Source: a bacterium
Lineage (GTDB): Bacteria; Sysuimicrobiota; Sysuimicrobiia; Sysuimicrobiales; Segetimicrobiaceae
Direction of reading: 5' to 3'
NCBI GenBank assembly: GCA_035691305.1
Contig: DASSJF010000065.1
Coordinates: 1 to 54,927, forward strand
Length of the DNA: 54,927 nt
A model generated the notes under the pieces. That model made no database searches. It was given only the letters and a program-made list of their open reading frames with translations, and had not been told where the DNA came from. The first letter of the stretch is position 1. Each line of letters begins with the position of its first letter. Shown here one piece after another: positions 1 through 54,927 of this stretch. Made by a program: the position numbers and the translations under genes.

Positions 1-1612
1 CGCGGCCGGCGGCGCGGCGGCCCCCGCGCCTCGAATGCGGCGCGGCACCTGCGCGCGCTCCGGCGCCGCGGATCCCGTTCTTGCCGGGCGCGATGATCTC
101 GTTGGGGTCGAGCGCGCGCTTGATCCGGCCGCAGACGTCCTGAAAGACCGGGTCCAGGCGCCGCATGGTGTGGTCCATGAAGGCGACGTTGGTCCGGTAG
201 GGCAGGTAGCCGCCGTCGCAAAACGCGTCGGTCAACTCACCGTAGCAGGCCACGGCGCGCGGCATCTCGTCCGGCTGCTTGTGCAGCAGCATCATCACGT
301 GGTGCTGATCGCGCGACGCGGCGATGAACTCCCCGATGTAGTCGAAACCGTGCTTCCAGAAGATCGGGCGGGCGATCTCCATGTGCGTGCGCGCTTCCTC
401 GCCGAAGAGCGGCACCACCGGGGCGACGAATGCGTTGCCGCCGCCGCGCCACGACAGCCGGCTGTACTCGATCATCGACGGCACGCCGGTCATGTTGCGC
501 ACTTTGTGATCCCAATAGGGGCTCTCGCGGGCGGCGTCCACGTCGAGCAGGGTCGCCTGCGGCAGCTCGGCCGCCACGCGCCGCCGGACCGTCTCCGCCA
601 GCTCGTTCACGACGGCCGGCGCGCCGTACAGGCAGCCGGCGATGTTCCAGATGCCGAGCATGCGGGCGCGCGCCTGCTCGCGGATCCAGTCCTCCGGCAC
701 GGGCCGCGTGCCGCCGGTGAGGTGCCGCGGATATTCCGCCTCCGCGGCCAGGGCCAGCAGCGCGTGCGCGACCACGACCGCGCTCGGCAGCAGGTGCGAC
801 ACTTTGAGCGGCCGCAGGAAATCCATGATCGCGACGATGTCGTCTTCGCGGTCGCACGTCATGAGGATCGGGCGGTACGCCGGCGGCTCCGGCATCAGCC
901 AGATGCCGAGCCGCGTCACGATACCGTAGTTGCTGGCCGTGAACAGGCCGTCTAGATACGGGCCGTAGCCCCACTTGAAGATGTGCCAGGTCCGGGAGCC
1001 CGGCAGCGCCCCGGATCCGGTCCGCAGCAGCCGCCCGTCCGGCAGCACCACCTCCATGCCGCACGAAAACAGGAAATGCTCGCCGTAGGGCGTGTAGCCG
1101 ACGCCGCGCTCGACCGTATTGCCGAGCGGGCCCGCGGCGGGGGCCGTGGCCGGCGGGTCCAGCCACAGCGGCAGGTCGTTGTCCCGAAGATGCTTGTAGA
1201 GCTGCGCGTAGGTGACCCCGGGCTCGACGACCGCGTAGGCGAGTTTGTCGTTGATCTCGAGGATGCGGTTCATGCGCCCGAGGTCGAGCACCACGTTGCC
1301 GGGCTCGACCGCCATCATGCGGCCGTAGGCGATGTTCTTTCCGGTGCTGACCGGCCAGAGCGGGATGCGCAGGCGGTTCGCGATCCGGACGACGCGCTGG
1401 GTTTCCTCGACAGAGGCGGGACGCACGACGGCGGAGGGCCAGATCGGCGGCACCATGATGACGTCGTGGGCGTAGGGGACGAGCTCGGCCGGCGAGATCG
1501 AGACGTTGCGGTCGCCCACGATGGCGGTAAACTCGCGCACCGCGCGCGCGAAGGTCTTCTCGTCGATCCCTTTCGGCCGCCGCGTCCGACGTCCGTTCGA
1601 TTCGGCCGCCAC
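1..1612 (-). CDS. 4-cresol dehydrogenase-like FAD flavoprotein (VAO/PCMH family), C-terminus cut by window edge
   Basis: Flavoprotein of the vanillyl-alcohol oxidase/p-cresol methylhydroxylase family, which oxidises para-alkylphenols (p-cresol to 4-hydroxybenzyl alcohol and aldehyde). Seen: an N-terminal PCMH-type FAD-binding domain with PPIWPSAVVRPAS, RIPLWPVSTGKNIAYG and AVVEPGVTYAQLYKHL, then a cap domain, and near the left edge the C-terminal ALDPNEIIAPGKNGIRG motif typical of the family's flavin-proximal end. The GTG start at 1612 follows an in-frame stop directly upstream; the SD (GGGCGG) is weak. About 537 codons are present with no stop before base 1, against about 520 residues for PcmH, so only the tail is missing. 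No cytochrome subunit is visible. The substrate is inferred from the family and from the 4-hydroxybenzoyl-CoA reductase genes downstream; eugenol or vanillyl alcohol oxidation is an alternative. Confidence 0.8.
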   Translation of the reverse strand, partial: MAAESNGRRTRRPKGIDEKTFARAVREFTAIVGDRNVSISPAELVPYAHDVIMVPPIWPSAVVRPASVEETQRVVRIANRLRIPLWPVSTGKNIAYGRMMAVEPGNVVLDLGRMNRILEINDKLAYAVVEPGVTYAQLYKHLRDNDLPLWLDPPATAPAAGPLGNTVERGVGYTPYGEHFLFSCGMEVVLPDGRLLRTGSGALPGSRTWHIFKWGYGPYLDGLFTASNYGIVTRLGIWLMPEPPAYRPILMTCDREDDIVAIMDFLRPLKVSHLLPSAVVVAHALLALAAEAEYPRHLTGGTRPVPEDWIREQARARMLGIWNIAGCLYGAPAVVNELAETVRRRVAAELPQATLLDVDAARESPYWDHKVRNMTGVPSMIEYSRLSWRGGGNAFVAPVVPLFGEEARTHMEIARPIFWKHGFDYIGEFIAASRDQHHVMMLLHKQPDEMPRAVACYGELTDAFCDGGYLPYRTNVAFMDHTMRRLDPVFQDVCGRIKRALDPNEIIAPGKNGIRGAGARAGAAPHSRRGGRRAAGR

Positions 1613-1829
1613 TCGTCACCGCCCGCCGGCCGCCGCGACGCCGTTCCAACCAACGGAACGGCATCCCTCGTGCCGGAACCCCGAAGTAATTTTTCGGGTT
1701 ACGCGCGTCTTTGCGGAAACCCTCCCCCGAGCGCCGGCGTCGATCGAGCGGCGCGGCGGGGTGGACCGGCGGAGAAAGTGGGCATAGATTACTATGCACG
1801 TAGTCAAGCAGGCGTAATCGGAGGGTGGC

Positions 1830-2453
1830 ATGCGATACCTTATCGTTGCGGGTGTGCTGGCGGCGCTCGTCGCCACCGCGGCCGTGGTGCTCGCGCAGCC
1901 GAATGGGGATCTGCCGGTCTCGGGCACGGTCGCGCCTGCGGGGACCATCAACGGCACGACCACGATCGGCGGCGTTACGGGGACGATGACCTCGAGCGTC
2001 GGCGATTGGACCTTCACCGTCGGCGGTGCGAGGTTTGCCGGCGGAACCTACTCATGCTCGGGCGATTCCTGCAGCTATACCGGAACGGTCTCGGGATCGA
2101 CGCGGACTCTAAGCTTTACGACGAGCGGCACCGCGGGCACGGTGAGCCTCGCGACAGGGTTCCGGACGCACGGCGCCTGGGTTTCCACGGTGGCCCACTT
2201 TGCCGCCGCCAACCGGCCCGCTCTGACGGGGATCGGGACGAATTCCGGCCACTTTGTGTCCGGCGCGGCACGGGATCCGGCGGGCGGCCATTCGCGCGGT
2301 TTGGGCGGAAATCATAATTCCGGCGGGCCCCAGGCCGCCGACCTTGGCGGTCGTCACGCCGGCGTTGGCAACGGTCGCGCGGGCGCCGTCGGCTTGGATC
2401 ACAGCGCCGCGGGTGTTGATCGCGGCGGCGGCGGTCGTGGCGACAAGCGTTAG
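1830..2453 (+). CDS. secreted Thr/Ser/Gly-rich protein of unknown function
   Basis: I do not recognise a family. Residues 1-22 form a clear Sec signal peptide (MRYLIVAGVLAALVATAAVV, then LAQ). The mature part begins with Gly/Thr/Ser-rich repeats suited to a beta-rich fold (GTINGTTTIGGVTGTMTSS), has a possible disulfide in YSCSGDSCSY, and ends in a Gly/Arg/Asp-rich low-complexity tail from about residue 145. The ATG has a good SD (GGAGGG, about 5 bases upstream). The gene stands alone, is divergent from the cresol dehydrogenase-like gene, and is followed by a strong GC hairpin. A frameshift at the start of the tail is possible because an alternative frame gives a hydrophobic end, but both frames stay open so I cannot decide. 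Confidence 0.65.
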   Translation: MRYLIVAGVLAALVATAAVVLAQPNGDLPVSGTVAPAGTINGTTTIGGVTGTMTSSVGDWTFTVGGARFAGGTYSCSGDSCSYTGTVSGSTRTLSFTTSGTAGTVSLATGFRTHGAWVSTVAHFAAANRPALTGIGTNSGHFVSGAARDPAGGHSRGLGGNHNSGGPQAADLGGRHAGVGNGRAGAVGLDHSAAGVDRGGGGRGDKR

Positions 2454-2477
2454 TTGACGGTCCGCGTGTCACACTGG

Positions 2478-2500
2478 GGGGAGCGGCACGGCCGCTCCCC
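2478..2500 (+). terminator. GC hairpin after the secreted-protein gene
   Basis: A perfect 10-base stem (GGGGAGCGGC paired with GCCGCTCCCC) closes a 3-base loop 25 bases after the stop codon and is followed by TTCCT. It is probably an intrinsic terminator with a weak U-tract. Confidence 0.6.
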
Positions 2501-2626
2501 TTCCTGCTGCCGTGAGAGTCCATTGCCAGCCTCGCGACTTCACTCATCATGCACTCGCCGAATGGCCAAAAAACGCGGTTTGGGTTTTGACGCTACCGGC
2601 GAGTCGGTCAAGAGAAGGGATGAGCG

Positions 2627-3547
2627 ATGAAAGCTGCAAGGATTCACAAATTCGGTGGGCCGGACGTGATTGTCATCGACGAATTGCCGCGGCCGGAGCC
2701 TGGCCCAGATGAGGTTCTGGTCCGTGTTGCGGCAGCCGGGGTAGGCCCCTGGGATGCGTTGATCCGCGCGCGCAAGAGTGTCGTCCATTCACCCTTGCCC
2801 CTCACTCTCGGCTCTGATCTGTCGGGAGTCGTCGAGGCCAGAGGAGCAGGGGTCAAGAAATTCAATCTGGGTGATGAGGTGTTTGGGGTCACCAACAAAG
2901 AGTTCATTGGAGCTTATGGGGAGTACGCGCTGGCATCCGCAGAAATGGTCGCCGCGAAGCCAGAATCGCTCGACTATCTCGCAGCGGCTTCTGCGCCCGT
3001 GGTCGCGGTGACGGCTTGGCAGATGCTGTTCGATTATGCCGGCGCGAAACGCGGCCAGACGGTGCTGATCCATGGAGCCGCAGGCAACGTGGGGGCATAT
3101 GCGGTGCAGCTCGCTAGTCAAGCTGGTTTACATGTGTTCGTAACGGTTGGCTCCAAGGACACAGAGTACGTTGGAAAGCTTGGAGCCGCTACGGTTATCG
3201 ACTACAAGGCTCAGAGTTTCGAACAGGTGGTTCCGCGTGTGGACATCGTTCTCGATCTGGTTGGCGGAAATACGAGAGATCGATCGTTCGCCATTATCAA
3301 GCCAGGCGGCATCCTCGTGTCGGTTGTGTCGGAGCCAATGCCCAACCCCAACGGCGTGCGGGCTGTCTTTTTTCTTGTCGAGGTCACGACGCAGCGGCTC
3401 GAACTGCTTGCGAAAATGTTCGACAGCGAGAAGTTGGTCTCGCAGGTTGGATCCGTCTTGCCACTGGAGCACGCTCGAGCGGCTCACGAGATGCTCGCGG
3501 GCGCGCCCCACAAGCGTGGCAAGATCGTTCTCGCAGTCACGAATTAA
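2627..3547 (+). CDS. NADP-dependent zinc-independent alcohol dehydrogenase / quinone oxidoreductase (MDR family)
   Basis: Medium-chain reductase of the zeta-crystallin/quinone oxidoreductase type, expected to reduce quinones or enones with NADPH in the cytosol. Seen: GroES-like N-terminal fold with GSDLSGVVEARGAGV and GDEVFG, then the nucleotide-binding motif VLIHGAAGNVGAYAVQLA near residue 145 and VDIVLDLVGG. The Cys/His zinc ligands of classical ADHs are absent, as expected for the QOR branch. Its 306 residues are normal. The start at ATG 2627 has SD AGAAGGGATG just upstream. Base and codon usage (AAA, GAT, ATT, TCT codons) is clearly less GC-rich than in the neighbours on both sides, suggesting recent transfer. 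No operon partner is seen. Confidence 0.85.
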   Translation: MKAARIHKFGGPDVIVIDELPRPEPGPDEVLVRVAAAGVGPWDALIRARKSVVHSPLPLTLGSDLSGVVEARGAGVKKFNLGDEVFGVTNKEFIGAYGEYALASAEMVAAKPESLDYLAAASAPVVAVTAWQMLFDYAGAKRGQTVLIHGAAGNVGAYAVQLASQAGLHVFVTVGSKDTEYVGKLGAATVIDYKAQSFEQVVPRVDIVLDLVGGNTRDRSFAIIKPGGILVSVVSEPMPNPNGVRAVFFLVEVTTQRLELLAKMFDSEKLVSQVGSVLPLEHARAAHEMLAGAPHKRGKIVLAVTN

Positions 3548-3887
3548 CATTAGCCTTGGATTCAATGTCGGTCGGGGGCGCGGACCGCCCGCCCGGGCTC
3601 CGGGGTGGCGCCTGGTGCCGAAATGTCCGGTTAAAGCTTCGCTCTAAATTGCAACATTGCCGTTAGGAACTTCCCTGTAAGTGAAATAAAACTATCAGCA
3701 ATACTCCGCACGGAATCTTCGGTAACCTGAAGGGCTACGCTGCCCCGCTCGGATCAACGGTGTGTGAGCGACCTCCAGCGCGGGTTCCCGAGGATACGCT
3801 GAGGGACCGTGCAGATTCACCGCACGGCCCGGGGGTGGCTTCCTTCCCGAGGGCTGGCCTCTGTGTGCCGCGCGTTTGGGAGCCGGG
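3548..3887. other. 340-base intergenic region of mixed composition, no gene seen
   Basis: The first 150 bases are comparatively AT-rich (an island around 3650-3705 with GTAAGTGAAATAAAAC) and may hold the sortase-operon promoter. The later part is GC-rich, with a small hairpin CCGTGC/GCACGG around 3809-3833. No convincing coding frame, tRNA or riboswitch consensus was found. Confidence 0.5.
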
Positions 3888-4610
3888 ATGCGCCAGATCC
3901 ACGGAGACGCCTCACCTAAGCAGAGAGCGACGAGGCTTGTCGCCCTTCTGTTGATGGCGGCGGGCGCGTTACTGGCTCTTGGCCCGACATTTGCCATCAA
4001 CGCGTGGGACGCTCGCCTCGCCAAGCTGCAGCGGGCCGACACCGGCCGGTGGATCGCCTCGCACTTGGACCCCGCGGCGACCCGCCGGCGGCGCGATGGC
4101 GCGCGCAGGACGGTGATGTCCGGGCGAGCGGGGTACCTTCTCGAGATCCCCCGCATCGGAGTCCGCCTCGTCGTCCATTTGTTGGAGCCCGGTGTGTTCC
4201 GCGGACTCAACACACCCGACTTGTACCGCTACGGCGTCGGCCAGGTCCCGTTCACGACCGCCCTCGGCGACGTCTCCCCGGGAGCGGCCGGCACGGCGGT
4301 CATCACCGGGCACCGGACCACCTCAGGCGCCCCGTTCCGACACCTCGATCTCCTGAGGCCCGGTGATCTCATCATCCTGCGCCAAGGCGCTGCGATTCAG
4401 AGGTGGCGCATGGTCGGCGCCGCCGTGATCGCGCCGACCGACGTCGACGCGATCCGATCGCGGTCCGGGGTCCCGCGGTTGGTCCTGCTCACCTGTACGC
4501 CTCCATTCAGCGCACGTGCACGCCTCATGGTAGACGCGCGTCTTGCGCAAGCCGACGCCGCGAATACGATCGCGATCAAAGGAGGTAGGATGGCTCATGA
4601 GACTCCTTAA
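3888..4610 (+). CDS. sortase (class D/E-like)
   Basis: Membrane-anchored cysteine transpeptidase that cleaves a sorting motif in exported proteins and attaches them to the cell surface. Seen: an N-terminal transmembrane segment at about residues 17-37 (LVALLLMAAGALLALGPTFA), then the sortase barrel with the catalytic His in AVITGHRTT (H142), catalytic Cys in LVLLTCTPPF (C203) and the Arg in SARARLMV (R210/R212). Its 240 residues are typical. ATG 3888 is chosen because GGGAG precedes it; an in-frame TTG lies 12 bases upstream. The 3' end overlaps the next gene, which carries a sortase signal at its C-terminus, so enzyme and substrate are probably co-translated. Confidence 0.88.
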   Translation: MRQIHGDASPKQRATRLVALLLMAAGALLALGPTFAINAWDARLAKLQRADTGRWIASHLDPAATRRRRDGARRTVMSGRAGYLLEIPRIGVRLVVHLLEPGVFRGLNTPDLYRYGVGQVPFTTALGDVSPGAAGTAVITGHRTTSGAPFRHLDLLRPGDLIILRQGAAIQRWRMVGAAVIAPTDVDAIRSRSGVPRLVLLTCTPPFSARARLMVDARLAQADAANTIAIKGGRMAHETP

Positions 4611-5355
4611 CTCGACGCTGGCACGCTTTTTTCTCGTCGTCGCCGTCGCGACGGCACTTGCCACGCCCGCCATGGTCTATGCCGGCGCTCGTGACGGCCG
4701 TGGGGGACAGGACGCCGGCGGAGCGGCGGGGGGTGCGGCCGAATCCGTCGGCGGGGCACACGCCGGCAACGTCGATGGCCTCACCGACGGCCAAGGCGAT
4801 GAGCGGATCGGCGACGTGAGATCCAACCAGACGGGGGCGGGTCCGCATACCGGCGCCAAGGGCCTCGGCGCCGGGGGCGAGGACGTGCTCCACGCCGTTG
4901 CGGTGACGGGCGGGGGCGTGACAACCGGGACCCACGCTACGACCGGGGGCCACACGACCGTCACCGGTGGCACGACCGCGGGCGGTACCGCGACGGCCGG
5001 CTTCCACACAACGGCGACACCGGCCGCCGTCGGGCCGAGCACCACGACCGGTGAAACAAGCACCGTCGGCACAGGCGAAGTAGCCGCGACCACGACCGAG
5101 ACCGCTGTTGTGACGCCGCCGGCCGCGGCGGCTCCGGCAACAACGCCGCCCCTGGGGGCGCGGCAACTCGCGCCCGCCGCTCCGGCCCTGCAGCAGGTGG
5201 CGCTCGGCACGTCGCAGGCCAAGCCGCGCACGCTTCCGTTCAACGGCCTCTCGCCGGCGTGGGCGGCGCTCATCACGGACGGCCGCTGGGCCGGATCGCT
5301 ATTGAGCATGCTCGGGCTGCTGCTCTTCGTTCGCGGTTTGCGGAAGCCCGCATAG
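4597..5355 (+). CDS. cell-surface protein with C-terminal LPFNG sortase sorting signal
   Basis: Exported, low-complexity, Thr/Ala/Gly-rich surface protein and the likely substrate of the adjacent sortase. Seen: a signal peptide at residues 1-27 (MRLLNSTLARFFLVVAVATA, then LATPAMVYA), a long Gly/Thr/Val-rich stalk (repeated THATTGGHTTVTGG-type units) and a Pro/Ala-rich section. The end is a classical cell-wall sorting signal: LPFNG at about residues 213-217, a hydrophobic stretch (SLLSMLGLLLFV) and a basic tail (RGLRKPA). ATG 4597 is preferred because the strong SD AAAGGAGG (4578-4585) lies 11 bases upstream; starting further upstream would bury the signal peptide. The middle is unrelated to anything I recognise. 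Confidence 0.8.
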   Translation: MRLLNSTLARFFLVVAVATALATPAMVYAGARDGRGGQDAGGAAGGAAESVGGAHAGNVDGLTDGQGDERIGDVRSNQTGAGPHTGAKGLGAGGEDVLHAVAVTGGGVTTGTHATTGGHTTVTGGTTAGGTATAGFHTTATPAAVGPSTTTGETSTVGTGEVAATTTETAVVTPPAAAAPATTPPLGARQLAPAAPALQQVALGTSQAKPRTLPFNGLSPAWAALITDGRWAGSLLSMLGLLLFVRGLRKPA

Positions 5356-5390
5356 TGTTCCCAGATTCCGGGGAACGAGGCATTCGCTTC

Positions 5391-5424
5391 GTGACCCGCG
5401 CGGGCTTCGTCCCGCGCGGGTCAC
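5391..5424. terminator. perfect 14-bp hairpin between convergent genes
   Basis: GTGACCCGCGCGGG and its exact complement are separated by CTTCGT. It lies between the surface-protein gene and the convergent CAP gene, so it may end transcription from both sides. No long T-tract follows. A smaller GTTCCC/GGGAAC hairpin sits at 5357-5376. Confidence 0.55.
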
Positions 5425-5511
5425 GCGTGTACAGGCCTCGAAGGCGCCGCGGAGATTTCGCAACGCGCTGCGGCCGGCGGTGACGCGCCGCGGACTGTGC
5501 GAGGGAACCGC

Positions 5512-6042
5512 CTAGTCCGTGAAATCCTCGACGACGATTACGCCGTCGGCGCCGCCGTCCATCACGCCGATGCCGATCCGGCGGTACACCGGCGACAGAA
5601 TGTTTGCGCGGTGGCCAGGGCTGTTCATCAGCAGACGGTGGGCGTCCGGAACGGTCCGGGCGTACGCGAGGTTCTCGCCGATGTGCCACGGCGAGAGGCC
5701 CGCGCCTTCAATCCGGTCGAGCGGCAGCCGGCCGTCGCGCGATTGGTGCGACAGGTACCCGTGTGCGAACATGTCCGCGCCGTGCGTGCGCGCCACCCAG
5801 CGAAGCGTGGTGTTGGCCCATAACGGCCGCAGCCCGACGGCCCGACGGGACTGATTGAGCAGGGTCAGCATCACCGTTTCCATTGCGTCCGACGCCGGAG
5901 CTTGCGCGATCCGGTAGGGTAGGGTGTAGCTCCGGGTCAGTTCCGTGCGGTTGGGTGCGGGCGCGGAGGCGATCGCGCCGGACCCCGCGATGACGACGAT
6001 GACTGCAAGCAGGGCGGCGGCACATGTCCAGGTTCTGCGCAT
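5512..6042 (-). CDS. secreted CAP/SCP-domain protein (YkwD type)
   Basis: Extracellular CAP-superfamily protein of the bacterial YkwD/CAP branch; its biochemical role is poorly known. Seen: a signal peptide of about 30 residues (MRRTWTCAAALLAVIVVIAG), then a CAP domain with LLNQSRRAVGLRPLWAN, the motif HGADMFAHGYLSHQSRDG, IGENLAYA and the signature LLMNSPGHRANILSP. The last two give the conserved His/Glu pocket. The start is at 6042 because GGGGGGAGAG lies 6-8 bases upstream; an in-frame start 12 codons earlier lacks an SD. The 176-residue length fits the family. It is divergent from the IclR operon. Confidence 0.88.
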   Translation of the reverse strand: MRRTWTCAAALLAVIVVIAGSGAIASAPAPNRTELTRSYTLPYRIAQAPASDAMETVMLTLLNQSRRAVGLRPLWANTTLRWVARTHGADMFAHGYLSHQSRDGRLPLDRIEGAGLSPWHIGENLAYARTVPDAHRLLMNSPGHRANILSPVYRRIGIGVMDGGADGVIVVEDFTD

Positions 6043-6242
6043 CGCTCTCTCCCCCCGATGAAGCATGCCCCGAGTCAAGTCGGTAATCTAACGGATCTAT
6101 TCCCGGCTTTGCCATCGGTCGGCCGCCCGATTATTGCCGGTGTGAAGCGCCGGCGCCCTTACAACAGTTCCGCGGAACAGCTCGGCGCTGGGCGGCAACA
6201 GGATTCCCGGCGGGCTCGGTGTAGTTCTATCCTTTGAACAAT

Positions 6243-6260
6243 GGTTCGTATGGTCGAACC
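6243..6260. promoter_or_regulatory. GGTTCG-N6-CGAACC palindrome, candidate IclR operator
   Basis: Perfect inverted repeat with 6-base arms and a 6-base spacer, 46 bases upstream of the iclR-like start, in the gap between the divergent CAP gene and the reductase operon. IclR proteins commonly bind short palindromes beside their own genes. The assignment is inference from position only. Confidence 0.4.
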
Positions 6261-6305
6261 GGATTTTTGAGCGGCCCTCGGCAGTCGGGCCAGGAGAGGG
6301 GACGA

Positions 6306-7112
6306 GTGTCGGAGACGGCCGCAGGCATGCCGCATCCTTCCGTGCCGGCCGTCGCGCGCGCGGCGGGCATGCTCCGCGCCCTCGCGGGCCGCCGCGAGGG
6401 CAGCCTGACCGATCTCGCGCGAGCGGTGGGGATCCACAAGAGCACGGCGCACGGTATCCTCGGAACGCTCAGCGCCTTCGGTTTGGTTGAGCGGGATCCC
6501 GCAACCCTGCGCTACCGCCTCGGCTCGGGGCTCGTCACGCTCGCCCGGGCGGCGCGCAATGCCGGCGATCTCGGCGCCCTGGCCGGACCCCATCTCGTGC
6601 CGCTGGGCCGTCACTGCGGCGAGACCGTCGCGGTCCACGTCCCCGACGGCGAGGGCTCCGTCATCGTCGCCAGCGAGGAGTCCTCGCGGCCGCTCAGAGT
6701 CTCGGCGCCGGTCGGGTTTCGGATGCCGCCGTACGCCGGCGCGGTGGCAAAAGTCCTCGAGGCCTTGGACGCGTCGCCGCGCGCGCTGCCCGACGCGCTG
6801 CCGGCGTACACGACCCGGTCAATCACGCAGCCCGGCCGGTGGCGCCGGGAGCTCGACAAAGTGCGCCGCGCCGGCTTCGCGCTCGACGACATGGAGTTTC
6901 AGGATGGGATCCGCGCCGCCTCCGTGCCGGTGATACTCGAGGAGGCGGGGCGGCGCGAGTTGGTCGCGGCGTACTCGATCATCGCAGCCGCGTCGCGCGT
7001 CTCGATGGCGGCCCTTCGGGATTGGGTGCCGGCGCTGACGTCTTCGGCGGGCGCGCTCGCCGAAGACGTGCGCCGGTCGCGGACCTTCGAACACGGAGGG
7101 CACCGATCGTGA
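6306..7112 (+). CDS. IclR-family transcriptional regulator
   Basis: DNA-binding regulator that usually senses an aromatic acid or related metabolite. Seen: an N-terminal winged helix at about residues 10-70 (VARAAGMLRALA, DLARAVGIHKSTAHGILGTL), then the IclR effector domain, with GETVAVHVPDGEGSVIV and the C-terminal RRAGFALDDMEFQDGIRAASVPV typical of the ligand pocket. The GTG start at 6306 is chosen because AGGAGAGGGG lies 5 bases upstream; an in-frame ATG at 6234 lacks one. The stop overlaps the GTG of the next gene (GTGA), so it is translationally coupled to the reductase genes and probably controls them. Confidence 0.88.
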   Translation: MSETAAGMPHPSVPAVARAAGMLRALAGRREGSLTDLARAVGIHKSTAHGILGTLSAFGLVERDPATLRYRLGSGLVTLARAARNAGDLGALAGPHLVPLGRHCGETVAVHVPDGEGSVIVASEESSRPLRVSAPVGFRMPPYAGAVAKVLEALDASPRALPDALPAYTTRSITQPGRWRRELDKVRRAGFALDDMEFQDGIRAASVPVILEEAGRRELVAAYSIIAAASRVSMAALRDWVPALTSSAGALAEDVRRSRTFEHGGHRS

Positions 7113-7591
7113 AGACCGCCCTCATGCTTCGGGTGAACGGTGAGACGCGTGACCTCATCGCCCCGGTGCACAAGACGCTGCTCGAGGTGTTGCGCGAAGA
7201 TCTCGGATTGACCGGCACCAAGCACGGCTGCGAACTGGGCGAGTGCGGTACCTGCACGGTGCTCGTCGACGGCGAGCCCGTGTTGAGCTGCCTCACGCTC
7301 CCGGTCGACGTCCAGGACGGCGAGATCACCACGATCGAGGGCGTCGCCTCGCCCGCCGCGCCGCACCCCCTGCAGGCGGCGTTCGCCGAGCTCGGCGCCG
7401 CCCAGTGCGGGTACTGCACCCCCGGCATCGTGCTGGCGGCCAAGGCGCTGCTCGACCGCAATCCCGCTCCGTCCCGCGAGGTGACGGCGTCGTGGCTCGC
7501 CGGCAATCTGTGCCGCTGCACCGGGTATCTGAAGATCCTCGAGGCGGTCGACCTGGCCGCCCGACGCATGCGCGACGGTGAGGGCCGCTGA
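7109..7591 (+). CDS. hcrC: 4-hydroxybenzoyl-CoA reductase-type [2Fe-2S] subunit (gamma, XDH small-subunit family)
   Basis: Electron-transfer subunit of a molybdenum hydroxylase. Seen: the plant-type [2Fe-2S] ferredoxin motif GCELGECGTCTVLVDG with its fourth Cys in VLSCLTLPV, followed by the second cluster motif QCGYCTPGIVLA and NLCRCTGYLKI. The 160 residues match CoxS/HcrC proteins. GTG 7109 overlaps the regulator's stop and the TGA overlaps the ATG of the large subunit, so the three subunits are tightly coupled. Naming as HcrC rests mainly on the diagnostic FAD subunit two genes downstream; on its own it could belong to any xanthine dehydrogenase-family enzyme. Confidence 0.8.
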   Translation: MKTALMLRVNGETRDLIAPVHKTLLEVLREDLGLTGTKHGCELGECGTCTVLVDGEPVLSCLTLPVDVQDGEITTIEGVASPAAPHPLQAAFAELGAAQCGYCTPGIVLAAKALLDRNPAPSREVTASWLAGNLCRCTGYLKILEAVDLAARRMRDGEGR

Positions 7592-10008
7592 TGGCCGCCG
7601 ACGGCGGGTTCCGTGTCATCGGCCGCCGCTGGCGGCGGGTGGACGGCCCGGCGAAGACGGCCGGCCAGACCGTCTACGCCGACGACCTCGTGCTGCCGCG
7701 GATGCTTCACGGCCGGCTGCTGCGCAGCCACCTGCCGCACGCGCGGATCCGGCGGATCGACGTGACCCGCGCCCGGGCCATGCCGGGCGTCCACGCCGTG
7801 ATCACCGGCGACGACCTCCCGATCAAATTCGGCATCATGCCGAGCAGCCAGGACGAGGAGACGCTGTGCCGCGATAAGGTGCGCTACGTCGGGGATCCGA
7901 TCGCCGCGGTCGCCGCGGTGGACGAGGAGACCGCGGAGCGGGCGTGCGAGGCGATCGACGTCGAGTATGAGCCGCTCACGCCGGTCATGTCGATCGAAGA
8001 GGCCGCGGCCGGCGGGGGCACCCCGGTGCAGGAGTACGGCGACGGCCCCGGTCCCCACGTCCACAAGAACGTCTCGCTCGAGTTCGGCGACATGGCGGCG
8101 GGGTTCGCCGCGGCCGAGCACGTCCGCGAAGACGTGTTCTTCTTTCAGGGCAACACGCATCTGCCGATGGAGCAGCACAGCGCGGTCGGCCAGCGCGACG
8201 CGGCCGGGCGGGTGATCCTGTGGACGTCCTCGCAGACGCCGCACTACGTGCACCGGGCGCTCAGCAAAGTGCTGGAGCTGCCGATGAGCGCGATCCGCGT
8301 CGTCGCGACGCCCGTCGGCGGAGGCTTCGGCGGCAAGAGCGATCCGTTCAGCCACGAGATCTGCGCGGCGAAGCTCGCGCTCGCGACCGGCCGGCCGGTA
8401 AAGATCACACTCACACGCGAGGAGGTGTTCTACGCGCACCGCGGCCGCCATCCGGTGCTGATGTGGATCCGCACCGGCGTCCGGCGCGACGGCCGGATCA
8501 CCGCGTGCCACATCCGCACGTTCCTCGACGGCGGCGCCTACGGGTCGTACGGGGTCGCGACCACCTACTATACCGGCGCGCTGCAGACCGTGACCTACCG
8601 CATTCCGGCGTACAAGTTCGAAGGGGCGCGGTTTTGGACGAACAAGCCGCCGTGCGGTCCGAAGCGGGGCCACGGCACGCCGCAGCCGCGGTTTGGCATC
8701 GAGCTGCAGATGGACAAGCTCGCCGAGGATCTCGGGATGGATCCGGCGACGATCCGGCTCGTCAACGCCACCGCGCCGTTTACGCGGACGGTGAACCACC
8801 TGCGGATCACGAGCAACGGCCTTCGCGAGTGCATCGAGCGCGTCGCCGCGGCGAGCGGCTTTCGGGAGAAACACGGCCGGCTCCCGGCCGGGCGAGGCAT
8901 CGGCCTCGCCGTCAGCACGTACCTGAGCGGCGCCGGCCTGCCGATCTACTGGAACGACATGCCGCACAGCGAAGTGCAGCTGCGCGTCGACCGCGGCGGC
9001 GGCGTGACCCTGTACTGCGGCGCGATCGACATCGGCCAGGGTAGCGACTCGGTGCTGGCCGGCGTTGCCGCGGAAGCGCTGGGCCTCGATCCGCATGAGA
9101 TCAGCCTCGTGACCGCGGACACCGACCTCACGCCGATCGATCTGGGCTCCTACAGCAGCCGCGTCACCTTCATGGCCGGCAACGCCGCGCTCGCGGCGGC
9201 CACGAAGGCCCGCGATCTCCTCGTCGCGGCGGTCTCCGAGCACCTGGAACTCGAGCGGGACGAGCTCGTGGTCGGCGATCACCGCATTCACGCGGCGGCA
9301 GATCCGTCCCGGGGCGTGTCGTTTGCCGACGCCGCGGCTCTTGCCGAGGCGATGTTCGGCACGCTGACCACGGTCGGCTCCTACCGGCCGCCGCGGCTCG
9401 CCGGCCCCTTCAAGGGCTCCGGCGTCGGGCCGTCGCCCGCCTACTCGTTCTCGGCCGCGGCCGTCGAGGTGGGGGTCGACCGGGGGACCGGCGAGGTGCG
9501 GGTCGAGCGCGTCTGGATCGCGCACGATATCGGCCGCGCAATCAATGAGACGCTCGCGATCGGACAGATCGAGGGCGGCGTGTACATGGCCCTCGGCGAG
9601 GCGCTGATGGAAGAACAGATCTTCCGCAAAGGCCTGCACAAGATTCCGTCGATGCTCGAGTACAAGAGTCCGACGTTTCTCGAGATGCCTCCGGTGGAGA
9701 CGATCCTCGTCAACACGGACGATCCCGAAGGGCCATTCGGCGCGAAAGAGGCCGGGCAGGGCCCGCTGCTGCCCGTGATCCCCGCGGTCGCCAACGCCGT
9801 GTACGACGCCGTCGGCGTCCGGATCGACGAGATTCCGATCTCGCCGGACAAGGTGCTGGCGGCGCTGGAGCAGCGCGCGAAGGGCGCGCCGGCGCGGATC
9901 GGACCGCGGGGGGTTCCTCCGTTCGTCTTTCGGAAGCCGCTCGCCGTCGAGCCGCCCGCCGGGTGGGAGACGCCGTGGCGAAGCGCCGCCGGCGCGGAGG
10001 GCCGCTGA
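7591..10008 (+). CDS. hcrA: 4-hydroxybenzoyl-CoA reductase-type molybdopterin catalytic subunit (alpha)
   Basis: Catalytic Mo-cofactor subunit of the xanthine dehydrogenase family. In 4-hydroxybenzoyl-CoA reductase it removes the para-hydroxyl of 4-hydroxybenzoyl-CoA to give benzoyl-CoA. Seen: the a/b hammerhead N-terminal domain (about residues 20-125), then Mo-binding domains with VGGGFGGKSDPFSHEICAA, the loop TNKPPCGPKRGHGTPQPRFG that replaces the usual xanthine dehydrogenase substrate loop, DIGQGSDSVLAGVAAEALG, and the late glutamate motif PFGAKEAGQGPLLPVIPAVA. It has 805 residues, slightly longer than Thauera HcrA. The CGPKRGHG loop resembles HcrA as I remember it. The gene is coupled to both neighbours by ATGA overlaps. 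Confidence 0.78.
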   Translation: MAADGGFRVIGRRWRRVDGPAKTAGQTVYADDLVLPRMLHGRLLRSHLPHARIRRIDVTRARAMPGVHAVITGDDLPIKFGIMPSSQDEETLCRDKVRYVGDPIAAVAAVDEETAERACEAIDVEYEPLTPVMSIEEAAAGGGTPVQEYGDGPGPHVHKNVSLEFGDMAAGFAAAEHVREDVFFFQGNTHLPMEQHSAVGQRDAAGRVILWTSSQTPHYVHRALSKVLELPMSAIRVVATPVGGGFGGKSDPFSHEICAAKLALATGRPVKITLTREEVFYAHRGRHPVLMWIRTGVRRDGRITACHIRTFLDGGAYGSYGVATTYYTGALQTVTYRIPAYKFEGARFWTNKPPCGPKRGHGTPQPRFGIELQMDKLAEDLGMDPATIRLVNATAPFTRTVNHLRITSNGLRECIERVAAASGFREKHGRLPAGRGIGLAVSTYLSGAGLPIYWNDMPHSEVQLRVDRGGGVTLYCGAIDIGQGSDSVLAGVAAEALGLDPHEISLVTADTDLTPIDLGSYSSRVTFMAGNAALAAATKARDLLVAAVSEHLELERDELVVGDHRIHAAADPSRGVSFADAAALAEAMFGTLTTVGSYRPPRLAGPFKGSGVGPSPAYSFSAAAVEVGVDRGTGEVRVERVWIAHDIGRAINETLAIGQIEGGVYMALGEALMEEQIFRKGLHKIPSMLEYKSPTFLEMPPVETILVNTDDPEGPFGAKEAGQGPLLPVIPAVANAVYDAVGVRIDEIPISPDKVLAALEQRAKGAPARIGPRGVPPFVFRKPLAVEPPAGWETPWRSAAGAEGR

Positions 10009-11027
10009 TGCTGCGCCTTCCTCCGTTCACGTATCTTGCGCCGCGCACGCTGGCAAAGGCGGTGGGATTTCTCTGGGAGACCGCGCCCGACGGCATGGCC
10101 GTCGCGGGCGGAACAGACCTCTATCCGAACATGAAGCGCCGGCAGTTCGAGCCGAAGACGCTGATCGGGCTGCGCGGCATTCCCGAACTCCGACGCCTCG
10201 CGGGCGATCCGGAGCGCGGAATCGCGGTCGGGGCCTGCGTGACGCTGACCCACCTCGCGGCGGCGCCCGCCGTCGCGGAGGGGTATCGCGCGCTGGCGCT
10301 CGCGGCCGGCTCGGTCAGCACGCCCCCGTTGCGCAACATGGGAACGATCGGCGGTAACCTCTGCCTGGATACGCGGTGCAACTACTACAACCAGACGTAC
10401 CATTGGCGCAAGTCGATCGGTTTCTGCATGAAGAAGGACGGTGACATCTGCCTCGTTGCGCCGGGCAGCCCGCGCTGCTGGGCGGTGTCCTCGACCGACA
10501 CGGCGCCGGCGGCGATCGTGCTCGGCGCGCAGCTGCGCCTCGTCGGGCCGGCCGGGGAGCGCACGGTCCCGGCCGCGGCATTCTACCGCGACGACGGAAT
10601 GCAGTACCTCGCCAAGTCAGCGGACGAGCTGCTGGTGGAGGTGCTGCTGCCGCCCGCCGACGGCTGGCGGTCGACCTACTGGAAGCTGCGGCGCCGAGGT
10701 TCGTTTGACTTTCCGATCCTCGGCGTGGCCGCGGCGGTCCGGATGGAGCCGGACGGGCGCATCGCCGAGGCGCGGCTCGCGCTCAGCGGAGTCGCCTCGC
10801 ACCCGGTGGAGGCGCCGGAGGCCGCCGCCTTGCTGCGCGGTCAACGGCCGACCGAGGAACTGCTCGCGCAGGCTGCGCAGGCGGCGTCCCAGCCGTCGCG
10901 TCCGCTCGACAACACCGATCTGACGATCGGATACCGGAAAAAAATGACCCGAGTCTACGTGGAGCGGGCGCTGCGTGAGCTCGCCGGCCTGCCCTATGAG
11001 GGCGCGGCCGGCGGTGGTCCGCACTGA
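10008..11027 (+). CDS. hcrB: 4-hydroxybenzoyl-CoA reductase-type FAD and [4Fe-4S] subunit (beta)
   Basis: FAD-binding subunit with the extra iron-sulfur loop that sets 4-hydroxybenzoyl-CoA reductase apart from other xanthine dehydrogenase-family enzymes. Seen: FAD motifs AVAGGTDLYPNM and RNMGTIGGNLC, then an insertion with Cys124, Cys140, Cys148 and Cys157. The spacing (16, 8, 9) is identical to Cys122/138/146/155 of Thauera HcrB, which bind [4Fe-4S]. The typical IGFCMKKDGDICLVAPGSP and RCWAVSSTDTAPA are present. Start ATG 10008 overlaps the stop of the large subunit. The 339 residues are normal. This gene is the best evidence that the operon acts on an aryl-CoA by low-potential reduction rather than on a purine or CO. 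Confidence 0.85.
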   Translation: MLRLPPFTYLAPRTLAKAVGFLWETAPDGMAVAGGTDLYPNMKRRQFEPKTLIGLRGIPELRRLAGDPERGIAVGACVTLTHLAAAPAVAEGYRALALAAGSVSTPPLRNMGTIGGNLCLDTRCNYYNQTYHWRKSIGFCMKKDGDICLVAPGSPRCWAVSSTDTAPAAIVLGAQLRLVGPAGERTVPAAAFYRDDGMQYLAKSADELLVEVLLPPADGWRSTYWKLRRRGSFDFPILGVAAAVRMEPDGRIAEARLALSGVASHPVEAPEAAALLRGQRPTEELLAQAAQAASQPSRPLDNTDLTIGYRKKMTRVYVERALRELAGLPYEGAAGGGPH

Positions 11028-11032
11028 CCCAG

Positions 11033-11282
11033 TATTCGGGCGGCGCGTAGACGTTGACGGTGACGGTGACGAGCGGTTCGTCGCCGCTGTTGCGGATTTC
11101 GTGACGCTCTCCGGCTTCGATCAGCAGCAGCTCGCCGGTTCCGATGCCGACCGTCCGGCGTTCCACGGTGGCTTCGCGGTGGACTCCCCGGGTTTGAGCG
11201 CCATGGTGGCGGCCTGTGACCGGGGCGCGCCGGCCACCACGTCGAAGAACCCGCGCGCCGCGGCCGCCCGGACCGTCTTCAT
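11033..11282 (-). pseudogene. decayed cupin-domain gene (internal deletion and frameshift)
   Basis: From ATG 11282 the frame reads FFDVVAGAPRSQAATMALKPGES, the usual start of a small cupin. It then continues out of frame and stops. A different frame just after it (complement of about 11035-11165) reads ERRTVGIGTGELLLIEAGERHEIRNSGDEPLVTVTVNVYAPPEYW in overlapping pieces, the usual cupin second half with a metal-binding His. About 20 residues expected between the halves, including the first metal motif, are missing, and no stop follows the second half at the normal place. This is best explained as a broken gene beside the reductase operon. Confidence 0.6.
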
Positions 11283-11425
11283 GGCTGCGTCACCCGCTCG
11301 ATGAGACGTCAGTCTCGTTGCTTGCCGGCGCGCGGCACCGGCGCGGCTCGTCGGACGAGGCGGGCTTCGGCCCGTTGTCGAAGGGAGCCGCGGCCGGGCC
11401 TGCGGGCGCGGTACGGAGGTGGCGC

Positions 11426-12547
11426 GTGAATCGCGGCCTGCGGACACCGCTGTGCGATCTTCTGCGCATCGACTATCCGATCATTCAGTCGGGCATGGGC
11501 GGCATCGCCGGGCCCGAGCTCGTCGCCGAGGTGTCGAACGCCGGCGGACTCGGCGTGCTCGCCGGCCTCAACGTGCCGGCCGACGAACTGCGCCGGCGCA
11601 TTCGCCGGGTTCGTGAGCTGACAGACCGGCCCTTCGGCGTCAACCTCTGGCTCCACACCGAGTTGCGGCCGCCGATCGATCCCGCCGCCATCCCGGCGGA
11701 GACCGTCGGCGCGGTGCAGGCGACGTTGAATCGTTTCCGCGAGCGTCTCGGCCTGCCGGCGAAGCAGGCCCGTCCGGCACGCCCTCCGGATCTGATCGAC
11801 GCGCAGTTCGAGACGATCCTCGAAGAACGCGTGCCGGTGTGGAGCATCGGTCTCGGCGACCCCGGTCCGGCGATGACGCAGCGGTGCCGCGACCGCGGCG
11901 TCATCGTCATGGCGATGATCGCGCGTCTGGACGACGCAAAGGCCCTGGCGCGGTCCGGGGTCGACGTGATCGTCGCGCAGGGCAGCGAAGCGGGCGGACA
12001 CCGCTCGACGTGGGTCAAGACCCCTACGGCGGAGGAGGCGGGCATCGGCCTCGTCGCGCTCGTCCCGCAGATCGTCGAGGCCGTCTCAGTCCCCGTCGTA
12101 GCCTCCGGCGGAATCGTGGACGGCCGCGGCCTCGTCGCGGCGCTCGCGCTTGGGGCGCAGGGGGTCCTGCTCGGCACGCGGTTTGTCGCCACCCGTGAAT
12201 CGTCCGCGCCCGAGTTCTACAAGCGGGCGCTGCTCGACCGTGACGCCGGCGCGACGGTCGTGACGGACACGTTCACGGGGCTGTACGCCCGCGCGATCGG
12301 CAACCGGTACGTCGACGAGTACCGGGCGTCCGGCGCGCCGGTGCTGCCGGGTCTCACGCAGCGCGCGACGGCGCAGGACGTTTACGACGCCTCGGCCGCG
12401 CGTGGCGTCGGGGACTACTATCCGATGTGGGCCGGGCAGAGCGTCGGCCTCATCCACGACCTGCCCGGCGCCGGCGACGTCGTTCGGAGCATCGTCGAAG
12501 AGGCGCGAACGGCGCTGGCCGGACTTCGAGAGCGGGTGCGGCAGTGA
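11426..12547 (+). CDS. nitronate monooxygenase / FabK-like FMN oxidoreductase (2-nitropropane dioxygenase family)
   Basis: FMN-dependent TIM-barrel enzyme. Members oxidise alkyl nitronates (propionate-3-nitronate detoxification) or reduce enoyl-ACP. Seen: the N-terminal IDYPIIQSGMGGIAGPELVAEVSNAGGLG, the central VDVIVAQGSEAGGH phosphate/flavin motif, PVVASGGIVDGRGLVAALALGAQGVLLGTRF, and a C-terminal extension with YYPMWAGQSVGLI, typical of the NMO branch. GTG 11426 is chosen because GGAGGT lies 5 bases upstream. The 373 residues fit class I NMO. It lies between the reductase operon and the E1 genes on the same strand, but nothing shows its substrate here. Confidence 0.82.
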   Translation: MNRGLRTPLCDLLRIDYPIIQSGMGGIAGPELVAEVSNAGGLGVLAGLNVPADELRRRIRRVRELTDRPFGVNLWLHTELRPPIDPAAIPAETVGAVQATLNRFRERLGLPAKQARPARPPDLIDAQFETILEERVPVWSIGLGDPGPAMTQRCRDRGVIVMAMIARLDDAKALARSGVDVIVAQGSEAGGHRSTWVKTPTAEEAGIGLVALVPQIVEAVSVPVVASGGIVDGRGLVAALALGAQGVLLGTRFVATRESSAPEFYKRALLDRDAGATVVTDTFTGLYARAIGNRYVDEYRASGAPVLPGLTQRATAQDVYDASAARGVGDYYPMWAGQSVGLIHDLPGAGDVVRSIVEEARTALAGLRERVRQ

Positions 12548-12589
12548 GCGCGGAGCGGCCGATCCGGGCGGCGGAGGTCTTCCATTAAG

Positions 12590-13612
12590 ATGGCGAAGTC
12601 CACGCGCCTCTCCAACGACCGCCCGTCGCCGCGCGATGGGCGCGCAGCCGGGGTGCCGCCCGACCGGCAGCTGGAGATGCTGTACTACATGCGCCTGCAG
12701 CGGGCGGTCGAAGACCGGGGCGTCAAGCTGTACTATCAGGGGCGCATCCCGGGCGCCTACTTCACCGGCTGGGGCCACGAGGCGATCGTGGTCGGCGCCG
12801 CGGCGGCCCTCGGTCCCGACGACCTACTCGCGCCGATGCACCGGGACCTTGCCGCGTACATCATGCGCGGGATTTCGGTGGGAGAGGTGTTCGCCCAGTT
12901 TCTCGACCGGGAGGGCGGGCCGACGCGCGGCCGTGACGGCAACGTCCACATGGGCGACCCCCGGCGCGGCATCCTGCCGTTCATCAGCCACATGGCGGCC
13001 TCGGTCCCGGTCGCGGCGGGGATGGCGCTCGCGTGCCGGCAGCGGGGGGAGCCCCGCGCCGTGCTGACCTACTTCGGCGACGGCGCCACGAGCACCGGCG
13101 CGTGGCATGAGGGCGTCAACTTCGCCGCCGTGTTCCGCCTGCCGCTGGTGCTTGTGCTGGAGAACAACCAGTACGCCTACTCCACACCCCTCGACCACCA
13201 GACCGCGGCGCGGGCGTTCGTGGACAAGGCCGCGGGGTACGGGATTCCCGGCGTCGCGGTGGACGGTAACGACGTGCTCGCGGTCTACGACGCCGTGGCG
13301 GAGGCGGTGGCGCGCGCGCGGAGCGGCGGGGGCCCGACGCTCATCGAATGCCGCACGCTGCGTGTGCGGGGGCACAGCGAAGCCGACAAATTTTCATACG
13401 TGCCCAAGGCGTTGCTCGACGAGTGGGCGGCACGGGATCCACTCGCGTCCTTCGAGCGGCGCCTGCGGACGTCGGGCGTCCTCACCGATGAGAACGACGA
13501 GGCGATGCGCGCCCGCGTTGCCCAGGAAGTGGAGGACGGGCTCGCCTGGGCGGAAACGAGCCCGGACCCGGATCCGCGGACGGTCGCGGACGGCGTGTAC
13601 GCGCCGGACTGA
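12590..13612 (+). CDS. thiamine-pyrophosphate 2-oxoacid dehydrogenase E1 alpha subunit
   Basis: Alpha subunit of a heterotetrameric E1 (pyruvate, branched-chain 2-oxoacid or acetoin dehydrogenase type), which decarboxylates a 2-oxoacid on TPP. Seen: GRIPGAYFTGWGHEAIVVG, HRDLAAYIMRGIS, and the TPP/Mg motif YFGDGATSTGAWHEGVNFAAV ending in ENNQYAYSTP (GDG...NN), then RVRGHSEADKFSYVP in the phosphorylation-loop region. The 340 residues are normal. ATG 12590 has GGAGG about 12 bases upstream. Two bases separate it from the beta subunit gene. No E2 or E3 gene lies nearby, so partners must be encoded elsewhere. Substrate unknown. Confidence 0.85.
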   Translation: MAKSTRLSNDRPSPRDGRAAGVPPDRQLEMLYYMRLQRAVEDRGVKLYYQGRIPGAYFTGWGHEAIVVGAAAALGPDDLLAPMHRDLAAYIMRGISVGEVFAQFLDREGGPTRGRDGNVHMGDPRRGILPFISHMAASVPVAAGMALACRQRGEPRAVLTYFGDGATSTGAWHEGVNFAAVFRLPLVLVLENNQYAYSTPLDHQTAARAFVDKAAGYGIPGVAVDGNDVLAVYDAVAEAVARARSGGGPTLIECRTLRVRGHSEADKFSYVPKALLDEWAARDPLASFERRLRTSGVLTDENDEAMRARVAQEVEDGLAWAETSPDPDPRTVADGVYAPD

Positions 13613-13614
13613 TC

Positions 13615-14589
13615 GTGCCGCAGCTGACCTATCTCGAAGCGATCCGGGAAGGGCTCCGCGTCGAGATGCGGCGCGACCCGCGCGTGTTCATCCTTGGGGA
13701 AGACATCGGCGTCTACGGCGGCGCCTTCAAGATCACCGAGGGCTTCCTCGATGAGTTCGGTCCTTGGCGCGTGATCGACGCGCCGCTCGCGGAGACGGCG
13801 AACGTCGGCGCCGGCATCGGCGCGGCGGTGATGGGCATGCGGCCGGTGATCGAGATGCAGTTTGCCGATTTCGTGACGGACGCGTTCACGCAGGTCGTGA
13901 ACATGGCCGCGAAATACCACTGGCGGACTCGGATGCCGCTGCCGCTCGTGCTGCGCATGCCGTACGGCGGCGACGTCAAAGGCGGGCCGTTCCATTCCCA
14001 GTGCATGGAAGCCTGGTTCGCCCACACGCCGGGGCTCAAAGTGGTGGTCCCGGCGTTCGCAGAGGACGCGAAGGGCCTTCTCCTCGCGGCGATCCGCGAT
14101 CCGAACCCCGTCCTGTACTTCGAGCACAAGCATCTCTACCGGCTGCGCCGCGAGGAGGTCCCGGCCGGGGAGTACGTGACGCCGATCGGGCGCGCCCGGC
14201 TGGTCCAGGAAGGGGCCGCGCTCTCGGTCATCTCGTACGGCTGGATGCTGCACAAGTGTCTCGACGCGGCGGAGCTGGCGGCGGCGGACGGCATCGCCGC
14301 GGACGTCCTCGATCTGCGAACGCTCGCGCCGCTCGACCGCGAAGCGGTTCTCGGCTCCGTCCGCAAGACGGGCAAGGCCCTGGTCGTGCACGAGGCGACC
14401 CGCACGGGCGGCGTCGGCGGAGAAATCGCGTCGCTGATCGCGGAGGAAGCCTTCGACTCTCTCGACGGCCCCGTCGTGCGTCTCGCGAGCGAAGACGCGC
14501 CGGTGCCGCACAACCCGGGGCTCGAAGCGGCGTTTCAACCCACCGTCGGAGAAATCGCGGGCGCGATCCGCCGGCTCGCCGCCTACTGA
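13615..14589 (+). CDS. 2-oxoacid dehydrogenase E1 beta subunit
   Basis: Beta subunit pairing with the upstream E1 alpha. Seen: the transketolase-type pyrimidine-binding domain with VFILGEDIGVYGGAFKITEG, DAPLAETANVGAGIGAAVMG (the catalytic-side Glu region) and EMQFADFVTDAFTQVVNMAAK, then the transketolase C-terminal domain with VISYGWMLHKCLDAAELAA and VVHEATRTGGVGGEIASLIAE. The 324 residues are typical. The GTG start at 13615 is set by the three-base spacing to the alpha gene stop and by the conserved N-terminal LTYLEAIREGL. The convergent amidohydrolase gene ends about 40 bases downstream. Confidence 0.86.
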   Translation: MPQLTYLEAIREGLRVEMRRDPRVFILGEDIGVYGGAFKITEGFLDEFGPWRVIDAPLAETANVGAGIGAAVMGMRPVIEMQFADFVTDAFTQVVNMAAKYHWRTRMPLPLVLRMPYGGDVKGGPFHSQCMEAWFAHTPGLKVVVPAFAEDAKGLLLAAIRDPNPVLYFEHKHLYRLRREEVPAGEYVTPIGRARLVQEGAALSVISYGWMLHKCLDAAELAAADGIAADVLDLRTLAPLDREAVLGSVRKTGKALVVHEATRTGGVGGEIASLIAEEAFDSLDGPVVRLASEDAPVPHNPGLEAAFQPTVGEIAGAIRRLAAY

Positions 14590-14632
14590 TTCTCCATCGG
14601 GCTGCGGGTAGCGCGGAGGAGATTTCCGCCGG

Positions 14633-15817
14633 TCAACTCGAGGCGCCGGGCGCCCCGCACGGCCCGAGGACCTGACCGCCGGCGACCGTGAGGACCGGCA
14701 CAAGCCGCCGGCGTCCCGTCATGGTCCGCCCGGTAACGTCCATGTACTCGAACGCCCCCGTGCGGTCGTCGAGCACGGTGACGTCGGCGGGCGCCCCCGG
14801 CGTCAGCGTGCCGAGGTCCGGCCGGCCGATCGCGCGGGCCGGTGCCGCGGTCGCCGCGGCGATGACCCGGCCGAGCGGCATCCCGAGGCTCAGCAACTTC
14901 GACATCGTGGTGGGCAGATCGTACGCCGGACCGCCGATACACAGCGCGTGCACGTCGCTGCTGATCACATCGGGCAGGAACCCCTGCGCCAAACACGCCT
15001 CGGCGCTCTCGAACGAGAAGCTGCCCATGCCGTGGCCGATGTCGATAATGACGCCGCGCGCGCGCGCCTCCCACAGTTCCGGCAGGATGCGGGCGGTGAC
15101 CCCGGGATCGACCGTCGGCCCGTTCGGAAACGGCCGGAACGCGTGGGTCAGAATGTCGCCTTTTCGCAGCAGCGGGAGCACTTCGCGCCGCGTCGGCGGC
15201 GGGTTGTCCGTATGCACCATCATGCGCACCCCGAGCGCCTCCGCGGCCTGAAGGGTGTGGTGCAGCGGCGGTAGCCCCCGGCCCTCGCCGGCGATCAGGC
15301 CGAGGCGCACCTTCATGCCGAGGATGAGGTCACGATGCTCCTGCCCGACCTGCACCGCTTCGTGGACGTTGAGCAGCCGCATGTCGATCGATTCGCCGAC
15401 CATCACGCGCCGCGAGAAAGCGAAGATGCCGGCGAAGCTGATGTTGAGGAACGGAAGAATGCGCACGCGCGAGCGCTCGATGAGATGGCGCCGGAACCCG
15501 AGGAAGTTTCCCGGCCCGGCGCTGCCCGCGTCCACGTGGGTCGTGACGCCCGAGGAGGCCGACAGCGCGTCGGGATCGACGCCGAGCGAGGTGCCGCCCC
15601 AGTACACGTGGGTATGAAGGTCGATCAGCCCGGGGGTGACCAGCCGGCCCCGGACGTCGACCGTCCGCGCGGCGCGATCGCGCGGCAGCGACGGGCCGAC
15701 CGCGGCGATCCTGCCGCCCGCGATCGCCACGTCGGCGGTGCGGGGAGAGGCGGCATCGCCGTCCGCGGGCGGGTCGAGGACCGTACCGCCGGTCAGCAGC
15801 AGATCGTACCCGGCCAT
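14633..15817 (-). CDS. amidohydrolase/deacetylase-family metallohydrolase (dihydroorotase-like)
   Basis: Cytosolic binuclear metal-dependent hydrolase of the amidohydrolase superfamily, close to the EF_0837/AHA_3915-type deacetylases that act on N-acyl amino acids or cyclic amides. Seen: GRLVTPGLIDLHTHVYWG (HxH metal site), the Lys in LGMKVRLG (candidate carboxylated bridge), His in MMVHTDNPP and ILTHAFRP, and the Asp in DVISSDVHALCIGG. The 394 residues are typical. ATG 15817 starts 8 bases after the stop of the carbonic-anhydrase-like gene, so the two probably form an operon. Whether it serves aromatic catabolism cannot be told. Confidence 0.75.
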   Translation of the reverse strand: MAGYDLLLTGGTVLDPPADGDAASPRTADVAIAGGRIAAVGPSLPRDRAARTVDVRGRLVTPGLIDLHTHVYWGGTSLGVDPDALSASSGVTTHVDAGSAGPGNFLGFRRHLIERSRVRILPFLNISFAGIFAFSRRVMVGESIDMRLLNVHEAVQVGQEHRDLILGMKVRLGLIAGEGRGLPPLHHTLQAAEALGVRMMVHTDNPPPTRREVLPLLRKGDILTHAFRPFPNGPTVDPGVTARILPELWEARARGVIIDIGHGMGSFSFESAEACLAQGFLPDVISSDVHALCIGGPAYDLPTTMSKLLSLGMPLGRVIAAATAAPARAIGRPDLGTLTPGAPADVTVLDDRTGAFEYMDVTGRTMTGRRRLVPVLTVAGGQVLGPCGAPGASS

Positions 15818-15825
15818 GCGCGGCG

Positions 15826-16416
15826 CTACCCCGGGACCGGGCCTTCGGAGGCCCGGCCGTCCGCGCGGGATACGCCGGCGGGAGGCGCGCCCGCGGCGCC
15901 GGACGCCGCGCGCTCCTCGAGATACCGGCGCGACAGGCGCACGTAGGCCGGGCCGGCTCGGGCAATCCACTGCGCCGCCACGCCTTCGAGCGGCTTGCGC
16001 ACCCGGCACGGCGAGCCGGCCGCGAGCGTCCGCGCGGGAATCTTCGTGCCGTCGGTGACGACGCTCCCGGCGCCGACGAGCGCCTCCTCACCGATCACCG
16101 CGTCGTGCAGCACGACCGCGTTCATGCCCACCAGCGCGCCGCGCTCGACGGTGCAGCCCTCGAGCACCGCCCCGTGGCCGATCGTGACGTCGTCGCCGAT
16201 CACGGTGGCGACGCGGTCGGTCGTGTGCAGCACCGCGTTGTCCTGCACGCTCGAGCGCGCGCCGATCTCGATCCGCCCGACGTCGCCGCGCAGGACCGCG
16301 CCGAACCACACGCTCGCCTCTTCGCCGACGGTGACGTCGCCGATAATCGCGGCGGTCGGCGCGATGAACGCGCTGCGGGCGATGCGCGGTGTGCGTCCGC
16401 GGAACGGCAGGATCAT
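15826..16416 (-). CDS. gamma-carbonic-anhydrase-like left-handed beta-helix protein (PaaY-like?), one zinc ligand replaced
   Basis: Trimeric hexapeptide-repeat protein. Relatives are gamma-carbonic anhydrases and the PaaY thioesterase that clears dead-end CoA esters in phenylacetate catabolism. Seen: hexapeptide repeats from about residue 20 to 135, with ASVWFGAVLRGDVGRIEIG, SSVQDNAVLHTTD (His64) and VTIGHGAVLEGCTV (His81). The third zinc ligand, normally His five residues later (GHGAVLHGC), is Glu86. The ATG at 16416 is preferred because GGGAGG lies 7 bases upstream. It has 196 residues with a C-terminal helix. It is divergent from the CoA ligase gene and next to Paa-like genes, which favours a CoA-ester role. 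Confidence 0.78.
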   Translation of the reverse strand: MILPFRGRTPRIARSAFIAPTAAIIGDVTVGEEASVWFGAVLRGDVGRIEIGARSSVQDNAVLHTTDRVATVIGDDVTIGHGAVLEGCTVERGALVGMNAVVLHDAVIGEEALVGAGSVVTDGTKIPARTLAAGSPCRVRKPLEGVAAQWIARAGPAYVRLSRRYLEERAASGAAGAPPAGVSRADGRASEGPVPG

Positions 16417-16525
16417 CGGGGGACCTCCCATCACGGCGCGGCCTTCGGGGATTCCGCTTCGCGGGCGGGCCGCGGCCGGCCTGCCCGAAGGAGACGATCG
16501 CGGCATCCGCGAAACCGACCGCGCG

Positions 16526-18154
16526 ATGTCCGTTTCGCTCGAGATCCCCGACGCGTTCAACGTCACGACCGCGTTCGTCGATCACAACCTCGAGGCGGGC
16601 CGTGGCGATGCGGTCGCGATCCACGCGGGCGACCGCCGGATTTCGTACGGCGAGCTGGCCGCGCAGATCAACCGGGCCGGCAACGCGCTGCGCGGGCTCG
16701 GCGTGCGTCCCGAGGAGCGCGTGTTCATGCTCCTGCTCGATTCTCCGGAATTCGTCTACGTGTTCTGGGGCGCGATGCGGGCCGGCGCGGTGCCCGTTCC
16801 GACGAACACCGCGCTGCGCCCCCACGACTACGCGTACATGCTGCGCGACAGCCGCGCGCGGACGCTCGTCGTGAGCGCCGATCTCGTGCCCGTCGTCGGC
16901 CCCGTGCTCGAGCAAGCGCCCGACCTCCGCCACGTCGTGGTCGCGGGCCGCATGGCGGCGGGCGCCGCGGCGGCCGGGCCCCCGGCAGCCGCACACGCCG
17001 GCGGGCATGCCCCGGCGTGGCACGCGCTCGACGACCTGCTGTCCGCGTCCAGCGACCGGCTGGCGCCCGCCCCGACGCACCGCGACGAGCCGGCGTTTTG
17101 GCTGTGGAGCAGCGGCAGCACCGGCGCGCCGAAGGGGACCGTGCACCTCCATCACGACATGCTCTGGTGCGCCGAACTGTACGGGCGCCGGGTCCTCGGC
17201 ATCGGGCCCGGCGACGTCTGCCTGTCGGTCGCGAAGCTCTACTTCGCCTACGGGCTCGGGAACGCGGGGTACTTTCCGATGCGGGCCGGTGCGTCCGCCG
17301 TGCTGCACCCCGGCCGCTTCGATCCGGCGGCGTATTTCGGGCTGATCGAGCGGTACCGTCCGACCCTCTTCTTCGGCGTCCCGACCGCCTACGCCGCGAT
17401 GCTCGCGGCCCGCGGTCACGAGTCGCTCGGCGCCGTGCGGCGGTGCGTCTCGGCCGGCGAGCCGCTGCCCGCGGCGATCTTCACCCGGTGGCGGGAGCGG
17501 TTCGGCGTGGAGATCCTCGACGGCATCGGGTCGACCGAAGCGTGTCACATCTACATCAGCAACCGGCCGGGCCGCGCGCGGCCCGGCAGCAGCGGGGAGG
17601 TCGTGCCCGGCTACGAGGTCCGGATCGTCGACGAGGGCGACCGCGACCTGCCCGACGGAGCAATCGGCGACCTGCTCGTCAACGGCGAGAGCGTCGCCGC
17701 CTACTATTGGAACAAGCACGCGCAGAGCCGGCGCGCTTTCGCGGGCGAGTGGTTCCGCAGCGGCGACAAATACCACCGCGACGGCGACGGGTACTATTGG
17801 TACTGCGGCCGCACCGACGACATGCTGAAGGTCGGCGGCCAGTGGGTCTCGCCGGCCGAAGTCGAAGCCACCCTGATGGAACATCCCGCGGTGCTCGAGT
17901 GCGGCGTCGTCGGCTGCGCGGATGCGGACGAGCTGGTCAAGCCCTACGCGTTCGTCGTTCTCAAGACGGACTCCGCGGCGTCCGACGCGCTCGGACGCGA
18001 GATTCAGGCGTTCGTGCGCGACAAGATCGCGGCGTTCAAATATCCGCGGTGGCTCGAGTTCGTGCCGGAGCTTCCGAAGACGGCAACCGGCAAGATCCAG
18101 CGGTTCCGGCTGCGCGAGCGCGTGGCGAAGACGGCCGCTTCCGCGTCACCGTAG
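16526..18154 (+). CDS. benzoate-CoA ligase-family acyl-CoA synthetase
   Basis: AMP-forming ligase that activates benzoate, 4-hydroxybenzoate or a similar acid to its CoA ester. Seen: N-terminal FNVTTAFVDHNLEAG and the VPVPTNTALRPHDYAYMLRDS region, the P-loop FWLWSSGSTGAPKGTVHLHH, SVAKLYFAYGLGNAGYFPM (a benzoate-CoA ligase signature), SAGEPLPAAIFTRW, DGIGSTEACHIYISNRPG, the hinge YYWYCGRTDDMLKVGGQWVSP and the catalytic Lys in TATGKIQRFRL. It has 542 residues; the start at 16526 matches the usual N-terminus, though the SD is weak. It probably supplies 4-hydroxybenzoyl-CoA or benzoyl-CoA for the reductase upstream. An enoyl-CoA hydratase gene follows after 30 bases. Confidence 0.82.
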   Translation: MSVSLEIPDAFNVTTAFVDHNLEAGRGDAVAIHAGDRRISYGELAAQINRAGNALRGLGVRPEERVFMLLLDSPEFVYVFWGAMRAGAVPVPTNTALRPHDYAYMLRDSRARTLVVSADLVPVVGPVLEQAPDLRHVVVAGRMAAGAAAAGPPAAAHAGGHAPAWHALDDLLSASSDRLAPAPTHRDEPAFWLWSSGSTGAPKGTVHLHHDMLWCAELYGRRVLGIGPGDVCLSVAKLYFAYGLGNAGYFPMRAGASAVLHPGRFDPAAYFGLIERYRPTLFFGVPTAYAAMLAARGHESLGAVRRCVSAGEPLPAAIFTRWRERFGVEILDGIGSTEACHIYISNRPGRARPGSSGEVVPGYEVRIVDEGDRDLPDGAIGDLLVNGESVAAYYWNKHAQSRRAFAGEWFRSGDKYHRDGDGYYWYCGRTDDMLKVGGQWVSPAEVEATLMEHPAVLECGVVGCADADELVKPYAFVVLKTDSAASDALGREIQAFVRDKIAAFKYPRWLEFVPELPKTATGKIQRFRLRERVAKTAASASP

Positions 18155-18184
18155 CGGCCGCCGGAGGCGGAGGAGGCGAGTCTA

Positions 18185-18964
18185 ATGGGAGAGATGATCA
18201 GCCTGGACCGCGAGGGCGGCGTTGGGGTGATCTCGCTCCACCGCGCGCCGGCCAACGCCTACAACCCGCAGTTCGCCGACGAGCTGAGGACCGCCGTCGA
18301 CGGCGCGCGCGACGATTCCGCGATCCGGGCGGTCGTCGTGCGGAGCACCCTGCCGAAGTTCTTCTGCGCCGGGGCGGACGTGAAGTGGTTTGCGTCCTCG
18401 ACCCTCGACGAGAAGATCCTGTTCATCACGCACATGCACGAGGTGCTGCGGCGCGTCGAGACGACCCCGAAGGTGTTCATCGCCGCGATCGCCGGCCACT
18501 GCCTCGGCGGCGGCATGGAGATCGCACTGGCGTGCGACCTGCGGTTCGCCGCGGCGGGCGGCTTCGGTCTCGGCCAGCCCGAGATCGCGCTCGGCATCAT
18601 CCCCGGCAACGGCGGCACGCAGCGGCTGCCGCGGTTGATCGGGAAGAGCCGCGCCCTCGACCTGATGGTCACGGGACGCTCCGTCAATCCAGACGAGGCG
18701 CTCGGGCTCGGGCTCGTCGACCGGGTAGTCCCGGCGGAGGAGCTGTTCAAGAAAGCGGCCGAGTACGCGGACGGTTTGGCGCGGGGCGCGGGCGTCGCGA
18801 TCGGCCTCGTCAAGCTGACCGTGAATCGCGGCCTCGAGATGTCCCTCGACGACGGACTCGCCTACGAGCGCGAGGCGCTGTTCCGGGCGTTCATCAGCGA
18901 AGACGGCGTCGAAGGCGTGCGCGCGTTCTCCGAGAAGCGGCCGGCGGAGTTTAAGGGGCGCTAG
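18185..18964 (+). CDS. enoyl-CoA hydratase/isomerase
   Basis: Crotonase-family enzyme adding water across a 2,3-enoyl-CoA. Seen: the oxyanion-hole motif [12 protein letters not shown], then [22 protein letters not shown] with the first catalytic Glu and [21 protein letters not shown] with the second, so the active site is intact. The 259 residues are normal. GGAGGAGGCG sits just before ATG 18185. It follows the CoA ligase in the same direction and likely shares its transcript. In this neighbourhood a role in aryl- or dicarboxyl-CoA beta-oxidation (PaaF-like) is plausible but unproved. Confidence 0.88.
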
Positions 18965-18992
18965 TCGACGCCGGCGCATCGGGTGACTTGGG

Positions 18993-19868
18993 TCACGCCG
19001 TTTGCGCATCTTTGACGAATCGATACTCGACGACGTCACAGACCGGTTCGTAGCCGATGCGCCCGTAGATACGGTTGGACGCTTCGTTGGCGAGGTCGGT
19101 GAAGAGCATGCAGAACCGCCGGCCGCCGTCGAGCAGCCTCTGGCTCAACGCCGCGACGCACGACGTGCCGTACCCGCGGCCGCGATGTTCCGGGGGCGTG
19201 TACACGGGCCCGACCTTGACGCCGTGACGGGTCGGCCCCCCGTAGCCGGCGACGCAGCGCGGCCCGCCGTCCTCCCACAGCACAAACCCTTCGCCCGGGG
19301 TTGCGAGGCGCGTCTCGAGCACCCGCTCGGCCTCCCCCGGCGGCCGGGTGTCGTTGCCGAAGGCTTCTGCGCCGAAGGCGCGCAGCCACTCGAGCAGAAC
19401 CGGCCGATCGTCCGACGCCGCGGACCTGAGCCGGCCCGGCGCGGCGGGCAGTGGACGGACGGCGTCCAGGCGATGGATCCGCTCGCGGAGCGCCAGGCGG
19501 CTTTGTTGGCCGGTGAGCTGTTCCCAGGCGACTGCGAACCGGGCCGCGACCGGATCCGGCCCCTGCACCCCGGGCGGCGAGGGGCGCAGCGTCGCCACAT
19601 CGCGCGCCAACGCGGAAATCGCGGCGGGATGAGAGGCCTGGGAGAGGACGAGCCGGTAGGGCGGCGTGACCATGGCGGCGGCGGCGGGCTCGCCGTGGTC
19701 GACGGCCGCCGCCAAATACACGTCGGGTGCGGCTGCGCCGGCGCTCGCCTGCACGATCATCCGCGACGGAACGCCGAGCAAGAGGTTGTGCGTCGCTTCG
19801 TCGCGGAGCAGAAACGGCTCGACGGCGTCGAGGAAGGCCCGCGGCGCCGGGTAACGGATGACGTTCAT
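18993..19868 (-). CDS. GNAT-family N-acetyltransferase
   Basis: Acyl-CoA-dependent N-acyltransferase of unknown substrate. Seen: a C-terminal GNAT domain from about residue 150, with the acetyl-CoA-binding motif VGPVYTPPEHRGRGYGTSCVAAL and FTDLANEASNRIYGRIGYEPV. The N-terminal half (about 140 residues) is the divergent GNAT-like domain seen in two-domain members of about 290 residues. ATG 19868 overlaps the stop of the PaaX-like gene (ATGA), so it is the second gene of that operon. Pairing with PaaX is not canonical; E. coli pairs paaX with the gamma-CA-like paaY instead. Confidence 0.82.
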   Translation of the reverse strand: MNVIRYPAPRAFLDAVEPFLLRDEATHNLLLGVPSRMIVQASAGAAAPDVYLAAAVDHGEPAAAAMVTPPYRLVLSQASHPAAISALARDVATLRPSPPGVQGPDPVAARFAVAWEQLTGQQSRLALRERIHRLDAVRPLPAAPGRLRSAASDDRPVLLEWLRAFGAEAFGNDTRPPGEAERVLETRLATPGEGFVLWEDGGPRCVAGYGGPTRHGVKVGPVYTPPEHRGRGYGTSCVAALSQRLLDGGRRFCMLFTDLANEASNRIYGRIGYEPVCDVVEYRFVKDAQTA

Positions 19869-20749
19869 CGGCGCGTGTCCGCGCCGTTCATCATGCGCGC
19901 CACGAACCGGTCGGCCCGCGGGGCGAGCAGGCCGTAGGTCCGGCGGAACAGCGCCGCCGCTTCGCGGTCGGGACGCCGCGAGGGCAGCAGCCGGTCGGGC
20001 AGTCCGGGATCGACGAACAGAAACTTGCGGTATTCGTCGACCAGCCGGATCTTTTCGGCGAAGCAGGCGCCGTCGGAGATCGTGCCGGCCGCGGCCCGCC
20101 GCCGGAGCGCGGCCGCGCGCGGCCGCGTCGTCGCGATGAACCGGCGATAGCGGGCGGCGATCGCGTCGAGATCCCAGCACCGTTCGACGAGCGCCCGGTC
20201 TCCGGCCGGCCCGAGGTTTCGTCCCTCGAACAACGCCACGGCACCGTCGAGCCCGCGCGCCTCGCTCAACCGTCGGAGCACGCCGGCGAGGTCGCGCGTG
20301 GTCACCCAGGTGCTGCGGGAGAGCGGGGCGAGGCCGAGCCAGAGGAGCTCCCGCCGAAGCCGGTCGCGGGCGGCCCGCCGTTCTTCCGGGATGACGTAAG
20401 TGAAGAGGCGCCAGCGGCCGTCCCACGGCTCGGCGCCGGTCCGGTACACGCGGCGAACGCCCTGCTCGAGCCGGAGCGCGCCGCCGGCGGTCAGCGCGTA
20501 GAAGGCCCGCCGGCCCGCCCGGCGGCGGCGCAGCCAGCCGCGGCGCGTCATGCGGGACAGCGCGGCGCGCACCGCGCGCGCGGAGACGCCGAGCGGTGCC
20601 ATCAGGCGGATCAGCGGGGCGGCGCCGATCTCGCCGCCCCGCGGACGGACGGTGTCGCCCCAGATCGTCACGAGCAGGGAGCGGGCGCTCGCCGTCTGCG
20701 CGCGGCCGGCGACGCCCGGGCGTTCGCGATTCCGCGCGCGGCTGGCCAT
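19865..20749 (-). CDS. PaaX-family transcriptional regulator
   Basis: Regulator of the PaaX family, which represses phenylacetate genes until phenylacetyl-CoA binds. Seen: an N-terminal winged helix (SARSLLVTIWGDTVRP, IRLMAPLGVSARAVRAALSRMTRRGWL), the central Cas2-like domain with WDGRWRLFTYVIPEERRAARDRLRRELLWLGLAPLSRSTWV cut here into overlapping pieces, and the C-terminal region with CFAEKIRLVDEYRKFLFVDPGLPDRLLP. Start 20749 gives 294 residues. A TATTAT hexamer ends 5 bases before the ATG, so the message may be leaderless. It is divergent from the paaA-like gene and is the obvious candidate to control it. Confidence 0.87.
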   Translation of the reverse strand: MASRARNRERPGVAGRAQTASARSLLVTIWGDTVRPRGGEIGAAPLIRLMAPLGVSARAVRAALSRMTRRGWLRRRRAGRRAFYALTAGGALRLEQGVRRVYRTGAEPWDGRWRLFTYVIPEERRAARDRLRRELLWLGLAPLSRSTWVTTRDLAGVLRRLSEARGLDGAVALFEGRNLGPAGDRALVERCWDLDAIAARYRRFIATTRPRAAALRRRAAAGTISDGACFAEKIRLVDEYRKFLFVDPGLPDRLLPSRRPDREAAALFRRTYGLLAPRADRFVARMMNGADTRR

Positions 20750-20800
20750 GTGGTATAATAATTGTACACGAATTTCACGTCGTTCGTGCAAGAATTGTAG
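20750..20800. promoter_or_regulatory. AT-rich divergent promoter region with CACGAA-N10-TTCGTG inverted repeat
   Basis: This 50-base AT-rich island separates the PaaX-like gene and the paaA-like gene. It holds an inverted repeat, CACGAA (20767-20772) and TTCGTG (20783-20788), two copies of ATTGTA (20761-20766, 20794-20799; TACAAT on the minus strand) and TATTAT (minus strand, 20755-20760). The repeat overlaps the probable minus-strand promoter, as expected for an autoregulated PaaX operator. Binding is inferred. Confidence 0.5.
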
Positions 20801-20850
20801 CATATCCAGGCCGCCGCGCGGGCGCGGCCGGCCCGGCCCGGAGGTCGAGC

Positions 20851-21786
20851 ATGGCGGCGCCGACCGATGCGCAGCTCGTCGAACGCATCCAGCAGGGCCA
20901 CATCATCGAGACCCCCGACGAGATGAGCGAAGACTACCGTCGCACGCTCATCCACATTCTCACCATCTCCGCCGATACGGAGATGATCAGCGCGCCGAGC
21001 TATTACACGGCGGCGAAGGACTCGCCGTCGATGAACAACCTGATCTCCGCGCTGGCGATCATCCAGGACGAGTTGAGCCACGCCCACATCGGATACCGGA
21101 TTCTGCAGGACCTCGGCGTGGACACGGAAGCCCTGATCTACGATCGCGCGCCGACCGCCTTCAAGCATCCGTACGCCTTCGACGTGCCGCTGCGGTCGTG
21201 GGTCGAGCTGATCGTCGCGAACGCCTTCTACGACCGCGCCGGCTTCGTGCTGCTCGGCGACGTGTACCGCAACTGCAGCTACGGGCCCTGGCGGCGGGCG
21301 CTCGCGAAGGTCGACAAAGAAGAAAACTTCCACCTCCGCCACGGCGAGAACGGGATGCGCCGCCTCGCCGCCGGTGGGCAGCGGGACGAGGTCCAGAAGG
21401 CGATCGACTGGATGTTCCCGATGACGGTCGAGTGGTTCGGGCTGCCGGACAACCTGAAGACGCACGGCCGGCAGATCGCCTACAAGCTCAAGGGCAGCAC
21501 GAACGACCAGCTCCGCCAGCAGTGGCTGGGTACCGCGGTGCCGCTCTGCGAGAGCCTCGGGTTCACGGTGCCGGCCCACCGCGACGCGGCGGCGGGGACG
21601 TACGCCCTCGACTATCCGCTGCCGGTCGACTTCGACGAGGGCGAGCGGCGCTGGCTGATGGACCGGCCGATCACCTGGGACGAGGTGCTCGTCCGGTGGA
21701 AGCGGCGAGGGCCGGGCAACGGGATGTTCGTCGACATGCTGCAGCGCGGCCGGAAACAGATGAAGGCGCTCGCGGGCGTTCACTGA
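20851..21786 (+). CDS. PaaA-like catalytic di-iron subunit of an aryl-CoA epoxidase
   Basis: Ferritin-like protein of the PaaA/PaaC family; PaaA carries the di-iron site that epoxidises phenylacetyl-CoA. Seen: the helix motif DEMSEDYRRTLIHILTISAD with TEMISAPSYY, the ligand motif IIQDELSHAHIGYRILQDLG (Glu-x2-His), the second half NAFYDRAGFVLLGDVYRNCS, and VDKEENFHLRHGENGMRRL with an ExxH-type site. It has 311 residues, as PaaA. The SD GGAGGT precedes ATG 20851. It heads the cluster A-D1-B-C-D2, divergent from the PaaX-like gene. The sequence departs clearly from Escherichia PaaA, so the aromatic acyl-CoA used may not be phenylacetyl-CoA. Confidence 0.8.
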   Translation: MAAPTDAQLVERIQQGHIIETPDEMSEDYRRTLIHILTISADTEMISAPSYYTAAKDSPSMNNLISALAIIQDELSHAHIGYRILQDLGVDTEALIYDRAPTAFKHPYAFDVPLRSWVELIVANAFYDRAGFVLLGDVYRNCSYGPWRRALAKVDKEENFHLRHGENGMRRLAAGGQRDEVQKAIDWMFPMTVEWFGLPDNLKTHGRQIAYKLKGSTNDQLRQQWLGTAVPLCESLGFTVPAHRDAAAGTYALDYPLPVDFDEGERRWLMDRPITWDEVLVRWKRRGPGNGMFVDMLQRGRKQMKALAGVH

Positions 21787-21788
21787 CG

Positions 21789-22139
21789 ATGGCGGCGAAC
21801 CCGGGCGCGGCCGGCGGTTCCGGCGCGGCGGTCACGCCCGAGCAGGTGTTCGCGGCGCTGCGGGACGTCGCCGATCCCGAGTGGCCGGTGAGCATCGTCG
21901 ACATGGGCCTCGTCTGCGGGGTCGCCGTCGAGGACGGCGTTGTGCGCGTCACGCTCACCTTCACTTCGACCGCGTGTCCGTGCATGGACATGATCATGGA
22001 CGACGCGCGCGAACGGCTGCGCCGGCTGCCGGGCGTGCGGGACGTCGCCTTCACGACCACCTGGGATCCGGTCTGGACGAAGCACCGGCTGAGCGAGGCG
22101 GCGCGGCGGCAGTTCCGCCGTTGGGGCGTTGCGGTCTGA
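21789..22139 (+). CDS. PaaD-like MIP18/DUF59 domain protein (N-terminal half of PaaD)
   Basis: Small protein of the metal-sulfur-cluster assembly (MIP18/SufT, DUF59) family, as in the N-terminal domain of PaaD, needed for maturation of the epoxidase. Seen: VFAALRDVADPEWPVSIVDMGLV, the TFTSTACPCMDMIMDDARERL segment with the conserved Cys, and FTTTWDPVWTKHRLSEAARRQ. It has 116 residues against about 165 for E. coli PaaD. The C-terminal zinc-ribbon domain is missing here and is found as a separate gene three positions downstream. It starts three bases after the paaA-like stop; its TGA overlaps the next ATG. Confidence 0.85.
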   Translation: MAANPGAAGGSGAAVTPEQVFAALRDVADPEWPVSIVDMGLVCGVAVEDGVVRVTLTFTSTACPCMDMIMDDARERLRRLPGVRDVAFTTTWDPVWTKHRLSEAARRQFRRWGVAV

Positions 22140-22366
22140 TGCGGACCATCGGCGACGAGCCCGTCTACGAGGTCTTCGCGCGGCGCGCGGAGGGGGAGCC
22201 GCTCCGCCACGTCGGATCGGTGGCCGCGCCCGGCGACGCGCTGGCCCGCGTCTACGCGCGCAGCATCTACGACGAGGAATCGTGGCTTGAAATGTACGTG
22301 GTCCCGCGCCGCGCGATCATCGCCGTGGACGACGTTCGCGGTGAGGCGGTCGACGCGCATGCGTAG
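22139..22366 (+). CDS. PaaB-like small subunit of the epoxidase complex
   Basis: Short structural subunit; in the phenylacetyl-CoA epoxidase PaaB links PaaAC heterodimers. Seen: the PaaB-type sequence YEVFARRAEGEPLRHVGSVA, then APGDALARVYARSIYDEESW and the end VVPRRAIIAVDD. It has 75 residues, slightly shorter than typical PaaB (about 95). ATG 22139 overlaps the stop of the DUF59 gene, so the start is fixed by coupling. Its position between the A- and C-like genes supports the assignment. Confidence 0.8.
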   Translation: MRTIGDEPVYEVFARRAEGEPLRHVGSVAAPGDALARVYARSIYDEESWLEMYVVPRRAIIAVDDVRGEAVDAHA

Positions 22367-22372
22367 CCGCCG

Positions 22373-23143
22373 GTGAGCACGCCCCTGCTCGACCGGCCGT
22401 CCGCGCTGCCGGCCGGGTGCGTTGCGCCGCTCGTCGACCTGGTCACCGCGCTTGCGGACAACAAGCACGCGCTCGGCCTCAGGTACGCCGAGTGGTGCAG
22501 CAGCGGGCCGACGATCGAGGCCGGCGTCGCGGCGACCGCGATGGCGCAGGACGAGCTGGGCCACGCGCGGGTGCTGTACGGGCTGCTCGAGGAGCTGCCC
22601 GGCGCGCCGCGCCGCTCGGAGCACGAATGGTCCGCCGCCGACGCCCGGACGGTCGCCCTGGTCGAACGGCCGTTTCCGAGCTGGCCGCATCTCATCGTCG
22701 CGAACTTGACACTGGACCGGGCGCTCGCGACCGTCCTCGAGGCGGCGCTCGACTCCCGCTACCTGCCGCTGCGCCAGCGGGCGCGGAAGATCATCGACGA
22801 AGAGCGGTATCACGCCATCCACGGCCGGAGCTGGCTTGCGCAGCTTGCCGCCGAAGGCCCCGAGGTGCGGGCGCAGCTCGCCGCGGCGCTCCGCGAGGTC
22901 TGGGACGACGCGGTGTGCTGGTTCGGGCCCGCCGGGGGCGGGGCGCTGCGTGCGCTTGTGGACGCGGGCGTGCTCGCCGACGCCGGCGACGCGCTGCGCG
23001 CGCGGTTCCTCGGACAGCTGGCCCCCGCGCTGGCGGACGCCGGCGTGCCGGCGTCCGTGCGCGGCAGGGACGGCCGCTGGGAGCCGTCCCCGCCGCTCCC
23101 GTGGAGCCGGTGGGACGAGCGCGGCCGGAGGGTCCGCCGATGA
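22373..23143 (+). CDS. PaaC-like structural subunit of the epoxidase complex
   Basis: Ferritin-like partner of the catalytic subunit. Seen: VDLVTALADNKHALGLRYAEWCSSGP, cut here to its key part KHALGLRYAEW, AMAQDELGHARVLYGLLEE, LIVANLTLDRALATVLEAAL, and KIIDEERYHAIHGRSWLAQL. It has 256 residues, normal for PaaC (about 250). GTG 22373 follows the paaB-like stop by six bases; the TGA overlaps the ATG of the zinc-ribbon gene. Some metal-ligand-like residues remain (QDELGHA, EERYH), which leaves open whether this or the PaaA-like subunit is catalytic. Confidence 0.85.
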   Translation: MSTPLLDRPSALPAGCVAPLVDLVTALADNKHALGLRYAEWCSSGPTIEAGVAATAMAQDELGHARVLYGLLEELPGAPRRSEHEWSAADARTVALVERPFPSWPHLIVANLTLDRALATVLEAALDSRYLPLRQRARKIIDEERYHAIHGRSWLAQLAAEGPEVRAQLAAALREVWDDAVCWFGPAGGGALRALVDAGVLADAGDALRARFLGQLAPALADAGVPASVRGRDGRWEPSPPLPWSRWDERGRRVRR

Positions 23144-23367
23144 AGCCGAAATCGCCGGGCGGGCCGGGGGCGGGCGCGCCCGAGCAGACGATGCCGCCGG
23201 CCCCCGCCTGCCCGTTTTGCGGGTCGGAGGCGACCGAATTGATGAGCCTGTTCGGCTCGTCCGCGCTCACGTCGCAGTACTACTGCCGGGGCTGCCGCAG
23301 CGCGTTCGAATCGGTCAAGTGGGGGACTCTCGCCGCGGCGGACCGCCGCGCGGCGCGGGGTTCCTGA
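23140..23367 (+). CDS. stand-alone zinc-ribbon protein equivalent to the C-terminal domain of PaaD
   Basis: A 75-residue protein with CPFCGSEATELMSLFG and YYCRGCRSAFESVKW: two CxxC knuckles in the same layout as the C-terminal domain of PaaD (PCPRCGS...LYRC.DC..PFDYFK). With the DUF59 gene three positions upstream, it makes up a complete PaaD in two pieces. The N-terminal 25 residues are Pro/Gly-rich linker. ATG 23140 overlaps the paaC-like stop. Its small size and lack of other domains make automated misnaming likely. Confidence 0.75.
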   Translation: MKPKSPGGPGAGAPEQTMPPAPACPFCGSEATELMSLFGSSALTSQYYCRGCRSAFESVKWGTLAAADRRAARGS

Positions 23368-23385
23368 GAGAGCGGAGCGCGCCCC

Positions 23386-24300
23386 GTGGCCAAGGTGATG
23401 GCCCTTCGCGATGCCGTGTCGCAGTACGTCCGCGACGGCGCGGTCATCGCGATGGGCACGGGCCTCGAGTCGTGCATTCCGTTTGCCGCGGGGCACGAGA
23501 TCATTCGCCAGGGCCGGCGCGAGCTGACGCTGGTCGGCCCGATCTCCGACATCCTGTTCGACCAGCTCATCGGCGCGGGCTGCGTCGGGCGCGTGATCGC
23601 GGCCTGGGTAGGCAACGTCGGGTCCGGAATCGCCTACAACTTCCGGCGCGCGGTGGAAGAGCAGATCCCGCGACCGCTCGCGATCGAAGATCATTCCAAT
23701 ATGACCGTCGCGCTGGCGCTCGACGCGGCGGGCCGCGGCGTGCCGTTTCTGCCGTCGCGGACGGCGCTCGGAAGCGACATCGCGCGCGGCCACGGCCGCC
23801 TGCGCGAGACGACCTGCCCGTTCACCGGCGAGCGCCTGCTCGCAGTCGCGGCGCTCGAGCCGGACCTCGCGATTCTGCACGTGCCGCGCTGCGATGCGGA
23901 CGGCTACGCGCATCTGTGGGGCAACCTCGGCGTCACGCTGGAAGCGGCGCGCGCGGCCCGGCACGTCCTGCTCACATGCGAGGAGCTGGTGGACGAAGAC
24001 GTCATCCGCAGCGATCCCAACCGCACCTTGATTCCCGGCTTCCTCGTCGCCGCCGTGTCGGTCGTGCCGGCCGGCTCGCATCCGTCCCCGACCCAGGGCT
24101 ACGTCAACCGCGACGACCGGTTCTACGACGAGTACCACGCGGAGACGAAGACGCGCGACGGATTTCTCGGCTGGCTCGAGCGCATGGTCACCGGCGTCCC
24201 GGATCACCAGGCGTATCTCGCGCGGCTCGGTGCCGCGCGCGTGGAGGGTTTGCGGCCGCGGAGCCCGCGTCCCGCCGCGCCTGCGAATTACGGGCTGTGA
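23386..24300 (+). CDS. CoA-transferase family I alpha subunit (GctA/IpdA-like)
   Basis: Alpha subunit of a glutaconate-CoA-transferase-like enzyme; the same fold includes IpdA of the steroid-degrading IpdAB ring hydrolase. Seen: ALRDAVSQYVRDGAVIAMGTGLESCIPFAA (shown in part by its Gly-rich GTG loop), RRELTLVGPISDILFDQLIGAG, VGNVGSGIAYNFRRAVE, NMTVALALDAAGRGVPFLPSR and HVPRCDADGYAHLWGN. It has 304 residues. The GTG at 23386 is 18 bases after the zinc-ribbon gene, and the TGA overlaps the GTG of the beta gene. The context suggests a late ring-cleavage step or CoA transfer in the same aryl-CoA pathway. Confidence 0.8.
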   Translation: MAKVMALRDAVSQYVRDGAVIAMGTGLESCIPFAAGHEIIRQGRRELTLVGPISDILFDQLIGAGCVGRVIAAWVGNVGSGIAYNFRRAVEEQIPRPLAIEDHSNMTVALALDAAGRGVPFLPSRTALGSDIARGHGRLRETTCPFTGERLLAVAALEPDLAILHVPRCDADGYAHLWGNLGVTLEAARAARHVLLTCEELVDEDVIRSDPNRTLIPGFLVAAVSVVPAGSHPSPTQGYVNRDDRFYDEYHAETKTRDGFLGWLERMVTGVPDHQAYLARLGAARVEGLRPRSPRPAAPANYGL

Positions 24301-25070
24301 CGCGGGCGGAGACGCCGGCCGCCACGCGCCGGCAGATCATGGTCGTCGCCGCGGCCCGGCAGATCCGCGACGGGGAGATCGTCTTCGTCGGGATGCGCCT
24401 GCCGCTCTTGGGCTTCGCGCTCGCCAAGGCGACCCACGCCCCGCGGGCGATCGGCCTGTTCGAAAACGGCGTCATCCGCGACACGCCGCCCGCGGGCGCG
24501 CTCATCACGATGGGTGATCCGTCCAACATCGCCGGCGCGGCGATGTGCACGACGCTGCTCGACGTGATGGGCCACCTGCAGCGCGGCCGCGTGGACCTCG
24601 GCTTCCTCGGCGGCGCCCAGGTCGATCGATTCGGCAACCTGAACACCACTTGGGTGGAAGAGGGCGGGCGGCGCGTGCGCCTGCCCGGCAGCGGCGGCGC
24701 CGCGGACATCGCCGCGCTCTCGCGGCGAACCGTGGTAATCATGCAGCACGAGCGGCGGCGGTTCCCGGAGCGCGTCGGCTACCTGACCTCGCCGGGATAC
24801 GGCACCGGCGGGGCGTGGCGGCGGGAGGTCGGGCTCGTCCGGGGCGGGCCGGCGCGCGTAATCACCAACCTGGCGGTGCTCGGGTTCGACCCGGAATCGG
24901 GCGAGATGGTGCTGGAAAGCGTGCACCCGGGGGTCGCGGTCGACGAGGTGCGGGCGCACACGGGCTGGGATCTTCGCGTCCCCGCGCGGCCGGCGATTAC
25001 GGCCGAGCCGAGCGCGGCGGAACTCGCGGCCCTGCGGCGGTTCGATCCGGACGGTGAGTGGACAGGATAG
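24297..25070 (+). CDS. CoA-transferase family I beta subunit (GctB/IpdB-like)
   Basis: Beta subunit pairing with the upstream gene. Seen: IMVVAAARQIRDGEIVFVGM, LGFALAKATHAPRA, the motif IGLFENGVIRDTPPAGA, in which Glu sits at the ENG position that carries the catalytic glutamyl-CoA in true CoA-transferases, LGFLGGAQVDRFGNLNTTWV, and VITNLAVLGFDPESGEM. It has 257 residues. GTG 24297 overlaps the alpha stop (GTGA). The retained Glu argues for a transferase; IpdB-type hydrolases work differently, so function stays open between the two. Confidence 0.8.
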   Translation: MTRAETPAATRRQIMVVAAARQIRDGEIVFVGMRLPLLGFALAKATHAPRAIGLFENGVIRDTPPAGALITMGDPSNIAGAAMCTTLLDVMGHLQRGRVDLGFLGGAQVDRFGNLNTTWVEEGGRRVRLPGSGGAADIAALSRRTVVIMQHERRRFPERVGYLTSPGYGTGGAWRREVGLVRGGPARVITNLAVLGFDPESGEMVLESVHPGVAVDEVRAHTGWDLRVPARPAITAEPSAAELAALRRFDPDGEWTG

Positions 25071-25116
25071 CGCCGGCCGGTCCCGATAGGGACCGCGGCC
25101 GATAGGGAGGGACAGA

Positions 25117-26580
25117 ATGGCGACGGCTCAACAGACGGCGACCTACAAGAACTTCATCGGCGGCGAATGGCGCGACTCGGAAGGCGGTGTCTTCGACGTC
25201 CGCAGTCCCGCCAACGGCGAGCTGCTCTACCGGGCGCAGCGCTCAACCGTCAAGGACGCGCACGCGGCGATCGAGGCGGCGCGGCGCGCTTTCGAATCGA
25301 CGGCGTGGCGCGAGGATACCGCGTTGCGCACGGCGGCCATCACCAAGTTCTCGGAGGCGGTCCGCGCGCGCCATCAGGATCTCGCCACACAGCTGACGCG
25401 CGAGAGCGGCAAGCCGTTCCCGATCAGCCGCGGCGAGGCGCTCCGGCTCGCCGAGACGACGAGCTACTACGCGGGGCTGACGCGGTGGATCTTCGGCCGC
25501 TCCCAGATTCCGCAGCCGAACAGCATCAGCATGATCATGCGCGAACCGGTCGGCGTGGTCGCGATCATCGTGCCCTGGAACGCCCCGCTCGCGCTGCTGG
25601 CCCGCGCGATCGCGCCGGCGCTCGCCGCCGGTAACGCCGTCGTCGTGAAGCCCGCGAGCTACACCGCGGGGTCGACCGTGGAGCTCGGCCGCATCATCGA
25701 GGGAATCGAAGAGTTTCCGAAGGGCGTCGTCGACATCGTCACCGGGCCCGGCGATCCGGTCGGCGCGGAGCTGGCCCGGCACGACGACGTGGACATGGTC
25801 TCGTTTACCGGCGATACCTCCACCGGCCGTGAGATCATGCGGCTCGCCGCCGGCAACCTCAAGAAAGTGTCGCTCGAACTCGGCGGCAAGTCGCCGACCA
25901 TCGTCTTTGCCGATTCCAACTTCGACCGCGCGATCCGGGGCGCGATCAACGCGGCGTCGTTCTACAACGCCGGCCAGATCTGCATCGCCGGCACGCGCGT
26001 GCTCGTGGAAGAGAGCGTGCACGACGAGTTCGTGTCGCGCATCAAGGAGATGGTGCCGAAGCTGAAGGTCGGGCCCGGCTGGGAGAAGGGCGTCGAGGTC
26101 GGGCCGGTCATCTCCGAGTCACAGCTGGAAAAGGTCACGGGCTTCATCGAAACCGGCAAGAAGGAGGCGCGTCTCGTCGTCGGGGGCCGGCGCCTCACGG
26201 ACGGGGAGCTCGCCAAAGGCTACTTCATGGCGCCGACGGTGTTCGACGAGATGTCGCCGGACGCGAAGATCGCCCAAGAGGAGATCTTCGGTCCCGTCAT
26301 GGGGATCACGACGTTCAAGGACCTGGACGACGCGATCCGGATCGCCAACAACACCCGCTACGGGCTGGTGGCCGCCGTGTGGACGCGCGACATCAATAAG
26401 GCGATGAAGATCGCGACGCGCGTGCGGGCCGGCTCCATCTGGATTAACACCTTCGGCAAGATGTATCAGTCTACCGAGATGGGCGGCTTCAAGCAGTCCG
26501 GAGTGGGCCGGCAGTACGGCCTCGAAGGGCTTTTCGAATACACGGAGCTGAAACACGTAAACATTCAGATCGAGAAGTAG
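25117..26580 (+). CDS. aldehyde dehydrogenase (NAD(P)+)
   Basis: Oxidises an aldehyde to its acid. Seen: the Rossmann-side motif IIVPWNAPLALLARAIAPAL, VVVKPASYTAGSTVELGRII, VSFTGDTSTGREIMRLAA, the general-base Glu in VSLELGGKSPTIVF, and the nucleophile in FYNAGQICIAGTRVL (Cys in GQICIAG). The 487 residues are normal. ATG 25117 follows the SD AGGGAGGGACAG. It is the last gene of the long plus-strand run. In this neighbourhood 4-hydroxybenzaldehyde from the cresol dehydrogenase-like enzyme, or a ring-cleavage semialdehyde, is a reasonable substrate, but that is inference. Confidence 0.9.
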   Translation: MATAQQTATYKNFIGGEWRDSEGGVFDVRSPANGELLYRAQRSTVKDAHAAIEAARRAFESTAWREDTALRTAAITKFSEAVRARHQDLATQLTRESGKPFPISRGEALRLAETTSYYAGLTRWIFGRSQIPQPNSISMIMREPVGVVAIIVPWNAPLALLARAIAPALAAGNAVVVKPASYTAGSTVELGRIIEGIEEFPKGVVDIVTGPGDPVGAELARHDDVDMVSFTGDTSTGREIMRLAAGNLKKVSLELGGKSPTIVFADSNFDRAIRGAINAASFYNAGQICIAGTRVLVEESVHDEFVSRIKEMVPKLKVGPGWEKGVEVGPVISESQLEKVTGFIETGKKEARLVVGGRRLTDGELAKGYFMAPTVFDEMSPDAKIAQEEIFGPVMGITTFKDLDDAIRIANNTRYGLVAAVWTRDINKAMKIATRVRAGSIWINTFGKMYQSTEMGGFKQSGVGRQYGLEGLFEYTELKHVNIQIEK

Positions 26581-26712
26581 CAGATCTATGACCGGAGAAC
26601 TCTCGCGCGCCGCGCGGGTGCGTCCAAGCGCGCCGTTCGGCGTCGCCACGAAGAGTGAACCCGGCTGACGGGCCGGTTCTGAGTCGGTCGGGGTCGGGTC
26701 TTTGAAAGCGTG

Positions 26713-28470
26713 CTATAGATCTTGTCTCGGTGTGATCACTCTGTTCCGTCTCACGTCCCATACTCCGCGATAAGTCACCCGCACGTCGGGCAGCGAGTCG
26801 AGGGTCAGGAACAGCAACGTATAGTGCGGGTCCGTGTGCGGGTACCCCCGCGCCCGGAGGAAGGCGGCGAGCGCCGATGCCCGTTCGGCGACCGCGGCGA
26901 AGGGCTCGGGCGACATGATGCCGCCGATCGGCAGCGGAAATTCGAACGCCGTGCGGCCGTCCTCGACCGCGACGATGCCGCCGCCGAGGTCGAGGACGCG
27001 GCGGGCCGCCCGCGCCATGTCGCCAGCGTCCCGGCCGAGCACGGTCAGATGCGCGGTGACGTTGAACGTGCAGGCGAGGCCGCCGAGGCGCTGGACGAAG
27101 TTGCCGAGCGCGCTGCGAACGATCCACCGTCCGCGCGGGTCGACGAGAGCGAGGTGGACGAAGGATGCCGGGAGCGCGAGGCGGCCGTCGTGCGCCGCGG
27201 CGGGCACGTCCTGGCGGCGCGTGATCACGCTGTTCTCGAGGACGAGCGCGGGCACCGCCGCGCCGCCGGGACCGGCGGCCGCGGGAAGGTCGAACAACGC
27301 CGGCGCCGGATCCCATTCCGGCGCGAAGCGCCGCGGAATGACCTCGGCCCACGCGATCTTCGGAAACGGCGCCGTGCATGCGCCGTTCTCGGCCGCGATC
27401 CGGCCGTCCGCGAAGACCGTCGACGGGCGCGGCTCCCGGAGGTCGTCGAGCACGACGATGTTGGCGCGCCGGCCGGCCGCAATGCCGCCGAGGTCCTCGT
27501 CGAGTCCGACGTACGCCGCCGGCGCGATCGTCGCCATCTGATAGGCGAGCACCGGCTCGATCCCGGCGGCGATCGCCTGCCGGATCACGTGGTCGAGATA
27601 GCCCTCCCGCGCGATCGTCGCGGCTTCCGGGCCGTCCGCGGTGAACATCAGCCGGCCCGCCCGCGCGCGCTCCGGCGTAATCGCCCGCGCCAGCGCCGGG
27701 ACGTCCGGGCGCAGCGACGAGTGCCGCAGCATCGTGTAAAGGCCGGCCCGCAGCCGGTTCGTGATATCGGCGGCGGTGATCCCTTCGTGGTCGGACGACC
27801 AGCCGGCCGCGGCCAGCGCCGTGAGCCGGTCGTAGGATGCGCCGGGCGCATGCCCGTCGATGCGGCGGCCCGCCGCGAGCGCCGCGGCCATCTTCCGCAG
27901 CAGATCCTCGTCGCCGTGGTAGACGGCGGGCCAGCGGGTGACTTCGCCGACCGAGCGCACCGCGTCGAGCTCGAGCAGCGCGCGCACCCGGTCCAGCGAG
28001 AACATTTCCTCCTCCGGCAGGTGCGAGGACAGATGGAGACGCACCGCCCACAAGAGGCGCACCGGCATCGCGGAGAGCGACTCGAGGAGCGGGACGAGCC
28101 GCTCGGGCGGCGTCTGCAGCATCAACTGCATCGCGTCGGCGACGAGCGTGGTGGTGCCCGTTCGAAGCACTTCGCGCGCAAACTCGACCGGAGTCGCCAT
28201 CCCCGTGACATGCGTGTGCGGATCGATGTAGCCGGGCGCCAGGATCTTGCCGGGGTACGTCCGGACCTGCGTCTCCGGCCCGATCATGCCGCGGTTCGAT
28301 CCGACGTAAGCGATGCGGCCGCCCGCGACCGCCACGTTCGCGGGGTACAGCTCGCCGCTGTACACGTTGAGCAGCGTCGCGCCGTCGAGATACAGATCGG
28401 CTGCCCGGCGTCCGGCCGCGACGTCGAGCAGCAGCCGCAGGTCTTCCAGCGTGCGGGTCGTGCGCCTCAC
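26713..28470 (-). CDS. ade: adenine deaminase
   Basis: Metal-dependent amidohydrolase converting adenine to hypoxanthine and ammonia for purine salvage. Seen: N-terminal ADLYLDGATLLNVYSGELYP, the metal motif ILAPGYIDPHTHVTGM, then DAMQLMLQTPPERLVPLLES, the acid/His region IDGHAPGASYDRLTALAAAG with SSDHEGITAAD, and the C-terminal adenine-deaminase domain with PLPIGGIMSPEP and LALVDPRGRW. Its 585 residues are the family length. The start is a GTG at 28470; a TAGACT hexamer lies 9 bases upstream, so the 5' leader would be very short. It is divergent from the aquaporin gene. Confidence 0.9.
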   Translation of the reverse strand: MRRTTRTLEDLRLLLDVAAGRRAADLYLDGATLLNVYSGELYPANVAVAGGRIAYVGSNRGMIGPETQVRTYPGKILAPGYIDPHTHVTGMATPVEFAREVLRTGTTTLVADAMQLMLQTPPERLVPLLESLSAMPVRLLWAVRLHLSSHLPEEEMFSLDRVRALLELDAVRSVGEVTRWPAVYHGDEDLLRKMAAALAAGRRIDGHAPGASYDRLTALAAAGWSSDHEGITAADITNRLRAGLYTMLRHSSLRPDVPALARAITPERARAGRLMFTADGPEAATIAREGYLDHVIRQAIAAGIEPVLAYQMATIAPAAYVGLDEDLGGIAAGRRANIVVLDDLREPRPSTVFADGRIAAENGACTAPFPKIAWAEVIPRRFAPEWDPAPALFDLPAAAGPGGAAVPALVLENSVITRRQDVPAAAHDGRLALPASFVHLALVDPRGRWIVRSALGNFVQRLGGLACTFNVTAHLTVLGRDAGDMARAARRVLDLGGGIVAVEDGRTAFEFPLPIGGIMSPEPFAAVAERASALAAFLRARGYPHTDPHYTLLFLTLDSLPDVRVTYRGVWDVRRNRVITPRQDL

Positions 28471-28598
28471 GATGGCCCAAGTCTAGCACGCGCCGTAATG
28501 ACCTGACGGCGGTGTCGCGCGGCCGCGGGCGGCGTTTCCGACGAGGACTTACCGGCGTGCGGCGCCAACACTAGGCGCCGGGATCCGGGGAGGTGGGT

Positions 28599-29285
28599 AT
28601 GGACTCACAGCCGCTGTGGAAGCCGGTGCTCGCGGAGTTGATCGGCACGTTCACGCTGATTTTTGCCGGCGCGGGCGCCATCATCGCGAACGAGGCCACG
28701 CACGGGGGCGTCAGCCTGCTCGGCATCGCGCTCGCGCACGGGCTCGCGATCGGGGTGATGGTGTCGGCGCTCGGGGTGATTTCAGGCGGCCACTTCAACC
28801 CGGCTGTGACGGTCGGCTTTCTCGCAGCGGGACGCATTGCCGCCGCGAGGGCGTCGGCGTATCTGATCGCGCAGCTGGCCGGAGCGACCCTCGGCGGCCT
28901 CGCGCTCCTCGCGACGTATCCGAGCGGTCCCGCCGCGGCGGCGCACCTCGGCACGCCCGCGCTGGCGCCGGGGTTGTCGAGCGGCGCGGGCATCCTGTTG
29001 GAGGCGATCGGGACTTTCTTTCTCGTGGCGGTGGTCTTCGGGACCGCCGTGCATCCCGGAGCGCCGCGGCTCGGCGGGCTCGCGATCGGCCTGACGATCA
29101 CCATGGATATTCTGGCGTTTGGGCCGCTGACCGGCGCGGCGGTGAATCCGGCGCGGGCGTTCGGGCCGGCGCTCGTGTCCGGCGCCTGGGCCGATCAGCT
29201 CGTCTATTGGATCGGCCCCTTGATCGGAGGCGGTGTGGCCGGCGTGCTCTACGGCGGCGTTTACCTGCCGGCGGCCTCCAAGTAG
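28599..29285 (+). CDS. aquaporin / MIP-family channel
   Basis: Integral membrane channel for water or small neutral solutes. Seen: six hydrophobic helices and both half-helix NPA boxes, GGHFNPAVTVGF (first) and GAAVNPARAFGP (second), with AELIGTFTLIFAGAGAII at the start. It has 228 residues, the usual short bacterial form. The Arg after the second NPA (NPAR) is present. ATG 28599 follows GGGGAGGTGGGT. A GGCGCC-N7-GGCGCC repeat lies just upstream (28561-28579). The 3' end overlaps the convergent pepA gene by 25 bases. Water versus glycerol selectivity cannot be decided; the lack of a Gly-Leu-type insertion suggests water. Confidence 0.9.
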   Translation: MDSQPLWKPVLAELIGTFTLIFAGAGAIIANEATHGGVSLLGIALAHGLAIGVMVSALGVISGGHFNPAVTVGFLAAGRIAAARASAYLIAQLAGATLGGLALLATYPSGPAAAAHLGTPALAPGLSSGAGILLEAIGTFFLVAVVFGTAVHPGAPRLGGLAIGLTITMDILAFGPLTGAAVNPARAFGPALVSGAWADQLVYWIGPLIGGGVAGVLYGGVYLPAASK

Positions 29286-30754
29286 CGCAGCAGGGTCCGC
29301 ACCCCGTACCCGGTCCCGCCGAGCGCCACGTACGGCGGACCTTTGCGGTCCTCCGCGAAAGCGGGGCCGGCGATGTCGAGGTGCGCCCAGGGGGTCGTTC
29401 CGGCGAAGGCGGCGATGAACGACGCGCCGCGCTCGGCGCCCGCTGCCCGGCCAGCCGAGTTCTTGAGGTCGGTGAACTCACCGCGCATCGCCTCGGCGTA
29501 CTCCTCGTACATCGGCAGCTGCCAGAGCTGCTCGCCGGAGGCCGTCGCGGCGGCCAGCAGGCGGTCGGCGAGCGGTTGATCGTTCGCCATCAGCCCGGCG
29601 GTGTGGTCGCCGAGCGCGACGACGCAGGCCCCGGTCAGCGTTGCAAGATCGATGATCTCGCTCACGCCCTCCCGGACGGCGTAAGCGACGGCATCACCGA
29701 GGACCAGCCGGCCCTCCGCGTCCGTGTTGTTGATCTCCACCGTCTTGCCGCCGAGGCCGCGGACGATGTCGCCGGGCCGTGTCGCGCGGCCGCTGATCAT
29801 GTTCTCCGTGGCGACGGCGATGCCGAGCACACGCACCGGCACCGCGAGCTCCTTCAGGGCGCCCATCGCCCCTAGGACCGCGGCCGCGCCGGCCATGTCG
29901 GTTTTCATCGTCGCCATGCCGCTCGCGGTCTTGATCGAGTACCCGCCGGTATCGAAGGTGATGCCCTTGCCGCACAGCGCCACCGTTCGCGAATCCCGCG
30001 CGCCGGACGCCGGTTTGTAGTCGAGCACGATGAACTTCGGCGGCTGGTCGCTCCCGGCGGCGACGGCGGCGAAGAGACCCATTCCCATCTTGCGCGCCTC
30101 GTCGAGCTCAATCACCCGGCAGCCGAGCCCGTCGCGCTTCGCGATGTCGCGCGCGAGGTCCGCGAGCGCAGCCGGCGTGATGACGTTGGCCGGCTCGTTC
30201 ACGAGGTCGCGGGCGCGGCACGTAGCAGCGACCGCGATCCCGGCGAGGCCCACCGCGCCTTCGAGCGCCTTGCGATCACCCTGCGCGAGGAGGACCGCGT
30301 CGTCGGGTCCTTTGTCCTCAGCTGTGCGATACTTGTCGAACCGGTAGCCGGCGAGACCGGCGCCTTCGGCCGCCGCGCGCACGCGCTCGGCGGGGGAGCC
30401 GGCCGCGCCGGCCGGCTCACCGGCGGGTACCGCGATCGCCAGCCGCCCCGCCTGCACGCCGCCGGCCTGTCGCGCCGCCACCGCCGCGAACCGGCGCACG
30501 GCCTCGGCATCGCGGCCGTTTCCCGTCCCCACAAGCAGCGTGCGCCGGAACGGCGCGTCGAGCGTGTGCAACAGCAGCGTCCGACCCCGCTTCCCGGTGA
30601 AGCCGTCGGCGCGGGCCGCATTCGCGAGCCGGCCGCCGAGCTGCTTGTCGACCGCGGCCGCGTCCCCGCCGAGCGTGCCGGGTTCGGACACCGGTAGCGC
30701 CAGGAGATCGCAGGGGGTGGCGGCCGGGAGTGTATCGGCGAGCGTCACGCGCAT
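29261..30754 (-). CDS. pepA: leucyl aminopeptidase (M17)
   Basis: Dizinc aminopeptidase releasing N-terminal residues in peptide turnover. Seen: the N-terminal macro-like domain (residues about 1-160), then the catalytic domain with VALCGKGITFDTGGYSIK, MATMKTDMAGAAAVLGAM and VEINNTDAEGRLVLGDAVAYA, holding the Lys, Asp and Glu metal ligands and the catalytic Arg. It has 497 residues, as expected. ATG 30754 is chosen over an earlier in-frame start because GGAGGG lies 5 bases upstream. A TTGGTG-16-TACAAT promoter is found about 100 bases upstream. Ends in a 25-base overlap with the aquaporin gene. Confidence 0.93.
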   Translation of the reverse strand: MRVTLADTLPAATPCDLLALPVSEPGTLGGDAAAVDKQLGGRLANAARADGFTGKRGRTLLLHTLDAPFRRTLLVGTGNGRDAEAVRRFAAVAARQAGGVQAGRLAIAVPAGEPAGAAGSPAERVRAAAEGAGLAGYRFDKYRTAEDKGPDDAVLLAQGDRKALEGAVGLAGIAVAATCRARDLVNEPANVITPAALADLARDIAKRDGLGCRVIELDEARKMGMGLFAAVAAGSDQPPKFIVLDYKPASGARDSRTVALCGKGITFDTGGYSIKTASGMATMKTDMAGAAAVLGAMGALKELAVPVRVLGIAVATENMISGRATRPGDIVRGLGGKTVEINNTDAEGRLVLGDAVAYAVREGVSEIIDLATLTGACVVALGDHTAGLMANDQPLADRLLAAATASGEQLWQLPMYEEYAEAMRGEFTDLKNSAGRAAGAERGASFIAAFAGTTPWAHLDIAGPAFAEDRKGPPYVALGGTGYGVRTLLRYLEAAGR

Positions 30755-30856
30755 GGGTCCCTCCGTAAGGGCATCGTTCCGCAAAAATCGGCCGGCGCGA
30801 GGCGCCGCACGGGCGGTCCCCGCGGCCTCTCGTGGATGTGTCGGACTACTCAGCCG

Positions 30857-30884
30857 ATTGTAGCAAACCGCCTCAGCGCACCAA
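30857..30884 (-). promoter_or_regulatory. candidate sigma-70 promoter for pepA
   Basis: On the minus strand TTGGTG (complement of 30879-30884), a 16-base spacer and TACAAT (complement of 30857-30862). It predicts transcription start near 30850, about 95 bases before pepA; the -35 box overlaps the end of the deacetylase gene. Confidence 0.5.
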
Positions 30885-31856
30885 GGCGGACACCGGGACC
30901 AGCTGAATCCCGGCTTCGTCGAACTCCGGCAGCATGTCGCGGAGGACGCGCGCGGTCACCTTGCCGACGTGGCCGATCGCGATCGCCTGCCCGCGCGTCT
31001 GCGCCACCCGGATCAGCGCGTGAAACTGCGCGCGCACGTACGTCTCGTCGTCCTGGTTGTCGAGAAAGACCGCGCGGACCGCGGTCGGCACGCCGACCGC
31101 GCGCGCGGTCTCCGCCGCGATCGACCGCGGCGAGGTCAGGCTGTCGACGAAGAACAGCCTTCGGGCCTTGACGACTCCGAGGATCGCGCGCATGACGCGC
31201 AGATCGGCGGTGCCGCGGGAGCCCATGTGATTGTTTGTGCCCACCGCGCCGGGGACGGTGGCGAAGTCCTTCGCGACCGTCTTCGCGATCGCGTCGTCGG
31301 ACATGTCGACGGTGACGCCCCCGGGTCCGAGGTCGAGCGCCGGGTCGTCCGGTTGAACCGGCAGGTGGAGGATGACCTGCACGCCGCGCGCCGCCGCTTC
31401 TTCGGCGATCGGCGTTGAAAACGGCAGGCCCGGCAGCACGGAGATCGTGACCGGCCGCGGAAGCGCCATTACCTCCCGCGCGGTGTGCAGGCTGTAGCCC
31501 GCGTCGTCGAAGATGACGGCGACCCGGGGATGATCCGGCGTGGCCGGCGAGGACTGCGCGGGCACGACCACGGGGGTCTGCGACTGCTCGGGGTTGTCGC
31601 GCGGAAGGCGGGGGGCGGCGGTCCGAGCGGGCGGCGCAGCGCGGCGGGGCGGCACCGGCACGGCCGGTGCCGCGCGCGACGGCCTGGACACCGCGGAAGT
31701 CGGGGCCGGTGCGGGCGGCGCCGGCCGGAAATGCCACCCCGCGAGAAAACCCAGGACGAGCCCGGTGCCCGCGAGCATGCCGAGCAGAAACCCGGGGCCG
31801 CGCCGGCCTCTCGCCCTCCCGCCTGGCCTGCCCCTGTGTGAGTTTCGCCGCGCCAT
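30873..31856 (-). CDS. divergent polysaccharide deacetylase family protein (YibQ/DUF610)
   Basis: Exported or membrane-tethered protein with a NodB-like fold; its substrate is not established in the family. Seen: a basic N-terminus, one transmembrane segment at about residues 22-42 (FLLGMLAGTGLVLGFLAGW), a Pro/Ala-rich linker to about residue 105, then the catalytic domain with VAVIFDDAGYSLHTAREV (DD motif), LPVQPDDPALDLGPGGVTV, VGTNNHMGSRGTADLRVMRA and FFVDSLTSPRSI. It has 327 residues. The start is uncertain: ATG 31856 is used, but an alternative start 24 bases upstream is possible because GGAGG lies too far from this ATG. Confidence 0.85.
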   Translation of the reverse strand: MARRNSHRGRPGGRARGRRGPGFLLGMLAGTGLVLGFLAGWHFRPAPPAPAPTSAVSRPSRAAPAVPVPPRRAAPPARTAAPRLPRDNPEQSQTPVVVPAQSSPATPDHPRVAVIFDDAGYSLHTAREVMALPRPVTISVLPGLPFSTPIAEEAAARGVQVILHLPVQPDDPALDLGPGGVTVDMSDDAIAKTVAKDFATVPGAVGTNNHMGSRGTADLRVMRAILGVVKARRLFFVDSLTSPRSIAAETARAVGVPTAVRAVFLDNQDDETYVRAQFHALIRVAQTRGQAIAIGHVGKVTARVLRDMLPEFDEAGIQLVPVSALVR

Positions 31857-31989
31857 TATGGTGTAATGACCTGCCTCCACGAATGCCGCATCGAATGCTG
31901 CGATGAGGACGGCGCCGAGCGTGCCGGGTGCTACTACGCCGGACCGTCCGCAACTCCTCCCGCCGGGGGCCGGTCCGGCGCGGGCGGGG

Positions 31990-32865
31990 TCAGAGCCAGA
32001 TCTCGCTGATCGGCGCTTCGCGGGCGGCCAGGCCGAGCGCCGGCAGGCCCCAATTGTCGGTCATCGTGCGGCAGAACCCGTAGTGCGTGTGCCGGATCGC
32101 GGATGCCGCGCCACGGCGCACGCCCCGGCCCCAGAACGCCGCGAAGACGTGGTTGTCCGTGTGGAAGTCGTCTTCGTCGTAGCAGAAGAAGAAGGCCGGG
32201 TAGCGGCCGCCCTCGTCCGGCGTCGTGAACCACGGGGAGCCGGCGAGCGCGTCGAGCAGGGTGTTCAGGTTGGCGTCGGCCCGAAGCGGGTGACCGTTGT
32301 GCATCTCGTTGTCGTCATCCCAACCGACGTAGACGAGGCAGCGATCGGGTAGGCCCCCGGGCCCGCCGCGCAGGTCGGCGCGCAGCGCCTCGAAACCGGC
32401 GCGCGTGCGCGCGATCGGCGCGCGCAGGTCCGCGAGCGGGTTGTGTTTGGGAGCGATGGTGCCGGCCAGATGATACACGTAGGCCGGGACCGGCGGCGAT
32501 GCCTCGGCGCCGACGCTTGCCACCGTCGGATGAAACGTGGTCACGACCTCGTTCGTGCCCCAGAGTTCTCCCGAGGCCATCGCGCGGTAGTTGGGTCCGG
32601 ACGGGTGCGACACCGCGAAGTATTGCGTGAGCACCGCGCCCTCACGGGCAAGGCGGCGGTGCGACGCGAGCGACGAGACCTGGGAGTAGGTGTGGTTTTC
32701 GAAAACGCCCCACACGAGGCTGCTCCACCATCGGGCGGTCGCCTCGGCGTGGGCCGGACGGCCCATCCCGCCCGCCGCGACCGTTGCGGCCGCGAACCGG
32801 AGCAGAGCACGACGGGTCAGGCGCGGTGGGGCGGCGCCCCGCCGGATTGGGTCGTGGTCGGACAC
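31990..32865 (-). CDS. Tat-exported phosphoesterase-family protein (acid phosphatase/phospholipase C-like)
   Basis: Extracellular hydrolase of the alkaline-phosphatase superfamily (phosphoesterase family, PF04185-like). Seen: a twin-arginine signal, LTRRALLRFAAATVAAGGMG, then VFENHTYSQVSSLASHRRLA, the FAVSHPSGPNYRAMASGE motif with the conserved HPS and nucleophile-side Asn/Tyr region, the metal motif VYVGWDDDNEMH, DNHVFAAFWGRGVRRG and HTHYGFCRTMTDNWGLP. It has 291 residues. The initial catalytic segment is shorter than in phospholipase C, matching the acid phosphatase branch. It is co-directional with the genes on either side, 17 bases from the upstream one. Confidence 0.8.
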   Translation of the reverse strand: MSDHDPIRRGAAPPRLTRRALLRFAAATVAAGGMGRPAHAEATARWWSSLVWGVFENHTYSQVSSLASHRRLAREGAVLTQYFAVSHPSGPNYRAMASGELWGTNEVVTTFHPTVASVGAEASPPVPAYVYHLAGTIAPKHNPLADLRAPIARTRAGFEALRADLRGGPGGLPDRCLVYVGWDDDNEMHNGHPLRADANLNTLLDALAGSPWFTTPDEGGRYPAFFFCYDEDDFHTDNHVFAAFWGRGVRRGAASAIRHTHYGFCRTMTDNWGLPALGLAAREAPISEIWL

Positions 32866-32882
32866 GGCCGCGTCCTCCGGCG

Positions 32883-33779
32883 TCAGGCCGTCACGGCGCT
32901 GACGAACGCGGCGAGGCGCCGGGGCGCCGGAATCGGGTGCGCAAAAAACTCCGTCCAGGCTTCGGCGACCCGCGAGGCCGTTTCAATCGGCAGCGAGGCC
33001 GGCGGCACACCCGACACGTCTTCCCACGGCGGGCCGTCGAGCCTCAGCCCGACCTGGTCGACGTAGTCCATCGCAGCGTCCGCTTCCGTCCTGATCGCGG
33101 CGGCGCCCTCCAGCGCGAGTCCGGTGTTGTCCTCGTAGACGTCCACGAGGACCCTCGTGAGGGCCGCCAGTCCCGCGATGGCGCGCAGCGTAGTCCACTG
33201 ATCCTGGATGCTCGCGGTCGGATCCCACAGCGCGCCCGAGCCCGCGCCGTTCCCGGCGGCGGGTCCGGTCTGGGCGGCCGCCGGCAGCGGCAACAACCGC
33301 TCACCGGCGGCGATCACGGCGAGCCACCGGTCGAGAAGCGACGCGCACCGGATCGCCGCCCGGCGCAGGCTCGGCGCTCCATCCCGGAGCGTGGCGCCGC
33401 AAAGACGCGCCGCGGCGGCGATCACCTTCGGCGCGAGATCGCGGGAGGCCAGCCGAGGCGCGCGCACATCCAGCGCGACGAACCATTCGACCATCAGGGC
33501 GATGTCTTCCGGCGACGTGTAACGATCGGGGCGCTCGAGCAGCCCTCTCTGCAGCGAGGCCCTCCACCGCGGGCCCGCGGTCTGCAGCACCTCGACGGCG
33601 ATCCGGATCGGCGCGAAGACGCAGACGAGCCACGCCACCGACACGAGAAAGAAGTGGCGCCCGCCGTCCGCGACGAGCGTGACCGCGGCGCCGGCCAGAC
33701 AGATCCACAGCCACGTCCGGCCGAACGCGCGGCGCGCGTCGGCGCGTTCCAGGCGGCTGAGCGCGTAGCGGAGCGTCAT
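32883..33779 (-). CDS. membrane-anchored protein of unknown function
   Basis: I do not recognise a family. Seen: two adjacent hydrophobic segments at about residues 21-60 (TWLWICLAGAAVTLV and HFFLVSVAWLVCVFAPIRI), followed by a largely alpha-helical, Ala/Arg-rich soluble part of about 230 residues with WDPTASIQDQWTTLRAIAGL and VYEDNTGLALEGAAAIRTEA. The 298 residues start at ATG 33779, 10 bases after a TACCAT box in a 12-base palindrome shared with the divergent thioesterase gene. It is upstream of and probably co-transcribed with the phosphoesterase gene, so a role linked to it is possible. Nothing shows an enzymatic motif. Confidence 0.6.
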   Translation of the reverse strand: MTLRYALSRLERADARRAFGRTWLWICLAGAAVTLVADGGRHFFLVSVAWLVCVFAPIRIAVEVLQTAGPRWRASLQRGLLERPDRYTSPEDIALMVEWFVALDVRAPRLASRDLAPKVIAAAARLCGATLRDGAPSLRRAAIRCASLLDRWLAVIAAGERLLPLPAAAQTGPAAGNGAGSGALWDPTASIQDQWTTLRAIAGLAALTRVLVDVYEDNTGLALEGAAAIRTEADAAMDYVDQVGLRLDGPPWEDVSGVPPASLPIETASRVAEAWTEFFAHPIPAPRRLAAFVSAVTA

Positions 33780-33788
33780 CGGCGCCCC

Positions 33789-33800
33789 TATGGTACCATA
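33789..33800. promoter_or_regulatory. TATGGTACCATA palindrome, bidirectional -10 candidate
   Basis: A perfect 12-base palindrome in the gap of only 27 bases between two divergent starts. It offers TACCAT in both directions: 7 bases before GTG 33807 on the plus strand and 10 bases before ATG 33779 on the minus strand. Either both messages are nearly leaderless or a regulator binds here. Confidence 0.5.
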
Positions 33801-33806
33801 CAGCCT

Positions 33807-34799
33807 GTGCCGACCATCGCCGAGACGCGTTTTCAGATGGTCCAGCTCGTTTTCCCCGAACACGCCAACCCGCACGGCACCCTCTACGGAGGCCGCATGA
33901 TGTCGTGGATTGCGACGGCGGGCACGCTGGCCGCGTCGCGCTTCGCCCACGGTCTCGTCGTGCTCGGCGCCATGGACGACCTGGATTTTCTTACGCCCGT
34001 GCACGTCGGTGAGATCGTCACGATCGACGCGCAGGTTGAGTACGCCGGACGGACCTCGATGGAGGTCGGTGTCGCGGTCCAATCCGAGGCGCCGGGCCGC
34101 TCCGCGCCCAGGCGCACGACGTCGTCCCACCTGGCCTTCATCGCGCTCGACGATCGGGAACGTCCGCGTTCGGTCGGGCAGACGGTGACCCCGAGCTCGC
34201 GCGCCGAGGCGGCGGTGCACCAGGCGGCTGAGGCCCGCAAGGCGGCGCGCCGCGCGCGGGTGCAGGCGCACGGCCCGGCGGAGGGGATCCCGGCCGCGGA
34301 TGTGCCCGCGGCCGGCCTGGGGGCCGGCCGCGCGCCGCGGACGCATCTCGCCCACCTCGTGACGCCCGAAGACGCCTTCAGCGGCACGCTGATGTTTGCG
34401 GGCAAGGTCCTGACGCTGCTCGACGAGGCGGCCGCGATCACGGCCGCCCGCTACGCGCGGGGTCCCGTTGTCACCGCCTCGCTTGATACGGTGTACTTCT
34501 ACCATCCGCTGCGCGTGGGGGAGATCGCGGACGCGGCCGCGGCGGTGACCTTCGTGTCGCGGACGTCCGCCGAGATCGGCGTGCGCGTAGACGGAGAGCA
34601 GCCCGGGCGGGAGCGGCATCACACCTGTGCCGCGTACCTCACGATGGTGCACGTGGACGACGCGGACCGGCCGGCGCCGATGCCGTCGTTGCCGGCGCCG
34701 GCGGGCGCCGCGCGGCGCGCCTGGCTGGCCGCGGCGATGCGCACCCGCGCGCGGAAGGAGCGGGTGGCCGCGCTGCGTGCCGGATGCGATGCTCATTAG
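33807..34799 (+). CDS. acyl-CoA thioesterase with two hotdog domains (BFIT/ACOT-like)
   Basis: Hydrolyses acyl-CoA to the free acid and CoA in the cytosol. Seen: two tandem hotdog domains of about 130 residues each. The first begins QMVQLVFPEHANPHGTLYGG and contains MMSWIATAGTLAASRFAHGL, the second begins HLAHLVTPEDAFSGTLMFAG, each with the catalytic Asn/Asp-side loop (HANPHGTLYGG, DAFSGTLMFAG). The joining segment is Ala/Arg-rich. It has 330 residues. GTG 33807 has no SD but a TACCAT box ends 7 bases upstream, so it is probably leaderless. Its end overlaps the next gene by 11 bases. Confidence 0.87.
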   Translation: MPTIAETRFQMVQLVFPEHANPHGTLYGGRMMSWIATAGTLAASRFAHGLVVLGAMDDLDFLTPVHVGEIVTIDAQVEYAGRTSMEVGVAVQSEAPGRSAPRRTTSSHLAFIALDDRERPRSVGQTVTPSSRAEAAVHQAAEARKAARRARVQAHGPAEGIPAADVPAAGLGAGRAPRTHLAHLVTPEDAFSGTLMFAGKVLTLLDEAAAITAARYARGPVVTASLDTVYFYHPLRVGEIADAAAAVTFVSRTSAEIGVRVDGEQPGRERHHTCAAYLTMVHVDDADRPAPMPSLPAPAGAARRAWLAAAMRTRARKERVAALRAGCDAH

Positions 34800-35247
34800 G
34801 TTCGTTCACGTGATGGTGCTGTCGGTCGTGCCCTGGGTCGAGCTGCGGCTCGCCATCCCGTACGGGATCGCCCGCGGGCTGTCCCCGGCGATCGCGTTCT
34901 GTGCCGCAGTGCTCGCAAGCTGGATCATGATCATCCCGGCGTTCGTGGCGCTGGACCTCTTCTACGAGCGGCTGCTGTCGCGGTCCGCGTTCGTGCGGCG
35001 CCTGATCCAGGAAGTCCGGCACCGCGGACGAAAATATGTGGAGCGGTGGGGGGTCGTCGGCGTGGGCATCTACGTCAGCCTGCCGTTTCCCGGACCCGGA
35101 ATCTATTCGGGCGCCGTCCTCGCCTGGACGTTCGGCCTGCCGCGGCGTCAGGCGGTCGCCGCGCTGGCGGTGGGCGTGCTGGTCAGCGCCTTTCTGGTCA
35201 CCCTGATCAGCACCGGCCTCATCGCGGTCATCAGACGGTTCGTGTGA
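34789..35247 (+). CDS. small multidrug-export-type membrane protein (PF06695 family)
   Basis: Predicted inner-membrane protein with about four helices; the family name comes from a weak link to drug export, and the real role is unknown. Seen: VLSVVPWVELRLAIPYGIARG (shown in part by the conserved ELRLAIPYG), AAVLASWIMIIPAFVALDLF, the loop RKYVERWGVVGVGIYVSLPF and PGPGIYSGAVLAWTFGLPRR, all family hallmarks. It has 152 residues. ATG 34789 overlaps the end of the thioesterase gene and gives a normal N-terminus. speD follows after 47 bases. Confidence 0.8.
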   Translation: MLIRFVHVMVLSVVPWVELRLAIPYGIARGLSPAIAFCAAVLASWIMIIPAFVALDLFYERLLSRSAFVRRLIQEVRHRGRKYVERWGVVGVGIYVSLPFPGPGIYSGAVLAWTFGLPRRQAVAALAVGVLVSAFLVTLISTGLIAVIRRFV

Positions 35248-35294
35248 GCGCGCGGGGGCGACGCGCGCACATCGCTGTCCTGGGGGGGTGACCG

Positions 35295-35771
35295 GTGGAC
35301 ACGGTCGGGCACCACTACATCGTCGAAGGCTCGGGCTGTAACCCCGACGTGATCAGCCGGGTGGAACAGGTCGAGCAGGTGCTCGTCCGCGCGGCTGAAG
35401 CCGCCGACGTGCAGATCTGGTCCATCTCATTTCACCGGTTCCGGCCGATGGGCGTCAGCGGCGTCGTCGTGATCTCGGAGTCGCATTTGTCCGTGCACAC
35501 ATGGCCGGAGGTCGGCTACGTCGCCCTCGATATCTTCACCTGCGGCGACCGGGCGAAGCCTGAGGCCGCGGTGCAGCACGCGCTGAAGGCTTTCGGCGCG
35601 ACCAACATGCATATCACCGAGGTTACGCGCGGGCTGCAGGAAGGCGACAAGGTGTTCTTCCACAGCATGATCACGTGGGAGGAGCGCCTGCCGGAAAACC
35701 TGATGAACCACGAGCGCAAGCGCCGGCGTCCCGCGCGGCGACGTCGCGCGAAGGTGATGTCGACGTCGTAG
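35295..35771 (+). CDS. speD: S-adenosylmethionine decarboxylase proenzyme
   Basis: Makes decarboxylated AdoMet, the aminopropyl donor for spermidine. The pyruvoyl enzyme forms by self-cleavage. Seen: FRPMGVSGVVVISESHLSVH with cleavage at Glu62-Ser63 and the processing His68, then the active-site Cys in ALDIFTCGD. GTG 35295 follows GGGGGGGTGACCG. It has 158 residues, about 30 more than the usual class 1b enzyme because of a very basic C-terminal tail (NHERKRRRPARRRRAKVM). The DNA of that tail is repeated in degenerate form 750 bases downstream. No speE is nearby. Confidence 0.92.
   Translation: MDTVGHHYIVEGSGCNPDVISRVEQVEQVLVRAAEAADVQIWSISFHRFRPMGVSGVVVISESHLSVHTWPEVGYVALDIFTCGDRAKPEAAVQHALKAFGATNMHITEVTRGLQEGDKVFFHSMITWEERLPENLMNHERKRRRPARRRRAKVMSTS
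35707..35771 (+). repeat. copy 1 of a 65-base direct repeat (3' end of speD)
   Basis: Runs from ACCACGAGCGCAAGCGCCGG to the speD stop. A degenerate copy lies at 36454-36516. The outer parts match closely (CGCAAGCGCCGGC and GCGCGAAGGTGATGTCG in both); the middle differs by a few bases and a two-base length change. Confidence 0.7.
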
Positions 35772-36015
35772 GCGCGCGTGATGCGTCGGCAGATGCTCCT
35801 CGGCGACGCTTCGGGTCCACAAGGGGGCTCTCGCTCGGCTCCGGCGCGCGGTCCCTACCGATTCGCCCGACGCTGTGTCGCGCCCGCGGTTCAACGTTGC
35901 CCGACGACGCTACGGCAGCGTCTTGGTCGCGCGCACCCCGGTACGGACGGTCCGGCGGCCGCGCGCCTCGAACGCGGATACATCGCTACCCGGGAAGCGC
36001 GGAGAGGAGAGCACG

Positions 36016-36360
36016 ATGAGCAACGAACAGGCGGCGCCTGAGACGAAGGGTGTTACGGTGAAATTGCTGGCAACCGTTGACCTTGGGCCGGAGATCGAGG
36101 GCATGGCTGGGCGCCGGCTTCGAATGCGCATGGTGACCATGGAGCCTGGAGGCGTCTTCGGCCCGATTCACGACCATAAAGACAGACCGGGCACCGTCTA
36201 CATACTGCAAGGAACGATCACCGACCATCGAAACGGCGTCGCGACGGATTACGGGCCGGGAGTGGGCTGGCCCGAGGATAGGCACACCACACACTGGCTT
36301 GAGAACCGAGGAACGATTCCGGCTGTGGAGATCTCGGTCGACATAGTCAGACAAGCGTGA
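36016..36360 (+). CDS. cupin-domain protein
   Basis: Small single-domain beta-barrel protein; function unknown. Seen: MRMVTMEPGGVFGPIHDHKD with RPGTVYILQGTITDHRNGVA, the first cupin motif (HDHKxxxxGTVYILQG), and a second motif with HTTHWLENRGTIPAVEISVD, so metal-binding His residues are mostly present. It has 114 residues. ATG 36016 follows GGAGAGGAGAG. Base composition is lower in GC than the neighbours, and the gene lies between speD and a degenerate copy of the speD 3' end. Both point to a foreign insertion. Confidence 0.8.
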   Translation: MSNEQAAPETKGVTVKLLATVDLGPEIEGMAGRRLRMRMVTMEPGGVFGPIHDHKDRPGTVYILQGTITDHRNGVATDYGPGVGWPEDRHTTHWLENRGTIPAVEISVDIVRQA

Positions 36361-36453
36361 GTCTCGGCGCGCGGTCCAGGGGGGACTACCACGGCCTGAG
36401 CGAACTGAAACGCGGAACCACATCCGTGGGGCGGAGTTGTTTCGCAGGGCTGC

Positions 36454-36516
36454 ACCACGAACGCAAGCGCCGGCTTTGCGCGGCAACGCGGCGCGAAGGT
36501 GATGTCGGCGTGCTAG
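36454..36516 (+). repeat. copy 2 of the direct repeat: degenerate speD 3' end
   Basis: Matches 35707-35771 from ACCACGAACGCAAGCGCCGG to GCGCGAAGGTGATGTCGGCG and a TAG in the same place. It is frameshifted relative to speD, so it no longer encodes the basic tail in one frame. It marks the right end of the segment that contains the cupin gene. Confidence 0.65.
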
Positions 36517-36523
36517 CGGCAGC

Positions 36524-36796
36524 TTAGACGCCGAAGGCGGCGGCGACGATATTGATCAGCAGGTAGCGGGCGACCTGGATCAGGAGGAGCGCGGCGATCG
36601 GCGTGACGTCCATCCCGCCGAGCGGCGGCACGAACCGGCGGATCGGCAGCAGGATCGGGTCCGTGACGCGGACGATCCCCCGCACGACCGGATGGTGGTA
36701 GTCGACCGACGGGATCCACGTCAGCAGGGCCCGCACAATGATCAGCAGCGCCAGCAACTGGGCCGCGTCCGAAATGAGCGAGATGAGGAACAACAC
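36524..36796 (-). CDS. YggT-family membrane protein
   Basis: Small inner-membrane protein of the YggT family, often linked to cell division or osmotic stress; no enzymatic role is known. Seen: two hydrophobic hairpins, LISDAAQLLALLIIVRALL and PIAALLLIQVARYLLINIVA, joined by RIVRVTDPILLPIRRFVPPL in part (the conserved DPxLxPxRRxxPPxGG motif: DPILLPIRRFVPPLGGMD). It has 90 residues. GTG 36796 has no SD; a TAGAAT box preceded by TGC ends 6 bases upstream, so the transcript is likely leaderless. It is divergent from the AlaX-like gene. Confidence 0.88.
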   Translation of the reverse strand: MLFLISLISDAAQLLALLIIVRALLTWIPSVDYHHPVVRGIVRVTDPILLPIRRFVPPLGGMDVTPIAALLLIQVARYLLINIVAAAFGV

Positions 36797-36802
36797 GCAT
36801 GT

Positions 36803-36808
36803 ATTCTA
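36803..36808 (-). promoter_or_regulatory. extended -10 (TGC-TAGAAT) for yggT, leaderless start
   Basis: TAGAAT on the minus strand ends 6 bases before the GTG start codon, so transcription would begin at or within a base or two of the start codon. The same sequence read on the plus strand lies at the beginning of the neighbouring gene. Confidence 0.55.
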
Positions 36809-36828
36809 GCACAGGCGCGGACGGACCG

Positions 36829-38043
36829 GTGCCGCCGGGCACGGCGGCGACGGAACGGCTCTACTACAACGACGCCTACCGTCGGACGTTTCTCGCCGGT
36901 GTGCTGGCCGCCGTCCCCGCGTCCGGCGGACGGACCGGCGTTGTCCTCGACCGGACCGCGTTCTACCCGACGTCCGGCGGTCAGCCGCACGACACCGGCA
37001 CCGTGGCCGGGATACCGGTCGTCGACGTGGTCGATGCCGGCGACCACGTCGTGCATGTCCTCGAGCCCGGCAGTGCGCCGCCCGGCGTCGGCGTCGAGGT
37101 GGAAGCGGAGATCGACTGGGACCGGCGGTACGACTACATGCAGCAACACACGGCGCAGCACCTGGTCTCCGCGGCCTTCCTCCAGCAAATTCGCGCCGAA
37201 ACGGTGTCCGTGCATCTCGGTGATACGTCTACCGTCGACTTCGAGCGCGCCGCGCTGTCCCCGGACGACGCGCTGGCGGTCGAGGATGCACTCGCCCAGG
37301 CGGTCTACGACAACCGCGCCGTCACCGTGCGCTTCGTCGATGCGGACGAGGCGGACCGGCTCGGCCTGCGGCGTCCGGCGAAGCGTGCGGGGATGCTGCG
37401 CGTGATCGAGATCGAAGGCTTGGACCGCTCCGCGTGCGGCGGGACACACGTGAGGGCCACCGGGGAGCTCGGGCCGATCCTGCTGCGGCGTTGGGAGCGT
37501 GCGAAGGGGCATCTCCGGGTGGAGTTTTTGGCGGGCTGGCGCGCGCTTCGCGACTACCGCTGGAAGCACGGGTTCGTCGCGGAATGGGCCGCGCGTCTTA
37601 CGGTGGGCGACCGCGAGCTTCCGGGGGCGTTGGGGCGGCTCAGCGTCCGGCTCGAAGAACGTGAGCGCGCGCTCGCGGCCTCGTTGAAACGCCTGCTGGC
37701 GTACGAAGCGGCGGAGCGGCTCGCCGCGGCGCCCGCGGGTGAAACGCCGAAGGTGCTTCGACTCGAGTTTCCCGAGCGGGACCAAGACGAAGTCCGGCTG
37801 CTTCTGCGCGAGCTCACCTCGCGCGAGCCCAGCGTCGTCTTCGCCGGCGTGGTCGCAACCGGGCGGCTGTATTTCGCGCGGTCTCCCGGTGTGGCGGCGG
37901 ACATGGCGGCCGTGCTGACCCAGGCGGCGCGCGCGGTCGGGGGCCGGGGCGGCGGAACGGCGGAGGCGGCCCAGGGCACGGCCCCGCCGGCCGAAGTCGG
38001 CCGCGCCCTCGATCTTGCCGTCGCGCAGATGCGCGGTGGCTGA
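36829..38043 (+). CDS. alanyl-tRNA editing protein, AlaX long form with DHHA1 domain
   Basis: Free-standing editing hydrolase that deacylates mischarged Ser- or Gly-tRNA(Ala). Seen: an AlaRS-like second domain with FYPTSGGQPHDTGTVAGIPV, the zinc site in YMQQHTAQHLVSAAF (HxxxH) and DRSACGGTHVRATGELG (CxxxH), and a C-terminal DHHA1 domain of about 150 residues (RERALAASLKRLL coiled segment, VVFAGVVATGRLYFARSP). The start is uncertain: GTG 36829 (404 residues) or ATG 36799, which adds ten non-conserved residues and overlaps the yggT promoter. An M20 peptidase gene follows after 45 bases. Confidence 0.87.
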   Translation: MPPGTAATERLYYNDAYRRTFLAGVLAAVPASGGRTGVVLDRTAFYPTSGGQPHDTGTVAGIPVVDVVDAGDHVVHVLEPGSAPPGVGVEVEAEIDWDRRYDYMQQHTAQHLVSAAFLQQIRAETVSVHLGDTSTVDFERAALSPDDALAVEDALAQAVYDNRAVTVRFVDADEADRLGLRRPAKRAGMLRVIEIEGLDRSACGGTHVRATGELGPILLRRWERAKGHLRVEFLAGWRALRDYRWKHGFVAEWAARLTVGDRELPGALGRLSVRLEERERALAASLKRLLAYEAAERLAAAPAGETPKVLRLEFPERDQDEVRLLLRELTSREPSVVFAGVVATGRLYFARSPGVAADMAAVLTQAARAVGGRGGGTAEAAQGTAPPAEVGRALDLAVAQMRGG

Positions 38044-38088
38044 GCCGCCAGCTGCCCCGATAACCTTCCATACTAAGGTGGGCTTACC

Positions 38089-39294
38089 GTGACCGCGTCC
38101 ATGCGTCCCCGCGTCCGACCGGAGGCCGTGATCGAGTTGGCGGAACGGCTGGTCGCCGTCCCTTCGGTCAATCCGCTCCTGGTGCCGGACGGCGAAGGTG
38201 AGGCCGAGATCGCGACGACGCTGGCCGCGGCCTGCCGCGCGCTCGATCTCGAGGTCACGCTGCCGGAGGCGCTGCCCGGCCGGCCCAACGTCGTCGCGGT
38301 CCTGCGGGGCGCCGATCCCCGCCGCGGCCGATCACTGATGTTGAACGGCCATACCGACACCGTCGGCGCGGCCGGCATGGAGGCGCCGTTTTCCCCGGAG
38401 CGCCGGGGCGACCGCCTGTATGGGCGCGGCGCCTACGACATGAAGGCCAGCCTCGCCGCGATGGTCGGCGCGGTGGCCGCGCTTCGCGAGGCCGGCATCG
38501 TCCCCCTCGGCGACGTCGTCCTGACCTTCGTCATCGACGAAGAGTACCTGAGCGCGGGCACAGAGGCGGTCGCGCGCCGCTGCCGGACCGACGGCGCGGT
38601 TGTGACCGAGCCCACCGCGATGCGTCTGTGCCTCGCGCACAAAGGCTTCGTGTGGGCGCGCATCCGCACCGAGGGACGGGCCGCGCACGGCAGCGATCCC
38701 GTCGCCGGCGTGGACGCCATCGCTCACATGGGCCGCGTGCTGGCCGCGATCGACCGGCTCGATCGCGAGGTCCTGCCCGTCGCCGTCCACCCGCTCGTGG
38801 GACGGCCGTCCGTCCACGCGTCGCTGATCCAGGGTGGCGAGGGACTCAGCACATATCCGCCGGCCTGCACGCTCGACGTGGAACGCCGGACGCTGCCCGG
38901 CGAGACCGCGGCCGGCGCGCAGCGCGAGCTCACGGCGATCCTGGAAGGCCTGCGTGCGGTCGACCCGGCATTCCGGGCTACGCTCGAAATCACCGGCAGC
39001 CGGCCCGGCCTCCAGGTGGAACCGCAGGCGCCGATCGTGCGCGCGCTCGAGGATGCGTGCCGGCGGGTGACGGGACAGTCTCCGCCGCACATCGGCGTCG
39101 CGTATTGGTGCGACGCGGCGCTCCTGGCGCAGCACGGGGTCCCGGCCGTCGTGTTCGGTCCGTCCGGCGAGGGGGCGCACGCCGCGGTCGAGTACGTCGA
39201 TCTGCCGTCCGTGGTCACGTGCGCGCAGGTGTACGCGGAGACGATCGCGGCGTTCTGCGGAACCGGCGATGGGGCTGCTGACGCTCCTCTCTGA
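38089..39294 (+). CDS. M20-family peptidase (ArgE/DapE-like amidohydrolase)
   Basis: Dizinc hydrolase of N-acyl amino acids or peptides. Seen: LMLNGHTDTVGAAG (first metal His and Asp), GRGAYDMKASLAAMVGAVAA (bridging Asp), FVIDEEYLSAGTEAVARR (catalytic and metal Glu pair), VVTEPTAMRLCLAHKG and the last metal His in GPSGEGAHAAVEYVDLPS. The dimerisation domain (about residues 185-300) carries VHASLIQGGEGLSTYPPACT. It has 401 residues. GTG 38089 follows AAGGTGGG by 7-8 bases. The last 26 bases overlap the SAM hydrolase gene. The exact substrate (acetylornithine, succinyl-DAP or other) is not shown. Confidence 0.87.
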   Translation: MTASMRPRVRPEAVIELAERLVAVPSVNPLLVPDGEGEAEIATTLAAACRALDLEVTLPEALPGRPNVVAVLRGADPRRGRSLMLNGHTDTVGAAGMEAPFSPERRGDRLYGRGAYDMKASLAAMVGAVAALREAGIVPLGDVVLTFVIDEEYLSAGTEAVARRCRTDGAVVTEPTAMRLCLAHKGFVWARIRTEGRAAHGSDPVAGVDAIAHMGRVLAAIDRLDREVLPVAVHPLVGRPSVHASLIQGGEGLSTYPPACTLDVERRTLPGETAAGAQRELTAILEGLRAVDPAFRATLEITGSRPGLQVEPQAPIVRALEDACRRVTGQSPPHIGVAYWCDAALLAQHGVPAVVFGPSGEGAHAAVEYVDLPSVVTCAQVYAETIAAFCGTGDGAADAPL

Positions 39295-40066
39295 TTTCGG
39301 CCTCGACTCTCCATATCCGGCCGCGATGAAGGCGGTCGCCGCCGGAATCTGCGACGCGCGCTTCGTCGATATCACCCACGCCGTACCGCGGCACGGCGTG
39401 CGCACCGGCGCGTACTTGCTGTGGTCGGTGGCGCCGGCGTGTCCCCCGGGGACGGTGCACTGCGCGGTCGTCGACCCCGGCGTCGGCACCGCGCGCGCGC
39501 CGCTCGCCGTCGCCGCCGGCGCGCAGATCTTCGTCGGACCCGACAACGGCCTCTTGCTGCCCGCCGCGAAGCGGCTCGGCCACGCGCACGTCTATCGCCT
39601 GACGAACCCCGCCTACTGGCGCCACCCGGTCTCGGCGACGTTTCACGGCCGGGACATCTTCGCGCCCGCCGCGGCGTATCTGGCGTCGGGCGTGGCGTTG
39701 GAGGCGCTCGGCGCGCCGGCGCCGGACTACGCCGACCTGACGCTCGAGGAGGGCGGCTGGGACGGATCGGTTCTGCGCGGGACGGTACTCTGGATCGATC
39801 CGTTCGGCAATCTTGTCACCAGTATCCCGGCGGCCCTCCTGGCCGGTCTCGCCGGCGCCCGGCATGCCGCCGTGGAGGTGGGGTCCAGGACCGCCGCCGC
39901 GGTCGTCGGACGTACGTTCGGCGATGTGGAGGTCGGAGAGGCGGTTATTATGAAGGGCAGCGACGGATTGGTGGAGGTTGCGCTCAACCGGGGACGCGCC
40001 GCAGATGCCCTGGCGGCGTCCGCGGGCGTTCCGATCCGGCTTCGTGCCGCGGATATCGGTTCCTGA
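39269..40066 (+). CDS. S-adenosylmethionine hydrolase (SAM hydroxide adenosyltransferase, DUF62)
   Basis: Family enzyme that splits SAM with water or hydroxide to adenosine and methionine; it is related to fluorinase and chlorinase. Seen: LTLLSDFGLDSPYPAAMKAV (conserved Asp), VDITHAVPRHGVRTGAYLL, the diagnostic CAVVDPGVGTARAPL, IFVGPDNGLLLPAA, the triad-type FHGRDIFAPAAAYLA, and DPFGNLVTSIP. The halogenase-specific insertion is absent, so hydrolase rather than halogenase is expected. It has 265 residues. It starts inside the M20 gene, a sign of translational coupling. Confidence 0.9.
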   Translation: MGLLTLLSDFGLDSPYPAAMKAVAAGICDARFVDITHAVPRHGVRTGAYLLWSVAPACPPGTVHCAVVDPGVGTARAPLAVAAGAQIFVGPDNGLLLPAAKRLGHAHVYRLTNPAYWRHPVSATFHGRDIFAPAAAYLASGVALEALGAPAPDYADLTLEEGGWDGSVLRGTVLWIDPFGNLVTSIPAALLAGLAGARHAAVEVGSRTAAAVVGRTFGDVEVGEAVIMKGSDGLVEVALNRGRAADALAASAGVPIRLRAADIGS

Positions 40067-40157
40067 CACGATACATCCGCCGGGGAGACCGTGATACTAT
40101 ACCGAATACTTTGACCCACATCCAGCGTCAGACACGCATCTGGGGGGAGAAGATCTG

Positions 40158-41537
40158 ATGGCTCTGCGCTTCCGTCTCACCTCGCTGGCCCTCGCCGCCG
40201 CCCTTGCAGCCGTTCTTGCGACCCCCATCCTGCCCCACGCCGACGCCGCGTCGGCGCCGTTCGTACTCGCCGCGCTCAAGACGCTGCAGAAGAACTACGT
40301 CGACCAGCTCGCCGCGGCGCCGCTGCTCAACGCCGCGCTGGCTGCGGCCGAGAAGAAGGCCGGTGCCGGTGCCGGGACGCCGATCCCGGAAACCGCCACC
40401 GACGAGGAGGCGTCGTCCCTATTCTCCCAGCGGTTCTCCGAGCTCACCGCGCAGGCGGCCGGACGCATCGCGGAGACCGACCTCGCCTACGTCGCGGTCG
40501 ACGGGATGCTTCAGAGCCTGCACGATTCGCACACCGGGTTCGTGCCGCCGGCGCTCTACCAGGAGATCAAGCGCCGCGAAGCCGGACAGGCCGCGTTCAC
40601 CGGAGTAGGCATCGTGCTGCTGCACCGCGACGGCCAGTATTACATCAGCGAGATCTATCCGGGCGGTCCCGCCGAGCGGGCCGGCATCCGGGTGTTCGAC
40701 CGGGTCGTCGCCGTCGACGGCCACGCCACGAACAGCCTCGCCGACGACGAAGTCTCGAGGATGATTCGCGGCACGGCCGGCAGCCAGGTGACGCTGACCG
40801 TACTGCGCGCGGGCGCGTCGGATTCGATCGACGTGACCATTACGCGGGGCGCGATCCACGTGCCGACCGTGACCGACCGCATGCTGCCCGGCGAGATCGG
40901 CTACATCCGGCTGTTCGAGTTCGTTCCGGGGGTGGGCGCCAGCATCCGCAACGCGATGCAGGACCTCCGAGGCGGGGGGATGCGGGCGCTCGTCCTCGAC
41001 CTGCGCGGCAACCCCGGCGGGCTGGTAAGCGAGCTGCGCGACATCGCGTCGGCGATCCTGCCGGAGGGCTCCGCGGTGCTGCAGATGCGGACGCGGACCG
41101 GAAAGAGTATCGTCATGCAGACGCCGAGCGCGCCGATCGTGCCGGCGAGCGTGCCGATCGTCGTGCTGGTGGACGAAGGCACGGCTTCCGCGGCGGAGCT
41201 GCTCTCCGCGGCGATTCAGGAGTCGGGACGCGGCGTGGTCGAGGGTACGAAGACCGCGGGCGCCGTGGAGATCGGGATCACGATCGACCTGCCGGAAGGC
41301 GCCGGGATGAGCGTGACCGTCGCCCGCGTGTTCACCGGCAAGGGCACGCGGCTCGAAGGGCAGGGTGTCACCCCGGACACGCCGGAGTCGCTCACGTCGC
41401 AGGCGATGGACGAGGGGCATGACAGCCAGCTGGACCGCGCGATCGAGATTATCAACACGCAGCTCGGCGTGAAGCCGCCGACTGACGGCATCGCGCCGAC
41501 GAGTGGCCACGTCATGCCCCGGCTGCGCGCCGCCTAA
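40158..41537 (+). CDS. S41 carboxyl-terminal processing protease (CtpA-like)
   Basis: Exported serine protease that trims C-termini of envelope proteins. Seen: a signal peptide at residues 1-31 (LTSLALAAALAAVLATPI), an N-terminal helical domain, LQSLHDSHTGFVPPALYQEI, a PDZ domain at about residues 145-235 (GVGIVLLHRDGQYYISEIYP, PGGPAERAGIRVFDRVVAVD), then the catalytic core with LDLRGNPGGLVSELRDIAS, the nucleophile in LVDEGTASAAELLSAAIQES and the Lys in GVVEGTKTAGAVE. It has 459 residues. ATG 40158 follows GGGGGGAGAAG. A good terminator follows 40 bases after the stop. Confidence 0.92.
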   Translation: MALRFRLTSLALAAALAAVLATPILPHADAASAPFVLAALKTLQKNYVDQLAAAPLLNAALAAAEKKAGAGAGTPIPETATDEEASSLFSQRFSELTAQAAGRIAETDLAYVAVDGMLQSLHDSHTGFVPPALYQEIKRREAGQAAFTGVGIVLLHRDGQYYISEIYPGGPAERAGIRVFDRVVAVDGHATNSLADDEVSRMIRGTAGSQVTLTVLRAGASDSIDVTITRGAIHVPTVTDRMLPGEIGYIRLFEFVPGVGASIRNAMQDLRGGGMRALVLDLRGNPGGLVSELRDIASAILPEGSAVLQMRTRTGKSIVMQTPSAPIVPASVPIVVLVDEGTASAAELLSAAIQESGRGVVEGTKTAGAVEIGITIDLPEGAGMSVTVARVFTGKGTRLEGQGVTPDTPESLTSQAMDEGHDSQLDRAIEIINTQLGVKPPTDGIAPTSGHVMPRLRAA

Positions 41538-41580
41538 CACCGGCGGGAGCCGGCCGCGGCGCCGGCACGACGTCCAGACG

Positions 41581-41610
41581 GCCTCTCCTCCGGGAGGGGC
41601 TGTTTTGTTG
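41581..41610 (+). terminator. intrinsic terminator of the S41 protease gene
   Basis: Stem GCCTCTCC / GGAGGGGC (one G-U pair) with loop TCCG, followed by TGTTTTGTTG. It lies 43 bases after the protease stop. Confidence 0.8.
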
Positions 41611-41722
41611 CGGTGGCCGGCGGGTCCCGGCCCGTCGGCCACGCAGGCCCTTGATCGCGCTCGTATACTGATGATGGTCCGCGCGGGGCTCGGAAGACGC
41701 GCGGGTATCGGGGGGTCGCCTC

Positions 41723-42304
41723 ATGCGTGCCGCGCTCATCGCGGTGCTCGCCGTCGTACTGATCGGCGTCGTGTCCGCCTCATCGGTTGCGGGCGCGTAC
41801 AATCACCTCGTGCAGCTGCGGCAGCAGGTGGACGCCGCCCAGGCCGACGTGGAGACCCAGCTGCAGCGCCGCTTCGACCTCATCCCCAACCTGGTCGAGT
41901 CGACCCGCGCCGTGCTGGCGCAGGAGCGCACCGTGTTCGAGGCGATCGCGCGGGCGCGGACGCAGTACGCCGGCACCCAGCCCGGCACGCCGCAGCGGAT
42001 CGACGCGGCCAACAATCTGCAGGGCGCGCTCGCCCGCCTGTTGGTCATCGTGGAGAACTACCCCGTCCTGCGCAGCAACGAGACGGTGCAGTCGCTGATG
42101 CAGCAGCTCGCCGCGACGGAGAACCAACTCGCGTTCGCCCGCCGCCGGTACAACGGCGCGGTTCAGGTCTACGACACCACGCTGCAGACGTTTCCGACGA
42201 CGCTCGTCGCGTCCGCCTTCGGATTCCAGCCGCGCCCGTACTTCCAGGCGCAGCCGGGCGCACAGGAGGCTCCGCGCGTCAATCTCGGAGTGCCCACGCC
42301 CTGA
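41723..42304 (+). CDS. LemA-family protein, first copy
   Basis: LemA proteins have one N-terminal membrane helix and a helical-bundle domain; the role is unclear, often beside TPM-domain genes. Seen: the transmembrane segment at residues 3-25 (AALIAVLAVVLIGVVSASSV), then the family signature AYNHLVQLRQQVDAAQADVE, QLQRRFDLIPNLVESTRAVL and the C-terminal AFARRRYNGAVQVYDTTLQT with FPTTLVASAFGFQPRPYF. It has 193 residues. The next gene begins at its stop codon. A paralogue closes the same cluster at 43600. Confidence 0.9.
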   Translation: MRAALIAVLAVVLIGVVSASSVAGAYNHLVQLRQQVDAAQADVETQLQRRFDLIPNLVESTRAVLAQERTVFEAIARARTQYAGTQPGTPQRIDAANNLQGALARLLVIVENYPVLRSNETVQSLMQQLAATENQLAFARRRYNGAVQVYDTTLQTFPTTLVASAFGFQPRPYFQAQPGAQEAPRVNLGVPTP

Positions 42305-43206
42305 CCCCGCGCGTTCTTCTCATCGCCGCGGCGCTCGTCGCGGCGGCGACGTTCGCCGCCGCTGCCGCCGCGCCGGGCATGCCGGCGTTCCCCCCGCCGC
42401 AGGGCTATGTCTCGGATCTCGCGCACGCGCTCGACGCCGGGGCGCGCGCCTCGCTCGACGCCCGCCTCGCGGCGTACGATCGGGCCACCACCAATCAGAT
42501 TGCGATCGCGCTGTTTCCGAACCTCGGCGGGGTGCCGATCAACGAGTTCGCGGTCCGCCTCGAGGAAGCGTGGAAGGTCGGACGGCGCGGCCGCGACAAC
42601 GGCATCCTGGTGCTCATCGCGCTGAAGGAGCGCGAAGTCCGCATCGAGGTGGGATACGGACTCGAAGCCAAGGTCCCCGACGCCGCCGCCGGCCGTATCA
42701 TTCGCGACGACATCGCGCCGGCGTTCCGGGCGGGGCGGTACGCCGACGGCCTCAACGCCGCGGTCGACGCGCTCACGGCGCTCATCGGCGCGCCGGGTGC
42801 GCCCGGCGCGGGTGCGGTCCAACCGGCGGCGCCGGTCCCGCCGGGCGCGGCGGGCGCCGGATCGGGCCGGTCCGGCGGGGGAGGCGGCCTCGCCGTCCTG
42901 CTGTTCCTCGTTTTCATCGCGATCGCGACGTTGGCGTCGCGGCGCAGCGCCCGGCGCTGTCCCCGGTGCGGCGCGATGATGCGCCTCGAGTCGGCGACCG
43001 GCTCCGCGGCAGTCGGCGCGGTCCAGTGCTGGACATGTTCCCGGTGCGGGTACAAGGACAAGCGGCTCGTGCAGCGTGCCGCGGTGATGCCGGTGCCGTA
43101 CTTCGTCGGCGGCGGCTGGGGTAGCGGCGGCTTCGGGGGTGGGGGTGGCTTCGGCGGGTTCGGCGGCGGCGCGTCGGGCGGCGGGGGCGCCTCCGGAGGA
43201 TGGTGA
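42301..43206 (+). CDS. TPM-domain protein with Gly-rich C-terminus (YgcG-like)
   Basis: Exported membrane protein of the TPM (TLP18.3/Psb32/MOLO-1) family. Seen: signal peptide (VLLIAAALVAAATFAAAAAA), the TPM domain with YVSDLAHALDAGARASLDAR, TNQIAIALFPNLGGVPINEF, GRRGRDNGILVLIALKEREV and IRDDIAPAFRAGRYADGLNA, a second membrane helix (LAVLLFLVFIAIATLA), a four-Cys zinc ribbon (RCPRCGAMM and CWTCSRCGY), and a Gly-rich tail. No ATG, GTG or TTG lies where the signal peptide requires one. The only fitting start is CTG 42301, in a CTGA overlap with the lemA stop; ATG 42379 would remove the signal. About 301 residues. Confidence 0.8.
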   Translation: MTPRVLLIAAALVAAATFAAAAAAPGMPAFPPPQGYVSDLAHALDAGARASLDARLAAYDRATTNQIAIALFPNLGGVPINEFAVRLEEAWKVGRRGRDNGILVLIALKEREVRIEVGYGLEAKVPDAAAGRIIRDDIAPAFRAGRYADGLNAAVDALTALIGAPGAPGAGAVQPAAPVPPGAAGAGSGRSGGGGGLAVLLFLVFIAIATLASRRSARRCPRCGAMMRLESATGSAAVGAVQCWTCSRCGYKDKRLVQRAAVMPVPYFVGGGWGSGGFGGGGGFGGFGGGASGGGGASGGW

Positions 43207-43210
43207 CGCC

Positions 43211-43603
43211 GTGATCGGCGGGATGCACCGTCTCCTGAGCGCGCCCGACAAGACGCGCCTGCGGCGTCTCACCGAGGCGATCGAGCGGGAGACCGGCGTC
43301 GAGATCGCGGTGCTCGTGGTCCGCCGCGCGGACGACGCACCGGCGCTCGCGCGCGGCTACTTCAACCACGTCGGCATCGGCAAGCACGGGCGCGACAACG
43401 GGGTCCTCGTGCTCGTGGCAGTGGATAACCGGGCCATTCACATCGAGCTCGGGCGCGGGCTCTCGGGCGTCGTCGATCCCGCGGACGCGCAGCGCATCAT
43501 CGACCACGTCATCGCGCCGCAGTTCCGGCGCGGCCGGTTTGGCGACGGGCTCATCCGGGGTGTCGAAGCGATCGGCCACCTGGCGCGGCGCGCCGCCACG
43601 TGA
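43211..43603 (+). CDS. second TPM-domain protein, short form
   Basis: TPM domain without signal peptide or Gly-rich tail. Seen: PDKTRLRRLTEAIERETGVE, IAVLVVRRADDAPALARGYF, the shared motif GIGKHGRDNGVLVLVAVDNR, IHIELGRGLSGVVDPADAQR and FRRGRFGDGLIRGVEAIGHL. It has 130 residues from GTG 43211 (ATG 43223 is an alternative). It starts 5 bases after the first TPM gene, and its TGA overlaps the GTG of the second lemA. With no export signal it may be cytosolic, unlike its neighbour. Function unknown. Confidence 0.82.
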   Translation: MIGGMHRLLSAPDKTRLRRLTEAIERETGVEIAVLVVRRADDAPALARGYFNHVGIGKHGRDNGVLVLVAVDNRAIHIELGRGLSGVVDPADAQRIIDHVIAPQFRRGRFGDGLIRGVEAIGHLARRAAT

Positions 43604-44205
43604 TCACCGGCCGTCCCGATCCGGCCCGCACGCCGGGCGCGTGGGCGGTGGCCGCGCTGCTCGCGCTGGCCGTGGTGCTCGGCTGCGCCGGCTGGTGGAT
43701 CACGACGTACAACCGGCTCGTGCAGGCGCGAGCCGCGGTCGACTCGCAGTGGGCGCAGGTCGAAGCCCAGTATCAGCGCCGCGTCGATCTGGTTCCGGCG
43801 CTCGTGGCGGCGGCCGCCGGCTCGCTCGCGCAGGAGCGGCAGGTCTTTACCGCGATCGCCGCGGCCCGCGCGGCGTACCTCGCCGCGCCGCCGGGATCGC
43901 CGGACCGGGTCCGCGCCGCCACGGCGCTCGAAGCTCCGGTCGGGCGGCTCATCGGCGTCGTCGAAGCGTCTCCCGACCTGCGCAGCCGGGCGGCCGTGGC
44001 CGCGCTGATGGACGAACTGGCCGGGACGGAGAACCGCATCGCCGTCGAACGGCGGCGCTACAACGACCGGGTGCTCGCCTACAACACGCCGGTGCAGCAA
44101 GTTCCGTCGGCCTGGGTCGCGTCGGCGGGCGCATTCCGGTCGCGGCCGTACTTCGAAGCCGAAGGGCCCGCCGCCGCGCCGCCGACTGTCCGGCTGCCGC
44201 CCTAG
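43600..44205 (+). CDS. LemA-family protein, second copy
   Basis: Paralogue of the LemA protein at 41723. Seen: transmembrane segment at about residues 13-36 (WAVAALLALAVVLGCAGWWI), TYNRLVQARAAVDSQWAQVE, AQYQRRVDLVPALVAAAAGS, ERRRYNDRVLAYNTPVQQVP and AFRSRPYFEAEG. It has 201 residues. GTG 43600 overlaps the stop of the short TPM gene (GTGA). The order LemA-TPM-TPM-LemA, with fixed overlaps, suggests the four proteins work together or arose by duplication of a LemA-TPM pair with one inversion of gene order. Confidence 0.88.
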   Translation: MITGRPDPARTPGAWAVAALLALAVVLGCAGWWITTYNRLVQARAAVDSQWAQVEAQYQRRVDLVPALVAAAAGSLAQERQVFTAIAAARAAYLAAPPGSPDRVRAATALEAPVGRLIGVVEASPDLRSRAAVAALMDELAGTENRIAVERRRYNDRVLAYNTPVQQVPSAWVASAGAFRSRPYFEAEGPAAAPPTVRLPP

Positions 44206-44240
44206 AGGGTCCGGTCGCGCCCGCGGGCAAGAGTGCCGGT

Positions 44241-44699
44241 GTGAGCGCCTTCGCCGCGGTTGTCCGCACGGTGGCCGTCGCGTTGTGGATCGGCGGGATG
44301 GCGGCGCTCGATTTCATCGACGCGCCGCTCCGGTTCGCGACGCCGGCGTTGACCCGCAACCAGGCCGTCGCGCTTGGCCAAGCGGTGTTTGCGCGGTTCA
44401 ACCGGATCGAAATCGTATGCGGCGTCGCGGCACTCGCCGCCGCGGCCGCCGCACGGTCGGCCCGCTGGACGATCGCCGTGACCGCGGTCATGCTGATCCT
44501 CGCGGCCGCGCAGACCTTCTACCTTACGCCGGAGATCACGCGCCTCGCCGCCCGACTCGACTTCGTCAACCGCACACCCGGGGATCCTCGGTACGCCGCG
44601 ATCCGTTCGCTGCACGGCGTCTACGCGATCGTCGAACTCGCGATCTTCGGCGGCGGCCTCGCGGTGCTCGCCGGCTGGTCGCTCGCCGCGCGGCGCTAG
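44241..44699 (+). CDS. DUF4149-like membrane protein
   Basis: Predicted four-helix membrane protein of unknown function. Seen: VVRTVAVALWIGGMAALDFI, FARFNRIEIVCGVAALAAAA, TIAVTAVMLILAAAQTFYLT with PEITRLAARLDFVNRTPGDP, and RSLHGVYAIVELAIFGGGLA. The pattern of short loops, a conserved WxG near the start and TPxI..R after helix 3 fits DUF4149. It has 152 residues from GTG 44241, 35 bases after the second lemA. Confidence 0.72.
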   Translation: MSAFAAVVRTVAVALWIGGMAALDFIDAPLRFATPALTRNQAVALGQAVFARFNRIEIVCGVAALAAAAAARSARWTIAVTAVMLILAAAQTFYLTPEITRLAARLDFVNRTPGDPRYAAIRSLHGVYAIVELAIFGGGLAVLAGWSLAARR

Positions 44700-44780
44700 C
44701 CGTTCTGCACCGGCGGGCGGCCCAGGGATCGCTCCGCGCGGCCGTCGAAGCACGCAGCCGGAGGCGGAGGGGCATCGGAA

Positions 44781-45524
44781 ATGCGAACGGCGTGGTTGGT
44801 GCGGTGCGGACGCCTGGCGTATGGCGACGCGTGGGCGTTGCAGAAGTCGCTGCTGGCGGCGCGCCAGGCCGGCGCGATCCCGGACGCCGTCGTGCTCCTG
44901 GAGCATCCGCCGGTGATCACGCTCGGCCGTGCCGCGCGCCCCACCAACGTGCTCGCCGGGCCGGCGCTGCTCTCGGCGCGAGGCATCGAGATGTTCCAGA
45001 TCGAGCGTGGCGGAGACGTCACCTACCACGGTCCGGGCCAGTTGGTTGGGTATCCGATCGTCGACCTCCGCGCGTTCAATGAGGACATCGGCCGTTACGT
45101 GCGCGCGCTCGAGGCCGCGCTGATCTCGGCCCTTCGGACCTGGGAGATCGCCGCGGAGCGCCTGCCGGGCTTTCCCGGCGTCTGGGCGGGCGGGGCGAAA
45201 GTCGCGGCGATCGGCGTGGCGGTGAAGCGCAAGGTGACGATGCACGGCTTCGCCCTGAACGTCGATCCGGACCTCGGGGCCTTTGACCTGATCAACCCGT
45301 GCGGGCTCGGGCGGCCCGTGACCTCGATCGCGCGCCTGCTCGGCCGGCCGGTATCGCTCGACGAGGCGGCGCTGCCCGTCGCGGGCGCGCTCGCGGACGC
45401 GCTCGACGTGCGGTGGGACGAACGGAAACTCGAGGATGTTCGCGCCGCCCTTGCCCCGGCGCCGGACGGCGGCGCCGCGGCCGCGATATTCGCGCCGGCG
45501 GACGAGCGGCCCGCCGCCACGTAA
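44781..45524 (+). CDS. lipB: octanoyl-[acyl-carrier-protein]:protein N-octanoyltransferase
   Basis: Transfers octanoate from ACP to lipoyl domains, the first step of lipoate synthesis. Seen: VVLLEHPPVITLGRAARPTN, RGGDVTYHGPGQLVGYPIVD, GVWAGGAKVAAIGVAVKRKV, TMHGFALNVDPDLGAFDLIN and the catalytic Cys in NPCGLGRPVTSI. It has 247 residues with a 30-residue Ala/Pro-rich tail. GGAGGCGGAGG lies 8-16 bases before ATG 44781. lipA is not in the window. Lipoylated E2 partners would be needed for the E1 genes at 12590-14589. Confidence 0.93.
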   Translation: MRTAWLVRCGRLAYGDAWALQKSLLAARQAGAIPDAVVLLEHPPVITLGRAARPTNVLAGPALLSARGIEMFQIERGGDVTYHGPGQLVGYPIVDLRAFNEDIGRYVRALEAALISALRTWEIAAERLPGFPGVWAGGAKVAAIGVAVKRKVTMHGFALNVDPDLGAFDLINPCGLGRPVTSIARLLGRPVSLDEAALPVAGALADALDVRWDERKLEDVRAALAPAPDGGAAAAIFAPADERPAAT

Positions 45525-45576
45525 TTCAAGCCGGCGTCTCCGTGACCCCGGCGATGAACGTCCGAAAGGAGTGCCG

Positions 45577-46533
45577 ATGGGACAGGATCTCGTAACGCTA
45601 GGACCGCTCCGCGCCGCGCCCGGTGCGAAGGTGACCGGGTTTCTCCCCGTGCCGGGGACGCCGATCGAGATGCCCGTCACGATCGTGAACGGCGCGGCCG
45701 CGGGGCCGCGGCTCGCGATCACCGCGGGCGTCCACGGCGGCGAGTATCCCGGCATCGAGGCGGCGATCCGCACCGCGGCCGACCTCCGGGCGGGGGACGT
45801 TCGCGGCACCGTCGTGATCGTGCACATCGTCGACGTGCCGTCGTTCGCCGCGCGCAGCATCTACATCTGTCCGCTCGACGGCAAGAATCCGAACCGCGTC
45901 TTCCCCGGCAAGGCGGACGGCACCGCGAGCGAGCGACTCGCGCACACGTTGTTCACCGAAGTGATCGCGCCGAGCGACGCGTACGTCGATCTGCACGGCG
46001 GGGACATCAACGAGGCGCTCGTGCCGTTCACGATCATCGTCGAGACCGGCAACGTCGAGGTCGACGCGCGCGCCCGGGATCTCGCGCGTGTCTACGGCAT
46101 CCGGTACGTCGTGCGGGGACGCGTCGGCGGCGGAACGTACGCGGCCGCGGCGCAGCGCAACATCCCCGCGATCCTGACGGAAGCCGGCGGGCAGGGCCTC
46201 TTGGACGAACCGTCGCTCGCGGCGCACGTGAGGGGCCTGCGCAACGTCCTGCGCCACCTGCGTCTTGTCGAAGGCGCGCCCGAGCCCGCCGGGCCGGTGA
46301 CGGTGCTCACCGAGATGCACTGGGTCCGGTCCCAGCACACCGGGCTGTCGTACTTGAGCGTGAAGCCCGGCGACCGCGTGGAGCAGGGGGTTCGGATTGG
46401 CGAGGTTCGCGACTACTTCGGCCGCCGTCTCACCGAGCTGCACGCCCCGGCGTCGGGGATCGTTCTCTTTACCGTGACGACCCCGGCGACGAACCCGAAC
46501 GATCCGCTGTTCGCGGTGGCCGTACCCGAGTAA
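45577..46533 (+). CDS. succinylglutamate desuccinylase/aspartoacylase-family (M14-like) protein
   Basis: Zinc-dependent amidohydrolase fold. Seen: the metal motif ITAGVHGGEYPGIEAAIRTA (HxxE), IVHIVDVPSFAARSIYICPL with DGKNPNRVFPGKADGTASER, the third ligand in DAYVDLHGGDINEALVPF, and a C-terminal beta domain with LSVKPGDRVEQGVRIGEVRD and LHAPASGIVLFTV, common in such proteins of unknown substrate. It has 318 residues. ATG 45577 follows AAAGGAG by six bases. Its last 65 bases overlap the convergent methyltransferase gene. Confidence 0.82.
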   Translation: MGQDLVTLGPLRAAPGAKVTGFLPVPGTPIEMPVTIVNGAAAGPRLAITAGVHGGEYPGIEAAIRTAADLRAGDVRGTVVIVHIVDVPSFAARSIYICPLDGKNPNRVFPGKADGTASERLAHTLFTEVIAPSDAYVDLHGGDINEALVPFTIIVETGNVEVDARARDLARVYGIRYVVRGRVGGGTYAAAAQRNIPAILTEAGGQGLLDEPSLAAHVRGLRNVLRHLRLVEGAPEPAGPVTVLTEMHWVRSQHTGLSYLSVKPGDRVEQGVRIGEVRDYFGRRLTELHAPASGIVLFTVTTPATNPNDPLFAVAVPE

Positions 46534-47173
46534 CGCCCCCGCGGGGGCGGGACCAGCCGGCGGAATGCGCCGGCGTTGCCGGCCGGCGCGCGACGATGCG
46601 CCCGAGCGCCAGCACGCGCCGTCCGGTGCGGCCCAGTCCGTCCTTTACGTAGAGCATGTCCCACCCGCGCAACGCGCGGCGGAGTTCGCCGGGCCGCAGC
46701 CGGAACCGACGGCCGGGCGGGCTATTCCCCGGGTCGTTGTCGCGGGCCAGATGCGTCTCGAAAACGATCACGCCGCCGGGCCGCACCGCCGCCCGTAGGG
46801 CGGGGAACAGCCGCCGGTTTAGAAAGAAGGCGTTGACCACGACGTCGTAGTGCGCCCGCGGCGGACGCCACCGGTCGAGGTCGGCCGCGATCCAGCAGAT
46901 GCCGCGGAGGCCTTCTCGGCGCGCACGCCGCGCGGCTTCCCGCAAGGCGGTGGGCGAGATGTCGACCGCGTCGACCCGATAGCCGGCGCGGGCGAGCAGT
47001 AGGGCGTTGCGGCCGAGTCCGGTGGCGACATCGAGCGCGGTTCGCGCCGGCCCCCGTCTGCCCGCGGGGATCGCCTTCGGCAGCCAGCGCCGGAGCAACT
47101 CCGACGGCGGCCCGTCGTGCGGGCGGTCGCCCCCGCGATAGCGGGCTTCCCAGTTCGTTCGATCGGCCTTCAC
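46469..47173 (-). CDS. class I SAM-dependent methyltransferase (TehB-like)
   Basis: Cytosolic methyltransferase of unknown substrate. Seen: WEARYRGGDRPHDGPPSELL, motif I TALDVATGLGRNALLLARAG, YRVDAVDISPTALREAARRA, the acidic IAADLDRWRPPRAHYDVVVN and FPALRAAVRPGGVIVFETHL with ending GWDMLYVKDGLGRTGRRVLAL. It has 234 residues; the last 40 are Arg/Pro-rich and non-conserved and lie over the end of the convergent gene. GTG 47173 has no SD; TATGAT ends 6 bases upstream, so the message is probably leaderless. Confidence 0.85.
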   Translation of the reverse strand: MKADRTNWEARYRGGDRPHDGPPSELLRRWLPKAIPAGRRGPARTALDVATGLGRNALLLARAGYRVDAVDISPTALREAARRARREGLRGICWIAADLDRWRPPRAHYDVVVNAFFLNRRLFPALRAAVRPGGVIVFETHLARDNDPGNSPPGRRFRLRPGELRRALRGWDMLYVKDGLGRTGRRVLALGRIVARRPATPAHSAGWSRPRGGVTRVRPPRTADRSGSSPGSSR

Positions 47174-47179
47174 AGTTCG

Positions 47180-47185
47180 ATCATA
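47180..47185 (-). promoter_or_regulatory. TATGAT -10 box, leaderless start of the methyltransferase gene
   Basis: TATGAT on the minus strand is followed by six bases and then GTG 47173. A TTTGTC hexamer (possible -35, close spacing) sits just upstream, next to the hairpin at 47199-47235. Confidence 0.55.
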
Positions 47186-47198
47186 GCGCGCGGACAAA

Positions 47199-47235
47199 CG
47201 GTGGAGGCGCGGACCGAAGGCCCGCGCCTCCACCG
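47199..47235 (-). terminator. perfect 14-bp hairpin after the histone-like gene
   Basis: CGGTGGAGGCGCGG pairs exactly with CCGCGCCTCCACCG across a 9-base loop. Read on the minus strand it lies 31 bases after the histone-like stop and is followed by TTTGT, so it probably terminates that gene just before the methyltransferase promoter. Confidence 0.65.
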
Positions 47236-47265
47236 AGCCCATGAGCTTTATCGGTGAAAAAGGTG

Positions 47266-47673
47266 CTACATCGGCTCTTCGTCTTCGTCGTTTTCGGTCT
47301 CGGCCTCGTGGTCTTCCGTGCCCCACATCGGCCGTGCCGGCGCGGGATTGATCGGCGACGGCGCGATCGGTGGAAGCCCCGGCGTCAGGGTGCCGAGCGT
47401 CGTTTGCTCTGCCGGCACCGACGGCGCCGCGGCTCGACGGGCCCGAGGGGCCGCCCGCTTCGTCCGTGCGCCGCCGCTCTTTCCGGCGCCGCCGCGCTTT
47501 GCGGCCGTGCGCCGGCGGGTCGTGCCGGCGCGCTTCACGCCCGCGCGGCGCTTCCGGGTCGAACGGGCCGAAGACCGGCCCTTCGCCGCGCGCGCGCGGC
47601 GAGGCCGTGCGCTGGCGCGGCCCTTGCGGGACGACGTCTTCGCCCGCTTCTTCCGCCGGGTCCTGCTCGCCAT
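47266..47673 (-). CDS. histone H1-like Lys/Arg/Ala-rich protein with acidic tail
   Basis: Probably a nucleoid or RNA-binding protein, from composition alone. Seen: residues 1-85 are dominated by Lys, Arg, Ala and Ser with runs such as MASRTRRKKRAKTSSRKGRA and TTRRRTAAKRGGAGKSGG, like the C-terminal domain of histone H1 or AlgP. A Pro-rich stretch follows (LGTLTPGLPPIAPSPINPAP), then an acidic end (EDHEAETENDEDEEP). The 135 residues start at ATG 47673, with GGGAGG 8 bases upstream. No folded domain is visible. It is divergent from the M23 peptidase gene. Confidence 0.7.
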   Translation of the reverse strand: MASRTRRKKRAKTSSRKGRASARPRRARAAKGRSSARSTRKRRAGVKRAGTTRRRTAAKRGGAGKSGGARTKRAAPRARRAAAPSVPAEQTTLGTLTPGLPPIAPSPINPAPARPMWGTEDHEAETENDEDEEPM

Positions 47674-47963
47674 ACCTGAACCTCCCTTGTCCGCCAGGAC
47701 GCTAAGTCGACTGCACGGTGCTGTTGATGCGCGCGGTCCTTCGACGGTCCCTGAGCATTTCCTTTCGCCTCCGCGGGCTCGCGGCGGCACGTCTGACGCG
47801 GGGCCGACGTGGGCAGTATGGATGGACAGCACGCCGGGGGGGCGTGCGGGAGGAGTTTCACAGACCGCGACGAACAATCGCCCCGGCACATAGCGGGGCC
47901 GCATTCGCCCCTCGATACCGATTCGTCGCAGTTCGTCATCATAGCACCGGCCGAGGCCAGCGG
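47674..47963. other. 290-base divergent intergenic region, nothing recognised
   Basis: Lies between the histone-like gene and the M23 peptidase gene. It must contain promoters for both, but no clear -35/-10 pair, repeat or RNA consensus was found. Frames crossing it lack SD signals and family resemblance. Confidence 0.4.
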
Positions 47964-49106
47964 ATGCGGAGCCGTCTCCGGGTCCTGATAGGGTGTGTCG
48001 CGCTCGTCGCGACCATGGTCACGTGGACCGCGTCCGCGTGGCCCGCCGCTCCCGCTTCGCCCCAAACTCAGCTTCGGCACGTGCAGCAGCAGCTTGCCGA
48101 CCGTCAGCGCCAGCTCGTCAAGACCCGGCACGAGGAACACCGCGTCCTGGGCGAGCTGGCCCAGACCGAGCAGCGCCTTCACGCCGCGGAGACGCAGCTG
48201 CACCAGACCACGGCGGCTCTTACCGGCACGCGACGGGCCGTCGCCGACGCGCGCGACGCGCTGCGCACCGTCTCCGAGCGACTGACTCTGCACGAGCAGC
48301 TCATGACGGAGCGCCTGCGGACGTTCTACAAGGACGGTCCGCTCGGGTACCTCGACGTGCTTCTCGGTGCGACCGACTTTCGCGACTTCGTCGTGCGCTC
48401 GTACCTGGTCGGGATGATCGTGTCGCAGGACCTCAGACTGTATCAGCAGGTGACCGAAGAGCGCGACCGGCGCGACGCCGTGAAGACGACGCTCACGCGG
48501 CGGGAGGCCGATCTCGCGACGCAGCAGCGACGGTGGATGGTGAGCCGCCAGGAGACCGTGGCGCTCGCCACCCAGCGCCGCAAGATGCTGGCGCAGATCC
48601 GTACGCAGCGCGAGATGCAGGAAGCAGCCGTCCGCGAGTTGGAGGCCGAGTCGTTCCGCATCGCGGATCTGATCCGCCGCCAGCAACGGGGCGGGAGCCA
48701 CGGCGGCCCGCGGCTCAACCTCGTCACCGGCTCGTTCGACTGGCCGGCGCGCGGGCCGATCACCTCCGGATTTGGGTGGCGGATCGACCCGTTCATCCAC
48801 CGCCGGGCACTGCACACCGGCATCGATATCGCGGCGCCGATGGGCACGCCCGTCGAAGCGGCGGAGAGCGGGACGGTGCTGTACGTCGGGTGGATGACCG
48901 GATACGGCAACATGGTTGTGCTCGACCACGGCAACGGTGTCTCGACCGTCTACGCGCACCTATCGGCCTATCTCGTCCGCGTCGGTGAGTCGGTGGCCAA
49001 AGGGCAGGTCATCGCCCGCGTCGGCAGGACGGGGTGGACCACCGGGCCGCACCTCCACTTCGAAGTGCGTCAGGACGGCCAACCGATCGACCCGCTCGCC
49101 CCGTAG
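47964..49106 (+). CDS. M23 peptidase with N-terminal coiled coil (EnvC-like murein hydrolase activator)
   Basis: Exported protein that cuts peptidoglycan cross-links or activates amidases. Seen: signal peptide at residues 1-30 (LRVLIGCVALVATMVTWTAS), a long coiled coil to about residue 245 with QTQLRHVQQQLADRQRQLVK and YKDGPLGYLDVLLGATDFRD, then the M23 domain with ITSGFGWRIDPFIHRRALHT, HTGIDIAAPMGTPVEAAESG, VYAHLSAYLVRVGESVAKGQ and TTGPHLHFEVRQDGQPIDP. The zinc residues (HxxxD and HLH) are present, so it could be active. It has 380 residues from ATG 47964. Confidence 0.9.
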   Translation: MRSRLRVLIGCVALVATMVTWTASAWPAAPASPQTQLRHVQQQLADRQRQLVKTRHEEHRVLGELAQTEQRLHAAETQLHQTTAALTGTRRAVADARDALRTVSERLTLHEQLMTERLRTFYKDGPLGYLDVLLGATDFRDFVVRSYLVGMIVSQDLRLYQQVTEERDRRDAVKTTLTRREADLATQQRRWMVSRQETVALATQRRKMLAQIRTQREMQEAAVRELEAESFRIADLIRRQQRGGSHGGPRLNLVTGSFDWPARGPITSGFGWRIDPFIHRRALHTGIDIAAPMGTPVEAAESGTVLYVGWMTGYGNMVVLDHGNGVSTVYAHLSAYLVRVGESVAKGQVIARVGRTGWTTGPHLHFEVRQDGQPIDPLAP

Positions 49107-49156
49107 ACGGGCCGTCCCCGGAGGCCGCCGCGTCTGGTTAGCCGCGTCCCGCTTGC

Positions 49157-49185
49157 TTGAAGTCCCCGCAGGCCCGTGCTACACT
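49157..49185 (+). promoter_or_regulatory. sigma-70-type promoter of the cysteine operon
   Basis: TTGAAG (49157-49162), 17-base spacer, TACACT (49180-49185) preceded by TGC (extended -10). It predicts a transcription start near 49192, about 245 bases before cysO. Confidence 0.7.
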
Positions 49186-49191
49186 CCTCGC

Positions 49192-49437
49192 TGACGCGGA
49201 AATACGGCCACGTCCGGCGGCGTTTAGACGGAATGACATGGGAGAGCGAGAGACGCAGGTCGTGACTCGGATGCTCGGCTGCATCTGTACCAGCGGGAGC
49301 CGTCCGGCGGCGGAGAGATACCGCCGGGGTTAAGCGCGAGCGTCCGAATTCCCGCTTGGGCATTACAAACACCTCGGCCGCGGCGCTTGCGCCGCGGTTT
49401 GTGTTTTTCTCGAATGACTGAGGGAGGTGGATTGCCG
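49192..49437 (+). ncRNA. structured 5' leader of the cysteine operon with terminator (putative attenuator or riboswitch)
   Basis: The predicted leader holds several hairpins: GGATGC/GCATCT around 49270-49288, GGCGG-AGAGATA-CCGCC at about 49312-49328, AAGCG/CGCTT at about 49332-49356, and last a terminator hairpin. Only 30 bases separate the terminator from ATG 49438. Length, order and downstream genes suggest regulation by a sulfur or amino-acid signal. The T-box core UGGNACC and SAM-riboswitch core motifs are not present, so no known class is assigned. Confidence 0.55.
49367..49409 (+). terminator. intrinsic terminator inside the cysO leader
   Basis: Inner stem CCGCGGCG / CGCCGCGG with loop CTTG, outer arms AAACAC / GTGTTT, followed by TTT. 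It is the strongest U-tailed hairpin in the window and lies upstream of, not after, a gene. Confidence 0.8.
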
Positions 49438-49710
49438 ATGGCGCAGGTCTACTTGCCGACGCCGCTGCGCCGGCTGACGAACGGCCGGGCGCGGGTGGCC
49501 GCCGGCGGCGGGACGGTGGCGGAAGCGCTTGCGGGTCTGGAGCGCGAGTTCCCCGGGCTGCGCGAGCAGTTGCGGGACGCCGACGGCGAGGTGCGGGGCT
49601 TCATCAACGTGTTCGTAAACGGGACCGAAATCCGGCACCTCCAGGGTGCCGCGACGCCGTTGCGGGAGAGCGACGAGATCTCGATCGTTCCGGCGATGGC
49701 CGGCGGATAG
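49438..49710 (+). CDS. cysO: CysO-like ubiquitin-fold sulfur carrier protein (ThiS/MoaD family)
   Basis: Sulfur carrier whose C-terminal Gly-Gly is turned into a thiocarboxylate and then supplies sulfur to CysM. Seen: beta-grasp fold starting VYLPTPLRRLTNGRARVAAG, LAGLEREFPGLREQLRDADG, RGFINVFVNGTEIRHLQGAA, and the C-terminus SDEISIVPAMAGG ending in the required GG. It has 90 residues and closely resembles mycobacterial CysO (same FVN/NIYVN region and ILPAVAGG end). ATG 49438 follows GGGAGGTGG. First gene of the operon; three bases to the next gene. Confidence 0.88.
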   Translation: MAQVYLPTPLRRLTNGRARVAAGGGTVAEALAGLEREFPGLREQLRDADGEVRGFINVFVNGTEIRHLQGAATPLRESDEISIVPAMAGG

Positions 49711-49712
49711 GC

Positions 49713-50591
49713 GTGGAGATCTCGCTCCGCCGACGTCCGGCGGCGCCGCAGCCCGCCCGGCCCTCCCCGGCGCCGGCCATGCCTCGGCTCCGGGTGTGGC
49801 CGCTCGACCGGCTGCTCCTGCACGAAGAGGCAGATCCAACCCGGGTCGCGCGCCTCGCGGAGGCCCTGCAGCGCGACGGGGTGCTGCGGAACCCGCCCGT
49901 CGTCGCGCCGATCGGCCGCGGCCGGGCGGTCGTGCTGGACGGCGCGAACCGCGTCACCGCGCTGCGTGCGCTCCGGCTGCCGCACGCGGTGGTTCAGGAG
50001 ATCGCCTACGAAGATCCCGGCGTCCGTTTGTCCGTCTGGCGGCACTACGTGCCGGAGGATGTTCCGGGAACGCTTCGCGCCGCCGCGGCGACGGCCGCTC
50101 CCGATTCCACGGCCCGCGCCGGCGACGCGGCCGAGGCGGAGTCGCGGATCACCGCCGGCGAGGCTCTCGCCGCGGTCGTCGACGCGGAGGGCGGGGTGGT
50201 CCTCCTGCGCACGGGCGGCGATAAGTTCGGTACCGAGTTGCTGCGCCGGCTCGCCGCGCTCTACCGGGACGCACCCGCGGTGCAGCGGGTTGAGCGCGGC
50301 GCCCTCGCCGAGATGGAGGCCGCGTACGGGCGCGGGGCGCTGGTGATGTTCCGGCGGTTCGCGAAGGCGGACATCCTCGCTTTGGCCCGAGACGGCGGCC
50401 GGCTTCCGGCCGGCATCACCCGCCACGTCATTCCCGGACGGGCGCTGCGCCTGAACACACCGCTCGCCTGGTTGTCCGGCCGCGTCGACACCGCGGCGGC
50501 GCAGGCCGCGCTCGATGCACAACTCCGGCAGCGGTGGCAGGCGCACGGCGTGCGCTATTACGCCGAGCCCGCGTTCCTGTTCGACGAATAG
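49713..50591 (+). CDS. ParB/Srx-fold protein, candidate free-serine kinase (SerK/SbnI-like)
   Basis: ParB-N-like domain protein. Relatives of this fold, SbnI and archaeal SerK, phosphorylate free L-serine to O-phosphoserine. Seen: VWPLDRLLLHEEADPTRVAR (HEE at residues 37-39, where SerK/SbnI carry a catalytic Glu), LAEALQRDGVLRNPPVVAPI, and RAVVLDGANRVTALRALRLP. The last motif is DGANR where SbnI/SerK have DGHHR. There is no DNA-binding HTH like that of chromosomal ParB, and no parA. It has 292 residues from GTG 49713. Its place between cysO and an O-phosphoserine-type cysM supports a kinase role; this is inference. Confidence 0.65.
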   Translation: MEISLRRRPAAPQPARPSPAPAMPRLRVWPLDRLLLHEEADPTRVARLAEALQRDGVLRNPPVVAPIGRGRAVVLDGANRVTALRALRLPHAVVQEIAYEDPGVRLSVWRHYVPEDVPGTLRAAAATAAPDSTARAGDAAEAESRITAGEALAAVVDAEGGVVLLRTGGDKFGTELLRRLAALYRDAPAVQRVERGALAEMEAAYGRGALVMFRRFAKADILALARDGGRLPAGITRHVIPGRALRLNTPLAWLSGRVDTAAAQAALDAQLRQRWQAHGVRYYAEPAFLFDE

Positions 50592-50594
50592 ACG

Positions 50595-51530
50595 ATGAGC
50601 GTCGCGCGCGGGATCGAAGCCGGGACGTCGCTCCTCGACCGGATCGGCAACACGCCGCTGCTGCGGCTCGAGCGCGTGACGCGCGGGCTCCCACCGGCGG
50701 TCGACGTGTTCGTGAAGGCGGAGTGGTTCAACCCGGGCGGCTCCATCAAAGACCGCCCTGTGTTGAGAATGCTCTCCGACGCCGAGCGGGACGGCCGTCT
50801 GCGCCCCGGAATCACGATCCTCGACTCCACTTCCGGGAACGCCGGCATCGCGTATGCGATGGTGGGCGCCGTGAAGGGCTATCCGGTGGAACTGGTCATG
50901 CCGGCGAGCGCGAGCGAGGAGCGCAAGCGCATCATCGCCGCCTACGGCGCCCGCATGGTGTTCTCCGACCCCCTGGAGGGCAGCGACGGCGCGATCTTGC
51001 GCGCGCGGGAGATCCACGCCCGCGCGCCGGAGCGGTACTTCAAGCCTGACCAGTACAACAACCCTTCCAACCCGCTCGCGCACTACGACACGACCGCGGT
51101 CGAGATCCTCGAGCAGACCGCGGGGCGTGTCACCCACTTTGTCGCGGGCCTCGGTACGACCGGGACGGTCGTCGGCGCCGGGCGCCGCCTGCACGAGGCG
51201 GATCCCAAGATCCGCGTCGTCGCCGTCGAGCCCGACGCGCCGCTGCACGGCCTGGAGGGGCTCAAGCATATCGCGTCGTCGATCGTACCCGGGATCTACG
51301 ATCCGTCGGTGCACGACGAGAAGATCGCCGTAACGACAGAGGCGGGCTACGCGATGGCGCGCCGGCTCGCCCGAGAGGAAGGCATGCTGGTTGGCGAATC
51401 CGCGGGCGCCGCGGTGGAGGCGGCCCTGCACGTTGCGGCGGGCCTTCGCCGGGGCGTCGTCGTCGTGATCGCCCCCGACGGGGGAGAGCGCTACTTCAGC
51501 ACCGCGCTGTGGCGGGATCTCGTTTCCTAA
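50595..51530 (+). CDS. cysM: cysteine synthase, CysM/O-phosphoserine sulfhydrylase type
   Basis: PLP enzyme replacing the phosphate or acetate of an activated serine with sulfur. Seen: the PLP lysine in FNPGGSIKDRPVLRML (Lys52), the substrate loop DSTSGNAGIAYAM, the phosphate-binding HFVAGLGTTGTVVGAG, VEPDAPLHGLEGLKHIASSI, and the C-terminal LVGESAGAAVEAAL. It has 311 residues. ATG 50595 lies 4 bases after the ParB-like gene and the stop abuts the JAMM gene. The setting with CysO and Mec indicates CysO-thiocarboxylate and O-phosphoserine as substrates, as in Mycobacterium CysM; acetylserine remains possible. Confidence 0.88.
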   Translation: MSVARGIEAGTSLLDRIGNTPLLRLERVTRGLPPAVDVFVKAEWFNPGGSIKDRPVLRMLSDAERDGRLRPGITILDSTSGNAGIAYAMVGAVKGYPVELVMPASASEERKRIIAAYGARMVFSDPLEGSDGAILRAREIHARAPERYFKPDQYNNPSNPLAHYDTTAVEILEQTAGRVTHFVAGLGTTGTVVGAGRRLHEADPKIRVVAVEPDAPLHGLEGLKHIASSIVPGIYDPSVHDEKIAVTTEAGYAMARRLAREEGMLVGESAGAAVEAALHVAAGLRRGVVVVIAPDGGERYFSTALWRDLVS

Positions 51531-52010
51531 GTGAGGATTCATGTTACAATCGTGGGCGGAAGGGACACCGATACGTTGGCGCTCAAGTTGAGTCGGTGGC
51601 AGTTCGAGCAGATGCTCGCCCAGGCGCGTACCGAGGCGCCGAACGAGTGTTGCGGCGTCCTGTTGGGCCTGGACGATACCGTCGAGGAGATCATCCCGGG
51701 GCGGAACATTGATGAAGAACCGCGGCGGCGCTATCTCATGGACCCGCGGGACGAGTTGCGGGCGTTCCGTCTGATGGACGAGCGCGGCTGGGGTCTTGTG
51801 GGGATCTATCACTCGCACCCGGCGACCGAAGCCTACCCCAGCGAAACAGACAGGCGGCGCGCGCACGACGAAGAGAACCGGCCGCTGTTTCCCGGAACAC
51901 GCTACATCATCGTCTCGCTGCGGGAGCCGCACCGTCCCGAGGTTCGGGCCTTCCGCTTCGACGGCGCGGGCGCTTCTGAGGTCGTATCCGAGGATGTGGT
52001 CGTGACGTGA
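51531..52010 (+). CDS. mec: JAMM/MPN metallopeptidase, CysO-cysteine peptidase (Mec type)
   Basis: Zinc peptidase that releases cysteine from the CysO-cysteine adduct. Seen: the JAMM motif GIYHSHPATEAYPSETD with H94, H96 and D107 and Ser104 nearby, Glu39 in NECCGVLLGLDDTVEE, and SRWQFEQMLAQARTEAPNEC at the domain start. It has 159 residues from GTG 51531. That start directly abuts the cysM stop, but the first 19 residues are not conserved; TTG 51576 or 51588 may be the true start. A TGTTACAAT box at 51542-51550 could be an internal promoter. The TGA overlaps the rrf2 GTG. Confidence 0.87.
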   Translation: MRIHVTIVGGRDTDTLALKLSRWQFEQMLAQARTEAPNECCGVLLGLDDTVEEIIPGRNIDEEPRRRYLMDPRDELRAFRLMDERGWGLVGIYHSHPATEAYPSETDRRRAHDEENRPLFPGTRYIIVSLREPHRPEVRAFRFDGAGASEVVSEDVVVT

Positions 52011-52435
52011 AGGTCAGCACCCGGGCGGAATACGGGATTCGTGCGTTGATCGATCTGGCCCAGCACTACGGTGAAGGGCCGGTGCAGAGCCACGAGATCG
52101 CGCGGCGCCAGGGACTCCCCGAGCCCTACCTCAATCAGCTACTCACGACCCTGCGGCGGGCCGGCCTCGTCCAGAGCAAGCGGGGTCCGAGCGGCGGCCA
52201 CGTGCTCGCCCGGACGCCGGAGGGCGTCACGATCGGCGAAGCGTTTGTGGCCCTCGAGGGCAGCGTGGCGCCGTGGCTGTGCGTCGAAGAGGAAGACGCC
52301 CACTGCATCTACGCGCCCGGCTGCGGGCTGCGGCCGGTCTGGCAGGCCGTGAAGGCCGCGACGGAGGACGTCCTGAACCGTACCACTCTGGCGGATGTCA
52401 TCGGGCGGCCGCTTGCGCCGCTGACCAAGGCGTGA
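52007..52435 (+). CDS. Rrf2-family transcriptional regulator, three-Cys (IscR/CymR-like)
   Basis: Winged-helix regulator of the Rrf2 family, whose members sense Fe-S status (IscR) or cysteine supply (CymR with CysK). Seen: [20 protein letters not shown], the [23 protein letters not shown], the wing [20 protein letters not shown] and a Cys triad Cys92, Cys100, Cys106 ([18 protein letters not shown]), near the IscR ligands 92/98/104, so it may hold [2Fe-2S]. It has 142 residues. GTG 52007 overlaps the mec stop and its TGA overlaps the sigma-factor GTG. Placement suggests feedback control of the cysteine operon. Confidence 0.87.
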
Positions 52436-53097
52436 CGGCCTCGTCCGGCGGCGGCTGCTGTCCGCGCCTCGAAACTCCTCCGCGCACGGCCGCGCCGTCC
52501 GCGGGCGGGGCGTCGGGCGTCCCGAGCACGCGGGAGCTCTACGAAACGCTCGTGACCGCGAATCTCGACGGCCTCTACAGCACCGCCCGCCGCCTCACTC
52601 GTAACACCGCCTCCGCCGAAGACCTCGTGCAGGAGACGATGCTCAAGGCGTGGCGGTCGTTTCACACCTTTCAACCGGGCACGAACGTCCGCGCGTGGCT
52701 CTACCGCATCCTCATGAATACGTACTTCGACGCGCAGCGCAAGCACTCGCGCGAGCCTGAGACCGTGCCCGCCGACGACGTCGGCGATGCCTACCTGTAC
52801 GGACGGGCACGCGACGGCGCCGCGCTCGGCGAATCCGGCAATCCCGAGTATCTGGTGCTCGATCACGTCATGGACACCGAGATGCGGGCCGGCCTCGAGG
52901 CCCTGCCCGCGCCGTTCCTCGCCGCCGTGCTGCTGGTGGACGTCGACGGATTCGCCTACAAGGAGGCGGCCGAGGTGCTCGGCATCCCGGTCGGGACCGT
53001 GATGTCGCGGCTGTACCGCGGCAGGCACGCGCTGCGCCGGCGCCTTGTCGAGTACGTCCGGCGCCGGCGTCTCGTCCGTGGAGAGGGCGAGGTATGA
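52432..53097 (+). CDS. ECF sigma factor, SigR/SigH-like (thiol-stress type)
   Basis: Alternative sigma factor. Seen: region 2 with [40 protein letters not shown] and [20 protein letters not shown], linker, and region 4 with [20 protein letters not shown] and [20 protein letters not shown]. The sequence and the next gene match the SigR (Streptomyces)/SigH (Mycobacterium) group that answers disulfide stress. It has 221 residues from GTG 52432; the first 30 (with a CC pair, [14 protein letters not shown]) are not part of the fold. It is coupled to rrf2 (GTGA) and to the anti-sigma gene (ATGA). Confidence 0.88.
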
Positions 53098-53318
53098 ACT
53101 GCCGCGAGTGCACCGATCTCATGTGGCAGTACGTCGACGGCGAGCTCGATCTGGACTCCAGCGGTGAGCTGCAGAAGCACCTCGCGCAATGTCGCGAGTG
53201 TCTCTCCCAGGCCGAACTCGAGCGCCGCCTCAAGGAGACGATGCGGCGAGCATGCGGGGGTGAGCACGCGCCCGCACGGCTCCGCGAGCGCCTCGCGAAG
53301 ATCCTTCAGCTTTATTAG
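53094..53318 (+). CDS. zinc-binding anti-sigma factor, RsrA-like
   Basis: Redox-sensitive anti-sigma factor that would hold the upstream sigma factor inactive until its thiols are oxidised. Seen: the ZAS motif HLAQCRECL (His29, Cys33, Cys36; HxxxCxxC), Cys3 and Cys6 at the N-terminus, and the RsrA-like end [20 protein letters not shown] with ERLAKIL. It has 74 residues, shorter than RsrA (about 105) but with all zinc ligands. ATG 53094 overlaps the sigma stop. Last gene of the operon that starts at cysO. Confidence 0.87.
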
Positions 53319-53354
53319 CCAGATTCCGCCCCGCCGTCGGGGCGCCCGCACCGC

Positions 53355-54281
53355 ATGACGCGTCGCGCGGCAATCGACATCGGCACCAACTCTGTCCGGC
53401 TTCTCGTGGCGGACGTGCCGGATGCAGGGCAGCCGGGCCCGGCCGTGCGCCCGGTGGACCGGCGGCTGGCGATCACGCGCCTCGGCGAGGGTCTCCACGA
53501 CGGTGGGATCATCACGACCGCGGCGGCGGCCCGCACCACAGCGGCTGTTGAGGAGTACGTCGCCCGCGCACGAGCGCTTCAGGCGGGCGGTGTGACTGTG
53601 GCCGCGACCTACGCCGTGCGCGCGGCCCGCAATCCCGAGCTCCTGCTCTCGCGGCTTTCGGTGCCGGTGCGCATTCTGAGCGGCGAGGAAGAGGCCGCGG
53701 CCGGCTTCCGCGGCGTCGTTTTGGGCCTTGCCGAGCTCGACGGGGGCGAGCCACTGGTCGTGCTCGACGTCGGCGGCGGGAGCGTCGAAGTCACGTGGGG
53801 CACGGCGCGGCGCGGCATCCAGGGCGACCGCAGCCTGCCCGTAGGGTCCGTCGTGATGACGCACCGCGCGATCGCCCACGATCCGCCGCTGCCGGCCGAG
53901 ATCTCCGCGCTCGCGGACACGCTCGCGGCCGCTCTCGATCCGGTGGTCGTGCCGCTGCGCGGCGGCCGCCGCCTCATCGGGGTCGGCGGGACCGTCACCA
54001 CGCTCGCGGCGATGGCGCAGCGCCTGACGCCCTACGATCCCGATCGGGTGCACGGCTACGCGCTGACGGGCGGGGTGGTCGACGAGCTGCTCGAGACGAT
54101 GTGCCGGGCGCCGCTCGCCGAGCGCCGGCGTCTTCCAGGCCTTCAGCCCGAACGCGCGGACGTGATCATCGCCGGCACGCTCGCCGTGCGCCGCGTGATG
54201 GCGTCGCTGCGGGCCGGGTCGATCATCGCCAGCGAGGCCGACATGCTGTGGGCCCTGGTCGCCGCGCCGCCGGTACGGTAG
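53355..54281 (+). CDS. Ppx/GppA phosphatase family protein
   Basis: Exopolyphosphatase or pppGpp phosphatase of the ASKHA superfamily. Seen: the phosphate 1 motif RAAIDIGTNSVRLLVADV, LGEGLHDGGIITTAAAARTT, the region AATYAVRAARNPELLLSRL, ILSGEEEAAAGFRGVVLGL, phosphate 2 VVLDVGGGSVEVTWGTARRG and the adenosine-side LIGVGGTVTTLAAMAQRL. It has 308 residues, the short N-terminal-only form lacking the HD-like C-terminal domain of E. coli Ppx. ATG 53355 lies 36 bases after the anti-sigma gene. Confidence 0.9.
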   Translation: MTRRAAIDIGTNSVRLLVADVPDAGQPGPAVRPVDRRLAITRLGEGLHDGGIITTAAAARTTAAVEEYVARARALQAGGVTVAATYAVRAARNPELLLSRLSVPVRILSGEEEAAAGFRGVVLGLAELDGGEPLVVLDVGGGSVEVTWGTARRGIQGDRSLPVGSVVMTHRAIAHDPPLPAEISALADTLAAALDPVVVPLRGGRRLIGVGGTVTTLAAMAQRLTPYDPDRVHGYALTGGVVDELLETMCRAPLAERRRLPGLQPERADVIIAGTLAVRRVMASLRAGSIIASEADMLWALVAAPPVR

Positions 54282-54295
54282 CGCGCGCTTTTCCT

Positions 54296-54323
54296 TTGAC
54301 ACCGGCAGGTCGCGTGGTATAAT
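54296..54323 (+). promoter_or_regulatory. consensus sigma-70 promoter for tRNA-fMet
   Basis: TTGACA (54296-54301), 16-base spacer, TATAAT (54318-54323): both boxes match consensus exactly. It predicts a start near 54330, about 40 bases before the tRNA. Confidence 0.85.
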
Positions 54324-54370
54324 TCCAAATGTGCCGCGGTGACGCGGCATCACGTTTCAGGTGGTAGCGG

Positions 54371-54447
<77 letters not shown>

Positions 54448-54457
54448 ACCGTAGAGA

Positions 54458-54498
54458 GAGGACCTGCTCGGCACATCGGGCGGGTCCTCTTCTTATTT
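54458..54498 (+). terminator. intrinsic terminator after tRNA-fMet
   Basis: Stem GAGGACCTGC / GCGGGTCCTC (one G-U pair) around a 12-base loop, followed by TTCTTATTT. Confidence 0.85.
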
Positions 54499-54510
54499 GG
54501 CATTGCCGCA

Positions 54511-54927
54511 ATGACCATGCCGAGGTGCATGGTTCTTTACCGAATTGGAAACGACATTACATACTTGGCCCTTGGTTTTGGTGGTAGTCCAGAGAAACAA
54601 CAACAACTGAAGAAGAAGTATCTTGAATGGGTCCGGGTCGTGCTGCAGATGATTCAAAAAACACGTGCCGATATGCGAAAGGTCGCGCAGCAGCAGACGG
54701 AAGTCGGCCGGCAGATTTTTCACCTGCGGGACATGGAAGCCGAGCACTGCGCCAGTACGCCAACAGCGGCGCAACCCGGCTCACCAAAGCCTGTTGGCTC
54801 GAATCCCCCGTCGTCAGGTCGGGTGGTGCCCTACCCGTACGGATGCACAACGCACGACAGTATCTCGTTCACCGTGGGTTCCCGTTCCGCCAAGTCGGTG
54901 AACTGCGGGAATACGTATCTCTCGACC
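54511..54927 (+). CDS. hypothetical protein, 3' end beyond window
   Basis: A frame from ATG 54511 stays open for 139 codons to the right edge. Seen: VLYRIGNDITYLALGFGGSP, then a probable helix EKQQQLKKKYLEWVRVVLQM with RADMRKVAQQQTEVGRQIFH (coiled-coil-like), a Pro/Ser-rich linker and a Cys-containing segment near the edge. No family is recognised. No clear SD precedes any of ATG 54511, 54517 or 54529. Composition is much less GC-rich than the rest of the window, with CAA, AAA and TTT codons, which suggests foreign DNA next to the tRNA. Small inverted repeats (CATTGC-C-GCAATG and ACCATGC-N6-GCATGGT) cover its start. Confidence 0.4.
   Translation, partial: MTMPRCMVLYRIGNDITYLALGFGGSPEKQQQLKKKYLEWVRVVLQMIQKTRADMRKVAQQQTEVGRQIFHLRDMEAEHCASTPTAAQPGSPKPVGSNPPSSGRVVPYPYGCTTHDSISFTVGSRSAKSVNCGNTYLST

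Follow-up and report, generated by a model that had tools for sequence, protein, structure and literature searches.

The cysO operon and its leader

We analysed a window of 54,927 nucleotides (positions 1–54,927 of contig DASSJF010000065.1, assembly GCA_035691305.1, family Segetimicrobiaceae), in which five genes follow one another on the + strand, as do all features described below. The first is cysO (49438–49710), encoding a ThiS/MoaD-type sulfur carrier with a GG end (Pfam ThiS, 1.6e-14), followed by a gene for an SbnI/SerK-like protein (49713–50591; phmmer to SbnI structures, 1.3e-18), the cysteine synthase gene cysM (50595–51530; Pfam PALP, 1.2e-68; NCBIfam cysKM, 345.6 bits, above the cut-off), a gene for a mec-like JAMM metalloprotease (51531–52010; Pfam Prok-JAB, 9.4e-27), and a gene for an Rrf2-family regulator (52007–52435) whose nearest families, CymR and IscR, both scored below the cut-off. 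SbnI and SerK make O-phosphoserine, and the product of the second gene is probably an L-serine kinase of this kind, with NCBIfam SbnI and SerK matches that fell below the cut-off and no Pfam match. These genes presumably constitute the CysO/O-phosphoserine route, and their annotation suggests that O-phosphoserine and CysO thiocarboxylate are the precursors of cysteine, a single operon encoding all the components. The order cysO-serK/sbnI-cysM-mec-rrf2 was the same in the eight relatives for which the fetched stretch covered the operon, seven of which carry an M23 peptidase gene upstream of it, and the part of the operon present in three further relatives agreed with the same order.

Between the promoter and cysO lies a leader of about 245 nt (49192–49437) with a U-tailed terminator inside it. 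The promoter (49157–49185) consists of a −35 element TTGAAG (49157–49162) and a −10 element TACACT (49180–49185) separated by a 17-nt spacer, from which transcription would start near 49192. It matches eight of 12 consensus bases and thus falls below the reporting limit of the promoter scan, which was set at 9/12; both genus-mates also have a promoter with 17-nt spacing, there with TAGACT as the −10 element. The terminator (49367–49409) has its stem at 49367–49406, a tail running to 49408/49409 with six T in eight positions, and a predicted ΔG of −24.5 kcal/mol, while the Shine-Dalgarno sequence of cysO (GGGAGGUG, 49422–49429) lies outside the hairpin. Only 28 bases separate the terminator from cysO, so the gene would be transcribed by readthrough. 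A previous sequence-only reading of this locus had placed the promoter, the leader and the U-tailed hairpin at these same positions, which the sequence and a terminator scan bore out, and had likewise reasoned that transcription must be let past the hairpin.

Neither energy nor rarity sets the terminator apart. The folding energy of the leader in the window was not better than that of shuffled sequence (z = −0.2), and a terminator-like site is by itself not rare in this DNA, with 0.5 expected in the region. Instead, we take the terminator to be real based on its conservation across the homologous leaders, which came from 12 Candidatus Segetimicrobiaceae genomes and a 13th contig: comparison of the terminator arms by hand recovered the hairpin core CCGCGG...CCGCGG in all 13. 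The U tails of one sub-clade are poor (three to four T in eight), and termination there may be weak or may occur otherwise.

A putative leader peptide with cysteine codons

The main element of the leader is a short upstream open reading frame (uORF; 49271–49333), missed in the sequence-only reading, which encodes the putative leader peptide MLGCICTSGSRPAAERYRRG. In the window it reads ATG CTC GGC TGC ATC TGT ACC AGC ... GGT TAA, and the residues C-I-C-T as well as the stop are kept in 13/13 leaders, including the regulatory codons TGC ATC TGT (Cys-Ile-Cys, 49280–49288). Candidate start codons in the window lie at 49238, 49262 or 49271, placing the beginning of the uORF about 45–80 nt past the inferred transcription start, and use of the in-frame ATG at 49238 would make the leader peptide 31 aa long. 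In genes that neighbour the locus in the relatives, 0.44% of codons specify Cys, versus two to four of the roughly 20 codons of the uORF.

Across the 13 leaders, the sole indel within the aligned frame is 3 nt long and the stop alternates between TAA and TAG at one position, while the length from the stop to the terminator core varies freely (37–46 nt). The second regulatory Cys codon (49286–49288 in the window) is TGT in every leader; TGT is a minor codon nearby, making up 11 of 59 Cys codons. In a codon-substitution test on the same leaders, synonymous changes were not enriched in the uORF frame, and apart from C-I-C-T and the stop the sequences showed no evidence that the peptide is under selection. 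A search of NCBIfam with the leader peptides returned no match. In G003, G004, G006 and G008, unlike in the window, the sequence has a promoter directly 5′ of the uORF, which would therefore be leaderless or nearly so in several relatives.

Alternative pairings around the uORF stop

Directly 3′ of the uORF stop lies region 2 (GCGCGAGCGUC, 49334–49344), the candidate 5′ strand of an antiterminator, whose core GRGCGYC occurs 2–7 nt past the stop in 13/13 leaders. Its partner, region 3 (GGCGCUUGCGC, 49382–49392), overlaps the 5′ arm and loop of the terminator, so that antiterminator and terminator would be mutually exclusive, at least partly. In the window the two regions form 11 bp, and over the 13 leaders 97.4% of cells were paired, versus 35%–54% when the strands were slid against each other. 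Three pairs changed on both sides, a number reached by shuffles in five of 500 cases, with the window itself contributing a G-C to A-U change; given that the 13 leaders are related, these counts amount to few independent events. The duplex of G002 was no better than shuffles. That upstream elements could form an antiterminator had been proposed from the sequence before, and region 2 can fill this role in every leader.

The 3′ half of the uORF folds into a further hairpin, P1 (UCCGGCGG/CCGCCGGG, 49303–49328), with 97.1% of cells paired over the 13 leaders versus 24%–53% when slid, and a G-C to A-U double change in two leaders. We consider a role as an RNA polymerase pause hairpin possible. The P1 loop reads GAGGUG or GGGGUG, resembling the Shine-Dalgarno sequence of cysO, in 10/13 leaders, and differs in the window. 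Around the uORF start, region 1 (UCGGAUGCUCG, 49267–49277) can pair with 49337–49347 in the minimum-energy fold of the free RNA, and such a fold can sequester region 2 when the uORF is untranslated. By folding, this pairing is strong in the genus of the window and weaker or different in other leaders. Sequence comparison thus directly shows the uORF and its Cys codons, where region 2 sits with respect to the stop, and the alternative pairings.

We folded partial transcripts of the 13 leaders in three states: ribosome on the Cys codons, ribosome at the stop codon, and no ribosome. When the ribosome occupied the Cys codons and only half of the terminator had been transcribed, the mean antiterminator probability was 0.65–1.00 in 13/13 leaders; moving the ribosome to the stop codon lowered it to 0.05 or less. 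Once the terminator was complete, equilibrium favored it despite the stalled ribosome in 10/13 leaders, and strongly so in the window; the switch must therefore be kinetic, with the antiterminator forming first and holding. On paper, this predicted need for a kinetic antiterminator is the main weakness of the attenuator model. In the ribosome-free state, sequestration by region 1 was clear in the genus of the window, but not in all leaders.

Distribution of the leader

A DNA search with the leader matched sequences from the same genus and family. CysO itself is more widespread, with matches in 39 of 43 genomes across the class, and the block UGYAUCUGUAC was found 140–160 nt 5′ of cysO in 12/12 genomes of the family, but was absent at the examined cysO loci of other families of the order. 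Similarly, among the genomes compared, the C-I-C-T uORF was found in no other family of Sysuimicrobiota. A GTDB-wide DNA pattern scan gave 20 matches, five of them in the family, one of those new, and we regard the other matches, which lie mostly within other genes, as chance.

Building a covariance model from homologous leaders had been suggested as a check along with the sequence-only reading, and the model of the 13 leaders detected one strong locus per family genome (12/12, 96–126 bits). The best match in 31 other genomes of the phylum scored 24.3 bits, and the best match of all outside the cysO leaders, at 28.6 bits (G001:C38), was rejected, as it lacks the features of a leader and overlaps sequence that looks coding. 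Recovery of the window is not circular: its leader still scored 63.8 bits (E 6e-15) when its genus was withheld from the model.

Some sequences near other cysO genes, or filed elsewhere, deserve separate mention. In a related family, a frame with a Cys-Cys pair ("DCC") 5′ of cysO shares its sequence with a TAGACT −10 box that it overlaps, and we do not consider it a leader peptide. A contig filed under Deltaproteobacteria UBA9160 (DOUU01000280.1) has a Segetimicrobiaceae-type leader at its end; it has probably been misbinned and belongs to Segetimicrobiaceae. At three loci (L044, L045 and L056), all from a single genus in a different family of the order, the stretch between cysO and the gene preceding it contains repetitive, self-complementary GTCT/AGAC words (ggtagacctggtagac...).

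Proposed mechanism and alternative explanations

We propose, with a probability of roughly 0.87, that the leader controls transcription of the cysO operon by attenuation of the classical, ribosome-mediated kind, with charged tRNA-Cys as the signal. We infer that the uORF is translated, that ribosomes stall within it, that tRNA-Cys is the signal, and that the response runs in the following direction. The leader RNA would encode a peptide of about 20 residues with two Cys codons near its start, in C-I-C-T. When Cys-tRNA is plentiful, the ribosome would reach the stop codon and cover region 2, allowing the terminator to form and transcription to end upstream of cysO. Under Cys-tRNA shortage, it would instead stall on the Cys codons and leave region 2 free to pair with the emerging 5′ arm and loop of the terminator, and the resulting antiterminator would let transcription continue into cysO-serK-cysM-mec-rrf2. 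In the absence of any translation of the leader, region 1, which in the genus of the window lies around the uORF start, could hold region 2, and termination would follow.

The sequence-only reading had favored a new sulfur-responsive riboswitch or a protein-dependent attenuator. A response to cysteine or sulfur supply is probably correct, whereas the proposed kind of control is not supported, as conservation in the homologous leaders is confined to the uORF, region 2 and the terminator, with no conserved aptamer-like domain beyond these parts. A riboswitch binding cysteine, O-phosphoserine, SAM or another sulfur compound and controlling the terminator without translation would account for the high conservation of the nucleotides CUGCAUCUGUACG, with almost no synonymous variation, and for the conservation of both P1 and the terminator; the conserved block, however, reads as an open reading frame: it contains Cys codons, its indel preserves the frame, and its stop is conserved. 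Rfam searches at the gathering threshold gave no match for the window or its relatives, and only noise at E values up to 10, so that no Rfam class explains the leader, and we regard a riboswitch as very unlikely. The same searches speak against a T-box, in which uncharged tRNA-Cys would bind the leader RNA. Such an element would share the signal proposed here and the terminator ahead of a cysteine operon, but the UGGNACC motif, whose absence, like that of SAM riboswitch motifs, had been remarked on before, occurs in 0/13 leaders, leaving this reading with a negligible probability. Conserved pairing was indeed found in the homologous leaders, but of the kind expected of a ribosome-mediated attenuator.

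Other explanations retain the uORF or shift control to a protein. Translation could be coupled to transcription through arrest of the ribosome by the nascent C-I-C-T peptide in response to a sulfur compound or redox cue rather than to a lack of Cys-tRNA, a reading that draws on the invariance of these residues and on the constant use of TGT for the second Cys. C-I-C-T lies only a few residues past the nearest start in most versions, though, a chain too short to fill the exit tunnel, and the operon makes the very amino acid that the Cys codons specify; we accordingly give this explanation very little weight. A related idea, which we rate as quite unlikely, is that the C-I-C-T start with its fixed wobble TGT is itself the sensor, through very early nascent-chain or codon-specific arrest. 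If true, this sensor would read cysteine or redox state, and the attenuator would integrate more than Cys-tRNA charging. Finally, the Rrf2/CymR-like regulator of the operon could be in control, with the leader hairpins incidental or protein-bound. The rrf2 gene follows mec in the eight relatives with the operon covered, yet this explanation, which we hold to be extremely unlikely, leaves a Cys-codon uORF, region 2 and a terminator before cysO unaccounted for. The regulator could act additionally, at the promoter, and may possibly provide a second, transcriptional layer of control.

Relation to known attenuators

Attenuators of the trp and his type comprise four regions: a uORF with regulatory codons, a protector, an antiterminator and a terminator. 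The Segetimicrobiaceae leader shares this four-region logic but differs in amino acid and lineage, in that the uORF stop is closely followed by the 5′ strand of the antiterminator, and in carrying a separate hairpin inside the uORF. The closest published case is the uORFC-8-2 motif upstream of cysS in Rhodobacterales, for which ribosome-mediated attenuation has been proposed (PMC8632094). Both have Cys codons in a short uORF and an intrinsic terminator; in uORFC-8-2, however, the tandem Cys codons are usually at positions 14–15, before a tRNA synthetase gene and in another phylum (PMC8632094), whereas the present leader has C-I-C near the uORF start, before a cysteine biosynthesis operon, and falls outside that motif. 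In Actinobacteria, Cys leader peptides have also been described for cys operons of Mycobacterium and Propionibacterium and for cbs of Bifidobacterium (Seliverstov 2005, PMC1262725), which likewise place a Cys-codon uORF before cysteine genes, but with Cys runs near the stop and no conserved terminator hairpin. Mycobacterial polycysteine leaderless ORFs are, in the account that PMC13236596 gives of Canestrari 2020, described as translation attenuation. These, too, have a Cys run near the stop and no intrinsic terminator, and the Segetimicrobiaceae leader differs from them on both counts. Judged by sequence, the promoters of several relatives would likewise have the transcript begin at the uORF or close to it.

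The mechanism is therefore already known; what is new is the leader family and the lineage, and the set of parts conserved in it is unusually complete. Its covariance model can be used for annotation. If the proposed reading is correct, the uncultured phylum Sysuimicrobiota harbors a complete cysteine attenuator in which uORF, antiterminator and terminator are all conserved, suggesting that the CysO/O-phosphoserine route to cysteine is controlled in this lineage by cysteine supply at the level of translation.
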